The position numbers were made by a program, and so were the translations under genes. Positions 1-48,181 of a stretch of 48,181 bases of DNA are shown here, piece by piece (the stretch's first letter is position 1; every line of letters starts with the position of its first letter). The notes under the pieces are model-generated. The model did not search any database. It saw nothing but the letters and a program-made list of their open reading frames with translations, and was not told the origin of the DNA. Source of the DNA: a virus. Location: positions 1-48,181 of IMG/VR virus record IMGVR_UViG_3300040801_001020. The stretch is one strand, 5' to 3'.

Positions 1-1872
1 GCCTACCCCGGGCATGGTGCGTGTGGTTGTGGTCAATAGTTTACCTGTTGCACCACTGAACACTGGGATGGTGAGGTTAACTGAGCTTGCCGGACCTACC
101 ACGTCACCACTGCCTATCGCCAGTGTAGTTGGCTGCCAGGAACCTCCACTAAACACCAGGGTCTGACCTGGTGTAGCGCCTGCTGTGTTAACATCACTCA
201 AATCACTAATATTTTCAGGTACAATAGATGCGTTTGCATATCCTGCTAAAGCATGATCGCCCCAGCTAAACGCTGTATCCCAGTTGGTGATGTCACCACC
301 TGCAATATTACCAGCTGGGCTAGCTACAAACACAGGATCAGTCTCTACGCTAATTCCAGCAGCTGGTGTAAACGTGAACACACCGTTTGAGTCGTTGTAT
401 GCCAAAGCGCCGCCGCCAGCAGGTGCGTTAGTGGTCACACTGAAATCTGTGAGTGTCAAGTTACCACCAATAGCACTGCCGTCAATCAAAAACTGTTGTA
501 TGCCTGTAACACGCCCCTGGTCATCAACTGTGAGTCGCACACTGGTGTTAGCTGCGCCGTATGTGCCTGCTGTTAGTCCAGGAGGCTCGTTAAGACTTAT
601 TGTACCAGTGCCTGGTGTCCACACGATGGCAGTGCCATCACCCTGGATACTTGCGCCAGTCAGGAAGTCACCATCGTTTACCAGCTCACTCACTGCGCTG
701 CTAGTGGTGATGATGTCAGTTAAATCGCTTATACCCAATGTTGCTAACAAATTGGGTTCTGTCAAGATGCTTGCGTTTGTGAGCGCTGATGCTAGCTCAG
801 ATGTTTCAAGATAGTCTGCGTCATTGTTCAACAAGCTGATGTTGGCGCCAAATGTTACTGCGTTGGCCCATGTTGTACTGTTACTACCGCTAGCAGTAAT
901 GATGCCGTCCACGTTGACGTCTGTGCCCACATTAAGTGTGCCAGTGATGTTAACGTCTTGCGCAAAGTCTATGGTGTTGCGCACGTTGAGATCCAGGACC
1001 TCTATGCTGTCTATGGGGCGGCTGGGTGTGCCTATGACATTGGCAAATATGGTGCCAAAGAACGCCACGCTGGTCTCGTCGTACTCAGCACGATTGTTCA
1101 AGCCACGCAAGATCAGTCCGCGTTCGCGTCCCACTCTGCCTGCTGCAATGCCCACAGCCTCCAGGCTTCCTTCATCAGTTGCCAGTAGCTCAGGTGCAAA
1201 GTCTACTATTACACCATCAACTGGAGTTGCTGTACCGCCTGCACCAGTGTCTCGTATAAAAAATTGCTCATCACTGTACAAGCCCATGATGGTCTCATAC
1301 TGCTCGCCTATTCTGGTGGCACCGCGGTTCTCAGGATTGCTGCCTGATTTGACATAGCTGAATGCCAGCACTGGAATGCTGCGGTTGTCCTCGCTCTTGA
1401 GAAACAGTGTGCGCACCCGGGCGCCATAAAATGTAGGGCTCTGTACATTGAAATCGCTACTAAATCGACTAGTTACTTCACCAGCATATGCTGCTTCCTT
1501 GAAGCGGGTGCCGTCATGTATTTCCAGCTTGTTGTTACTGGTATTAAAAAACGTGGTACCTGCTAGATTTTCTCTGGGGCGTGTGTTCTCAGGTCCAATA
1601 GCAATTCCAGTGCTAGCTCTCCACAAGTCACCATCCCAAACACGCATGATGTCGCTTGCTTTGTCGTACCACAGTTGCCCAATTACAGGGCTATCTGGTG
1701 CTGCTGCACTAGCAAAGTTTTCCAGGTGACGCAAGGTGTTCTGTGCCTGAAACTCACCATAGTTGCTCACGCCCTGACCAATCATGGCTAAATCAAAAGT
1801 GGTTTCGTCCACCGTGTTGTCAGCTACCGTGTAAATTATTGTGCCGTCGCTGTTAGCTATGATATATGGCAT
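1..1872 (-). CDS. Tail-fibre-like virion protein, C-terminus outside window
   Basis: Open reading frame of 624 codons from ATG at 1872, with no stop before the left edge, so the C-terminus is missing. A GAGGAA ribosome binding site lies 6 bases before the ATG, and a late promoter box is 22 bases upstream. The N-terminus (MPYIIANSDG) matches in style and spacing the start of the 701-aa fibre protein at 4340-6445. Both have a short hydrophobic start, then a segment ending LENFA, then a QLWYD/QLWFD module with a following tryptophan-rich strand. Downstream the protein is rich in Gly, Thr, Asn and Ser, with repeated short beta-strand units such as DLSDV and DLTDI, as in trimeric phage fibres. I infer a receptor-binding or accessory tail fibre paralogous to the 701-aa protein. 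Whether it also ends in a self-cleaving chaperone cannot be seen. Confidence 0.75.
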   Translation of the reverse strand, partial: MPYIIANSDGTIIYTVADNTVDETTFDLAMIGQGVSNYGEFQAQNTLRHLENFASAAAPDSPVIGQLWYDKASDIMRVWDGDLWRASTGIAIGPENTRPRENLAGTTFFNTSNNKLEIHDGTRFKEAAYAGEVTSRFSSDFNVQSPTFYGARVRTLFLKSEDNRSIPVLAFSYVKSGSNPENRGATRIGEQYETIMGLYSDEQFFIRDTGAGGTATPVDGVIVDFAPELLATDEGSLEAVGIAAGRVGRERGLILRGLNNRAEYDETSVAFFGTIFANVIGTPSRPIDSIEVLDLNVRNTIDFAQDVNITGTLNVGTDVNVDGIITASGSNSTTWANAVTFGANISLLNNDADYLETSELASALTNASILTEPNLLATLGISDLTDIITTSSAVSELVNDGDFLTGASIQGDGTAIVWTPGTGTISLNEPPGLTAGTYGAANTSVRLTVDDQGRVTGIQQFLIDGSAIGGNLTLTDFSVTTNAPAGGGALAYNDSNGVFTFTPAAGISVETDPVFVASPAGNIAGGDITNWDTAFSWGDHALAGYANASIVPENISDLSDVNTAGATPGQTLVFSGGSWQPTTLAIGSGDVVGPASSVNLTIPVFSGATGKLLTTTTRTMPGVG

Positions 1873-1893
1873 CAGTGTTCCTCGTCTTTTGCT

Positions 1894-1901
1894 TATTTAT
1901 C
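1894..1901 (-). promoter_or_regulatory. Late promoter box GATAAATA before left-edge fibre gene
   Basis: Minus-strand GATAAATA, a 7/8 match to the T4 late -10 element TATAAATA. It abuts the stop codon of the preceding 812-aa gene. With T4 geometry, transcription would start near 1888, giving a leader of about 16 nt that contains the GAGGAA ribosome binding site. Unlike several other late boxes here, this one leaves room for a normal leader. Confidence 0.6.
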
Positions 1902-4340
1902 TTAATCAAACACTCCATCGCCTGGTCCTCCACCACCCACATTAGTGCGTATTGGGAAGGTCAAGCCCACACTTGCAATAAATTGTTCACTAAAACCAGG
2001 ATATCCAGTAAGTGTGACAGTGACTCTCCAGCTAGCGTTTGCCTCAATATCAGTCGGGTTAGCAGTGCTAAAGATGGCGCTAGGAGCATTCAGTCCCACT
2101 AGAAAAGAAGTGCTTCCAGGAAAAGGATCAAGGGTAGTATATAGGTTCCAAAGACTTGGGTTCGCATACTGATTCGTGATGCCGGCTTGCAGATTTGCTA
2201 CATTAAAACTCAACAGTTCTGCGCTCCAACGTAGTTGTGATCGGAGATCTACTGGTACATCGGTTACTGCCCATCTTTGGTTAAATACTTCGTTGGCATT
2301 GGTGCTAGTGGGTCGTGATCCGCGGATTTGCGCTGTACCGTTTGAATTCATTCGTACCTGTGCGTTTCTATAAGGGTTGACTATCGTTCCCACGCTGCGC
2401 ACAGCCGGGAAATCAGGTCCAGTCGGTTCTGGCTCAATATATCTGTTAACTATAACAGGATGTTGATTGATGAAGTTGTTGAACTGGTCAAGTACACGAA
2501 TACTGGTTCTGCCTTTTTCTTCTACGTCGCCTTCTGTTAAGCTTAAAGGGCTGGGGTTAGATGTAATAGTAAAATTACCACGATAACCCACGGCGGATGA
2601 TACTGCGGCTCCGCCAGCCCAATCCACTTGATAATTACCAGTACCCACAGGGAATAAATCATCAACACCATTTCCAATTGGTGTTCCTGCTGCCCACGCC
2701 CAGCGGAAAGTGGCACTGTCATTCACTACATCGTCTGCTTGTACATCAACACTCACTGATTGTCCTTCAAATATTGTCTGCGGGCTGGTTCTGGTGGATT
2801 GGGCACTTTGAGTATCATTGTTGATGGTCAGGTTGAACGTTGTTCCAGTCCAACCATTCCACTCGCTTGGATTCACAGGCTCAACTCTTACTGGTTCACT
2901 GGTGGGTAAGAATCTATTGAGGCCGCGAAGTTTACCCCTGTCGACAGAAAAGCTGTTCGAAAATCCAGTAAACGATATAGTATCGTTATCGCTGTATATA
3001 GTATGCTCAAAGCTTCCGCGCAATAAAGCTCTGGGCTGCGGTCCAAACTGTGGAAAGTTTGCATCAAACTGTCTGGTCAATCCGCCCTGAGGGCTAGATT
3101 CGTTTAACACTCTCACCCGCACTTGTTTTCCAATTGCGTTGGATGTTCGCAGTCTGATAGTGGGACCGTCAGCAAGTGGGCTCAGGCGGTCTGTATAAGA
3201 TCCACTCGCTGCACTAACTGATGTAAATGTAGGTACATCTTGAGTCAAATTCACCGTCACAGTGGACCATGCTGTTTGGTCCGTATCCTCCAAATCTTCT
3301 GCTGGATTACTAGCTGTTTGGCGTATGGTTACTCTTGCTTGAAATTGGTTTCCGTCGTATGCATTGTTTGCTATATTATCAAACCACAGACCACCTAATC
3401 CTCCTGTCACACCAGGGCCTTGCACCGTACTAACACCAGCTACACTGGTTGCGGCTCCCGGAACGTCTCCACTAATTCGTTGCCCACTTGAATTTACCAC
3501 GCCGCCTGCTATCTGTGTTCCATTACCCGACCCCGATGTTCGACGCCACCAAGACCACTCAATTTCAAATGCGCTAACGGGGCGACGCGCTGGAGGCGTT
3601 TGTGCATCAGTTATCGTGGTGTAGTTGAAAACGTTGTTAATGCTTTGGCGCATGGTGCCGCTTGCGGCTTGCACCAGCTGACCTAAATTATTCTGACGAA
3701 CATCCAAACGCAAAGTTTGTAGAGATCCTCGGAAATCAATAGTTGGTGATTCTAGCGGTATCTCATTTACTGATAGGCGGGCGGCTCTGGAAGTTTGTGT
3801 AGCACCTGTTATTTGCAGGCCGGTAGAATCTCTGGTTGATACACTAACGTTGGCGCGCCACAACGTATTGTTATCTGTCAAAGAACCCACTGCGATTAGT
3901 TGTCTGGTGCCATCGTTCTCGAGCCCTAGGAATGTTGTTACTGGTGTCCAACTGGCACCATTATCTGTACTTTTTTCCCAACGTACTCTGCGCACATATG
4001 ATGCTGGTAACGGAGCACCGTCTGGCCACTGATCTAAATTCCAATCTACGTTGGCTGTGATAATAAACGTACCCACCCGCCCTTCTACGAGAGCCAAGTC
4101 AGATGGGCCACTCACAGTTAGTTCTGGAATTGGAAAACTGAACGGTAAATAGAGGTTTTCAAAATCACTGTACTTGATTACACCGTTTGTGGGTAAAAAT
4201 CTCACCAGATTGGTTCGGATGTCTCGCAGTTCCACACCACGATATGAATTCAGGTTGGATGGTGAACCAGCAGCTAGAAAACCAAATGTGTCGGAAATCT
4301 TTTGACCAGTTATGGGTAGTTCTATTGGTCCGATTGACAT
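1902..4340 (-). CDS. Ig-like repeat tail protein, 812 aa
   Basis: Start ATG 4340 overlaps the stop of the 701-aa fibre gene (TAATG arrangement), with an AAGGG ribosome binding site just upstream, so the two are translationally coupled. The first 70 residues form a compact module with RGVELRDIRTN and FLPTNGVIKYSDF, which I take as an attachment or folding unit. The rest is a string of beta-sandwich-like segments. Several begin with the same pattern of Glu-Gly followed by alternating hydrophobics (LVEGRVGTFIITANVDW near 90, IFEGQSVSVDVQADDV near 530, LTEGDVEEKG near 600). That is typical of Ig-like decoration or adhesion domains on tails. No signal peptide or membrane segment and no enzymatic motif is seen. 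The gene lies last in the operon that starts at the 7109-7116 box. Function as a fibre or surface adhesin is inferred from context. Confidence 0.7.
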   Translation of the reverse strand: MSIGPIELPITGQKISDTFGFLAAGSPSNLNSYRGVELRDIRTNLVRFLPTNGVIKYSDFENLYLPFSFPIPELTVSGPSDLALVEGRVGTFIITANVDWNLDQWPDGAPLPASYVRRVRWEKSTDNGASWTPVTTFLGLENDGTRQLIAVGSLTDNNTLWRANVSVSTRDSTGLQITGATQTSRAARLSVNEIPLESPTIDFRGSLQTLRLDVRQNNLGQLVQAASGTMRQSINNVFNYTTITDAQTPPARRPVSAFEIEWSWWRRTSGSGNGTQIAGGVVNSSGQRISGDVPGAATSVAGVSTVQGPGVTGGLGGLWFDNIANNAYDGNQFQARVTIRQTASNPAEDLEDTDQTAWSTVTVNLTQDVPTFTSVSAASGSYTDRLSPLADGPTIRLRTSNAIGKQVRVRVLNESSPQGGLTRQFDANFPQFGPQPRALLRGSFEHTIYSDNDTISFTGFSNSFSVDRGKLRGLNRFLPTSEPVRVEPVNPSEWNGWTGTTFNLTINNDTQSAQSTRTSPQTIFEGQSVSVDVQADDVVNDSATFRWAWAAGTPIGNGVDDLFPVGTGNYQVDWAGGAAVSSAVGYRGNFTITSNPSPLSLTEGDVEEKGRTSIRVLDQFNNFINQHPVIVNRYIEPEPTGPDFPAVRSVGTIVNPYRNAQVRMNSNGTAQIRGSRPTSTNANEVFNQRWAVTDVPVDLRSQLRWSAELLSFNVANLQAGITNQYANPSLWNLYTTLDPFPGSTSFLVGLNAPSAIFSTANPTDIEANASWRVTVTLTGYPGFSEQFIASVGLTFPIRTNVGGGGPGDGVFD

Positions 4341-6445
4341 TAGTTACCCTTTTTGAGTTCTTGTACTTCAGCTCGCAGTTCGTTAATTGCTTCCACTATC
4401 AGTCCCATCATGCTGCCGTATGATACCGAAAGCTTGCCGTCAGCTTCAACCACTGCTTCTGGTAATACCTTGTCCACGTCCTGCGCAATCAAACCAGTCA
4501 TGCGAGCATGATCCTCTGGCAAATCTGTACGCTTGAATGTGTATCCCGCGAGCTGTTCTACCTTGTCTAGTGCATTTTCAATTCTCACCAAATCAGTCTT
4601 GACTCTGGCGTCTGATGTTGCTACAATATCGCTACCAGTTACCACGCCGTTTTGTGAGAAAGTAACAGTGCCACTTGTACCAGTAAATGCCAAGGTTCCT
4701 GTATACAGGAAGTTGCCGTTGTCCATTCTGATACCTGCTGGGGCTCTTAACTGATTTTGGAATGTCTTGAGACCTGTGACAGTTTCAGGTACATTACCAG
4801 TTAATCGCACAAAATCTCCCGATCCTAGAGAACCGAATGGGTTGGTGCCCGTCAAGCTAAATCTTCCTGTGCTTGCATCATAGCCGATGCCAGCGCCTGT
4901 TGTACCAAACAAGCTGCGTATATCAGCAGTATTAGCAGAAATTTCACCATTCGCAGTGTTATAGTCAATGCCTGCACCTGCTGACAAAGCCAGTCTGGCT
5001 CGTGCATCAGTATAGTAAAGATTTGCGCCTTCAGATAAATCTGATGTGCTAAACGGCATCAGTGTTACTTCAATATTGGATGCATTGGCTATGATACCTA
5101 CCCCAGCACCTACTTCTAAATCATAAGTTGTACTTGCAGGAAAGGCGCCAGTTGATGCTGTAACCACAGTGTTGGCTATAAGACCAGCACCACCAAGCAC
5201 CATGGTTTCTGTAACTGTGCTCCAAGCTGTGTTGCCAGCACCGTCTGTAAATAGTGCCCCGCCCACGTTGCCAGCATCAGTTGGCATGGTATAGCCGTCA
5301 ATGCTTATGCTCTCAGTAACAATGTTGTTGGCGAATATGTTGTTAACTGGGTTGGTGTTACTACCAATATCTGTATCAGGAGCAGTAATGACAATGTTAC
5401 CGCCTACTGTGATATCATCAACAAATATATTACGGATAGAGCTGTTGGCACTGCCTATGTCGACATTGCTGTTACCATTGGGCAAGATGCTACCGTCAAC
5501 ACCGTTGCCCACAAATATGTTAGTGATAAATGCGTTGGCAAACATGCTGTTGGCTGATCCCAAGTCCAAACTGTCTGCTGTCTTGGGTATGCTGTCTGTA
5601 TTGGCATTAAACAAGTCTTGTGCCAGAGTAACGTTGCTAAAGCTTTCTGCATTACCTGTTGCCACACTAAATGCAATATTGGCTACATCAGATACATTGC
5701 TCAATGCCACTCTGGTGCCGTTATCACTTCGCAGGTTCAAGCCAGGCTGTATTGTTGCTCCGATACCACCTGCTTCCAATAGCTCAGAGATATAAGAAAT
5801 ATTGTTGTTGTCAACCTGGCTGGTGTCAGGGTTGTTAACCGTAAAAGTTCCATGCCCACTAAAGATAGCCATGATTTTTTCGTTGTTGTTGCTAACACCA
5901 GGCAAGCTACCGTTATTCACATAAGTCAACGCCAGCACAGCGCGTGGGATCAGGCTAGTATCTTCAAGAAAAATTGTGCGCAATCGTGTGCCGTAGCGAC
6001 TGGGGTTTCCCACTCCAGCTTCAGCAGCATAAGCCGTGCTGATTTCACCCAAGGTAAATGCTGGTACCCAATCGTTATCACTTGATACAAACAATCGCCC
6101 AGCTTGGCTGTTGTAATACATGGTGCCATCAGGACGCACCTGGTTGTAGTCACTTGCCGGCTCATCCGGTGATACCAAGGGCACAAGTGGCTGCCAAGAG
6201 TTTGTACTTTCGCTAAAAACTGTTATGACATTTCGTGATGTATCAAACCAGAGCTGGCCACCAGTTGGCCGGGGCGGAGGGTTGGTGTTGGCAAAGTTTT
6301 CCAATAACCGCACTTGTGTTTGCGCAATTTCAAAACCATAGTCTTGTGTATTGCGGCCCACAAGATTGATGCTCAAGTCGCGGTTGAAGCCACCATCAGG
6401 TATTACTATGGGGTTGCCGGCACTATCTGTTATTACATATGGCAC
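4340..6445 (-). CDS. Tail fibre with C-terminal self-cleaving S74 chaperone, 701 aa
   Basis: The start is GTG at 6445, supported by AGGAG seven bases upstream; no ATG fits better. The N-terminal module (MPYVITDSAG, LENFANTNPPPRP, QLWFD near residue 65) is shared with the partial gene at 1-1872. The middle is a low-complexity beta-rich shaft with repeats of the type GSANSxxxNxFxxxI (residues about 285-390). The last 91 residues match the intramolecular chaperone family (peptidase S74, as in endosialidase and T5 L-shaped fibre). They contain SDARVKTDL with the Ser-Asp dyad at 611-612, then GLIAQDVDKVLPEAV and a terminal coiled coil (MMGLIVEAINELRAEVQELKK). Known family members trimerise and cleave themselves just before that serine, so mature protein would end near residue 610. 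Receptor-binding fibre is the likely role. Confidence 0.85.
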   Translation of the reverse strand: MPYVITDSAGNPIVIPDGGFNRDLSINLVGRNTQDYGFEIAQTQVRLLENFANTNPPPRPTGGQLWFDTSRNVITVFSESTNSWQPLVPLVSPDEPASDYNQVRPDGTMYYNSQAGRLFVSSDNDWVPAFTLGEISTAYAAEAGVGNPSRYGTRLRTIFLEDTSLIPRAVLALTYVNNGSLPGVSNNNEKIMAIFSGHGTFTVNNPDTSQVDNNNISYISELLEAGGIGATIQPGLNLRSDNGTRVALSNVSDVANIAFSVATGNAESFSNVTLAQDLFNANTDSIPKTADSLDLGSANSMFANAFITNIFVGNGVDGSILPNGNSNVDIGSANSSIRNIFVDDITVGGNIVITAPDTDIGSNTNPVNNIFANNIVTESISIDGYTMPTDAGNVGGALFTDGAGNTAWSTVTETMVLGGAGLIANTVVTASTGAFPASTTYDLEVGAGVGIIANASNIEVTLMPFSTSDLSEGANLYYTDARARLALSAGAGIDYNTANGEISANTADIRSLFGTTGAGIGYDASTGRFSLTGTNPFGSLGSGDFVRLTGNVPETVTGLKTFQNQLRAPAGIRMDNGNFLYTGTLAFTGTSGTVTFSQNGVVTGSDIVATSDARVKTDLVRIENALDKVEQLAGYTFKRTDLPEDHARMTGLIAQDVDKVLPEAVVEADGKLSVSYGSMMGLIVEAINELRAEVQELKKGN

Positions 6446-6455
6446 TCTCTATCTC

Positions 6456-7103
6456 CTAGCTCAACTGCACTCTTACAGTATAAATGACTTCAATGATTCT
6501 GTTCAAACTCTTTTGCACAGGGTGGAAGATAACGTGTGTCAGCATGGTACTGGTTTCGATGCCCGCACTCAATGGGTTGGGTGCACTAAACAATGCCAAC
6601 TCGTCAAATACATACGGACCTTCATTGTTAGTGGTGCTGTCAAAAGGCTGCGCTCCTTGCTCCTGTGTGGGTTCGCCGTAGTTCAGGGTGCATGTCACCT
6701 TGATGTCGCTGTAGCTGGGTCCCACAAACACTTCCACTCTGCTGGTGTCGTCGTTATTGGCTGCGTCCACACGCTTTTCGTATGTGCGGCTGTACAAGCT
6801 GGCACCACTCTCGAAGCTTTCAGTCACACGTGGTGACTTGTATACCACACGCCCTGCTGTGTCTACACTGGTGGCACCATTGCCAAAAGCCATGTAATAC
6901 ACAAAAGCATCAGCGCGATTGTTCAATGCTTGCGCTACAATATAGGCCATGTTACCGTAGTGGATGGCGTTGCGCTTATTGACCAGCTCTTCGCCAGTCT
7001 CCTTATCCTTGATCACAATGTGACCACTCATGTTAAGGCCCAGGTTGTCGTCAGGCTTTTCGGGTGTCATCTTATCTTCGTCCTGTGGTTTGTTTTCGTC
7101 CAT
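6456..7103 (-). CDS. Conserved tail/baseplate structural protein, 215 aa
   Basis: I choose ATG 7103 (MDENKPQDEDKM). An in-frame GTG at 7118 would sit inside the late promoter box and is unlikely. The first 25 residues are acidic and disordered. The body has recognisable conserved-looking stretches: NKRNAIHYGNMAYIVAQAL (about 48-66), YYMAFGNGATSVD, YVFDELALF near 170 and HVIFHPVQKSLNRIIEVIYTVRVQL at the C-terminus. I recall this pattern from structural proteins of large aquatic T4-like phages but know no firm name. The position after the giant gene corresponds to T4 gene 8, but sequence does not let me equate them. No clear ribosome binding site lies at a normal distance; AAGGTG is 12 bases away. 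The late box ends exactly five bases before the ATG. First gene of a three-gene operon with the 701- and 812-aa proteins. Confidence 0.7.
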   Translation of the reverse strand: MDENKPQDEDKMTPEKPDDNLGLNMSGHIVIKDKETGEELVNKRNAIHYGNMAYIVAQALNNRADAFVYYMAFGNGATSVDTAGRVVYKSPRVTESFESGASLYSRTYEKRVDAANNDDTSRVEVFVGPSYSDIKVTCTLNYGEPTQEQGAQPFDSTTNNEGPYVFDELALFSAPNPLSAGIETSTMLTHVIFHPVQKSLNRIIEVIYTVRVQLS

Positions 7104-7108
7104 GTGCT

Positions 7109-7116
7109 TATTTATC
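7109..7116 (-). promoter_or_regulatory. Late promoter box GATAAATA, five bases before ATG 7103
   Basis: Minus-strand GATAAATA followed by AGCAC and then ATG. In T4 the equivalent box occupies about -13 to -6, so the predicted transcription start falls on or next to the A of the start codon. It lies between the stop of the giant gene and the 215-aa gene and would drive the fibre operon 7103 to 1902. Confidence 0.65.
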
Positions 7117-7129
7117 ACCTTTTTTTACG

Positions 7130-10100
7130 TTAGAAACTGCTGGGCAGATTGTGCAAGAACCGCATGATGCTGGTTGCACTATTCAAGTTTGTGTTTTCAA
7201 TGTCTGCCAAGCTGATGGCTGTGTTACTGAGCAGTGTGGCAGAGTCCCAGAAATCTTCAGGTAGCTGTTCACCCACCGCATTAATAGTGGTGATCACAAT
7301 CGTGTTGCCCACGCCTGCATTGCCTATTCCCAGTACGTTAGCCACGTCAGGATCAGTGAAGATCTGGAAGTCAACTATTCCAGACACCAGGTTCACGTTG
7401 GTAACCAATGCGTCCACGTTGCCCAAAGTAACGTCAGTTGTGCTTGAAACCAACACACCCTCACCAACCGATATGTTAGCGTTGGCAATGTCTTCAACAT
7501 TTGCACTAAACACAAAGTTCTCTGGCAAACTGCCCACCAACAGGTTAGCAGATGTGATGATGGCGTTGCTTTGAATGGTCAAGTTGGCTATCTCGTCCCA
7601 ACGATCGAAGAAGTCCCAGCGATCCTTGTTGCTGTACACTGAGCCCACATCAAGCCACACGTTCTGCTCTGGACTCAAGTTGTTAAAGCTCTCACGAGTC
7701 GCTGCGCTCCACACTGGTGACCCAGCTGGGTGATTTTGTATGGTTGTTCCATCAACACCACGAGTCAACTGCACAAACTTGCCATCTTCCTTGCGGTTGT
7801 ATCCAATCTTCTCGTCGTTAACCCACACATACGCAGGATCTTGATTGTTTGCTGGCGCAAACGGAATGGTTGTTGTGACTTCCATGATGCTGTCAAAGGT
7901 GTTCAGGTTGCTGGTCAGTTCAGTATCAACCTGTACACGCCAGTAATCTGTTTCACCAAACAGTGTATAGTGTGTACGGAACGTAACATCCATACCTGTT
8001 GGTATGCCTGGAATACTATTGAGATCAATGTTAGCCAAGTCAATGTTGCCAGCTACGAATTCACTGTTTGATCCATATGAGTACTTGGATGTGTACACTG
8101 TCATGATCAAGTTTTCACGTGGTCCAAACAGCGCAAGCTCTTCTGGACGGTTGCTACCGTACAACACCTTTTGGAACGGTGTTCCACTAAAGCCATCGTA
8201 TATCACACCGTCTTGCTCCAGCTGTGTCTGGTTAGTAAACGTGCCCTGGTAATCCTGTGTGCTGGTGATGGTGTTCAATGGCTTACTGTCATAAGGATTG
8301 ATGCTATAGCTAAACTCTGTTGGCGAGTTAGCAATAAAGTCCTGATTGTTAATGAACTGGTTAAAGATACCACCATCAAGCTCAACGCCACGGAAGCCAC
8401 CGCCAACCTTTTGGCGCAGTAGCTCAAGCGTGACGTCCAGTCCATTGTTAAACACAATGTCTGCCATGATGTCAGCATTACCAATTATGTCGTTGTTGGT
8501 GCTTGCTGTGGCATCATCAAAGTAACGATTAACCTCAAGCGCAAAAGTCTGTTGGACAACCGGATCATACTTGAAGATACGGTCAATAGCTCTCACATAA
8601 TCAGTGTGGAATCGCACTGTGCTTCCTGCAGGGATTACATTTGCTGTCTGTGTGCTCAACTGCACAATGCTGTTACCCACATCTACACTTGTTACTTTTC
8701 CTGTTACCACATCCACGTTATCTACCACAAAGTCAACTTCGTGTCCAATGTAGATGCCTTCAACGTCATCAACTGCAATGCTGCTGTTACCCACTTCCAC
8801 GTTGCTTTGTACTGTGCGGAACTTGCCTAAGTAGGTAAACGCACGTGGATCTACCTGCGTGATGTTCGCAATGTTCTGAGCAATGCTGCGCTCAACTTCT
8901 ACTTTTGTGCGGTCCCAATCCTGCTGAGTAAACTCCCAGTTGGTTCTGTCAAACACCAGAGTGGTATTTGTCTTGCGGATACGCCCAGTATCACCTGTAA
9001 ATGCTGCATAGTAGTCAGCATAGTCTGGGTTGGTACTCAGTATCAGCTGATCAACCACTGAGTTTTCGTCAAGTACTCTGGTCTCACCGCTTACAGGATC
9101 AACGTATGGTGGCTTGTCTGCATCACCTATTGCACCTTGTCCAATTACTTCGATGTCTGCTGTCTTGCCATCCTTGTACTCACGTATCTTGGCGTTGTAT
9201 GGCTTGACTTCGTTCATGTACTCCAGTATGCGATCAAAGTTGTCAGGACTAAAGCCTGCAAACTGTTGTAGGTCCCGTTCCTGCTTCTCAATAAACAAGT
9301 ATGTGCTCTTGAACGCCCAGCTCAACTGGCCTTGCTCAACATATGCATACTTGACCATCTCGAAGAACAAATCGTTCCACACGCTGGTGGTAGCAAACAC
9401 ATTGTCGCGCAATGAAGATAGCAGTGCGCGGATTTCAGTTGCCATGGCAATGTTATAATCGTCTGTGAACACACTGTCGCGGAATCGTACTGTCTCATTT
9501 GCAATGCTGATCTGCGTATAAGTGCCATCGTTAGCTTCGTACATCCAAAGCTGTGGCTGTTCAGTCACACTGCTCTGTACTTGCACTACAGTCTCATCTG
9601 GTAAGTCTGTTAGCTGTTTTAGTTCAGCAATGTTAGACACCTTGTACACAGGCTTGCGGCTATCATCGTAGCGTATCACGCGATTGGTTCTAGCATCAAC
9701 TCGGTCAACTGCATACCAATCCACAATCTCAATGTATTGCAGGTTGTTTGGTAGTGCATCGTCCCATTGTGGGAATTGTGTGTTGAGCTTGATGTCAGCT
9801 AGCACTTCGTTGATGAAGCTTGCCATCACACGGCGCGCCTGTTTAACATCAGCGAACATAGTTTGGCGTGGACGGAAGCTTGTGCCTAACTTCTCTACAT
9901 CGCTCAGTGTAGCATCAGGAACAATTTGTCCAATTGCATTTTCACCAGACAGACTGTCAATCAGTTTGTCACCCAAAATGTCAGGTATGCTGCTAGCGTC
10001 ATCGCCTTCACGCACCAACTGCCATGCTGTGTGATCAATGCCGTTTGTGTTCATGTTACGACTAAAGCGTATTTGCAGGTTGGTGTCCGCATCGTTAAGC

Positions 10101-13100
10101 AGCTCACGAGTGTTGTAAAGCAAGTAGCTATCAGCGCTCACGTATGCTGCCATTTCCAAACCATAACCCACTGGGTTGGCAATGTATCGCGCTACAGTCT
10201 GAGTGTCTAACTCACGGCCCATGTCGCGCTTGATTCTGTCATCTACAACACTGCGGTTCTGCACCCAATAGTAGTAGTACAGTTCGTATTGTCCAGAAAC
10301 TGGGTCCTGGTGACGCTCTGTTATGAAGCGGTTCAGCCATCGTGGTGCGCCATTACCGTTCCAATTTTCAGGACGGCTCTTACTCTCGACCCACTCACAC
10401 ACCGTGATTGAACTACCTGGGAATGATCTGCCCCAGTTTTGTGCTCGCTCACTGTTACTGCCTTGCTCGTACCAGTTGTATCTCACTGTGCTGGTATCCC
10501 ACCACACTTTTCCGATGTTGTTGCGTCCGAAGTTGGTGCGTGACTCGTTGTAGCTCACAGGATCTTCATCACTGATGAAGTCTATTTCATTGCGAACAAA
10601 GCCAGGCAAGATTCCCTTGAATGGGTCCCACATGGTCAGGTTTCGCACACGTTCGCCTGTTTCAGCATCGTAAACCAAACTCTCGTAAACAAACTCGGTG
10701 TCCACCAGAGGCTGCTGACGTCGACGTACTTCACCGTTGTGCAAATATGCCCAGCCTTGATTTTGATAATCGTCAATCCAGGCCTTGCCATCAACACCTG
10801 CTTCTGGCACAGGATTGTTAGCGTTGAAGCGGCGGCTTTCAAATACTGTTACTGGAGTGATCTCTTTCTTGGCGTCAGTGTTCAAGCTCACTTGCTCACC
10901 AAACACGTTGGTGATGTCGTATTTGAATAGTTCACGCACTGGGCGCACGATGCTATCACCAAATATACTGTTGTTGTCGCTTATGATATTTTCCACACAT
11001 AGCAAACTCAATATACGTGTTGGAGGCAATGACTCCAGAGGACGTCCAGTAATCTCTGCTACACGGCGCTCGTCAATAACACCCAAGTCAGGATTCTCAT
11101 CAAATATTCTGTTGACAGTTTCTTCCGCTTGCGCTTCAGTACGAACCACATCATTGAGTACACCTTGAATACACAGCCCACCAACGTTGTAGTCACCAAC
11201 TGGTAACCCCAGTGCTTCCAAGAAGCCAGGTGTGCCATCCAAGTTAACTGCTGGGAAGGCTGTTTCCAGATCAATCACACTCACGCCACCAACTGGAGTC
11301 ACAGTGAATCCAACATCGTCTGGTGCGTAACCCACTGCTGACAGCGCGTTGTTCAAATCTCCAATCAAACTCTGTGGTGCATTAACATCCAAAACCTGAT
11401 CGGGTATGCCCAAGGCTTCTTTTGCTGTGCCTCGCTCACTACAGTCAGGAACTTCTTGTGCTGTAATAAACAGTCGTGCACCAGTACCGCCTGGAGTTTG
11501 TCTTGGCTCACGGATGCGCCCAAATGTTCCACTCTGTGGATCAAAGTCTGGTTCGTAACTCTTTTGCACCAGGAAGCCGCGTTGATTGGCAATCTCAGGA
11601 TTCTCTGTACCAGCAGTCGTGTTAATGATGGTATATGTGCTGGGATCGTATGCACCCGGGCTGCCGGTGTAAGGCACAAAGTTACTACCGTTCCAGTAAA
11701 ACTCAGGATATGGCTTCCAATCTGGGTGTTTGAATGATGTAGGATCAGATTCAGCTTCACCTTCTGCACGGAATGGAGGTACTCCATACTGCGTATTTTC
11801 TCTGGTGCCGTACGGCGCATTACCGTCTTGTGTGGGGTCACCTACACCCAGTATCTTGTTGCGCTGGGAATCAGTTATTGTACCCGATCTTGGATTGACC
11901 AAGCCTGTACCTGAATTAGCATAGTCGTACTCTAGTGGGATACCAAATGTCAAGTCACTTGGGAACACCTTGTACAAGCCTCTGTCGATAACTCGCAAAC
12001 TGGTGATGGCTCCTTTTGAATCCACGTCAGTAACAATAAACTTGGCAACACGCAATGGACCCGCAAAGCTCTCATAGCCATCAGCAAAAACATCATCTGA
12101 TGTCAGGTCTTGTGGATCACCGTTTAAGTTGGGGTTGGGGTTAAGAGCAATCTTGGCACTCAACTCTGCTGGCACTTTCTGTATGCTGGGGTCAACAGTG
12201 TCTACCAGGCTGGCTCTGCCGCTGCTTTCACCCAGCACATAAGTATCCCACCATGGAGCTCTTGCTCTAACGGTGATTTCAACATCGCCACCAAAGAGAT
12301 TTGCTACATTGTCTACACTTGTAAAATTAGAGTTTTCAATGTAAAACTTGTTATCGAAGATGGTTGGGTCGTTTTCGCCTGGCTGTGGTATCCAGAACAA
12401 GGCAGTTTGTTGTGTTCCTCCAACTGGCGTAAAGTCAATCTCCACAAAGCTGTTGGGACGTATCCAACCATTAAGTGGTCCACTGGCGGTAGTATCAACT
12501 TGTATTTCCACCAGAGGTGTGTTTATACCAGATACATTCGCTGGATCAACCCATGCAATGTTGGTGTTTGCCACAGCCGTTTCAGTTTCACGACTTGCAT
12601 CACTAAACTTTACTGGCGCAGTCGCGCGCAGGAATCGTGAACGTCTTGTGCGCTGACTTCCTGGGTTGCCACTTGCATCTATTTCCGAACTTTCAAATGA
12701 TACCTGTACTGTCTGTCCCGCCGCTACATCAACCTTCTCGGGCCACGCTGCACTAATCTGGATGGGTACAATGCGTGGTGGGCTACGGTCCACAATTTCC
12801 ACTGTGGGTGGGCGATCAAAATCAAAGCCAGCGCCAGTGTTGGTCATTTCAATACCAGCAATACCGCCGTTTATGTCGAGTTCTGTTACCACTGCACTTG
12901 CGCCAATACCTGGATTGTTTCCGTCGCCGTTTATTACTATTGTGATGTTAGCGGGATTGGTGTATCCTGAACCTGCACTGTCAATGCAAATCTTGGTTAG
13001 TGGTCCTTTGGTATTCTCTACAGGTGTACCGCCCAACAAGCGTAATCTGTCACCAATACGATAGTTACTACCACCAGTTGTGCTTGACGTTGTTCTGGTA

Positions 13101-16100
13101 TTGCTGTATACTGGCGCAATAGAAGGAACATTCAAAGTTACTCGAGCACGTGGATTATCATTATCAGTACCAGTAAGATCTAGTAAATTATTAGGATTAT
13201 CAACACTTGGATCAAAAACTGCCTGTCCTAGTTGATCATCAATTGCTACATAACGCGGAAGTGTTACTGGGGCACCCTCGCCGGTGCCGATACCAGCAGG
13301 ATCAAACACATACTGCTGCGTAACTCCTTCAGTTGTGTTAACAGCCTGTTCAAATCCACGGTTAATGTGGAAATCACCCACTTGCTTGTATCGTCCGCCA
13401 GCACAACCTTCTGCTGCTCTCCACGGCTTGCCGTCACAGCTACTCAACGTCAATGTCTGTCCTGTTTGCGCAGTGTTCAGTATGGCACGGATGCCCAAGT
13501 TGCTACAGTTAACTTGAGTTTTGATATCCTCAAAACTTCTCCCACGCACTGTGATACGACGGCCATTCAGGATTATCTCGCTGTTGGGCGCAATGCCGAT
13601 CAAATCTGCCTGGTTGAGTGTCACACTAGGTGTAGGCTGTCGTATGTATGCTCGTGCTGTTGGACCAGCGGCAACCAACACACCATTTGAATCAAACGTT
13701 TTAGGTGTAATGTCAATATATGGTGTGCGGTTGAAACGTATGGTCTCACGATCAAAGCGGGTAAACTCTGGTGGTTCAAATGCTGTTCCGTTATCTCCTG
13801 GAGGATTTACAGGATTATCACCCCCCGGTGTCTGTATACCTGGCTCTTGGAACGCTGGCTCAGTAATGCTATTAGCACTAATCTGTCGTCGAGTTACGTT
13901 GCTGTTGTTTATGGCAACACCATCTGCGTTGAATACCGAACCAACACGGCGTGGCTGGAAGCGCACAGTCTGATTGAGTGCATTTGCACCTTGCAAGTTT
14001 CCAGCCCATGGCTCATCAACTATGGGTGTGTTGCTGAGTGAACGTCTCCCAGATATTGGACGCAGTTGCTCTGCAAGTGGTACACTGCCACCTCCACTAA
14101 TAACTTGATTGGTTGCGCTAACAAAACGTCCTGGTTGCACATTCTGGCTGTAGCCAAATTGCTCTGGACGTGATATTTTGCGAGGCTCAACTTTAAAGCT
14201 CTGTGGATAGAAGTTGTATCCTGTTAGCAAGTTCTGGCTGTAGCCACTGTAGTTCAAACGCTGTCTACTAGCTTGACCAAAAGCGTTAAACCCTCGAACA
14301 AATCCCAGATCGATATCAGTCAATCCAAGGTCACTAAAGTTGAAATTTCCACCACCTGTTGTATCTTCCACAATTGGATTGTTCGTGGGAGGATTAGCTG
14401 GTTGGTTGCCAGGATTTGATCCTGGCTCAAAATTATCTGGTGCACCACCCAAGCTCAAGCCGCCGCCATTTCCAGTATCCAGGCTAGGAGGTGATGCTTC
14501 TGGTGGGGTAGCAGGGTTGAAGTTGGGTGTCTCAGGTGCAGCCGCAGGACTTGAAAGATCACAAGGTGTTTGCGGAGGGCAGGTGCCGTATGCACTAACA
14601 TAGCAATCGATATATGCTTGTGGTGGCCGTACACCAGCCCACAATATTCCCACACCCGCTCGATCAGCACAGTCAATGAGTGCTTGACGTCGAGGATCAG
14701 GCTGTCTTGGTTGTTGTGGCTGCGCAGGTGGCGCAGTTGAAACCGCACTGTCCTGCCCGTTTCCTGTTACTGTGCGTCGGCGTTCGGCTGAAGTTTCACT
14801 TGTGTTAATGTATCTGATAACCTGGTAGTTTTCAAAGTAAACTCGATTGCGCTCAAGAACCGGAAGATTTTGTGGGTTGGGCTCACCCTGAATAGCGTAC
14901 CGTTCTTGAATTGTTGCACCGCCAGACGTTTGAGTAGTTCTATCATAGGCTGAACCTACACCGCCAATCGGAGTTCCACCAGCTTCGGTTGAAATCCATC
15001 TTCTGACTTCCCGAGTAAAGTTTCCGTTTGTTCCTGTTTGCGGGGCGTAGTTAATGCTGAAAGATGTGTGCTTTCCATTATTGGGGATAACAAACCATCC
15101 CGCCGTAATCTCAGATCCATTGGCCACAATATCGTCAGTTGTGGCCCCTGAAGCTTTTATTTCTTGGATAGGGTCTTTACATGTAACACCTGGTGTGCCA
15201 CATCCAGCAGTTGTTGACCCCAAAATTTCGTCACTTACACCGTTACCACCACTTCCAAGACTGCTTGTACCGCCAGCTGCACCGTCAGTGTCAAGACATG
15301 TTCTGCCGCTGAATCTCATGGCTTCTCGGTATGTTCGGCCACTAGATTCTCCTGAATAATCTGGAGAGGTGCCGGCTTTACAAGTCCATCTGAATCTGTC
15401 TATAGTACCTCTATCGTTTGCACCAGTACTATAGTTGCCTGCAATAACGCGAACAAAGTAATATTCTCCCTGCTCTAGAAACACAGGGAATGATTGCGCA
15501 CCAGGGAGATCACTTACTGCGACACGACCAGTTGTACGTCCGCCCACACGTAGCACAGCGTTGTCACGGTGGTATCGTTTGCTGGGGATGTAATCTTGCT
15601 TGAATCTAGGGAAGCCGCCAGGTGGCAATCCATCATCCTTGAAATATTCATCATTACTAAGGTCACTCTTGCCTCTACGGCCTTCGTCCTCAAAATCAGG
15701 ATTGTCTACTTCGCTTGATTCTCTTTCACTTGATATCCACATCCACAAACCATCTTCTGCTTCAGCCGTAAACGTATACGTCCCAGTATATGGTGCACGG
15801 AAATAACCTTTTAATTCAATCGTGCTGAACTTGCCGGCGGGGAACTGCCAGCGTTCAAAGTCTGTTACACTGAGTTCGCGGTTTAGTGTGACTCCTGTGC
15901 CACTTGCTGTGCGGTTGGGATCAGAATTATCAATATCGCCGTCAGTATATCTGGTTGGCAATGCTCTGGTGTTCTGCAGTCTTTGAAGTTGGCGGCCCAA
16001 AGCGTTGTATGGGAACCATATGTTGTCCACAATCTTGACAGATTCTTCATCAGCAGTAGCTTGTCCAAAGTAAGCATTATTATTATTGCCCACCCACTCG

Positions 16101-19100
16101 CGAAGTTGTGCGCCAGCAAAGAATGCGGCGCTTGGTGAATTCTGTTCTTCTGGTGTACATGTAACTGCGTTTTCGTTTCCGCTTCCTGGACGCGAATCTC
16201 GATATTCCAAAGCCAAACGCCATTCAGGAGCATTTGCTGATACGTCATTTTCCTTGATCAAAACAGTAAACCAAGGACCATCAAGACAGCTAACTTGCGT
16301 TTGCAAGAAACCAACACCCTGAACACCCAGAATGTCTTCTGGTGTGAATACTGGTATATTTTCACCTGTTACCGGTGTACCAATATTGAACGCGCTATCT
16401 GTTAAGCTAGCATCTGTTACATCCAGCAATCTATCCACGTTACCATCACGGCGAAGTGTTCCGGAAATTGGTGCAATGCCGTATTGTGAAATCTGGCTAC
16501 CGTCACGTGCTCCTGCAACACCACCACTTGAGATTGTGCTGATACGTGGCAAAGCGGTGTCGGTCCAACCTGCTACATCAGTAGGGTCAAACTCACTAGG
16601 GCTGAGGTAAATCGAAACACCTATACCATCAGGCACGTCAATTGATTTAAAGAACGCACGTAGATTAAATTCTCCAGTTACTTTGCGTGTGATGTATCTA
16701 ACACGATCAGATGTACCAGGCACAATATCCAATCCGCTTCTGGTGAATCCTTCAGTGACAGCGCGAGATGGATCAGTCAAACATGTACCAGTACCTGTAT
16801 CGGCGCTTCCCAAAATTGGATCAGGCAATGGCTGACACGGCCCAGGTAATCCTTCCAGTGCCTCTGCGTTGAGCACTGGACCCACTTGTGTTACAGGGAT
16901 GGTTTCAACGTTGCGTGGTCCTTCAATGAACTCACCAATTGGGTTAACAAAAGGATTGTTGCTGAGAGGTGCTCCACCAAGTGAAAGTGTAGGAGGCACA
17001 GGATTACCGAACGTGTTGCCGGCTCCGCCGCCACCTTGTCCTGGAATTGATGTGCCAATACCGATTGCACCTTCATCTGGGTCACCAGTACTGCCACTAT
17101 TAACATTAACTGCTTCAAATATGTTCCAGATGTCTTGTGCTGGGCCAGCGTTAAAGTTGATGTCATCAACTCGGATATTTCTCCACTCTTTACCACCCCA
17201 ACCAGTGTCAGGAATGATACGCCGTGTAACAGCATTGGGTGGTAATTCAGTTAAGCGAATGTACTTGACCCGAACCACTGTGCCGAGGTAGTCTTCCACA
17301 ATAGGCTCAGGTGTTCCATTAGAGTCCAGATTGCTGAAGTTGAATCCAGTCAACTGGTTACGGTATGTGAATGGCTCACTCCAGAAACACGCTACAAAAA
17401 TTTCTTCTGGGCGTAGCCCTTCAATGTCTGCGTTCTCGTCAGTTGGATCAATATAGTCTGGCAACACCGTGGTTTCAGTTATTGTGCCATTTTCCAGTCC
17501 AGCTGAAATAGCAGCCTGGTCAGTAACTTGGTTGCCATCTTGATCCAAGAAGAAGCTGTTAGCAGTGTTGCTCACACCAGGGAATACACTGAACGCTCTG
17601 TTGTACAGGAAGCGTGGCTTGAGGGCATCGTAAGGTGTAATAGCACCTGTAACAGGATAATCATTTGGCAACAAGTGGTTGTCATTTGCTAAGTAGTAGC
17701 CGCGACCAAATCCAAATGCTGCTGGATTGCCTTGTGATCCTGGCAGTGTGCCTGGGCCATTGGAAGTAGGTGCCCATTGCCCTGGCTCCAGCCCAGCAGT
17801 CCACATAAAGAAGTTATTGTACCCAGCCTCAGTTGTTGTAACTTGTGCTTGACGTCCTGCCTGACTTGATTCCACAGTAAGTGGTGGCAGTCCCACGAAG
17901 TTACCAATAGCGTTGGATCCATTGCCTAGCTCTACAGCAAATGGTTCTGGAACCAACTGCTTGCCCAAGAATGCTGCTGGCTCAACAGGAGGTAACTCAA
18001 CTGTTCGTCCAGTGTTCTGTACGCGAATTGGATCGTTCGTGTTGGTGATTCTGTTTTGTACGTCAGTAAAGATTTCAATATCATTCTGATAGTAAAAGTC
18101 GCTTGTTGGGTAATCCAAGAAGTCGCTGAACGCATTCACTGTCTGATAAAAGTCATGTGGCTCGTTGGGCGGATTGCTAACGTCCACTAGGTTGTAGTAA
18201 ATGTCCAGGTTATCGTTCTGTACTGCCTGATAAATCTTGTACACCATGTTGGGGTTGGGCATCAAGCGATATGCTGGCAAAGTTACATCATCGCCCGCTG
18301 TTTGGAAAGTAACTTCCAACGTCATGCTATAATCACGTTGCTGTAGTCCTGGCAGGAAGTTTCTGTTAGCAGCACCATTGCCTGGTACACGAATCAGGAT
18401 AAGTTCTGGATTTTGATTTACGAATCCATCAGCTGTTTCCACTACGGCACTGTCAACATGACTCTCTGGTGGTAGTACTGCTTCCACGCCTGCTGATTCC
18501 AAAAGCTCTGTGCCGCCACCCGCTCTGCGGATTGGCTTGTAGTTTTGTACTGTTGGGTCCCAACGGAATTCTGTTTGTGTGCGCTGATCAAAGTAAACAA
18601 GACCAAACACTGGGCCCACTAGCTTGGGACCTTTGTTGAACTCTGGGTCCACTCTCTTCTCATCACTGTTGGCAATGTCCAGAGTTCCAATTACTGGTAG
18701 CTGGTTATTGCTCAGTGCGTTAATAACGTCAGGATCACGTATGTAAGGTCCATAGTTACCTAGCTGTGCTGCTGACTGTGGTTGTCCGTTTGAACCTGCA
18801 CGAGCAATCTTGGCTCTGGGGTCGTTGAGCATGGCAAAGCGCAATCCAAAATCGCTCTGGTCTGTCTTGATGAATGAGCGGCGCAAATCAATCTGGCGGT
18901 TCAAGCTTGTTGCCATGCCTTCCAGGTTGTTGAATCCGTCCAGTGCTACAGTTGTACCGTTCAGGTTAACCTTGTTGTGGTCCACTGTGGTAAGCACAGG
19001 GTAACGGTAATTGTTACGGATAACCTGTCGCATAATGGTTACTTTGACACTGATATTACCGTCACTGTTTAGTGCGCTGGAATCAAACACTGCGTAGTTA

Positions 19101-22100
19101 GCACCTTCCATGGTGATGGCACCTGGATTCACAATCTGTGCGTTGCTGTTGTAGAAAGCAATCTTGTCAGTCAGTCGGTAGTCGTCATGCAATTCAATTA
19201 CATTGGTTGCGTTGGCTAGAGTCACGTTGCCTGGATCGTAAACATTGCTAACATTCAGGTATGCTGTTTTCTCTTCGTAAAACTTGTATGTGCGCTCATC
19301 AAATGGCCACACGTTGTCCATGAATATCGCGGTGGGCGTGATTCGATCAATTGAGTACACTTTGTTATAGAAGCGAGGAGTGATAAAGTGTGTGGAGATT
19401 CGCTTGCCGAAGTCAGCGTAGGCTTGCGTAATGCCGTGCTCGCCTACAGTGTTAATCTTGATGCCTTTCTTGAGTACAACACCATCAGTAAATCCAAAGG
19501 TGTATGGCGAGTCAATCACGAAGCTATCCACATTCGCACTTTCAACTGTGTATGTGCCAGCAATTCCGTTTGTTCTGATGCGCACAATATCGCCACCAGT
19601 TAGGTCGTGACCAGGTGATATAACTCTGGTCTTGTTCAATATTCTTGCACTAACACCATCTGCTGGAACAGTATTGGGTCGCTGTATCTCAAAGCTGTTG
19701 CCTGTGACATTTCGTGCAATGTAGTATATGTTGCCATCATCTGGTGTATAGTCAGCATACTGCACCACGGTGTATGTGGTGTTAACCAAGTTCCCTGCCA
19801 AGTTTGCATCAAACACTGGGTTGGAAATCTGTATTTCACCAGTACCCACGTTAACTGAGTCAACGAAGTAAGCACGGTTGGTTATGTTGTTGATGTCACT
19901 TATCACTTGGCGCTCTGCCACAGACAAATTAGCATTGTTTGCTTCAGCTCTGGTCAGCAGCTCTGGATCTACTTGTCCATCAAGTGTTACCAGAATGTTA
20001 CCAGCACCAAACTCAGTAAACACTTCGTTTACCTCTGTGATACTAGCGTCAAACTCTGCTGTCGCAGTTGCAGAAATTGTGTTGGCGCCTACAGCTGGCT
20101 CTATGGTAACTGTGGGAGCAGAAGCATAACCACCGCCTGCATATGTCAAGTTAATTTGTGTCACATTGCCGTCAGCATTAAGGACTGCTTCAGCCGTTGC
20201 TGTAAATGCTGCATTGGGGCTTGCACCCACTGTTACGTTAGGTGGTGATGTATATCCTGTTCCTGCGTTTGTAACGTTAATGCTAGTTACTTGTCCAGGC
20301 ACCAGTGTCATGGTGCCTGCTGCCGCAGTATATGCTGTGGTGTAAGTAAAGCTTGTGCCCACGTTGTCCAATAGTTGTACTGCGTCACCTTCAGCCAGCG
20401 CACCAGTGCTAACACCAGTTACAAGCACAGTGTCGTTAAGGAACAGTTCGCTTGTGCGCAGAGATAAACCAGTTAGTGCGTCACCATACACCGGTTCAAC
20501 ATTTGAAATAGTCACTACTGCCGCAGGCTCAATGCTGGCAATACGAGCTTCTGTCATGCGAGGAGCTTCAATGTCTGCTAGCTCAAGTTGTGTGCTGTTT
20601 ACAATATCTTCGTTTGTCCACAACACAACCTGGTCGCTAACACGATCCGTTTTAAGACTCAGGAAGTAATCCAAGTAACGCCCAGTTCCTGGCTCACCAA
20701 TCTGGTTAGTGTCCAAGAAGTCAAACAAGCTGCGGTCTGTATACAAGTTAACCTGGCCTTGATTATTGCGGTACAGGAAATTTTGGCTGGAACCAATATC
20801 TGTTAGTTTGTACACGTTCCAGTCGTCACGCTCTGCGCGAGCAATATGAATCAGATCACCTTCACTTGGTTTGATTAACACTTCCTGATCATACAAATCA
20901 GGCAAGCTTGCCAGGTCAAATGCCTGGAAGTTTACGTTGCTGGGGTTTACATATCCAGCATTGCGAACTGTGGGGTAACGTTGATCAGTTACACCACTTG
21001 CATCGACACCTTCACTAAACGTGGGCCACAACTGGCTTCCCCGTATTCCGGTTGGACGCTTGATAAATGTATCTGGGTCGTCAATGTCAACAATAATGAC
21101 ATCATCTCCTGAAACATCTGGAGTAATTTCAAATGTTCTCACTGTTCCCAAACGTGCTGTTATGCCTTCTTGAGAGGTCACACGTATCTGGACATTGGTG
21201 CCTGGCAAGTCGCCTTGGAAGTCATCAGCAAACTGCACGGTTGCAGTTTCCACAATGCGTATATTAGTGTTAGCATCTATTGCGTAGAACAATTCACGAT
21301 CAGTGGTGTCCACGTTTGCATCTAGAGGAGGATTATACTTGACAGTCAGTGCTTCACGTGGCAGTTGCGTAATGTCATTGAAGGTGATTGAGTTTTGTGT
21401 TAGCGTAAATATCTCACCGCTCACATTGCTCCAGCTTGTTCCAGATGTATTGGCGTTACCGTCAGTGTCAAACCAGTTAAACGTATCCGCTGTGTTTTGT
21501 ACACGCACATCGTTTATGTACACTTCCACAAAGCGATAACGGCCGAACATATCCACTGCCGCTTGGTTAATGTTGTTGGCATCCAAGTTAGTGCTTGCAA
21601 AGTTAAACGTGGCTGAGGTGTTGGCAATATTGTATACCACATCACCGTTGCCCAATGTTGTAGGAACACTGCGTGGGTATGAAATATCAGCATCCAGATC
21701 AGGCAACAATGTTGTGCCTTGATCGGTCACTAGGTCAGCAGCCTCTATTACCTGGCCTGGATTGTAAGTGTAGTCTGTGATAAATTCGCCATCTACGCTC
21801 ACTGTTATGTTTGCAACATTCGCTGCATCTTGTATAGCCAGTTGCTCAACAGTGGTAAACAATCCAAAACGCTGCTGTGGTTGATAAGTTCCATCCACCA
21901 GACCCAGGTTAATGCCGTCTACCAGTGTGAAGTCACTGCCTGAAAGGATAACACTATATCCAACTGCATTTGCATTGCCATCCACACCGTGTGTGGCTAT
22001 TAGCTGTGCAACCATGTCGCCGTTTGCTGATCCAACTGCATTTTCAATCTGCTCTGGAGTAATTATAGTTGCATTGCCTTGCACACCAATATCAAATATG

Positions 22101-25100
22101 GTGGTCACGTTGCTGATGTTATCAGTCAAAGTGAACTCTATGTTAGCCGAGTCCAGTGTGATATATCCTGGCAGTCGAGTTGCTACTGCTCGCTGCAATG
22201 TGATGTCATTGTTGTTGAGTAACACGTTGGCTATCACAACCTGCGCAAGTACATTGGAATCGTAGTTGCTACCTGGGTTGGTTACAGTGATCTTTTCCAG
22301 ACGATTGTCTGCGCCCAGTGTTGCTACTGCCGTGGCTTGAATGCCTCCCAGCATGGGTGGTCCAATTTCGATTTCTGGAGTTTGCAGGTATGTAAAACGT
22401 GCGTCCAGTACTTCAATGCGTTCAACAACTTCCGTTGTATCAGCTGGGAAAGCCAGAGTAAACAGTTGTGGATTCTGTGTGAACTCACTTGGGTCCAAAG
22501 CTATTTCAATGCTCTGGTTATTCTCTGTATCACCAAAGTCACCAATCTTGAGTGCCCACTCGTCAAACACTGTGATGTTACCGTCAGCAACAAAGTCGCT
22601 GCGAGCAATCTTGCTCAAGCTAGCACTTGTACCTTTGTTCTGTATCAAGCCACGGTAAAACTCCACTTGCTCGTCGTCTAGTAAATCCAGTTCACGCAAG
22701 TAATCGCGCTCTTGGAAACCAAACATGGCGCGAGCTGAGTCATACAAATCACGCTGTACAGGAATAAATCCAAACTCGTGATAGCGTCCCAGGCTCTCTG
22801 CCAGATTGTCCAGGTTGGGCAGAAGCTCGTCATCATCAATAATGAAGCCTTTGCTACTAAACCGTCCTTTCCAATCGCTAGTGCGCTGTCCTCGAAGCTT
22901 GATGCGATCCTGGCGCTGGTTGATTACTGGGTTATAAATCAAGTCGTTAAAAATAGTTACATCATCAAAGCTCAATACGTGTTCAATCTCTTTGACGAAC
23001 AACATGGTTCCAAATATTTGTACGTTGGGATCAAGTGGCGCGATCTCAATGAAATCGTCTTCGCGAACAATCTCACAGTCCACAGGATCAACTACTGCAC
23101 CGTTCTGATCCACAATACAAAACTGCTCGCGGTCGCTGCGGTTGATCTTGGCAATGAATCCTTGCTCTGCTTTAAAGCGCACTCTGGGTGCTAGAGGACT
23201 CAGGCTCAATGTGTTGCCAATTTCCCACTTGCCTGTTGTCCAGAAAAGGAATTGCTTGGCTGCATATGCCCAGTTGCGCACTGCGTTAATGCTGCTATCA
23301 AACTCACCGAAGTCATAGCCTACTAGCTCTTGGTAACGCCCAAGCTCAACTAGGAAGTTGTATACAGCCTGTTCGCTGTCAAAGAATGTCTCGTACTCAA
23401 CTGTGTTAATGGTGCCTGTACCGCGTTGGTACAGAACACCACGCGCTGCATTCAACTGAGGCAGGCTGGGTAGTCTGGTCCACAATCCACGGTCAAACTG
23501 GTCACCACTTGTAATGCTCACTGGTGCTTGATAAAAGTTACCAATGTGCTGCACGATAGTGCCGCGCTTGTATGTCTTGTTGGCTTGCCATTCAACAAAC
23601 GCTGCTGGATCACCGCCCACAGTCACAGACTCTCTGGGTCCGCGTGTGTCGCTCTCAGCCACATTAAAGTATCCCAGTGTGCTGTCGTAACCACGCACAA
23701 TGTATCCACCTTGTGCTCTTTCAATTATCACACCAGTGTAATAGTTACGTGACTTATAAGGAGACACATGTATAGTAGCGCCAATATTTTCCTGAGGGAT
23801 GATCAGGCTGCTTGCTGTACCTGTTGTGCTGTATTGATCAGTTCGAGCAACCAATGTGTCTTTGTCAATAAAGCCACTCATGCGATGCGCCAGCTTCATG
23901 TTCAATGTGCGCAGTTGTGGCACGAACACGTCGTCAGTTTTCAGTCCTTGGAATTCCAACCAGCTGTTGATAAACTGTGTGTATCCCACGTTGGTCAAGA
24001 ACTGACCAGCATCGTTTATATCACCATGCACAGTAAATTGATCAGGATCACCAAACTGCCACGCACGATTGGTATCGCGGTTCAACAGACGGCGCTTGTC
24101 CACCACAGGACGATATAGTCGTGTGGGATCACTAAAAATTGTGGCAAAGCGTCCTGGCTTGGCTAGTAGCAATGCTTCTGCCACAGCAAAAGGGTAAGCT
24201 TCACTTGTACGCCACACTTGCTCTACAGGAGCATAATCACCAAACTGCCAGTCCACTGCAACACCACCTGTTACAGACTGCACAATCTCATCTGTGCTCA
24301 CAATGGCTGCTGTGGCATCAGCATTTACAAAACTGTTATTGATGCTGCTGTCTTGAGTATCAATGCGCACCAGCAATTTCTCACGCACACCTGTTCCATC
24401 AGGATCAATCACACGAGCTTCTGCTCGTGTATAGTTGCGTCCGCGATTTGTTAGTGGTACGTCTACGATCTCACCCAGCTCGTTTAGAACCAGGTCAGCT
24501 GTGGCACCTGTGCCATCGCCTGTGATTTCCACAAAGCTGTTAGCACTGTACAGACCGCCTTGATCCAAGATGATGATCTCTGCAAGCTCATCTATTGGGG
24601 CTGGCTGTCCGTAGTACTGTCCAGCAAACACTGCACCATCAGTGTCGTCTGCTGTACCGCCCACTGCGTAAGGGAACATGGGGTCGCCGTTCTGATCAAT
24701 AGTGGCCACATAGAAGTGTATGGGTTGACCACCCGAGTCAGGTGTCACACCGTAACGCATGTTAAAGTTATTGGTGTGAGCTGGTTGCGCTGCTATGTTG
24801 GCATCGTATGCGTAGTCTTGAACAAATACGCCAGTGTATGCTCCGCCTGGACCGCTTGTGCGTGTGCCAGTGCGCAAAGTAAATGAGCTTTGTATGCTAG
24901 TAATGTTAGCATCTAGTACAGCACCGTTACCGTCGTATTCTGTGTATCCGTAAGGTCCGTAGATTGGGAAGCCATCAAAGCTCCATCCCACAATAGGTGA
25001 GTGATTGGCTGTATCCCATGTGTCCAGTTCAAGTACCCATGGCAACACTACATTGTAGTGTAGCAAGCCTGAACTCACAGTTGCATCGCCTTCCTTAACG

Positions 25101-28100
25101 TAAGCATCGTATTCCCACTCGCCCTGGTCTCTCCAGCTGGTACCATTTGTTTGGCTGTCCAGAGGAATACCATTTACCATGACTGCTGCCGAGTTGCTTA
25201 CAGACATCATGCCTGGGTCGGCATTGCTTTGTAAATCCACTCTGGGGATAGCATAGCTAACCGCAACTTCTTCAATGCGCTCGCCACGGTAGGTTTGATA
25301 GTTTATGTCACTAGGAGTAAACGGCAGATCTAACGGATGATTTACAATAGCTCGTCCAACCACATATGTGTTGTTGACATCAAACGATGTTTGTACTCCG
25401 TTCACAGTTAGGAAACTGTTCGCTACTAGATCATTGCCACTGCGTGTGTTAGTCCAACGACGCTCAATTGATGTAGCACCAGTGTTAAACAAGTCACGTG
25501 GCGCAATAAGTTCGCCTGCATCGTTTACAGGAATAACTTTGCTGAGACCTTCGCGACGAAATGGGTTGTCCAGCATGTAGCGATTGTCTGTAAAGTTTTC
25601 ACGTGGACCTTGTCGTATTATACCCTGTTCCAGGTCATCCCACATTCTGGTGTTCTCTGGGGTGTACACACCCAATCGCGGAGTCAGGCGACCAATTACA
25701 TCGGTGTCAAACAGTGAATACTCATCATCCCACCAGACAGGCTTCTCAGTAAAGCCTAGCATTTCCCATGGGTTGGTGTGAGGACGGATGGTGTCATAGT
25801 AGTACATGTACACACCCTTCCAGTGACTTGGTAGATCGCTACCTGGGTTGTAGTTCCAGGTGAGAGGATCATTCTCGTCGTAAAATTCGTTTACTACAGG
25901 ATCAACGCCGTTTACACTCACCCACTTGGCAAAGTTGTGACGCAGCATGTTTTCCAGCTCGTTCAGACGATAGCCTGTTCTGCGGAATGCACCATTGCGA
26001 ATAGCAGTCAGGTTGTATTCTGGCAAGCTGTTGGCGTTGCGGAACTCTCGCTTGGCGGCGCTGTAGATGCGCTTCTCAAATTCTAGCAATAAATCGTCAC
26101 GCAAGTCTCCCACAAGAGGTGTGCGTGATCCATCGTGACCCACAATCACGTCAATCGGTGTTCTGTACGAGGTATCTGTGACAATCTCTGGAGCAAATAG
26201 CGGGTACAGACCCATTGTGCTAGGAGTAGGCGGACATTGTGCACTGTCGCGCTGTGTATCGTAAATCTTCACAGTTATAGTAGACGCAATTTCGTACTGC
26301 ATTGTGGTTTCAATTGTTATGGGGTTGTTGTCCACAATATTGTAATCAACATCTGGGATCAACAATTTTCCAGCATTGTAAACAAGTATGCTGTTTTCCA
26401 GCTGGTTAAGATCCACATAGCGTTCCAGTGTAAACTGTGTCTGGTTTAATGCCACAGTGAAATCTTCTTGTGTGAAGATGTCACCAAAAGGAATAATGTA
26501 AGTTCGGTTGAATGCATTCTTGCTCAACTTGAAACTAATAACACTACGCAACACTGTCTCTAGCATCTGCTCGTTGGTTTGACCTAACTCATAGCCACGC
26601 TCGTAGTAGCTGTTGATTTCGCTACGCACACGATTACGGTACTTGGTGTACTCAATCTCACAGAAGCGCAAAGCATCAATCAGGTTGTGTGGTTGATCAT
26701 CCAACAAGAACGCACCCAACAAAATGTCTTGGTTGGTGCGCACAATGTCTTGAGCAAATGCTGGGTCGCGCGCAGTGTCTGGATAGTTGTTGATGCGCAG
26801 TGGGTCACCTTCAAATCCATCTTGCTCCTGCATGTAGTTCACAAAGTGCTGTAAGTACTCTGGCTCTGAAATTGTGGTGATGTCTTGCTTGGTCTGATTA
26901 TGTGTCCAGCCTATGGGCAAGTCAAACTTGCTCACGCTGCTCAGTGAAAGCAAACCACTTGTGGCGGTGATGTCAATTTCCAGGATGTCACCTGCTTGCA
27001 ATGTGGCTTCATTGAAGTCAATAAACGCTCGTACTGTAACACCGTAACCAAAATCTGTTCGTGGTTGTCCGTTAACAGACACCACAATGTCATAACCACT
27101 TGGGTTGTCTGCATCCAACTTGGGGAAGCCTCCAATAAAGAAGCTCTTGCGTTCTTGGTCTACATCGTTTTGTGTGATGTCATATACTGAACGGATACGT
27201 TGTTGAGTTGGTTGGTCGATGATGCGCCACACGCCCACAAACTGATTGTTCAATTTGTAGTAGTGGTAGCCGTTTATATCCGTGGCAGTTTCTGCACCAA
27301 ATGCTGTGAACTCATAGCGATGAGTATCTTGGAAATTCTCAAACACAATTTCTGAACTAGACTTAAACTGACGGAATACAAGAGGGAAGCCTAGCACACT
27401 GTCTGGTGTTGCAGACACAATGGTTTGGTCACCAGTTGCTTGGGTGGCATATCCGAATATCTTGTTACCGGCAAATGTACTGTCTGGATATACTGCTGGA
27501 TCATCCAGTGCCACACCGTTTGTATCGTATAGCTGAAACAATGGTGCTTTGTTAAACTGATCTTTGATCTGAGGCACAATCCACTCGTTGCCGTTCCAAG
27601 CATACTCCAACCCAGATCCTTCTGAGCCAAGTTCTATCTGCACAACATCACCAGTCTGTGCTGTTAATGGCACAAAGTCAAAGTCTCCGTCCTGCGAGCC
27701 ACTTGGATTGCTGACGTCAGGCACTCTGGTAAGTGCAATGTTTCCTGATACGTTGCTTGCTTGGTAGATGAAAGGTGCGTTTTCAGATTCCTCGGAAAGG
27801 AACAAGATAGTGCGTCCCACCACTTCCTCTCCATCAACTCGCACGTTGACGTTAGCGCCTTCGAGCTCGTCTATTCTGTACACTGTACTCAACAGGTCCG
27901 CGGTACCCAGGCTACGGTTACCGTAGTTGTAAAGCTCTAGCTTACGATCAAATTCAATAATGGGTCTGTCAGCACGGAATTGTCGCTCAGGTATCTGGTC
28001 ACCAGCATCCACAAAGTTGTTGATGTGGTACCAAAAGTTTACACGACTCCATGGGTTATCGTTTACTGCACCACGCTCCATGACAATGTAGTCGTTTATG

Positions 28101-28789
28101 GTTTGTGTGGGGTTGCCTTGTGCATCTACTTCTCGGCTGAATGCTGTACCAAAGTTTCTGTCTTTGGGCACTAGCACAATGTTACGGCCCACGCCTTGCA
28201 CAACAAACTCGATACCTGTCAAGTCTTGAGGAATTACAAAGTCACCAGTAAACTGTACAATCATTCCGTTTCTGAATGCTTTTCCGCCTGGTGGTGTGAA
28301 GCTTGCTTGCCCTAGTACGTCTGTTTCAATGTCAATGGGCGCGTCAACTGTGCCCACGACATCAATAGTAGATGGGCCTTCAGGCAACCAGTAGTATTCT
28401 GCATAGTTGATGAACTTGTCCACATCAATTGGTGGCAAGTATACACTGTAATTCTCGCTGAAGATTTTGTTCTGCTCGCGGGTATCAATGCCGTAAGTTT
28501 CCAATGCTGCTAGTAGCTCGTCATAAAAGAAGAAGTTTTCACTAGCACCAGTATCAGAATTGATGGTGTTAACCGTGGGGCTCAAGCCATAAAATCGTTT
28601 GGTAGTTGTGGGCTCAGGCAGGAATTCACCGCGCACGTTGTAGTCATCGCCACGCTGGCTTCCGATGTACCCACGGATATTTTCAATTTCGGCTTTGCTG
28701 AACAATTGCTCAACAGTGTTCTCGAAAAAGTTCTTGATGACAGTTGTTTGTAGTACTGCCGGTAACTTTTTGTAAATCTTATCAGTCAT
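7130..28789 (-). CDS. Giant virion/baseplate-associated protein, 7219 aa
   Basis: One open frame of 21.66 kb without interruption, roughly 790 kDa, with ATG at 28789, 10 bases after the gp6-like stop. Position (gp25, gp6, then this) is that of T4 gene 7 (1032 aa), so a peripheral baseplate wedge or tail-tip role is inferred. Visible modules: YHYH-type domain about 1255-1310 (GWSFDGFPIYGPYGY, then RTGTR and GPGGAYTGVFVQDY); chitin-binding-like module near 1725 (W-x4-TYKRGTIVQHIGNFYQAP, later LW); PA14-like beta-sandwich about 4320-4465 (KGYFRAPYTGTYTFTAEAEDGLW); glycine-tyrosine repeats with G-x-GY-x4-P near 1405-1457, 2170, 2835-2900 and 5270; Pro/Gly/Asn linkers near 4750-4820 with LSLGGAP, a motif also present near 3940. 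No signal peptide, transmembrane helix or obvious protease site is seen. Probably a multi-domain adhesion and tail scaffold. The frame is certain, the role is inferred. Confidence 0.85.
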   Translation of the reverse strand: MTDKIYKKLPAVLQTTVIKNFFENTVEQLFSKAEIENIRGYIGSQRGDDYNVRGEFLPEPTTTKRFYGLSPTVNTINSDTGASENFFFYDELLAALETYGIDTREQNKIFSENYSVYLPPIDVDKFINYAEYYWLPEGPSTIDVVGTVDAPIDIETDVLGQASFTPPGGKAFRNGMIVQFTGDFVIPQDLTGIEFVVQGVGRNIVLVPKDRNFGTAFSREVDAQGNPTQTINDYIVMERGAVNDNPWSRVNFWYHINNFVDAGDQIPERQFRADRPIIEFDRKLELYNYGNRSLGTADLLSTVYRIDELEGANVNVRVDGEEVVGRTILFLSEESENAPFIYQASNVSGNIALTRVPDVSNPSGSQDGDFDFVPLTAQTGDVVQIELGSEGSGLEYAWNGNEWIVPQIKDQFNKAPLFQLYDTNGVALDDPAVYPDSTFAGNKIFGYATQATGDQTIVSATPDSVLGFPLVFRQFKSSSEIVFENFQDTHRYEFTAFGAETATDINGYHYYKLNNQFVGVWRIIDQPTQQRIRSVYDITQNDVDQERKSFFIGGFPKLDADNPSGYDIVVSVNGQPRTDFGYGVTVRAFIDFNEATLQAGDILEIDITATSGLLSLSSVSKFDLPIGWTHNQTKQDITTISEPEYLQHFVNYMQEQDGFEGDPLRINNYPDTARDPAFAQDIVRTNQDILLGAFLLDDQPHNLIDALRFCEIEYTKYRNRVRSEINSYYERGYELGQTNEQMLETVLRSVISFKLSKNAFNRTYIIPFGDIFTQEDFTVALNQTQFTLERYVDLNQLENSILVYNAGKLLIPDVDYNIVDNNPITIETTMQYEIASTITVKIYDTQRDSAQCPPTPSTMGLYPLFAPEIVTDTSYRTPIDVIVGHDGSRTPLVGDLRDDLLLEFEKRIYSAAKREFRNANSLPEYNLTAIRNGAFRRTGYRLNELENMLRHNFAKWVSVNGVDPVVNEFYDENDPLTWNYNPGSDLPSHWKGVYMYYYDTIRPHTNPWEMLGFTEKPVWWDDEYSLFDTDVIGRLTPRLGVYTPENTRMWDDLEQGIIRQGPRENFTDNRYMLDNPFRREGLSKVIPVNDAGELIAPRDLFNTGATSIERRWTNTRSGNDLVANSFLTVNGVQTSFDVNNTYVVGRAIVNHPLDLPFTPSDINYQTYRGERIEEVAVSYAIPRVDLQSNADPGMMSVSNSAAVMVNGIPLDSQTNGTSWRDQGEWEYDAYVKEGDATVSSGLLHYNVVLPWVLELDTWDTANHSPIVGWSFDGFPIYGPYGYTEYDGNGAVLDANITSIQSSFTLRTGTRTSGPGGAYTGVFVQDYAYDANIAAQPAHTNNFNMRYGVTPDSGGQPIHFYVATIDQNGDPMFPYAVGGTADDTDGAVFAGQYYGQPAPIDELAEIIILDQGGLYSANSFVEITGDGTGATADLVLNELGEIVDVPLTNRGRNYTRAEARVIDPDGTGVREKLLVRIDTQDSSINNSFVNADATAAIVSTDEIVQSVTGGVAVDWQFGDYAPVEQVWRTSEAYPFAVAEALLLAKPGRFATIFSDPTRLYRPVVDKRRLLNRDTNRAWQFGDPDQFTVHGDINDAGQFLTNVGYTQFINSWLEFQGLKTDDVFVPQLRTLNMKLAHRMSGFIDKDTLVARTDQYSTTGTASSLIIPQENIGATIHVSPYKSRNYYTGVIIERAQGGYIVRGYDSTLGYFNVAESDTRGPRESVTVGGDPAAFVEWQANKTYKRGTIVQHIGNFYQAPVSITSGDQFDRGLWTRLPSLPQLNAARGVLYQRGTGTINTVEYETFFDSEQAVYNFLVELGRYQELVGYDFGEFDSSINAVRNWAYAAKQFLFWTTGKWEIGNTLSLSPLAPRVRFKAEQGFIAKINRSDREQFCIVDQNGAVVDPVDCEIVREDDFIEIAPLDPNVQIFGTMLFVKEIEHVLSFDDVTIFNDLIYNPVINQRQDRIKLRGQRTSDWKGRFSSKGFIIDDDELLPNLDNLAESLGRYHEFGFIPVQRDLYDSARAMFGFQERDYLRELDLLDDEQVEFYRGLIQNKGTSASLSKIARSDFVADGNITVFDEWALKIGDFGDTENNQSIEIALDPSEFTQNPQLFTLAFPADTTEVVERIEVLDARFTYLQTPEIEIGPPMLGGIQATAVATLGADNRLEKITVTNPGSNYDSNVLAQVVIANVLLNNNDITLQRAVATRLPGYITLDSANIEFTLTDNISNVTTIFDIGVQGNATIITPEQIENAVGSANGDMVAQLIATHGVDGNANAVGYSVILSGSDFTLVDGINLGLVDGTYQPQQRFGLFTTVEQLAIQDAANVANITVSVDGEFITDYTYNPGQVIEAADLVTDQGTTLLPDLDADISYPRSVPTTLGNGDVVYNIANTSATFNFASTNLDANNINQAAVDMFGRYRFVEVYINDVRVQNTADTFNWFDTDGNANTSGTSWSNVSGEIFTLTQNSITFNDITQLPREALTVKYNPPLDANVDTTDRELFYAIDANTNIRIVETATVQFADDFQGDLPGTNVQIRVTSQEGITARLGTVRTFEITPDVSGDDVIIVDIDDPDTFIKRPTGIRGSQLWPTFSEGVDASGVTDQRYPTVRNAGYVNPSNVNFQAFDLASLPDLYDQEVLIKPSEGDLIHIARAERDDWNVYKLTDIGSSQNFLYRNNQGQVNLYTDRSLFDFLDTNQIGEPGTGRYLDYFLSLKTDRVSDQVVLWTNEDIVNSTQLELADIEAPRMTEARIASIEPAAVVTISNVEPVYGDALTGLSLRTSELFLNDTVLVTGVSTGALAEGDAVQLLDNVGTSFTYTTAYTAAAGTMTLVPGQVTSINVTNAGTGYTSPPNVTVGASPNAAFTATAEAVLNADGNVTQINLTYAGGGYASAPTVTIEPAVGANTISATATAEFDASITEVNEVFTEFGAGNILVTLDGQVDPELLTRAEANNANLSVAERQVISDINNITNRAYFVDSVNVGTGEIQISNPVFDANLAGNLVNTTYTVVQYADYTPDDGNIYYIARNVTGNSFEIQRPNTVPADGVSARILNKTRVISPGHDLTGGDIVRIRTNGIAGTYTVESANVDSFVIDSPYTFGFTDGVVLKKGIKINTVGEHGITQAYADFGKRISTHFITPRFYNKVYSIDRITPTAIFMDNVWPFDERTYKFYEEKTAYLNVSNVYDPGNVTLANATNVIELHDDYRLTDKIAFYNSNAQIVNPGAITMEGANYAVFDSSALNSDGNISVKVTIMRQVIRNNYRYPVLTTVDHNKVNLNGTTVALDGFNNLEGMATSLNRQIDLRRSFIKTDQSDFGLRFAMLNDPRAKIARAGSNGQPQSAAQLGNYGPYIRDPDVINALSNNQLPVIGTLDIANSDEKRVDPEFNKGPKLVGPVFGLVYFDQRTQTEFRWDPTVQNYKPIRRAGGGTELLESAGVEAVLPPESHVDSAVVETADGFVNQNPELILIRVPGNGAANRNFLPGLQQRDYSMTLEVTFQTAGDDVTLPAYRLMPNPNMVYKIYQAVQNDNLDIYYNLVDVSNPPNEPHDFYQTVNAFSDFLDYPTSDFYYQNDIEIFTDVQNRITNTNDPIRVQNTGRTVELPPVEPAAFLGKQLVPEPFAVELGNGSNAIGNFVGLPPLTVESSQAGRQAQVTTTEAGYNNFFMWTAGLEPGQWAPTSNGPGTLPGSQGNPAAFGFGRGYYLANDNHLLPNDYPVTGAITPYDALKPRFLYNRAFSVFPGVSNTANSFFLDQDGNQVTDQAAISAGLENGTITETTVLPDYIDPTDENADIEGLRPEEIFVACFWSEPFTYRNQLTGFNFSNLDSNGTPEPIVEDYLGTVVRVKYIRLTELPPNAVTRRIIPDTGWGGKEWRNIRVDDINFNAGPAQDIWNIFEAVNVNSGSTGDPDEGAIGIGTSIPGQGGGGAGNTFGNPVPPTLSLGGAPLSNNPFVNPIGEFIEGPRNVETIPVTQVGPVLNAEALEGLPGPCQPLPDPILGSADTGTGTCLTDPSRAVTEGFTRSGLDIVPGTSDRVRYITRKVTGEFNLRAFFKSIDVPDGIGVSIYLSPSEFDPTDVAGWTDTALPRISTISSGGVAGARDGSQISQYGIAPISGTLRRDGNVDRLLDVTDASLTDSAFNIGTPVTGENIPVFTPEDILGVQGVGFLQTQVSCLDGPWFTVLIKENDVSANAPEWRLALEYRDSRPGSGNENAVTCTPEEQNSPSAAFFAGAQLREWVGNNNNAYFGQATADEESVKIVDNIWFPYNALGRQLQRLQNTRALPTRYTDGDIDNSDPNRTASGTGVTLNRELSVTDFERWQFPAGKFSTIELKGYFRAPYTGTYTFTAEAEDGLWMWISSERESSEVDNPDFEDEGRRGKSDLSNDEYFKDDGLPPGGFPRFKQDYIPSKRYHRDNAVLRVGGRTTGRVAVSDLPGAQSFPVFLEQGEYYFVRVIAGNYSTGANDRGTIDRFRWTCKAGTSPDYSGESSGRTYREAMRFSGRTCLDTDGAAGGTSSLGSGGNGVSDEILGSTTAGCGTPGVTCKDPIQEIKASGATTDDIVANGSEITAGWFVIPNNGKHTSFSINYAPQTGTNGNFTREVRRWISTEAGGTPIGGVGSAYDRTTQTSGGATIQERYAIQGEPNPQNLPVLERNRVYFENYQVIRYINTSETSAERRRTVTGNGQDSAVSTAPPAQPQQPRQPDPRRQALIDCADRAGVGILWAGVRPPQAYIDCYVSAYGTCPPQTPCDLSSPAAAPETPNFNPATPPEASPPSLDTGNGGGLSLGGAPDNFEPGSNPGNQPANPPTNNPIVEDTTGGGNFNFSDLGLTDIDLGFVRGFNAFGQASRQRLNYSGYSQNLLTGYNFYPQSFKVEPRKISRPEQFGYSQNVQPGRFVSATNQVISGGGSVPLAEQLRPISGRRSLSNTPIVDEPWAGNLQGANALNQTVRFQPRRVGSVFNADGVAINNSNVTRRQISANSITEPAFQEPGIQTPGGDNPVNPPGDNGTAFEPPEFTRFDRETIRFNRTPYIDITPKTFDSNGVLVAAGPTARAYIRQPTPSVTLNQADLIGIAPNSEIILNGRRITVRGRSFEDIKTQVNCSNLGIRAILNTAQTGQTLTLSSCDGKPWRAAEGCAGGRYKQVGDFHINRGFEQAVNTTEGVTQQYVFDPAGIGTGEGAPVTLPRYVAIDDQLGQAVFDPSVDNPNNLLDLTGTDNDNPRARVTLNVPSIAPVYSNTRTTSSTTGGSNYRIGDRLRLLGGTPVENTKGPLTKICIDSAGSGYTNPANITIVINGDGNNPGIGASAVVTELDINGGIAGIEMTNTGAGFDFDRPPTVEIVDRSPPRIVPIQISAAWPEKVDVAAGQTVQVSFESSEIDASGNPGSQRTRRSRFLRATAPVKFSDASRETETAVANTNIAWVDPANVSGINTPLVEIQVDTTASGPLNGWIRPNSFVEIDFTPVGGTQQTALFWIPQPGENDPTIFDNKFYIENSNFTSVDNVANLFGGDVEITVRARAPWWDTYVLGESSGRASLVDTVDPSIQKVPAELSAKIALNPNPNLNGDPQDLTSDDVFADGYESFAGPLRVAKFIVTDVDSKGAITSLRVIDRGLYKVFPSDLTFGIPLEYDYANSGTGLVNPRSGTITDSQRNKILGVGDPTQDGNAPYGTRENTQYGVPPFRAEGEAESDPTSFKHPDWKPYPEFYWNGSNFVPYTGSPGAYDPSTYTIINTTAGTENPEIANQRGFLVQKSYEPDFDPQSGTFGRIREPRQTPGGTGARLFITAQEVPDCSERGTAKEALGIPDQVLDVNAPQSLIGDLNNALSAVGYAPDDVGFTVTPVGGVSVIDLETAFPAVNLDGTPGFLEALGLPVGDYNVGGLCIQGVLNDVVRTEAQAEETVNRIFDENPDLGVIDERRVAEITGRPLESLPPTRILSLLCVENIISDNNSIFGDSIVRPVRELFKYDITNVFGEQVSLNTDAKKEITPVTVFESRRFNANNPVPEAGVDGKAWIDDYQNQGWAYLHNGEVRRRQQPLVDTEFVYESLVYDAETGERVRNLTMWDPFKGILPGFVRNEIDFISDEDPVSYNESRTNFGRNNIGKVWWDTSTVRYNWYEQGSNSERAQNWGRSFPGSSITVCEWVESKSRPENWNGNGAPRWLNRFITERHQDPVSGQYELYYYYWVQNRSVVDDRIKRDMGRELDTQTVARYIANPVGYGLEMAAYVSADSYLLYNTRELLNDADTNLQIRFSRNMNTNGIDHTAWQLVREGDDASSIPDILGDKLIDSLSGENAIGQIVPDATLSDVEKLGTSFRPRQTMFADVKQARRVMASFINEVLADIKLNTQFPQWDDALPNNLQYIEIVDWYAVDRVDARTNRVIRYDDSRKPVYKVSNIAELKQLTDLPDETVVQVQSSVTEQPQLWMYEANDGTYTQISIANETVRFRDSVFTDDYNIAMATEIRALLSSLRDNVFATTSVWNDLFFEMVKYAYVEQGQLSWAFKSTYLFIEKQERDLQQFAGFSPDNFDRILEYMNEVKPYNAKIREYKDGKTADIEVIGQGAIGDADKPPYVDPVSGETRVLDENSVVDQLILSTNPDYADYYAAFTGDTGRIRKTNTTLVFDRTNWEFTQQDWDRTKVEVERSIAQNIANITQVDPRAFTYLGKFRTVQSNVEVGNSSIAVDDVEGIYIGHEVDFVVDNVDVVTGKVTSVDVGNSIVQLSTQTANVIPAGSTVRFHTDYVRAIDRIFKYDPVVQQTFALEVNRYFDDATASTNNDIIGNADIMADIVFNNGLDVTLELLRQKVGGGFRGVELDGGIFNQFINNQDFIANSPTEFSYSINPYDSKPLNTITSTQDYQGTFTNQTQLEQDGVIYDGFSGTPFQKVLYGSNRPEELALFGPRENLIMTVYTSKYSYGSNSEFVAGNIDLANIDLNSIPGIPTGMDVTFRTHYTLFGETDYWRVQVDTELTSNLNTFDSIMEVTTTIPFAPANNQDPAYVWVNDEKIGYNRKEDGKFVQLTRGVDGTTIQNHPAGSPVWSAATRESFNNLSPEQNVWLDVGSVYSNKDRWDFFDRWDEIANLTIQSNAIITSANLLVGSLPENFVFSANVEDIANANISVGEGVLVSSTTDVTLGNVDALVTNVNLVSGIVDFQIFTDPDVANVLGIGNAGVGNTIVITTINAVGEQLPEDFWDSATLLSNTAISLADIENTNLNSATSIMRFLHNLPSSF

Positions 28790-28799
28790 TTAGGTTTGC

Positions 28800-31700
28800 T
28801 TACCTGTCCACGCGCAGACTTTGGTTGTCCAGTCTGCTAACTATTTCAATATCACTTACTGATGCTGTATTAATGAATAACTCGTTTGGTTCAGCTTTCA
28901 CTTGGAACATTTGTCCAAAACTTCCTGAAAGGTTACGAGGCAATATCACGATGCTTCCTATCGCACTGCCCAGACGTTGGTGAATGTAAGTAGCCATTTC
29001 CGTAAAGTAAAATGTTTCACCAAACTCCCAGTTGTCCACGTTAAAGTATTCGTTCATGGCACTAATAATTCTAGTCTTGAGTTCATTGTCACTAATATTA
29101 TCGGACAATTTCACCACACGAAACTTTGCTCTGTATTCTTCTTGTGCTTGTGTTCCAAAGAGCAACTTGAAGCTTGCGCTACGAAATGCCAGCGTATCAC
29201 TAGCGCTCTTGTATGTATTTAGTCCCGCAAATTCTTGGCTCAGCTCATTGGTGGTAGGAGCCAACGGGAATTCTGTAGCAGGACGAGCTTGCCATCTCTG
29301 CACTTGATCATTGTACGACGATGTCAAAACCAGCATTTCCACCACGTTGCTGATGCTGGGATCAATGCGCACATCGTTAGGTGCAAAATGTCTCCAGCGC
29401 ACAACACCATCTGTTTGGTTAGCAGAGCGAACATTTTGCGTCTTGCCTCTGCCCTGGCGCACAAAGAAATCTTCAGTGCGCACTAGAGGCACTCTGTTGA
29501 TTGATGTGCTCTCTGGCAGGAACTGATAAGTGATGTCTGTGCCTTGATCATAAACCACAATACCGCTTGCTGCTTGTACATTTTCCAGCACACTTACTAC
29601 GTCCTTGTTATCCACCACAATCCAGTCTACTTCACTCAAATTCACAAAGTCACTAAATGATGCTGGTGAGATAGTGTCCACACCGCTGCGGTATCTGATG
29701 CCAGCTTCACCACGGTAGTCCAGTATCACACCGCTTGCTGGACGTGTGTAACTGAATCCGTCAAAATCAGTGAATGTCTCAAAGTACACCAAGTCATTTG
29801 ATCCCACATATTCTTCAAACTGTAATGGACGATCAGGAACCAGATCACCGTCAGTATCTTGGGGGGCAACAATTACCTTGCGTGGGTCTTGATATCCGTC
29901 TGCTTCGCGGAACACATCCACTACGTCCCAGTTTACGTCTTGACTCAGGTTCTCGTTGCTCACCAAATAGTTGATGTTAATCTTGTCTGCGCTAAAATCG
30001 CCTGATGCATCCTTACTATAGTGGTAATCGTTGAGAGCCAGACTTCTGTACTCAAGCTTGCCGACCTTTTCTACCTCGTCCCATTCTGTAAACACCATGC
30101 GTCCTGAAACGTTGGCATCCAGTGTGGTGCCGTCAACACCGTAACTGAATGTGTCTCCAGATAGCAATGCTTTGAACACCACCTCATCACCTGGTAGCCC
30201 GCCGTTTGGTACTTGGCGATACAGCACATAAGGTGTTACTTCAGTTTCGTCCACAATGCGTGTGCCAAAAGTATCATCGTTAAAATTAATTTCAAGCTTA
30301 CTGGGCAGACTTGTAACCATGCCAGTTGCGTTGGCTATCACCACATTAGCATCATTGCTGCTACCTGTTCCACGGAAATATGTGGGCAGGTTGATGCTAG
30401 CGTCTGTAACATAACGGTTGTTGGCTGTTTGCTCTACAATCGTATCGCCTGAAGGCACCAAGATGCCAAAGTTGCTCACCCAGTTTACATTCACGTCTTT
30501 CCACAAAGTGTTGCGTGTCTTGAGCGGAATGTTAGGACGCAATCCAGTGGGGTCATAATCTGTCCCCAGCACTGCATTGTTCCAGCGTGTACCTCGCCAT
30601 GCAAATGTTTCAGTATCGCCTGGCTTGGTGTTCACTGTGCTAAACGTCAAAGTATCTTCTGCACTGCGTCGAGTTCTGTCCACCACACTGTAGCTGCGCA
30701 CATTGTGGAATCGCAAATCACTCAAGCTTTGTACCACGTAGTCTTGGCCGCGCTGTGTTACGTTGTAGCGATACTCATTGGGCGATACTGATCCGGCAGC
30801 CAACTCTAGCAACAATATCCAACTGCGTGGTCCTCGTCCATCAAGATTGATAGCATAGCTGTCTTGTGTATTGAGGTTGGCTTTGGGAATGATATACCAA
30901 GCATCGTTGACCAGATCATAGCCCAGACCAAATGTTCTACGGTTGCGTATTTCTGTTTCAATGTTGGTAAGTTCGTTCTGGTCAAACAGCTTGCGCAGAC
31001 TGACCACAACTTCAGAGGCTTGCCATCCTGATGCAATTTCCTCGCTCAATGTCCAAGGCCCTATGCCTGTATCCACACTGCTATTCAAGCGTCCGTTATT
31101 GCTAACACTGGTAATACGTGCCCACTTGCTGTCTGTTGGATCAGCTGGATTATAAAATTTAACGAATGCATTCTCTTTGAGCATGCGGAACTTGCGGGCG
31201 CGCGGCACACTGGACACCACGCTAGGTCCAGGGTTGTTGACCAACACTGCTTGTGTGGGTACTGTCAAACTCTCTGTGATGAATCCCGTCTTGCCTGAGC
31301 TTCTGGCTGGTTGGGGATTCCAAAAAATGTTATCAGACTCTGAAAATTTAAAAACATCCACTGCGCCATTTTTATTGGGATTGTTCCAAATGTTGCGCAT
31401 GGTGTAATACACAAAGTTGTTGGTGGCTTGATCCTTGAGTGCGTCAGTCAACACACTTGCAGCCACTTCAAGCGGTGTGGTGTTGCTGTTAACAGTTACT
31501 TGGAATGTGCTGTCATCAATTTCACTGTACAAATATGCGTCTTCCGCAAAAGTGTCCACATTGTTATATGTGCCTGTGGGATCGTTAATGTCAATGTAAC
31601 GGCTATGCCCAGCATGAGTACGGTTGATGGCCTTGAGCTTGGTGATGTTAGTGCTCTGGCTCTGCGGAAACACGTTGTAATCCTGTGCACTCACCATTCG

Positions 31701-32984
31701 ATCCTGAGTATAGTACGCTTGTGGTGCACGTCGTTTGATGGCATTGGTTGTTTCAGCAGGCAGACTGTTGTTTACTGCGTATTGTAGTGACAAGGTCAAA
31801 GTTAACGTGTAGTTTCTGCCATCTTGTCCCTGATAAGGGATAGTCAGGTTGACATTCCGGGCATCACGTGGCTGGATTGTGTAACGCACTGGGTCACTGA
31901 TGCGGTGCCAGAAGCGGAACACGCCCACAGGCACGTTTCCAAAGTTGCCATCTGGGTAAAGTATGCGTATACCATCAGTACCACGGTTTTCAACAGCATA
32001 TAGATTGCGGCTGTCCAGTAAAATGTTGTTATAGTTCAAGGTCTGCCCTACAATGTTGGAGACTTTGTTCCATTTGTTCAGAACCAAACCGTTGTTGTCA
32101 ATTTCCTGCAGGTACACATCGCTTTCGTTTATGTTCTGCACGCCAATAATCTCTTGGCGGCTCTCGATGGGCTGTGTGTAATTGAAATCCACAAAGTTCA
32201 GAGTGCCCTGACGGAACATTGCGAAGAATCCTGTGTCCTTGCTATTCAGACCCTTGCCATCATTGCGGTAAATCATGTGAAACAGGTTGGTGGGGTCAGG
32301 ATGCCGTTCAAAAAAGAAGCCGTCGTCCTCAAAATCTGGGTTCACAAAGTTAAATGGTCGGGACACCCCACTTGAAGTCAAGTTAAAGTTGTAAGTGATA
32401 GGTGAACCAACAGGTGTATTGATTTGGTACAACTCGGTGGGTATGCCACCCACCGTTCCTTCTTTAAGTGGCGCAGTAAAACGGTTGGTCTTGCTCATGG
32501 CTGAGTTCATGATGGTGATGAACTGCTCGTAGCTCTGTGGATTGTTGCTATCGTCCCAAAATACAGTGGTATTCTCCAGAGGATTGCCCAAACCGTCACG
32601 AAGTGGCTCGTTTGTGCGCACACTCGTGAGTTTCATCACCCCGCTGCCCGCAACATTGCGTTTGGGGTTGTATCCCAGCATGCGAGCCAGCTTGTACACA
32701 CTGTCACGGCGCTCTGCGGTCTCTAAAAAGTTCTCGCGGGTGTTAACATCCATGCGAAACGCCAAACTCTGCGACAAATATGCCAGCAATTCAATTATGG
32801 CAATGAATTCTGAGCTCTCAATGTAGTCGTTAAAGTTTTCTGGGAAGTTTGTGCGCACATACTCCACCATGGCGCTGCGCATGGTGTCGAAATCGTATGC
32901 TTGGAAGTTCACTTGGCTGTAAACCTTGTAAGCGGCACGCCAATCCTCCGCAGCGAACAAATTTTGTTGTCTCATAATGGTCAT
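28800..32984 (-). CDS. 6: Baseplate wedge protein, gp6 family, enlarged (1394 aa)
   Basis: ATG 32984 overlaps the gp25-like stop (ATGA), the usual coupling in phage baseplate operons. The N-terminal 120 residues carry the gp6 signature: YSQVNFQAYDFDTMRSAMV, then ESSEFIAIIELLAYLSQSLAFRMD, NTRENFLETAERRDSVYKLARMLGY. T4 gp6 is 660 aa and forms the inner wedge ring with gp53 and gp25. This one is about twice as long. The extra length lies between the N-terminal core and the C-terminal third, where FRVVKLSDNISDNELKTRIISAMNEYF and FYFTEMATYIHQRLGSAIGSIVI resemble the conserved J-like end. The enlargement probably adds beta-rich insertions (SDFVNLSEVDWIVVD and similar). Cytoplasmic assembly, then part of the virion. 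Confidence 0.88.
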   Translation of the reverse strand: MTIMRQQNLFAAEDWRAAYKVYSQVNFQAYDFDTMRSAMVEYVRTNFPENFNDYIESSEFIAIIELLAYLSQSLAFRMDVNTRENFLETAERRDSVYKLARMLGYNPKRNVAGSGVMKLTSVRTNEPLRDGLGNPLENTTVFWDDSNNPQSYEQFITIMNSAMSKTNRFTAPLKEGTVGGIPTELYQINTPVGSPITYNFNLTSSGVSRPFNFVNPDFEDDGFFFERHPDPTNLFHMIYRNDGKGLNSKDTGFFAMFRQGTLNFVDFNYTQPIESRQEIIGVQNINESDVYLQEIDNNGLVLNKWNKVSNIVGQTLNYNNILLDSRNLYAVENRGTDGIRILYPDGNFGNVPVGVFRFWHRISDPVRYTIQPRDARNVNLTIPYQGQDGRNYTLTLTLSLQYAVNNSLPAETTNAIKRRAPQAYYTQDRMVSAQDYNVFPQSQSTNITKLKAINRTHAGHSRYIDINDPTGTYNNVDTFAEDAYLYSEIDDSTFQVTVNSNTTPLEVAASVLTDALKDQATNNFVYYTMRNIWNNPNKNGAVDVFKFSESDNIFWNPQPARSSGKTGFITESLTVPTQAVLVNNPGPSVVSSVPRARKFRMLKENAFVKFYNPADPTDSKWARITSVSNNGRLNSSVDTGIGPWTLSEEIASGWQASEVVVSLRKLFDQNELTNIETEIRNRRTFGLGYDLVNDAWYIIPKANLNTQDSYAINLDGRGPRSWILLLELAAGSVSPNEYRYNVTQRGQDYVVQSLSDLRFHNVRSYSVVDRTRRSAEDTLTFSTVNTKPGDTETFAWRGTRWNNAVLGTDYDPTGLRPNIPLKTRNTLWKDVNVNWVSNFGILVPSGDTIVEQTANNRYVTDASINLPTYFRGTGSSNDANVVIANATGMVTSLPSKLEINFNDDTFGTRIVDETEVTPYVLYRQVPNGGLPGDEVVFKALLSGDTFSYGVDGTTLDANVSGRMVFTEWDEVEKVGKLEYRSLALNDYHYSKDASGDFSADKININYLVSNENLSQDVNWDVVDVFREADGYQDPRKVIVAPQDTDGDLVPDRPLQFEEYVGSNDLVYFETFTDFDGFSYTRPASGVILDYRGEAGIRYRSGVDTISPASFSDFVNLSEVDWIVVDNKDVVSVLENVQAASGIVVYDQGTDITYQFLPESTSINRVPLVRTEDFFVRQGRGKTQNVRSANQTDGVVRWRHFAPNDVRIDPSISNVVEMLVLTSSYNDQVQRWQARPATEFPLAPTTNELSQEFAGLNTYKSASDTLAFRSASFKLLFGTQAQEEYRAKFRVVKLSDNISDNELKTRIISAMNEYFNVDNWEFGETFYFTEMATYIHQRLGSAIGSIVILPRNLSGSFGQMFQVKAEPNELFINTASVSDIEIVSRLDNQSLRVDR

Positions 32985-33358
32985 GCGTCAATGCCTTCTG
33001 TAATTTTTCTCTGATAACTCAAATATAGTGTGTCTGGGTCACCCGTGGGCACAAATATCAGGTCAATTTCCACTCTCAGGGATTGATCCTGCAAAAAAAT
33101 GCGAGTATCCAGTAATTGTGCTCTGGGGTCACGATCGATAATCTTTTCAACGTCCTCTTCCACACGAGCCACAATGTCAGGTGTGTTGGGGTCCATGAGC
33201 AGGTCCCAAATGATGCTTCCGAAGTTGGGTCGCATGACTCTTTCACCCAAACGAGTATAAAATTCATTAATCAAGTCTCGTTTGACAAGATCACCATCAA
33301 TCAGTGTATATGACGGTCTAATAGTGTCGACCGTAGAGAATCCTTTAAATTGTGCCAT
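32981..33358 (-). CDS. 25: Baseplate wedge protein, gp25 family, 125 aa
   Basis: Length is close to T4 gp25 (132 aa). The protein contains RDLINEFYTRLGERVMRPNFGS near 28-49, followed by IIWDLLMDP and VARVEEDVEKII. This is the order found in gp25/W-type wedge proteins shared by phages, R-type pyocins and type VI secretion baseplates. These proteins bind the gp6 core bundle and contact the first sheath ring. ATG 33358 is preceded five bases earlier by a late promoter box and has no Shine-Dalgarno sequence. The stop overlaps the gp6 start. It heads the operon gp25, gp6, giant protein. Confident identification by motif and neighbours. Confidence 0.9.
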   Translation of the reverse strand: MAQFKGFSTVDTIRPSYTLIDGDLVKRDLINEFYTRLGERVMRPNFGSIIWDLLMDPNTPDIVARVEEDVEKIIDRDPRAQLLDTRIFLQDQSLRVEIDLIFVPTGDPDTLYLSYQRKITEGIDA

Positions 33359-33363
33359 GCTGT

Positions 33364-33395
33364 TATTTATCCAGATTATTAAGTGCCCAGTTTAT
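33364..33395 (-). promoter_or_regulatory. Extended late promoter of the gp25-gp6-giant operon
   Basis: Minus strand, reading downstream: ATAAACTGGGCA, one base, TTAAT, four bases, TGGATAAATA, then five bases and ATG 33358. The box GATAAATA lies at 33364-33371. The same 32-base arrangement with identical spacing occurs at 40056-40087 before the other large baseplate operon. The upstream ATAAACTGGGCA part is not a known piece of T4 late promoters. It sits about 30-40 bases before the predicted start. Confidence 0.7.
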
Positions 33396-33407
33396 TACCC
33401 AAAATTG

Positions 33408-33435
33408 TTGACATGCATGGAATTGTATGTATAAT
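33408..33435 (+). promoter_or_regulatory. Consensus sigma-70 promoter of early cassette
   Basis: TTGACA at 33408-33413 and TATAAT at 33430-33435, both perfect, with a 16-base spacer. Host RNA polymerase should use it without phage factors, so the gene downstream is predicted to be early. It points away from the late promoter at 33364-33395, only 12 bases from its upstream end. Confidence 0.8.
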
Positions 33436-33467
33436 TAGTGGTAAGCATGCAATGTTGTATGTGAGGG

Positions 33468-33488
33468 GTCCACGCTTTATGTGTGGAC
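33468..33488 (+). promoter_or_regulatory. 5' leader hairpin before the 92-aa early gene
   Basis: GTCCAC at 33468-33473 pairs with GTGGAC at 33483-33488 around a nine-base loop. It is in the leader of the transcript expected from the 33408 promoter and ends 17 bases before the AAGGAG ribosome binding site. It may stabilise the mRNA 5' end; no regulatory ligand is suggested. Confidence 0.4.
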
Positions 33489-33514
33489 GTTGTTTACTCC
33501 CACAAGGAGATAAG

Positions 33515-33794
33515 AATGCGCAAAATCGTCAAACGATTTGATGAGGCTTGGGCAAAAGCACAAAAGCGTAACGTGGAAGAAGATCCTGCGTGTGCCTTTG
33601 AAGACTACACTGGTGGTCGCTTTTACCGAATCTACGAACAGCGCAAGCGATATGTCACCATGGGCATTTACGATCGACAGACTGGTCGTTATGCACTGTT
33701 TGACACTATCAACCTGGTCGGAAACTTCCGATATGACCCCAAGGTTGTGCCACCTGAGGTCGAGGAAATGTACCAGATTGCATCGCAGCCGTAA
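33515..33794 (+). CDS. Unknown early protein, 92 aa
   Basis: I choose ATG 33515 because AAGGAG ends six bases upstream; the longer frame from 33483 overlaps the leader hairpin. The product is a small, charged, probably soluble protein (MRKIVKRFDEAWAKAQKRN at the start, then GGRFYRIYEQRKRYVTMGIYD and GRYALFD). No membrane segment or cysteine motif stands out. The order of beta strands after residue 38 suggests a compact alpha/beta fold. I do not recognise a family. The cassette has its own consensus sigma-70 promoter and its own terminator and lies on the opposite strand between two late baseplate operons. Such an arrangement fits an early host-interaction gene or a recently acquired cargo gene, but neither role can be read from the sequence. 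Confidence 0.8.
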
Positions 33795-33835
33795 GCTGGG
33801 ACTTGCCATCTCAGATATGGATGGTGGATGCTAGT

Positions 33836-33857
33836 GGACCCTTCGGGGTCCTTTTTT
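33836..33857 (+). terminator. Rho-independent terminator of early cassette
   Basis: GGACCC (33836-33841), UUCG tetraloop, GGGTCC (33846-33851) and six T residues. It is a textbook intrinsic terminator on the plus strand and closes the 33408-33857 cassette. The T-run overlaps the stop codon of the convergent gp5-like gene. On the minus strand the stem is followed by no T-run, so it would not terminate that operon. Confidence 0.9.
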
Positions 33858-36387
33858 ATGACTTGCTGGCCACAAAACGGTCGCGAGCAATGCGAATGTT
33901 TTCGGCCTGTTGGCGGAAGCTGCTCTCACCTTCTGCAAAACCACTTGCATCTGGTGTCACACCATCAGGTGTTTGAAATAACTCCCCTTCCCATGTGCGT
34001 CTGTCACGCAGAGCTTGCTGTACAACACCTTGCTCGCCTGGTCGACTGGCTGCTACACTCCAGCCTTGCATCAAACGGGGGATCTCATTATACTTGCTTT
34101 CGTTCAAAGCAGCTAGTACACTGCTATTGCGGAAATTGTCAGCACCAATGCTTTGAGCAAAACTTGCAAGTGCCAGAGCTTGATTTGCGCTGATAACCAC
34201 CTGTATTTCACTCTTGATTTCCTCAAACACTGTGGTAAGATCGCTTACTGCGCCCAACGTGGTACCTATAGGGCCTATACCGTTGCGGAAGTCCACAATG
34301 CGATTTCCGGTTTCGTCTTCGAAGATGGTGCCGGGCCCATCTGGTATTATTTGTATACCCTGGCTGCTCAGTACCTGTTCAAGTTGTGCTGGTGCAAGAT
34401 CCTGGTTGAGTGCCGTGTCAATTTTGGTACGCATGTTTGCTATTGCACGTTCGTTCAGATCTTGATTTACACCTTGAGCATTAACAGCAAACTGACTCAA
34501 TTGCGCTGACTGTTCAGTTAACAATTTTCCCAAACCAATAGCTCGTTGTGCGCTCGCTGTAGTTGTGGCAGTTCGAATGGGAGGTATCACTGATCGCAAA
34601 CCTGCAATTAGTCCGCCTATTCCTGCAATTTCAGACAGTCTTTGATTCTGGGCGGCGAAAAAATCACTTGAAATGTTTCCGATTTGTCTGTAACTAGGCA
34701 AAGCCCCAAGCAAATCCTGTGCATTGGCAAATCCCGCTGAGAGTATACCGCCAACTCCGCTCAGAGGGTTACCACTAGCTGCGTCCAAATAGTTGGCGCC
34801 TTGGTTGAACCCAGCAGGAGTAACCACGTCGTCTGGTACACCACTCAAGTTACTTGCGCCAGCTGGCAAATTATCTACCACATTTTGACCAAAACTTGGT
34901 GTGCTTCCAAAACCGTCTCTGGGATCTGCCTGTCCATGACCAGCATAAGGCTCAGCTGTGGTCATCACGCTCAGGATAGTATCAACTGGGGCTGCCCCCA
35001 GACGATCACCGTTTGTTGTGGGTCCACTTCCTCCTTGCCGAGCACTTGCTGTGTCAAAGCCTGGAGGCTCACTCGCATAATCTGCTCTGGGGCTGGTGCC
35101 TATTTGTGCGGCAGGAGTTGCTGGTGATGCTGTAGCTGGGCTGGGTCCACCTGAGTTAAGTAATACTTGCGATCCCGTTAATGCAGTTTGACCTGAGCTG
35201 TTCCAATGTATTCCCGAAGATGCGGTACCTGTTATCAGTCGAGCTGAGTTGAACGCTACAGATCCTTGTGAAGTAAACACCTGAAATCCACCTGAGCCGC
35301 CCGCCGTTGCTGCAACTCTACCAGCAGAATTGAAATCAATATCACCGCTCCCACTAGTTGCCTTGAAATTAGTGGCAGCAAAAAGATCCATGTCATCTGC
35401 TGATTCAATTGTGACCTTTCCTCCAGTGCGGTTGCCTGCTGCTTTGATGTTGACGTTCTGCCCAGCCTCAATGTTGACGTTTTGGTCTGCCCGAAAATTA
35501 AAGTTGCCTTTGGCGCGGTAGTTGATGCTGCCTTCCGCAAACATGTTAACCGTGCCGTCTGCTGCTAGCTCAGTCCAGGCTGTACCGTTCTTGTTGATCA
35601 CATAAATGGTACCACTGGTGTCGTCCATCATGATCTGGTTGCCGCCTGCTGTGCGCAGTCTTATCATGCGGCTGTCGTAATTGTCATCCATGATGAACTG
35701 GTGCCCACCAGTTCTGTGGTCAAAGTTTTCTGCTTTGGATTTATCTGGGCGTCTGTCACGCGGACCAGGAGTGAGGATACCAAACACTTGACTGGGAGAT
35801 TCTCGTCTGGCGCTTGCTGTTCCAGCACCACGCAGTGGATCATTTATCAAGCCTTGCTTGACAATTGCTTCAGCCGCATCCACATGCACTGGGCGTTCCA
35901 CATTGTTTTTAGTCAGGCGCTCGTCATACGGATTCTTTTCAGCAACAGGCATGCGCAACTCAGGGTCACCATAGTTTAATCCGGCGGCCATGCCTGGCAC
36001 CATGTAGTTCTTGGTGTCGCTAAACAAGCATGCTATCACATAGCCATATTTCCCAATACCATCACCAAAAGCCACCAGCACTTGGTTGTTAAGGTCTGGA
36101 GGCACCATCCACATGCCATAACTCTTTTGCGTCTTTTCATATTGTGTTAGTTCAGTTTGTGAAATAGCAGTAGGGTCTGTTGAACCCGCAAAAGGTGAGC
36201 TCCAATAGCACTCTCTGTAGGCTGCGGGATTATCTTCCTTGCCCAAAGAAGGAATATGCACTTTGAGTCTTCCAGATCGACTGTCGTCCAATGTGTCTTT
36301 TACCACACCTTTATAAACACCATTCAGTTGCTCTTTTTCTATTCTTCGCCGCGGTGTTTGACTGTTTACATTAAACGGCTTGCTCAT
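33856..36387 (-). CDS. 5: Baseplate central spike, gp5-like OB-fold and beta-helix, 843 aa
   Basis: ATG 36387 overlaps the upstream hub gene stop (ATGA), with AGGAG four bases before. Residues about 20-125 form a gp5/VgrG-type OB-fold: GVYKGVVKDTLDDSRSGRLKVHIPSLG, then YGMWMVPPDLNNQVLVAFGDG and GYVIACL. Residues about 225-390 give the repeated two-to-four-residue beta pattern of a needle (NQIMMDDTSGTIYVINKNG, then NVNIEAGQNVNIKA). The remaining 450 residues are Gly/Ser/Ala-rich and helical. T4 gp5 carries a lysozyme domain between OB-fold and needle; I see no such catalytic domain here. The protein would pierce the outer membrane as part of the hub, with peptidoglycan digestion left to another protein. 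Identification by fold pattern and position is strong. Confidence 0.8.
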   Translation of the reverse strand: MSKPFNVNSQTPRRRIEKEQLNGVYKGVVKDTLDDSRSGRLKVHIPSLGKEDNPAAYRECYWSSPFAGSTDPTAISQTELTQYEKTQKSYGMWMVPPDLNNQVLVAFGDGIGKYGYVIACLFSDTKNYMVPGMAAGLNYGDPELRMPVAEKNPYDERLTKNNVERPVHVDAAEAIVKQGLINDPLRGAGTASARRESPSQVFGILTPGPRDRRPDKSKAENFDHRTGGHQFIMDDNYDSRMIRLRTAGGNQIMMDDTSGTIYVINKNGTAWTELAADGTVNMFAEGSINYRAKGNFNFRADQNVNIEAGQNVNIKAAGNRTGGKVTIESADDMDLFAATNFKATSGSGDIDFNSAGRVAATAGGSGGFQVFTSQGSVAFNSARLITGTASSGIHWNSSGQTALTGSQVLLNSGGPSPATASPATPAAQIGTSPRADYASEPPGFDTASARQGGSGPTTNGDRLGAAPVDTILSVMTTAEPYAGHGQADPRDGFGSTPSFGQNVVDNLPAGASNLSGVPDDVVTPAGFNQGANYLDAASGNPLSGVGGILSAGFANAQDLLGALPSYRQIGNISSDFFAAQNQRLSEIAGIGGLIAGLRSVIPPIRTATTTASAQRAIGLGKLLTEQSAQLSQFAVNAQGVNQDLNERAIANMRTKIDTALNQDLAPAQLEQVLSSQGIQIIPDGPGTIFEDETGNRIVDFRNGIGPIGTTLGAVSDLTTVFEEIKSEIQVVISANQALALASFAQSIGADNFRNSSVLAALNESKYNEIPRLMQGWSVAASRPGEQGVVQQALRDRRTWEGELFQTPDGVTPDASGFAEGESSFRQQAENIRIARDRFVASKS

Positions 36388-38819
36388 GGCTCTCCTGCCT
36401 CCCCTTGCTCATTTGTGGTAATAGCATTGGGTACAGATTCATCATCTGGTTCAAGGTCTATCAGACGATTAGCGACCATTTGTACTTTGTACTGTCCCTG
36501 GCTGAATGTGTTAGTGACTTTGATCATGCGATACACGCCAGTAAACGTATAACTGGTTCCGTTCGCATTCCAGTAACCTGAATTTATTTCACTGTCTTCG
36601 TCACTCCAATCTGGATCATACACAGTGGGCGCTGCTAGACGCAGCCAAAACAGATTGTCGTCTCCACGAAAATTACCACGTTCTTCACTTGATCTTCCAT
36701 CCAGGTTGGGTGCACCCATGTACCATGGATCGCCCCGCAGTTCCATTTCCACGCGCATCAAGAAAGCGTCGTTTATTGTTTGGCTAGTCAGCATACCAAA
36801 AAGTTTGGTGCGTGTACTAGCCAAACTGGCTCCTGCTTCATCTGTTTCGCTGGGCATATCCTGTGCATTCTCCACAACCTGAATTGTATCAACTGGCTCA
36901 CCAGTTTGGTTGGATACAATAAAACCACGTTCAACAAGTATTTGCGGATCAATATTTTGATCAACTGCGGCAGGAGCGTTAAAGTTTACAAAGTCTTCAC
37001 TGTAAACAAAACCACTAAAATCAGGCTCATAGTCGCCACCAGGCCCACCAGTTACCACAGTGGACTCAGTGGGCGAGGTGTTCTGTGGTAATACATTGGT
37101 ATCTGCTGCTAGCTGTCGGACACTTGCTGCATCCAGTTCATTTAACAGTGACTCTGCTGCGCCCCCAGTTGCATCATTCAAAACGTCTGCTATTTCTGAA
37201 ATGCTTCTGCCCGTAAAATCGGCTAACTGATTGGCAAACTGATCTCTCACTGCACCACTAGCCAATTGCAATCTGTCAACTAGCCCAAGCAAACTTTGTT
37301 GTGCATCTTCCCGTCGAACTTCATCAACTATGGCTTCAGCACCAGTATCTTTGGGACTGATGCGTTCTGGGACATTGGGTGAAGCTAGCACCCCTTCTGT
37401 TATACTATACTCACCCAGATTACCATCGTTAGGTGAGGTGATCAAGGCGATACCATTGTCGTACTGAATATCCAGATTGAGTATTTGGTCGTTTAGTCCA
37501 GTAAAGATGTAATTGTATGCTTTGAGCAAACTTCCGTTGTCTTTGTATTGTTGCAAGCGGCTGCGCTTCTCTTCACGATTGGGTTCATTCTCACGTTTGG
37601 TTTTTCCGCGGTCCGTTCTGGCGGTCTTGTATATGCGCGGAGTGTACACATAGAGGTAAGCGTAGTCATTTCTTTCTCTGTCAAAATCTATCTCATAAGT
37701 GTCAGCAGTGGTTTTAAACCAGCTGACAAAACCCTGTCCTGCATTTACTTCACTGTTTCGATTTTCAATATCACTCAGGCGAGTAATTTTAGAGTATACC
37801 TCAGGACACATGGATAACAGCGCCATCATGTACTGATCCACCGTGGTGCCTTTCTTGATGTTCAGCACAATCTCAGGCTGTGTTTCTTCAGTCGCAGTTC
37901 CGGATGTTTCTGCTCGCTGTATTCTCAATTCCCGCAACTCTTCTGCAGTTTCTGCCGTCCATTCTGCGTTCATCAGACGGTTGACTTCTTCTATGTTCTC
38001 AGTGTCCAACCGGTCATCTTGAATACTTGCCAAGCTATCGCCTACGTTTTCAGTGTTAATCAAGTATCTCAAATCAAAGACAACTGAATCTTTGATGGCG
38101 TACTTGGTATTTTCAGTGTGCCACTTGTTAATCTGTTTTTCAAGTTCACGCACATGCTCAGATACTGTGCTGCCCTTGGTGGAAAAATCTTGTTGCATTC
38201 TGAACATTGTATCTCGAAAAGCTCGATCGCCAAAACGTGTCGCCACACATTGATAGGTGCTGCCTGTGCTGTTAATGGACACGTTAATGCGGTTGATGTG
38301 TATCTTGTATCGCAAAGGGCCTGCTATTGTTTCTGGCGCTCCATCAGTCGTGCTGTTCTCATCCTCGTTGGAAAATCCTTCTGATGTTTCATCTCGATAT
38401 CCACGCCACATTATTTCCAAATAAGCTGTGATGCCTGCACTTGGCTCGTAACCCAAATAGTTTTTGGTGGCGATAATCTGATCCAGAAAGTTTGCTGCAC
38501 CTGGCTGTGTGATGGTAAACTCGTAGCGCAATTGTTGTGGGCTATCGGTTCCCACCAGACTTTGGATGGATAGATCATCAATGTATGTGCCAGTTACACC
38601 GGTCTGCGCAAGGGTGACAATGTCGCTGCGCTGTACTGGGCCTGTTGGCCCTTGCAACTCATCAGTGTTAAAAATCGACTCTTCTGTCAATCTATCACTT
38701 ATACCTTTGCGCACCATAAACAGGCGAATATTATATGTGGGGTTATGGTAGAAATCCAGTACGTTAGCAAATACATCGCCAACATAAGGATCTGTGTATC
38801 GCACATCTGTAACTGCCAT
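36384..38819 (-). CDS. Baseplate hub protein, gp27-like by position, 811 aa
   Basis: Start ATG 38819 has GGAG seven bases upstream and lies three bases after the gp53-like stop. The protein begins with a beta-rich region (YNIRLFMVRKG, TYIDDLSIQSLVG, QLRYEFTITQPG, ITAYLEIMWRGY) like the tube-domain halves of gp27/gpD hubs. A helical charged middle follows (REKRSRLQQYKDN, NREEKR near 400-420). The C-terminal region has GDPWYMG and FWLRLAAPTVYDPDW, then TFTGVYRMIKVTNTFSQGQYKVQMVANR. The final motif closely resembles ends of tail hub proteins that give a closing beta-strand. Its position directly before the gp5-like spike is where a gp27-type trimeric hub is expected. T4 gp27 is 391 aa, so this one would be about twice that. 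Identification rests mainly on order and architecture. Confidence 0.6.
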   Translation of the reverse strand: MAVTDVRYTDPYVGDVFANVLDFYHNPTYNIRLFMVRKGISDRLTEESIFNTDELQGPTGPVQRSDIVTLAQTGVTGTYIDDLSIQSLVGTDSPQQLRYEFTITQPGAANFLDQIIATKNYLGYEPSAGITAYLEIMWRGYRDETSEGFSNEDENSTTDGAPETIAGPLRYKIHINRINVSINSTGSTYQCVATRFGDRAFRDTMFRMQQDFSTKGSTVSEHVRELEKQINKWHTENTKYAIKDSVVFDLRYLINTENVGDSLASIQDDRLDTENIEEVNRLMNAEWTAETAEELRELRIQRAETSGTATEETQPEIVLNIKKGTTVDQYMMALLSMCPEVYSKITRLSDIENRNSEVNAGQGFVSWFKTTADTYEIDFDRERNDYAYLYVYTPRIYKTARTDRGKTKRENEPNREEKRSRLQQYKDNGSLLKAYNYIFTGLNDQILNLDIQYDNGIALITSPNDGNLGEYSITEGVLASPNVPERISPKDTGAEAIVDEVRREDAQQSLLGLVDRLQLASGAVRDQFANQLADFTGRSISEIADVLNDATGGAAESLLNELDAASVRQLAADTNVLPQNTSPTESTVVTGGPGGDYEPDFSGFVYSEDFVNFNAPAAVDQNIDPQILVERGFIVSNQTGEPVDTIQVVENAQDMPSETDEAGASLASTRTKLFGMLTSQTINDAFLMRVEMELRGDPWYMGAPNLDGRSSEERGNFRGDDNLFWLRLAAPTVYDPDWSDEDSEINSGYWNANGTSYTFTGVYRMIKVTNTFSQGQYKVQMVANRLIDLEPDDESVPNAITTNEQGEAGEP

Positions 38820-38821
38820 TA

Positions 38822-39124
38822 CTAGGCTCCGTTTTTATACACAGAATTTTCAGCAGGCAAAAAGATAGTAGTACCGCTAGTAAAATCTCGCAAAGGATCT
38901 TTTAATACGTCTGGATTGCGAGCTGCAAACACCCACCAATATCTGCTGCTTCCGTAAATTTCAGCAGCCAGCACATCGGGACGTTCAGCATACTTGGGCT
39001 CAATTTGCCATTCCACGTCATCCAAGCTGGGAGGCACCGTGGGCACAGTATTGATATCCAGAAAGATCTCATCCAGTGCTGGTGCGTTACGAAGAAAGCT
39101 TTCCTTACGAAACTGTGTGGCCAT
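38822..39124 (-). CDS. 53: Baseplate wedge protein, gp53-like, 100 aa
   Basis: Small protein with the family signature near 45-95: EPKYAERPDVLAAEIYGSSRYWWVFAARNPDVLKDPLRDFTSGTTIFLP (shown here as consecutive short motifs: YAERPDVLA, YGSSRYWWVFAARNP, DPLRDF, IFLP). Similar segments occur in gp53 and in LysM-like tail proteins of the P2 gpX type. They clamp the wedge core. T4 gp53 is 196 aa, so this is a half-length version. ATG 39124 overlaps the upstream gene's stop (TAATG). No strong Shine-Dalgarno lies at the normal distance, so translation is probably coupled to the gene before it. Confidence 0.8.
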   Translation of the reverse strand: MATQFRKESFLRNAPALDEIFLDINTVPTVPPSLDDVEWQIEPKYAERPDVLAAEIYGSSRYWWVFAARNPDVLKDPLRDFTSGTTIFLPAENSVYKNGA

Positions 39125-40050
39125 TAGATGTATCCATTTCTGTATGCAGCACCATTTGCCAGACGATCTAGATCGAATGTTCTGCGTAGTTTGTGTGGCG
39201 TGTATTGTGGCATTAGTGTTAAAGAAATATTCACGATGGTTGGAACATAAGTTACAGTGCCTTCTACTTCTACTGGAACATAGTCCACATCATTTTGTAA
39301 ATTGTAGGTATAGCTCTCGACGACCACCGGCACTTTGTTAAAACCGTGATCACCCAGATATTCAAATAGCAGCACTGGTGGTGGTGTTCCGTAATTGCCT
39401 TTTGCTACAGCTTGGTCACCAAAGTAAGCTTTGGTTGCTATCTTGAGAAATGTGAACACTCCCAACAGATATCTGGCTTCGTATATGTCATTAGCAGTAA
39501 AATCTGCCTGTACAGGTATGGGCTGCACAGTGCTGTTCTGATATGTGCGTATTGGATAGTTAGTGCCTTGTCCTTGACCAGCGTCGCTGTAATTGGCCAT
39601 GGCGCTCATGAACACGCTGGGCATGTTCTTCCACACCAACCCACCACTTTCACGTATGGGTGCCATGAGTGCATCAACCGCAAAGCCAAGAGGTTCACTC
39701 TCTGCATAAAATTTGTCTGCTCCACCACGCTTGGGTCGCAGTCTGGCTCTCCAATCGTAACTATCGGATAACTTTGATGAAGTGGGTGTGTCCAGACGGT
39801 TTGAGATTTCGTTTGCCTGCTCGCGCAATGACCGCAAATAAATTTGTCGGAATGCATTGTTACCGTTAAAATCAGTTAAATCAGGTGTTCCACCACCTAA
39901 TCCAGGCGATATAGCGTCCAATATCTGGCTAACGCCGTTGCGCAACGTGGGGTCACTGATGTCGCGCACAACATCACCAATGCGATTGTTGACCACGCCA
40001 CCAATTGTGCGAGTTGTTCTGCTATTTCTAAATCTATCTAATCCTGACAT
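39124..40050 (-). CDS. Baseplate tail-tube cap, gp48/gp54 family, 308 aa
   Basis: I choose ATG 40050 (MSGLDRF); the longer frame from 40071 runs through the promoter box. The centre shows the family pattern: GGLVWKNMPSVFMSAMANYSD, then IRTYQNSTVQPIPVQADFTA and EARYLLGVFTFLKIATKAYFGD. PPPVLLFEYLGDHGFNKVPVVV and YTYNLQNDVDYV follow. In T4, gp48 (364 aa) and gp54 (320 aa) cap the hub and start tube polymerisation. Length fits either, and I cannot assign which. The ATG has no ribosome binding site and stands five bases after the late box. It heads the operon of tube cap, gp53, hub and spike (40050 to 33856). Confidence 0.82.
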   Translation of the reverse strand: MSGLDRFRNSRTTRTIGGVVNNRIGDVVRDISDPTLRNGVSQILDAISPGLGGGTPDLTDFNGNNAFRQIYLRSLREQANEISNRLDTPTSSKLSDSYDWRARLRPKRGGADKFYAESEPLGFAVDALMAPIRESGGLVWKNMPSVFMSAMANYSDAGQGQGTNYPIRTYQNSTVQPIPVQADFTANDIYEARYLLGVFTFLKIATKAYFGDQAVAKGNYGTPPPVLLFEYLGDHGFNKVPVVVESYTYNLQNDVDYVPVEVEGTVTYVPTIVNISLTLMPQYTPHKLRRTFDLDRLANGAAYRNGYI

Positions 40051-40055
40051 ACATG

Positions 40056-40087
40056 TATTTATCCAATCCATTAACTGCCCAGTTTAT
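40056..40087 (-). promoter_or_regulatory. Extended late promoter of tube cap-wedge-hub-spike operon
   Basis: Same layout as at 33364-33395: ATAAACTGGGCA, one base, TTAAT, four bases, TGGATAAATA, then five bases and ATG 40050. The two copies agree in sequence outside the short spacers and in every spacing. Box at 40056-40063. It is back to back with the rightward promoter at 40112. Confidence 0.7.
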
Positions 40088-40111
40088 ATTTCATTTTCTG
40101 GATCGTTTTAG

Positions 40112-40140
40112 TTGACAATGTGATACATATCTTGTAGACT
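40112..40140 (+). promoter_or_regulatory. Sigma-70-type promoter of gp55-gp47-gp46 block
   Basis: TTGACA at 40112-40117, 17-base spacer, TAGACT at 40135-40140 (four of six matches to TATAAT). Start near 40147 gives a leader of about 23 nt with GGAG at 40160-40163 and GTG start at 40170. Host polymerase could thus make the late sigma factor before late transcription begins. Confidence 0.65.
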
Positions 40141-40169
40141 TGACGGAATAATAATAAATGGAGTAATCT

Positions 40170-41030
40170 GTGGCTCAACCTAAAAAAGTAAACTATCTGA
40201 ACAACAAAGACATCCTAAAAGAAATCCACAAGAGCAAAATGACGTTTTGCTGGGTGGAAAAGCCCAAATATGAGCAGTTTGACATCATCGTGGATCATGT
40301 GGATGAGATCAACGATAAAACACTGTTCCAAGCAAAAGAAAACCAGGCCAATCGCATCCAAGCAGATCGCTACGCCGAAGCCATGCTCAAGCATGACAAG
40401 AAAGACTATCGCAACAAGCCCAAGCAGAAAGAGTTTGCTATAGATCCCACTACTATAGCAGACGGAGACGTGGTGTTTCGTGTGATGACATACGAACACA
40501 TTCCAGACGAACTGGAACGCAAAAAGACTCCTAAAACAGAAGCAGACAGCAAATCCAAAGTTAACTTCCCACCGTTCAAGCATTATGCATACAAAAATGA
40601 CGGCGAGTTACACGAAGTGGCTCGTAGTCACTGGGATGGTACACGCGCACGTGGTCACTTTAACACAGAGCACGGTCGACTGACCAACAAACTGGGGCAG
40701 ATGTTCATGAAGTTGGTGGAGCGTTATAGCCACCGTAGCAATTGGCGTGGCTATACATATGTAGACGAAATGCGCGGTCAGGCGCTGCTACAGTTGAGCT
40801 TTGTGGCTTTGAAGTTTAACGAAGCCAAGAGTGACAACCCATTTGCGTACTATACTGCCGCTGTGAACAATAGCTTTACCCAGGTACTCAATCTGGAAAA
40901 GCGCAACCAAAACATTCGTGATGACATCCTGATTGACCAAGGCATGCTGCCCAGCTACAGTCGTCAGCTGGATCACGAAAAAGAATTGCGCGATCTGCGC
41001 GAGGCTGCAACTGAGGGTGACCATGAGTAA
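40170..41030 (+). CDS. 55: Late-transcription sigma factor, gp55 family, 286 aa
   Basis: The start is GTG at 40170 with GGAG six bases upstream. The C-terminal half carries the gp55 sigma-2-like region: GHFNTEHGRLTNKLGQMFMKL, then YVDEMRGQALLQLSFVALKF, SDNPFAYYTAAVNNSFTQVLNLEKRNQNIRDD (given as short motifs: EMRGQALLQL, NPFAYYTAAV, FTQVLNLEKR). gp55 binds the host polymerase core and reads the single TATAAATA-type box. T4 gp55 is 185 aa; here about 100 extra, lysine-rich residues precede the core. The C-terminus ends in a charged helix with no evident hydrophobic clamp-binding tail, so coupling to the sliding clamp is uncertain. First gene of an overlapping rightward operon. It would recognise the GATAAATA boxes in this same window. 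Confidence 0.85.
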   Translation: MAQPKKVNYLNNKDILKEIHKSKMTFCWVEKPKYEQFDIIVDHVDEINDKTLFQAKENQANRIQADRYAEAMLKHDKKDYRNKPKQKEFAIDPTTIADGDVVFRVMTYEHIPDELERKKTPKTEADSKSKVNFPPFKHYAYKNDGELHEVARSHWDGTRARGHFNTEHGRLTNKLGQMFMKLVERYSHRSNWRGYTYVDEMRGQALLQLSFVALKFNEAKSDNPFAYYTAAVNNSFTQVLNLEKRNQNIRDDILIDQGMLPSYSRQLDHEKELRDLREAATEGDHE

Positions 41031-42042
41031 GCAACTGTTTAAAACAGCGGCTTGCTTTACTGATATTCATTACGGTCTCAAGCAGAACAGCCGCACACAT
41101 CTAGATGATTGTCATAAGTATATAGACTGGTTTATTGCTGAAGCAAAGGCACGTGGTGCTGAGACTTGCATATTCCTTGGAGACTGGAGTCACCATCGAG
41201 CAAGTGTCAACATAGCGACCATGAATGCATCACTACGGGATTTGAAGAAGCTCAATGATAATTTTGAGACTGTATACTTTATTACGGGAAATCATGACCT
41301 CTATTATAGAGATAAGCGTGACCTTAATAGCGTTGAATATGCTAGGGACCTTGCTAACTTTGTTATGGTGGATGATTTGTTTTGTGAGGGTAATACCGCA
41401 ATCATTCCCTGGCTGGTAGGGGACGAATGGAAAAAGCTCAAGAAGCTCAAATGTAAGTATATGTTTGGGCACTTTGAGTTACCCAGCTTCAAAATGAACG
41501 CCATGGTCACAATGCCTGACCACGGTGGGCTCAATGCTGACGACTTGGGCAAGCCAGAGTATGTGTTTTCAGGACACTTCCACAAACGTCAGTTCCAGAA
41601 CAACGTGCACTACATAGGCAACGCTTTCCCACATAATTATGCTGACGCTGGCGATGATGATCGTGGCGCTATGTTTCTGACCTGGGGAGAAGATCCTGTT
41701 TACGTTAACTGGCCTGACTGTCCCAAGTACAAAGTGTTATTGCTCAGTGAGCTGTTGGAAGATCATGAAACTCTGCTTGACAGTAACACCCATGCGCGTG
41801 TAAAATTAGACATACCCATTAGCTATGAAGAAGCTACCTTTATCAAGGAAAACTTCGCAGAGCAATACGGCGTTCGTGAACTCCATTTAATGCCCATCAA
41901 AGAAGAACAAGAACAGTTTGAAGGTGGCGACATTGAGTTTGAAAGTGTGGATCACATCGTGGTGTCCCAATTGGATACAATCGAGAGCAGCGCAGTAGAA
42001 AAAGCCCGGCTAATAGAAATCTACAACGGACTAACAACATGA
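41023..42042 (+). CDS. 47: Recombination nuclease subunit, gp47 (Mre11-like), 339 aa
   Basis: ATG 41023 lies inside the end of the sigma gene (8-base overlap), with GAGG upstream. Length equals T4 gp47 (339 aa). All metallophosphoesterase motifs are present: D14-x-H16 in FTDIHYG, G53-D54 with H57/H58 in GDWSHH, G89-N90-H91-D92, G149-H150 and G184-H185-F186-H187. These residues bind two Mn ions in Mre11/SbcD nucleases. With gp46 the protein resects double-strand ends for recombination-dependent replication and helps degrade host DNA. The stop overlaps the gp46 start (ATGA). Confident. Confidence 0.93.
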   Translation: MSKQLFKTAACFTDIHYGLKQNSRTHLDDCHKYIDWFIAEAKARGAETCIFLGDWSHHRASVNIATMNASLRDLKKLNDNFETVYFITGNHDLYYRDKRDLNSVEYARDLANFVMVDDLFCEGNTAIIPWLVGDEWKKLKKLKCKYMFGHFELPSFKMNAMVTMPDHGGLNADDLGKPEYVFSGHFHKRQFQNNVHYIGNAFPHNYADAGDDDRGAMFLTWGEDPVYVNWPDCPKYKVLLLSELLEDHETLLDSNTHARVKLDIPISYEEATFIKENFAEQYGVRELHLMPIKEEQEQFEGGDIEFESVDHIVVSQLDTIESSAVEKARLIEIYNGLTT

Positions 42043-43805
42043 CTCTTCGCATCAAAAATGTAACTGCCAAAAATTTCATGAGCATTGGTGCTCAAACACA
42101 AGCAGTCAATTTTGATACTGGTCAGCTTACTCTGGTGTTGGGGCATAACTTAGATCTGGGTGGTGAAGGTAGCCGTAACGGTACTGGTAAGACCACCATC
42201 ATCAATGCTCTGAGCTATGCTCTATATGGTGAAGCTCTCACAAACATCAAGAAAGACCACTTGATTAACAAGACCAACGGCAAGCACATGCTAGTAACGG
42301 TGGATTTTGAAATTGATGGCACTGAGTATCGTATTGAGCGTGGACGGAAACCTCAGATAATGAGATTCTTGATCAACGGTAACGAATCCAAGGATGACGA
42401 TGCGCAAGGTGAAAACAAAGAAACTCAAAAGCAGATTGAAGGTATCTTGGGTTTTCCACACAACATGTTCAAACACTTGATTGCCTTGAACACATACAGT
42501 GAGCCGTTCCTGTCCATGCGAGCTAATGATCAACGAGAAATGATTGAGCAGCTATTGGGTATCACGGACCTTAGCACTAAAGCTGATCTGCTTAAAGAAA
42601 AGCTCAAGAAGACCAAGGACAACATCAAGGAAGAAGAGTTTCGCATCAACGCTGTGCAAGAATCCAACAAGCGCATCGAACAGAACATCCGAGAGATTGA
42701 ACGCCGTGGTTCTGCTTGGACTAAATCACACACTTCCAAGATAAAGGACCTCGAGGATAGTATTCAGGTGTTAGCTGAGCTTGATGTTGATGCTGAAATC
42801 GCAGCACACAAGCACAATGCTGAAGTTGCTGAGCACACTGCCAACAAGCTGGCTCAAGAAAAAGCCATGAGCACATTGAGCAAGAGTTTCGAGAGGGCGC
42901 AGAAGCGTTATCAAGATCACGAAGCCGATCTAACCAGCGCACTAGAAGGCACTTGTCCCAGTTGCGGACAAGACACTGCGCACTTGAGTACTCACGAAGA
43001 GTACATCAAAGGTGTTAAGGAAAAGATGGCCAATGAAAAAGAGCACATGGATCAGATCTTTGCTGAAATGGAAAAAACTGGTGTGGACGTCACAGAGCCA
43101 GCAGACACACTGGACACATTTTATGATGATGTCGAGCAAGCCTACGAGCATCGCGCCAATCTGGACAATCTGGCAACACAGTATTCCAGCAAGCTTGAAG
43201 AAACAAATCCTTACACTGAGCAGGTTGCTAGCTTGCGCAAGACTGGCTTGCAAGAGATAGACTTTGAACAGATGAACGAGATGGACAAACTACGTGAGCA
43301 CCAGGACTTCTTGCTCAAGCTGTTGACCAGCAAGGACAGTTTCATACGCAAGCGCATCATTGATCAAAACATCAGTTACTTAAACCACAGACTGGCTTAC
43401 TATCTGGAGAAGATTGGTTTGCCGCATGCTGTGAAATTTGGCAGCGACCTGGATGTTGAAATCACAGAGTACGGCAGAGACCTCAGCTTTGACAATCTGT
43501 CTCGCGGTGAGCGAAACCGCTTGATACTCAGCATGAGCTGGGCATTTAGAGACATTTACGAAAGCTTGAATCACAGCATGAATTTGATGTGTATTGACGA
43601 GCTCATTGATAGCGGCATGGACACAATAGGCGCCGAGAGTGCGTTGGCTATTCTGAAAAAGATGAACCGGGATCAGGGCAAGAACATTCTGCTAATCTCA
43701 CACAAAGAAGAGCTTATTGGTCGAGTAAACAATGTGCTGACTGTGATCAAAAGCAACGGTTTTACAGAATACAGCACTGACACCGAAATACTAGACAAAA
43801 CTTGA
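42039..43805 (+). CDS. 46: Recombination ATPase subunit, gp46 (Rad50-like), 588 aa
   Basis: Length is near T4 gp46 (560 aa). An SMC/Rad50 layout is visible: Walker A NGTGKTT at 47-53, a long coiled coil from about 180 to 300 (KLKKTKDNIKEEEF, ESNKRIEQNIREIERR), zinc hook C306-P-S-C309, a second coiled coil, signature LSRGE at 487-491 and Walker B NLMCIDE at 515-521, then a D-loop-like SGMD. ATP binding drives dimerisation and controls the gp47 nuclease; the hook joins two complexes. Translation is coupled to gp47 by the ATGA overlap. Last gene of the 40170-43805 operon. I saw no terminator directly after it. Confidence 0.94.
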   Translation: MTLRIKNVTAKNFMSIGAQTQAVNFDTGQLTLVLGHNLDLGGEGSRNGTGKTTIINALSYALYGEALTNIKKDHLINKTNGKHMLVTVDFEIDGTEYRIERGRKPQIMRFLINGNESKDDDAQGENKETQKQIEGILGFPHNMFKHLIALNTYSEPFLSMRANDQREMIEQLLGITDLSTKADLLKEKLKKTKDNIKEEEFRINAVQESNKRIEQNIREIERRGSAWTKSHTSKIKDLEDSIQVLAELDVDAEIAAHKHNAEVAEHTANKLAQEKAMSTLSKSFERAQKRYQDHEADLTSALEGTCPSCGQDTAHLSTHEEYIKGVKEKMANEKEHMDQIFAEMEKTGVDVTEPADTLDTFYDDVEQAYEHRANLDNLATQYSSKLEETNPYTEQVASLRKTGLQEIDFEQMNEMDKLREHQDFLLKLLTSKDSFIRKRIIDQNISYLNHRLAYYLEKIGLPHAVKFGSDLDVEITEYGRDLSFDNLSRGERNRLILSMSWAFRDIYESLNHSMNLMCIDELIDSGMDTIGAESALAILKKMNRDQGKNILLISHKEELIGRVNNVLTVIKSNGFTEYSTDTEILDKT

Positions 43806-43850
43806 ACTTCCGATTAAATAGGGTTTGTGACATGGTTAAGTTTGTGATTA

Positions 43851-43858
43851 GATAAATA
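43851..43858 (+). promoter_or_regulatory. Late promoter box GATAAATA before GIY-YIG gene
   Basis: Plus-strand GATAAATA, then ATGTT, then ATG 43864. It is again exactly five bases to the start codon and there is no Shine-Dalgarno. It suggests that the nuclease genes 43864-44953 are late and separate from the early gp46 operon. Confidence 0.6.
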
Positions 43859-43863
43859 ATGTT

Positions 43864-44532
43864 ATGGAATATTATGTTTATGGGTATCTTAAAGAGGATG
43901 GTTCCCCTTACTATATAGGCAAGGGTAAAGGAAACCGCTACAAACAAAATCACGGCTACCATCGACCACCCCTAGATGAGTCACGAATCAAGTTTTTTGA
44001 GAGTAACCTATCAGAAGAAGACGCATACAATCTTGAAATACACCTAATCGCTTCTTATGGTAGAAAAGATTTAGGCACAGGGACTCTTATCAATAGAACG
44101 GACGGTGGTGAAGGTGCGTCATCAAACACAATGATTGGAAATACTAATGCTGCTGGTAATAAGGGTAAGCCCAAATCAAGCTCCCACAAAAGAAAAATTA
44201 GCGAAGCTCTCAAAGGCAAGAAAAAGTCTGAAGAACAAAAATCCAAACAATCAGCAGTTATGAAAGGACGTACTCATCCTGACGATGTAAAAAAGAAACG
44301 TGCCAAGTCAATGACTGGTCTAAAATGGTGGCACAAGGGAACTGAAAAAACTCGCAGTAAAGATTGCCCAGGACCTGGGTGGATTCAGGGGCGGGGTAAG
44401 ATATATAAACGTAAGGACACTACTGGCTATCGTTGGTGGAACAACGGTACGGATATAGTACGCAGTCCCGAATGCCCAGGACAGGGCTGGGTAATTGGAC
44501 GGAGCTTATCTAATAATGACGTGGTACTATAA
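43864..44532 (+). CDS. GIY-YIG homing endonuclease with NUMOD-like DNA-binding region, 222 aa
   Basis: The GIY-YIG nuclease core is at residues 1-90: YVYGYLKEDGSPYYIGKGKG with the two tyrosine motifs, the following Arg in GNRYKQ, and Glu in NLEIHLIASYG, then LINRTDGGEG. Residues about 98-150 are lysine-rich and match NUMOD3-type helices (HKRKISEALKGKK, EEQKSKQSAVMKGR, DDVKKKRAKSM). After this come two copies of a WW-(H/N)-(K/N)-GT...CPG-x-GW...GR unit (about 156-178 and 190-213). Such proteins cut target genes and spread their own gene. It is free-standing, as I see no intron boundary in gp46. The ATG is leaderless by position. The 3' end overlaps the next gene by 17 bases. Confidence 0.85.
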   Translation: MEYYVYGYLKEDGSPYYIGKGKGNRYKQNHGYHRPPLDESRIKFFESNLSEEDAYNLEIHLIASYGRKDLGTGTLINRTDGGEGASSNTMIGNTNAAGNKGKPKSSSHKRKISEALKGKKKSEEQKSKQSAVMKGRTHPDDVKKKRAKSMTGLKWWHKGTEKTRSKDCPGPGWIQGRGKIYKRKDTTGYRWWNNGTDIVRSPECPGQGWVIGRSLSNNDVVL

Positions 44533-44953
44533 GGGAAAGGAAGTGACTGAACTCCCAGAGGACTGCGAAGCATTCGTTTATATTATTCATAACAACACCA
44601 ACCAACGCATGTACGTGGGCAAGAAACTTGCCAAGTTCAAGCGTACCAAGCCTCCGCTCAAGGGGAAGACGCGCAAACGCAGAAGCAGCGTGGAATCCGA
44701 TTGGAAGGAGTATTGGGGTTCAAACGATCATCTCAAACAGGATGTGGAAACACTGGGCGCACAGGAGTTTACTCGTGAAATATTATACTTTTGCCCCTCT
44801 CGCGGGGTTGCCAGCTACCTTGAAGCCAAGGAGCAGTTTGATCGTGGGGTTCTTGAATCCGATGATTACTATAATGGTATTATCAACGTGCGCATTGGGG
44901 GCTCCAATATCCTTAGAGAAAGTCTAAAAAATCTACATCATGGCAAAGCATAG
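44516..44953 (+). CDS. GIY-YIG-type putative endonuclease, 145 aa
   Basis: I choose ATG 44516 (MTWYYKGKEV). The frame also opens at TTG 44495, which is less likely. Residues 19-36 give a divergent GIY-YIG pair: FVYIIHNNTNQRMYVGKK. Next come a basic stretch (KPPLKGKTRKRRS), SDWKEYWGSNDHLKQDVETLG, FTREILYFCPSRGVASYLEAKEQF with a plausible catalytic Glu, and DDYYNGIINVRIGG. I recall very similar small proteins from T4-like aquatic phages, annotated only as putative endonucleases. It overlaps the preceding GIY-YIG gene. It lacks the NUMOD region, so the two are different types rather than a duplication. Target unknown. Confidence 0.8.
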   Translation: MTWYYKGKEVTELPEDCEAFVYIIHNNTNQRMYVGKKLAKFKRTKPPLKGKTRKRRSSVESDWKEYWGSNDHLKQDVETLGAQEFTREILYFCPSRGVASYLEAKEQFDRGVLESDDYYNGIINVRIGGSNILRESLKNLHHGKA

Positions 44954-44959
44954 GCACAC

Positions 44960-45007
44960 AACACTAAAACATAAAAACCATATAACACTAAAACATAAAA
45001 ACCATAT
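44960..45007 (+). repeat. Two perfect tandem 24-base A-rich repeats
   Basis: Unit AACACTAAAACATAAAAACC plus ATAT at 44960-44983 and again at 44984-45007, with the first five bases of a third copy. It lies directly after the GIY-YIG gene and before the structured region. Unstructured A-rich sequence here could be a spacer, a protein-binding iteron or a promoter upstream region. Two units are too few to tell. Confidence 0.9.
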
Positions 45008-45042
45008 AACACACAGAACCCTGACAAACAGTACTCAAGGTT

Positions 45043-45519
45043 GATGGGCCGGAAACTCCATACCATCCAGTAAGCTCGATAACAAGAACTCTGCTGAAGC
45101 TTTTACTGTTAGCGAATTCCAGGCACTACCCGCAAGGATGCCAAAACGCGCTGAGAACCTCAGCACCGTTTGCTTGGTCTTAATGGTTGATTGGTCACTG
45201 ATAAGTTCCTATGAGTGTATTGAAGCGAGACACTCTTAAAAGTCGGTACAGGTTGGGTAAGGCTAGAGCCCAAGGAATCGTGACCCCAAAATACCTGTCT
45301 TTGAACGGTTAAGCAACTCGTAAGAAAACTTTTCCTTTTTTTGAAGCCCCTTATCGGGCTTCTCATGGCGTCACAATCTGTAAGAATGATCTCCTTTAAA
45401 CGCCTATCCACGGCAATGTATCAGAAGAGATAACTTTGTCTAACTAGGGATTGAATGTGTGAGTGCTAACGAACACATGAAGATCCCGCAGTTAGAAGAC
45501 CCCGCGTTAGCGGGTGTCT
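45043..45519 (+). ncRNA. Candidate large structured RNA, class unknown
   Basis: In this gene-free stretch (44954-45536) I find many local inverted repeats. GATGG 45043-45047 pairs with 45063-45067. CAGTAAGCT 45068-45076 pairs with 45098-45108 with a two-base bulge. GGCA 45122-45125 pairs with 45139-45142, enclosing CC-GCAA-GG with a GNRA loop. GCTGAG 45150-45155 pairs with 45159-45164, GAGTGT 45213-45218 with 45230-45235, ACAGGT 45248-45253 with 45293-45298, and GAAGCCC 45343-45349 with 45356-45362. A nested three-part helix (45440-45444/45491-45495, 45447-45451/45483-45487, 45455-45460/45473-45478) precedes a bulged nine-pair hairpin 45497-45519. The GNRA loop favours the plus strand. No group I core, tRNA or tmRNA was recognised. 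Ends, strand and function are uncertain. An origin of replication is an alternative. Confidence 0.45.
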
Positions 45520-45536
45520 AGACATATGACGGCAGA

Positions 45537-45770
45537 TTAAAGTTGTTCGACAACCTTATTACCTGACTTACGTTTTAGGTAATCGTCAATAACTTCCACC
45601 GCAAGGGCACGTTCTGAGCGGCTCATCAACATGGCGTCTTGCCATGAAATACTACCACTGCTATACACGGCAATCTCGATGATGCTCTTTTCCAGGGATT
45701 TTGCTTCCGACTTCAGTCGATTGATTAGTTTTACGATTTCTTCTGGGTTTGCTGACGCGAGGAAGCTATG
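45537..45770 (-). CDS. -1 frame C-terminal extension of tail chaperone (gp51-position)
   Basis: A 77-codon frame that has no start codon of its own near its beginning. It is open only from about 27 bases before the slippery site and ends at TAA 45539-45537. Read after a -1 shift, the joined protein continues NFF-HSFLASANPEEIVKLINRL, then SLEKSIIEIAVYSSGSISW and SRSERALAVEVIDDYLKRK. It is helical with a conserved-looking YSSGSISW turn. In lambda and many phages the tail chaperone is made in two forms, with the longer one carrying a T domain after a -1 shift. This extension sits where T4 has gene 51 next to gene 26. The shifted product would be about 358 aa. Coding is supported by coherent amino acid pattern and abrupt stop. 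Confidence 0.75.
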   Translation of the reverse strand, partial: HSFLASANPEEIVKLINRLKSEAKSLEKSIIEIAVYSSGSISWQDAMLMSRSERALAVEVIDDYLKRKSGNKVVEQL

Positions 45771-46612
45771 AAAAAATTTACAGGGTCGAAGCCAACCTCA
45801 TGGTCAAACTCATGCTCGCATTCTTCACACTTCATGCGCATGGTCTTGTTGATGCCTATCTCATTGATTTCGGATATTTTGTCTTGCACAGCATGCCCCA
45901 CATCGCTATCACAGTTCTCCATGAACTCACGAATGGCGTTTCTGTCCTTGACCACAAAATCTTCACCTTCAGGATCTGTGCCTGCAATGGTGCTCACACT
46001 GTCCACAATCAGATCAAAATTCAAGGCGCTCAACTTCATGAAGCTGTCATTAAATGCCTTTAACTGTGCCATTTCGTCTGTAATAGACCCAATGCTTTGC
46101 AAGCTTCTGGTGCTTTGAAAGTTGGCAATCCCGGCTTTAACTGATGACTCATAGCTATAGGGTCTGACTTCAATCTCCAGCCCGTTTGCTGTTTCCAGTA
46201 CATAATGCTGCTCCACAACCTGCATGGTGCTCAGGCTGTCTTCAATGCTAGCGGTGCCGGTTACGGCGGCATTACACTCAGGACACGTGGCGTTGATATC
46301 CATTTCATCGCCATGTGTGGCGCTCTGTATGGCCACTAGCAGTGTTTCCACATCGTTTGAAATCATGGCTCTAGGTGCCTTAACTTGTGGCACACAACTT
46401 TTAATCACTTGTGCTACAGCCTCACCGTTGAGCAGAGCATCAGGATTTTTCATGATCATTTCGTCGCGGGCTGTCATGCTGTACACCGCCAGTTCACGAT
46501 TTTCTGGCAGATCCACCACTGTATCGTCATAGTAGATACCTTGTGTGGGCAACCCAACATATAGCTTGGGACTGCGGTAAAAACCCTGGAGTGGGTTGGT
46601 GTTCTGTGTCAT
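45731..46612 (-). CDS. 26: Tail assembly chaperone/baseplate hub protein, gp26-like, 293 aa
   Basis: I choose ATG 46612 (MTQNTNPLQGFYRSPKLY), with AGGAG eight bases upstream; the longer frame begins inside a promoter box. The N-terminus has YVGLPTQGIYYDD and LPENRELAVYSMTARDEM, typical of the T4_baseplate (gp26) family. Two CxxC pairs (CPEC near 125 and CEEC near 265) probably bind zinc. NDVETLLVAIQSATHGDEM precedes the first. The last 12 residues after the slippery site are specific to the unshifted form. Adjacent to the tape measure gene, though on the other strand; such chaperones keep the tape measure soluble and recruit tube subunits. The gp26 match is from memory of the family. Confidence 0.8.
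   Translation of the reverse strand: MTQNTNPLQGFYRSPKLYVGLPTQGIYYDDTVVDLPENRELAVYSMTARDEMIMKNPDALLNGEAVAQVIKSCVPQVKAPRAMISNDVETLLVAIQSATHGDEMDINATCPECNAAVTGTASIEDSLSTMQVVEQHYVLETANGLEIEVRPYSYESSVKAGIANFQSTRSLQSIGSITDEMAQLKAFNDSFMKLSALNFDLIVDSVSTIAGTDPEGEDFVVKDRNAIREFMENCDSDVGHAVQDKISEINEIGINKTMRMKCEECEHEFDHEVGFDPVNFFIASSRQQTQKKS
45770..45779 (-). promoter_or_regulatory. Programmed -1 frameshift slippery site
   Basis: Minus strand AAATTTTTTC. In the chaperone frame the codons are (GT)A AAT TTT TTC, giving two overlapping canonical X-XXY-YYZ heptamers: A-AAT-TTT (45779-45773) and T-TTT-TTC (45776-45770). Both lead to the same joined peptide NFF-H. The zero-frame stop follows 13 codons later. 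I see no strong pseudoknot downstream and no Shine-Dalgarno-like stimulator at 10-14 bases. Confidence 0.75.
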
Positions 46613-46636
46613 ATTAAAACTCCTGTTAATCAACCG

Positions 46637-46644
46637 GATAAATA
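46637..46644 (+). promoter_or_regulatory. Late promoter box GATAAATA toward tape measure gene
   Basis: Plus-strand GATAAATA preceded by TTAAT-N4-CG, similar to the TTAAT-N4-TG of the two extended leftward promoters. Five bases later is ATG 46650, the start of a 13-residue open frame. The expected RNA starts near 46650. Confidence 0.65.
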
Positions 46645-46649
46645 CTCGG

Positions 46650-46691
46650 ATGGTGTGTGTCATTATTTATCACCGTAAAAACAGCATTTAA
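46650..46691 (+). other. Possible leaderless mini-ORF, 13 aa
   Basis: ATG at 46650, stop TAA at 46689-46691, peptide MVCVIIYHRKNSI. It would start exactly at the predicted late transcript start. It ends 12 bases before the tape measure ATG 46704 and could load or time ribosomes. It may equally be chance, since it overlaps the opposing promoter. Confidence 0.25.
46664..46671 (-). promoter_or_regulatory. Late promoter box GATAAATA toward tail chaperone
   Basis: Minus-strand GATAAATA with predicted start near 46658, giving a leader of about 46 nt that includes the AGGAG site before ATG 46612. It points against the plus-strand box at 46637-46644, so the two transcripts overlap by a few bases and each initiates inside the other's transcribed region. 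Confidence 0.65.
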
Positions 46692-46703
46692 TTTCGAGAT
46701 CAC

Positions 46704-48181
46704 ATGGCTAAAGGCGAAAAGGTAGAAATAACGTTTGACGAGAACACGGCAACAGTGCCGGCTTTCGCCATGGAAGCCACACAGAAGCAATTGCTCGCCG
46801 CCGCCAAAGTCATGATGGGCACAGATCAAGCAGCCCAGAAAAAGTACAAAGAACTCATCAAGGTAACAACTGATGCCAACACGGATCAAAAGAAAAACAA
46901 GAAAGACACTGACGATTTCCGTGACAAACAATTGGATCTGTTGGCAGATATCAGCAAAGCCAATCGTGGTGTGGAACTAGCCAAGACACTGGGGCTAGGG
47001 GCGTTGAGTTTTGGTCTCAATACTCTCTTAGTGGGCGCTACAGCCACAGCAGGCGCGTTGATTGGTTTAACTGGCGCCATCAAAGCTGGCATGACACGTT
47101 TTGGTGATCTGGAAAGTGAACTATTACAAACAGGTGTGGGCTTCACTGACACAAGCGGCAGCCTCATGGACTTGCTGGCAAGCTCTCAACGTTTGGGTAT
47201 GACGCTAGATGAAACCAGAGATTTACTCAGGGAATATCCAGGCACCATTCAAAGCACAGGCAAAGCTACCTTCAGTGCATTGCAATCTGAGTTTGCTACT
47301 TTAACCAAAAGTGGTGCGCAGTTTGGCATGAGCATGAGTGATAGCGCAAAGTATCTGGCTGAAGATTTGGAAACACGCCAAGCATTGGGATTGTTGGAAA
47401 ATGTCAACAGTGCCAAACAAGCTGCTCGTACGCAGGAACTCTTGGACAGTCAGCTCAGAGCAACCACTATATTGGGCAAGAGCATAAACGATATCCGAGA
47501 TGCTGGTAAGGATGCACTAACTGAAAACGCACAAGCGCAATTGCGCATGCTGGCTTTTGCAGACAATCTGGGCCCGGAAAAAGCAGCAGCGTTCACTGCC
47601 AGCCTGGAAAAGATGCAAGGTGAGTTAGCAGCAACAGGCGTTAGTAGTGCTGTAACAGATCAAATTACCCGCTCACTTTTTGATATTGATGCTTTCTATA
47701 GTGAAGGCGGGCAACAGATGTTAGCAGCATTCCAGACCATGGGTAAAGGTGGAAGTGCAGTAGCAGAAAACTTGCGTGACATGCAACGTGCTATTGATGA
47801 ACAAAGACCAGAAGATGCCATGAAAATGTTTGAAAAGTTTCCTGACCAGATCATGAACTTTGCGGCCAACTTGGATGCAGGTGAGCTCAAGCGTTTTGTA
47901 TCAACTCTGGAAGGGCTTGATGGTGATTTGCCAGAACAGTTGGCTCTGAGTTTGGGGCAATTGCGATTGGCAGCTAGCAGAACAGCCAAGGGCATAGGCG
48001 AAGATTTCCCAGCACTGGCAAAAGCACAAGCAGCATATACTAACAGCATAAACATTCTGCAAGGAAGCATGAACAGCATGTTCACTGAAGCCATGCAAGG
48101 ACTAGCTGGACCCATAGGAGCATTTGGTGAAGCCATGGGTGATGTAACTGAGAAAGGCAAAGAGCAAATGGGTATTACTAC
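46704..48181 (+). CDS. Tape measure/tail length protein, start only (492 codons shown)
   Basis: Open from ATG 46704 to the right edge, so the C-terminus is missing. The ribosome binding site is weak (CGAGA). The N-terminal 90 residues are charged and helical (LLAAAKVMMG, KKYKELIKVTTDANTDQKKNKK). A hydrophobic glycine/alanine region follows at about 93-127 (LGLGALSFGLNTLLVGATATAGALIG in short runs), then long helical repeats rich in Leu, Ala and Gln with TRFGDLESELLQTG. This is the layout of tape measure proteins: coiled coil, membrane-active segment, helical ruler. T4 has gp29 in the tail hub in this role. Its neighbour on the other strand is its presumed chaperone. Function is inferred from architecture and position. 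Confidence 0.75.
   Translation, partial: MAKGEKVEITFDENTATVPAFAMEATQKQLLAAAKVMMGTDQAAQKKYKELIKVTTDANTDQKKNKKDTDDFRDKQLDLLADISKANRGVELAKTLGLGALSFGLNTLLVGATATAGALIGLTGAIKAGMTRFGDLESELLQTGVGFTDTSGSLMDLLASSQRLGMTLDETRDLLREYPGTIQSTGKATFSALQSEFATLTKSGAQFGMSMSDSAKYLAEDLETRQALGLLENVNSAKQAARTQELLDSQLRATTILGKSINDIRDAGKDALTENAQAQLRMLAFADNLGPEKAAAFTASLEKMQGELAATGVSSAVTDQITRSLFDIDAFYSEGGQQMLAAFQTMGKGGSAVAENLRDMQRAIDEQRPEDAMKMFEKFPDQIMNFAANLDAGELKRFVSTLEGLDGDLPEQLALSLGQLRLAASRTAKGIGEDFPALAKAQAAYTNSINILQGSMNSMFTEAMQGLAGPIGAFGEAMGDVTEKGKEQMGIT

Follow-up and report, generated by a model that had tools for sequence, protein, structure and literature searches.

Comparative evidence for a large, apparently undescribed phage RNA with co-varying direct repeats

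The locus and the parts of the RNA

The window analysed here is a whole virus contig of 48,181 bases (IMG/VR record IMGVR_UViG_3300040801_001020), in which the region under study occupies positions 44954-45536 (583 bases). This region is gene-free and is flanked by plus-strand GIY-YIG genes on one side and minus-strand genes on the other, with transcripts that converge. The SegE-type GIY-YIG gene (44495-44953, plus strand; PF19835, E 4e-33), which lies upstream of the RNA described below, is itself preceded by another ORF for a GIY-YIG-like homing endonuclease (43864-44532, plus strand; phrog_314). Downstream of the region are a small ORF (45537-45668, minus strand) and the convergent neighbour, a T4 gp26-like baseplate gene (45731-46663, minus strand; PF12322, phrog_150). 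As a side remark, phrog_447 gives the family of the SegE-type gene the name 'NAD synthetase', which is repeated in many public phage records; the Pfam assignment to PF19835 indicates that this label is wrong.

In our opinion, positions 45023-45519 very likely hold a conserved, stand-alone gene for a structured, non-coding RNA of about 500 nt, read from the plus strand; the evidence is comparative and there are no transcript data. This span, which we call the class I phage RNA, is delimited by the alignment of homologues over it, by covariation and by the 3' module, and it runs from a conserved 5' block to a terminator-like hairpin. The first ~70 bases of the region are a variable leader outside the RNA proper. 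In the window this leader contains two tandem 24-nt copies (CACACAACACTAAAACATAAAAAC) at 44955-45002, which are absent from the homologues inspected. Many members of both classes distinguished below (e.g. L018, L010, L003, L062 and L028) have, between SegE and the RNA, a short leader hairpin of conserved type (GAC-ACCAA-GTC or similar); it is not present in the window, and it is possible that it serves as a processing or start signal.

All parts of the RNA are plus-strand. Helix 1 (45043-45067; 45043-45047 with 45063-45067) lies inside the block of highest conservation, CAAGGTTGAYGGGCC, is 95% paired and shows GC/AU double changes. Helix 2 (45119-45177; 45119-45125 with 45171-45177) is 99.1% paired, has double changes at all 7 pairs and encloses helices 3 (45130-45132/45135-45137), 4 (45145-45148/45167-45170) and 5 (45151-45153/45159-45161); in some members the whole domain (45119-45177) is swapped for other sequence. 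Helix 6 (45213-45235; 45213-45218 with 45230-45235) is 98.4% paired, all six of its pairs are double-changed, in up to 22 of 32 sequences, and three to four pair types occur at most positions. The core (45248-45298), also supported by covariation, consists of helix 7 (ACAGGT/ACCTGT) around helix 8 (GGGT/GCCC) and the conserved loop AAGG-CAGA; the R1 model built from it scores the window at 85 bits, the window being among the R1 training sequences. Further 3' come direct repeat 1 (CA-A-CTC-GTAAG-AA, 45314-45326), a hairpin (helix 9, 45342-45363; 94.8% paired, 5 double-changed pairs) and direct repeat 2 (CA-A-TCT-GTAAG-AA, 45374-45386), the two repeats having the same five-base block, N5. The 3' module begins with a long interrupted hairpin (45439-45496), the stem of which is conserved through the exchanges CAAUC/GAUUG, CCAAC/GUUGG and CUAAC/GUUAG. 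The terminator-like hairpin at 45497-45519 closes the RNA; its position is fixed while its sequence is exchanged in a compensatory manner, and T-rich sequence often follows.

An earlier note, made from the sequence alone, had placed the region after two GIY-YIG genes and between converging transcripts and had counted at least nine inverted repeats. Both statements held, and thirteen such repeats are now listed. The nested helix of 5+5+6 pairs which it reported at 45440-45495 held and is slightly larger (MFE 7+6+6+2 pairs, 45439-45496), and so did the bulged nine-pair hairpin directly after it (45497-45519); these two are the conserved 3' module, with its terminator-like character. The claim of a GNRA loop on the plus strand is weak: the MFE loops are GCUA and GUUA, and only GCAA at 45132-45135 fits. 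The plus orientation that the note derived from this loop did hold, but through the G-U exchanges in homologues. Folding of the single sequence gives only a moderate excess of stability over shuffles (z of -2.5 on the plus and -2.9 on the minus strand). Structure alone is therefore unconvincing, and homologues were needed to settle the matter.

Covariation and distribution among homologues

The covariation analysis rests on alignment A1, comprising 32 diverse members of the subtype to which the window belongs and chosen by repeat similarity, with a consensus structure from RNAalifold. That consensus has 46 pairs, 32 of them with compensatory double changes, and 97.1% of its cells are paired. 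Cells in which both sides have changed number 326, compared with 93.6 +/- 8.4 in shuffles, and the covariation score of the structure is 0.614 against 0.214 in shuffles. When the 3' partners are slid by 1-3 columns as a control, the score drops to 0.07-0.11. It must be admitted that such slid controls favour the consensus somewhat, because the structure came from the same alignment; however, the contrast far exceeds that effect. GU and UG exchanges are read on the plus strand, and hence the RNA strand is the plus strand.

There is no conserved reading frame among the 32 members, in which the longest stop-free run extends over 50-108 of ~125 codons. We also considered a protein-coding gene, and it is ruled out by the lack of a conserved frame, the compensatory pattern, indels in the alignment that break the frame and the absence of a protein homologue. 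Thus the claim of the earlier note that the 583 bases contain no convincing gene held. It had proposed an undescribed phage RNA, to be checked by an Rfam scan and by covariance in homologues and to be refuted by a protein homologue. The scan returned no match, the homologues gave abundant compensatory changes and the protein homologue is absent, and with no Rfam or BLASTN match and a conserved structure the proposal is supported.

To collect homologues, IMG/VR was scanned with two proteins as queries, the gp26-like one and SegE, and this yielded 125 loci. With the stretch from the window as query, nhmmer returned some 30 related loci at E values between 1e-41 and 1e-5, and their orientation relative to SegE is uniform. 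A pattern taken from the most conserved 5' block retrieved 47 IMG/VR stretches, nearly all of them with the RNA by profile and from contigs of up to 349 kb, and two core patterns added many more. In total, profile matches occur in at least 270 of 337 loci (some of which are overlapping stretches of single contigs), on contigs of up to 354 kb. The gene neighbours differ between carriers (Nudix, gamma-glutamyl cyclotransferase, endonuclease or SegE), as expected if the RNA is an independent gene. We consider it as good as established, on comparative evidence and without transcript data, that the RNA very likely represents a large, apparently undescribed family common to many aquatic phages. Some divergent members (L127, L142, L171, L132, L151, L129 and L138) keep the 5' block, and in some cases the core too, without the direct repeats; in L127 and L142 inverted repeats are found where the direct repeats would sit.

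No match at gathering score was found with any of the 4227 models of Rfam 15 (which include GOLLD, ROOL, OLE, HEARO, introns, RNase P, tmRNA and 6S) either in the 48-kb window or in 23 loci that represent both classes, and permissive searches with E up to 5 gave chance-level matches only. ARAGORN detected no tRNA or tmRNA in the whole 48-kb window. BLASTN of eight segments against the 50,697 phage records of INPHARED, and two exact patterns run against GTDB genomes, returned no match. Isolates whose gp26 or SegE genes are related (Melnitz, phiN3, Variovorax V45v66, marine virus AG-345-O18, Phosso, PA5oct and Atu_ph07) gave nothing significant in profile and covariance searches. The literature searched, which did not cover subscription journals and most preprints, holds no description of the RNA. 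Two of the cultured phages merit a separate remark. In Sinorhizobium phage Phosso (469 kb), 1 kb of gene-free DNA close to gp26 and gp46-like genes (L177:22284-23297) is rich in inverted repeats; Rfam gives no match there, BLASTN no other match, and neither the profile nor the model of class I detects it. The giant Pseudomonas phage PA5oct has ~660 bases without annotated genes and with several hairpins near a gp26-like gene (L178:21529-22191).

Other phages of the gp26 group, which lack class I, have a sequence-distinct RNA between segE and gp26. This class II RNA (core GCTCTGAGAAAAAGCAACC) has the same layout as class I, namely a doubled motif, a hairpin and the 3' module; it is present in at least 120 IMG/VR stretches (L028, L038, L041, L050, L062, L116 and others are examples at the SegE-gp26 slot) and has no Rfam match. 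The class I core model misses class II, and common descent of the two classes is therefore not shown. A motif check of 45 gp26 loci assigned 28 to class I, 13 to class II and 4 to neither; among gp26 loci, the sequence of at least L005, L034 and L046 ends inside the slot or short of it, and the 3' module or class II sequence is present in L034 and L036. By appearance only, it seems likely that an RNA in this slot is obligatory in the phages sampled through gp26.

Two direct repeats with one variable block

The motifs xA-CUC-N5-A and xA-UCU-N5-A are the direct repeats on either side of the hairpin in the 3' domain of the RNA. Co-varying repeats of this kind were absent from the earlier note. 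Because some later sets, A1 included, were picked by repeat similarity, agreement between the copies was recounted without any identity criterion, from profile alignment. N5 is the same in both copies in 187 of 187 distinct sequences and takes 21 forms, while shuffling gives a mean agreement of 23% and a maximum of 32%. This set requires both anchors to be present and may hold some sequences of class II character which the profile also aligns. Because many of these sequences are relatives of one another, the 187 cases cannot be counted as independent events. When mutual information was computed over 40 members, no columns anywhere in the RNA depended on each other more strongly than the repeat-identity pairs. 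For class II, an unbiased comparison of the windows flanking the hairpin found at least 7 shared bases in 62 of 94 members, against ~16% between different members.

The surroundings of N5 follow other rules. In A1 the two bases preceding the repeat agree in 31 of 32 members and CTC versus TCT differs in 32 of 32; an invariant A borders the variable block on each side. Between L247 and L256, which are 90% identical, ACATG has become ACGTG in both copies together, with no compensating third site. ACATG is by far the commonest form of N5, being frequent in class II too, and this dominance implies that N5 is not entirely free. No complement of N5 was found in cis within the RNA by a permutation scan, by neighbourhood counts or by per-column pairing in 116 members. 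In 12 carrier records of up to 349 kb, most of them fragments, the complete motif, with the pyrimidines left free, is present exactly two times in each record, both inside the RNA, and these records contain no full-length complement of the N5 motif and no additional copy on either strand.

Proposed mode of action and known RNAs

We suggest that this is a stand-alone, trans-acting phage RNA of ~500 nt, terminated by its own hairpin module, in which both copies of the motif would be docking sites for the same partner. Since the identity of N5 is kept between the copies, we infer that both repeats likely serve one shared partner. The invariant CUC/UCU would keep the two sites apart and distinguishable, and the partner would engage them either successively (a switch or a re-annealing step) or simultaneously (two contacts). 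Whether N5 is recognized through base pairing is an inference that we hold with no more confidence than its opposite. The same balance applies to the overall reading of an RNA with two equivalent docking sites acting in trans, probably via base pairing, for which the partner is inferred and transcript data are lacking. As there is no complement of N5 in the RNA and no full match in the records searched, a partner that base-pairs would have to come from the nucleic acids of the host or be a strand made by copying the RNA. No such partner has been found, and a sequence-specific protein would fit the identity equally well; by inference, the candidates that remain are nucleic acid of the host, a copied strand of the RNA and a protein.

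The protein alternative is indeed a possible one. A dimeric protein of the phage or the host, specific for the repeat sequence and co-evolving with it, would bind both repeats; this agrees with a motif duplicated around a hairpin and with the invariant A that borders N5 on both sides, and it explains identity without a complementary strand. However, 21 variants and a simultaneous change in close relatives would need a specificity that shifts easily, and no protein gene neighbours the RNA constantly across contexts. We regard template realignment as unlikely. Here the repeats would be an A-B-A' pair as in DRT10 or telomerase RNA, with a nascent strand re-annealing from copy to copy while a polymerase copies the segment between them into repeated or circular copies; alternatively, the RNA would be a decoy for such a host enzyme. 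Identity kept with sequence left free is the signature of DRT10 (PMC12632851), and the idea accounts for the absence of a complement in the RNA and the searched records. On the contrary, no RVT_1 reverse transcriptase is present in 20 phage records, several of them >200 kb, although the host could still provide such an enzyme. A unit of 48-70 nt with a stable hairpin would have to be copied, whereas DRT10 repeat addition is undetectable with a 20-nt B; there is no DRT2-like endless frame (20 of 107, compared with 21.8 in shuffles); and the fixed CUC/UCU and the matching preceding bases are left unexplained.

The remaining alternatives are weaker. Gene conversion or slippage between the copies could keep them identical without any function, and direct repeats around a hairpin are known to slip easily, those discussed here being 50-70 bases apart. 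But conversion would homogenise CTC and TCT, which differ in all 32 members inside identical flanks, and the bases just outside the repeats are not homogenised either; this explanation is already disfavoured and very unlikely. Just as improbable is a DNA element, such as an origin or an iteron-like site, in place of an RNA. Paired direct repeats beside a hairpin do resemble iterons, and there is exactly one locus per searched record, but compensatory changes with plus-strand G-U pairs, a terminator-like 3' end on the same strand and a constant orientation relative to SegE speak against it. Translational bypassing as in T4 gene 60, with matched codons around a gap, was also considered and rejected: there is no conserved frame, and the identity extends over five to eight bases, not a codon.

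Returning to the docking-site reading, a bolder version would unite classes I and II in a superfamily that acts via two identical, lineage-specific address tags, usually with one RNA per phage and, in the gp26 group, at a core locus that is conserved. The RNA would then be either a programmable two-site guide or a template on which the nascent strand jumps between the tags. As a joint claim we hold this to be less likely than not. If true, the RNA would act, as a guide with two identical tags or as a jump template, in a way that is not known from phage RNAs so far. Irrespective of the mechanism, the family is a large and, on comparative evidence, well-supported addition to the RNAs of phages, and its carriers include giant phages and T4-like aquatic ones. 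Covariation of the identity type is a rare and strong mechanistic clue, suggesting that something reads both tags alike, and methods for pair covariation, which seek complements, would miss it.

How does this RNA compare with known ones? The pRNA of phi29 is also an untranslated phage RNA; its interlocking loops are complementary, not identical, and its size and structure differ from those of the RNA described here. The earlier likening to GOLLD or ROOL held in part, as a likeness of kind only. With these large ornate bacterial and phage RNAs (PMC12286853) our RNA shares a large multi-helix structure, a place in gene-free phage DNA and an unknown function, and it meets the criterion of a large phage-borne structured RNA (~500 nt, covariation, viral contigs), yet this alone confers no membership. 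It matches neither Rfam model (the window with E up to 5, and diverse members), and it has paired direct repeats. In the DRT2 ncRNA a looped stretch is copied repeatedly (PMC12632851). Short repeats bound that copied stretch. In contrast, our RNA has no stop-free concatemer frame (20 of 107, as in shuffles), and no reverse transcriptase was found. The closest parallel is with the templates of the DRT10 ncRNA and telomerase RNA, in which short segments adjoining stem-loops are conserved as identical copies (PMC12632851). Here, however, the segment between the copies is longer and contains a hairpin, and the locus is a phage core locus rather than a defence operon. The criterion of a reverse transcriptase is not met (0 of 20 carrier records), and direct equivalence with DRT10 is unlikely given this absence, the unit length and the fixed CUC/UCU. 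Nevertheless, DRT10 RNAs require that A equals A', not that either has a fixed sequence (PMC12632851), and this A-B-A' identity criterion is met in our family, in 187 of 187 sequences with 21 variants.
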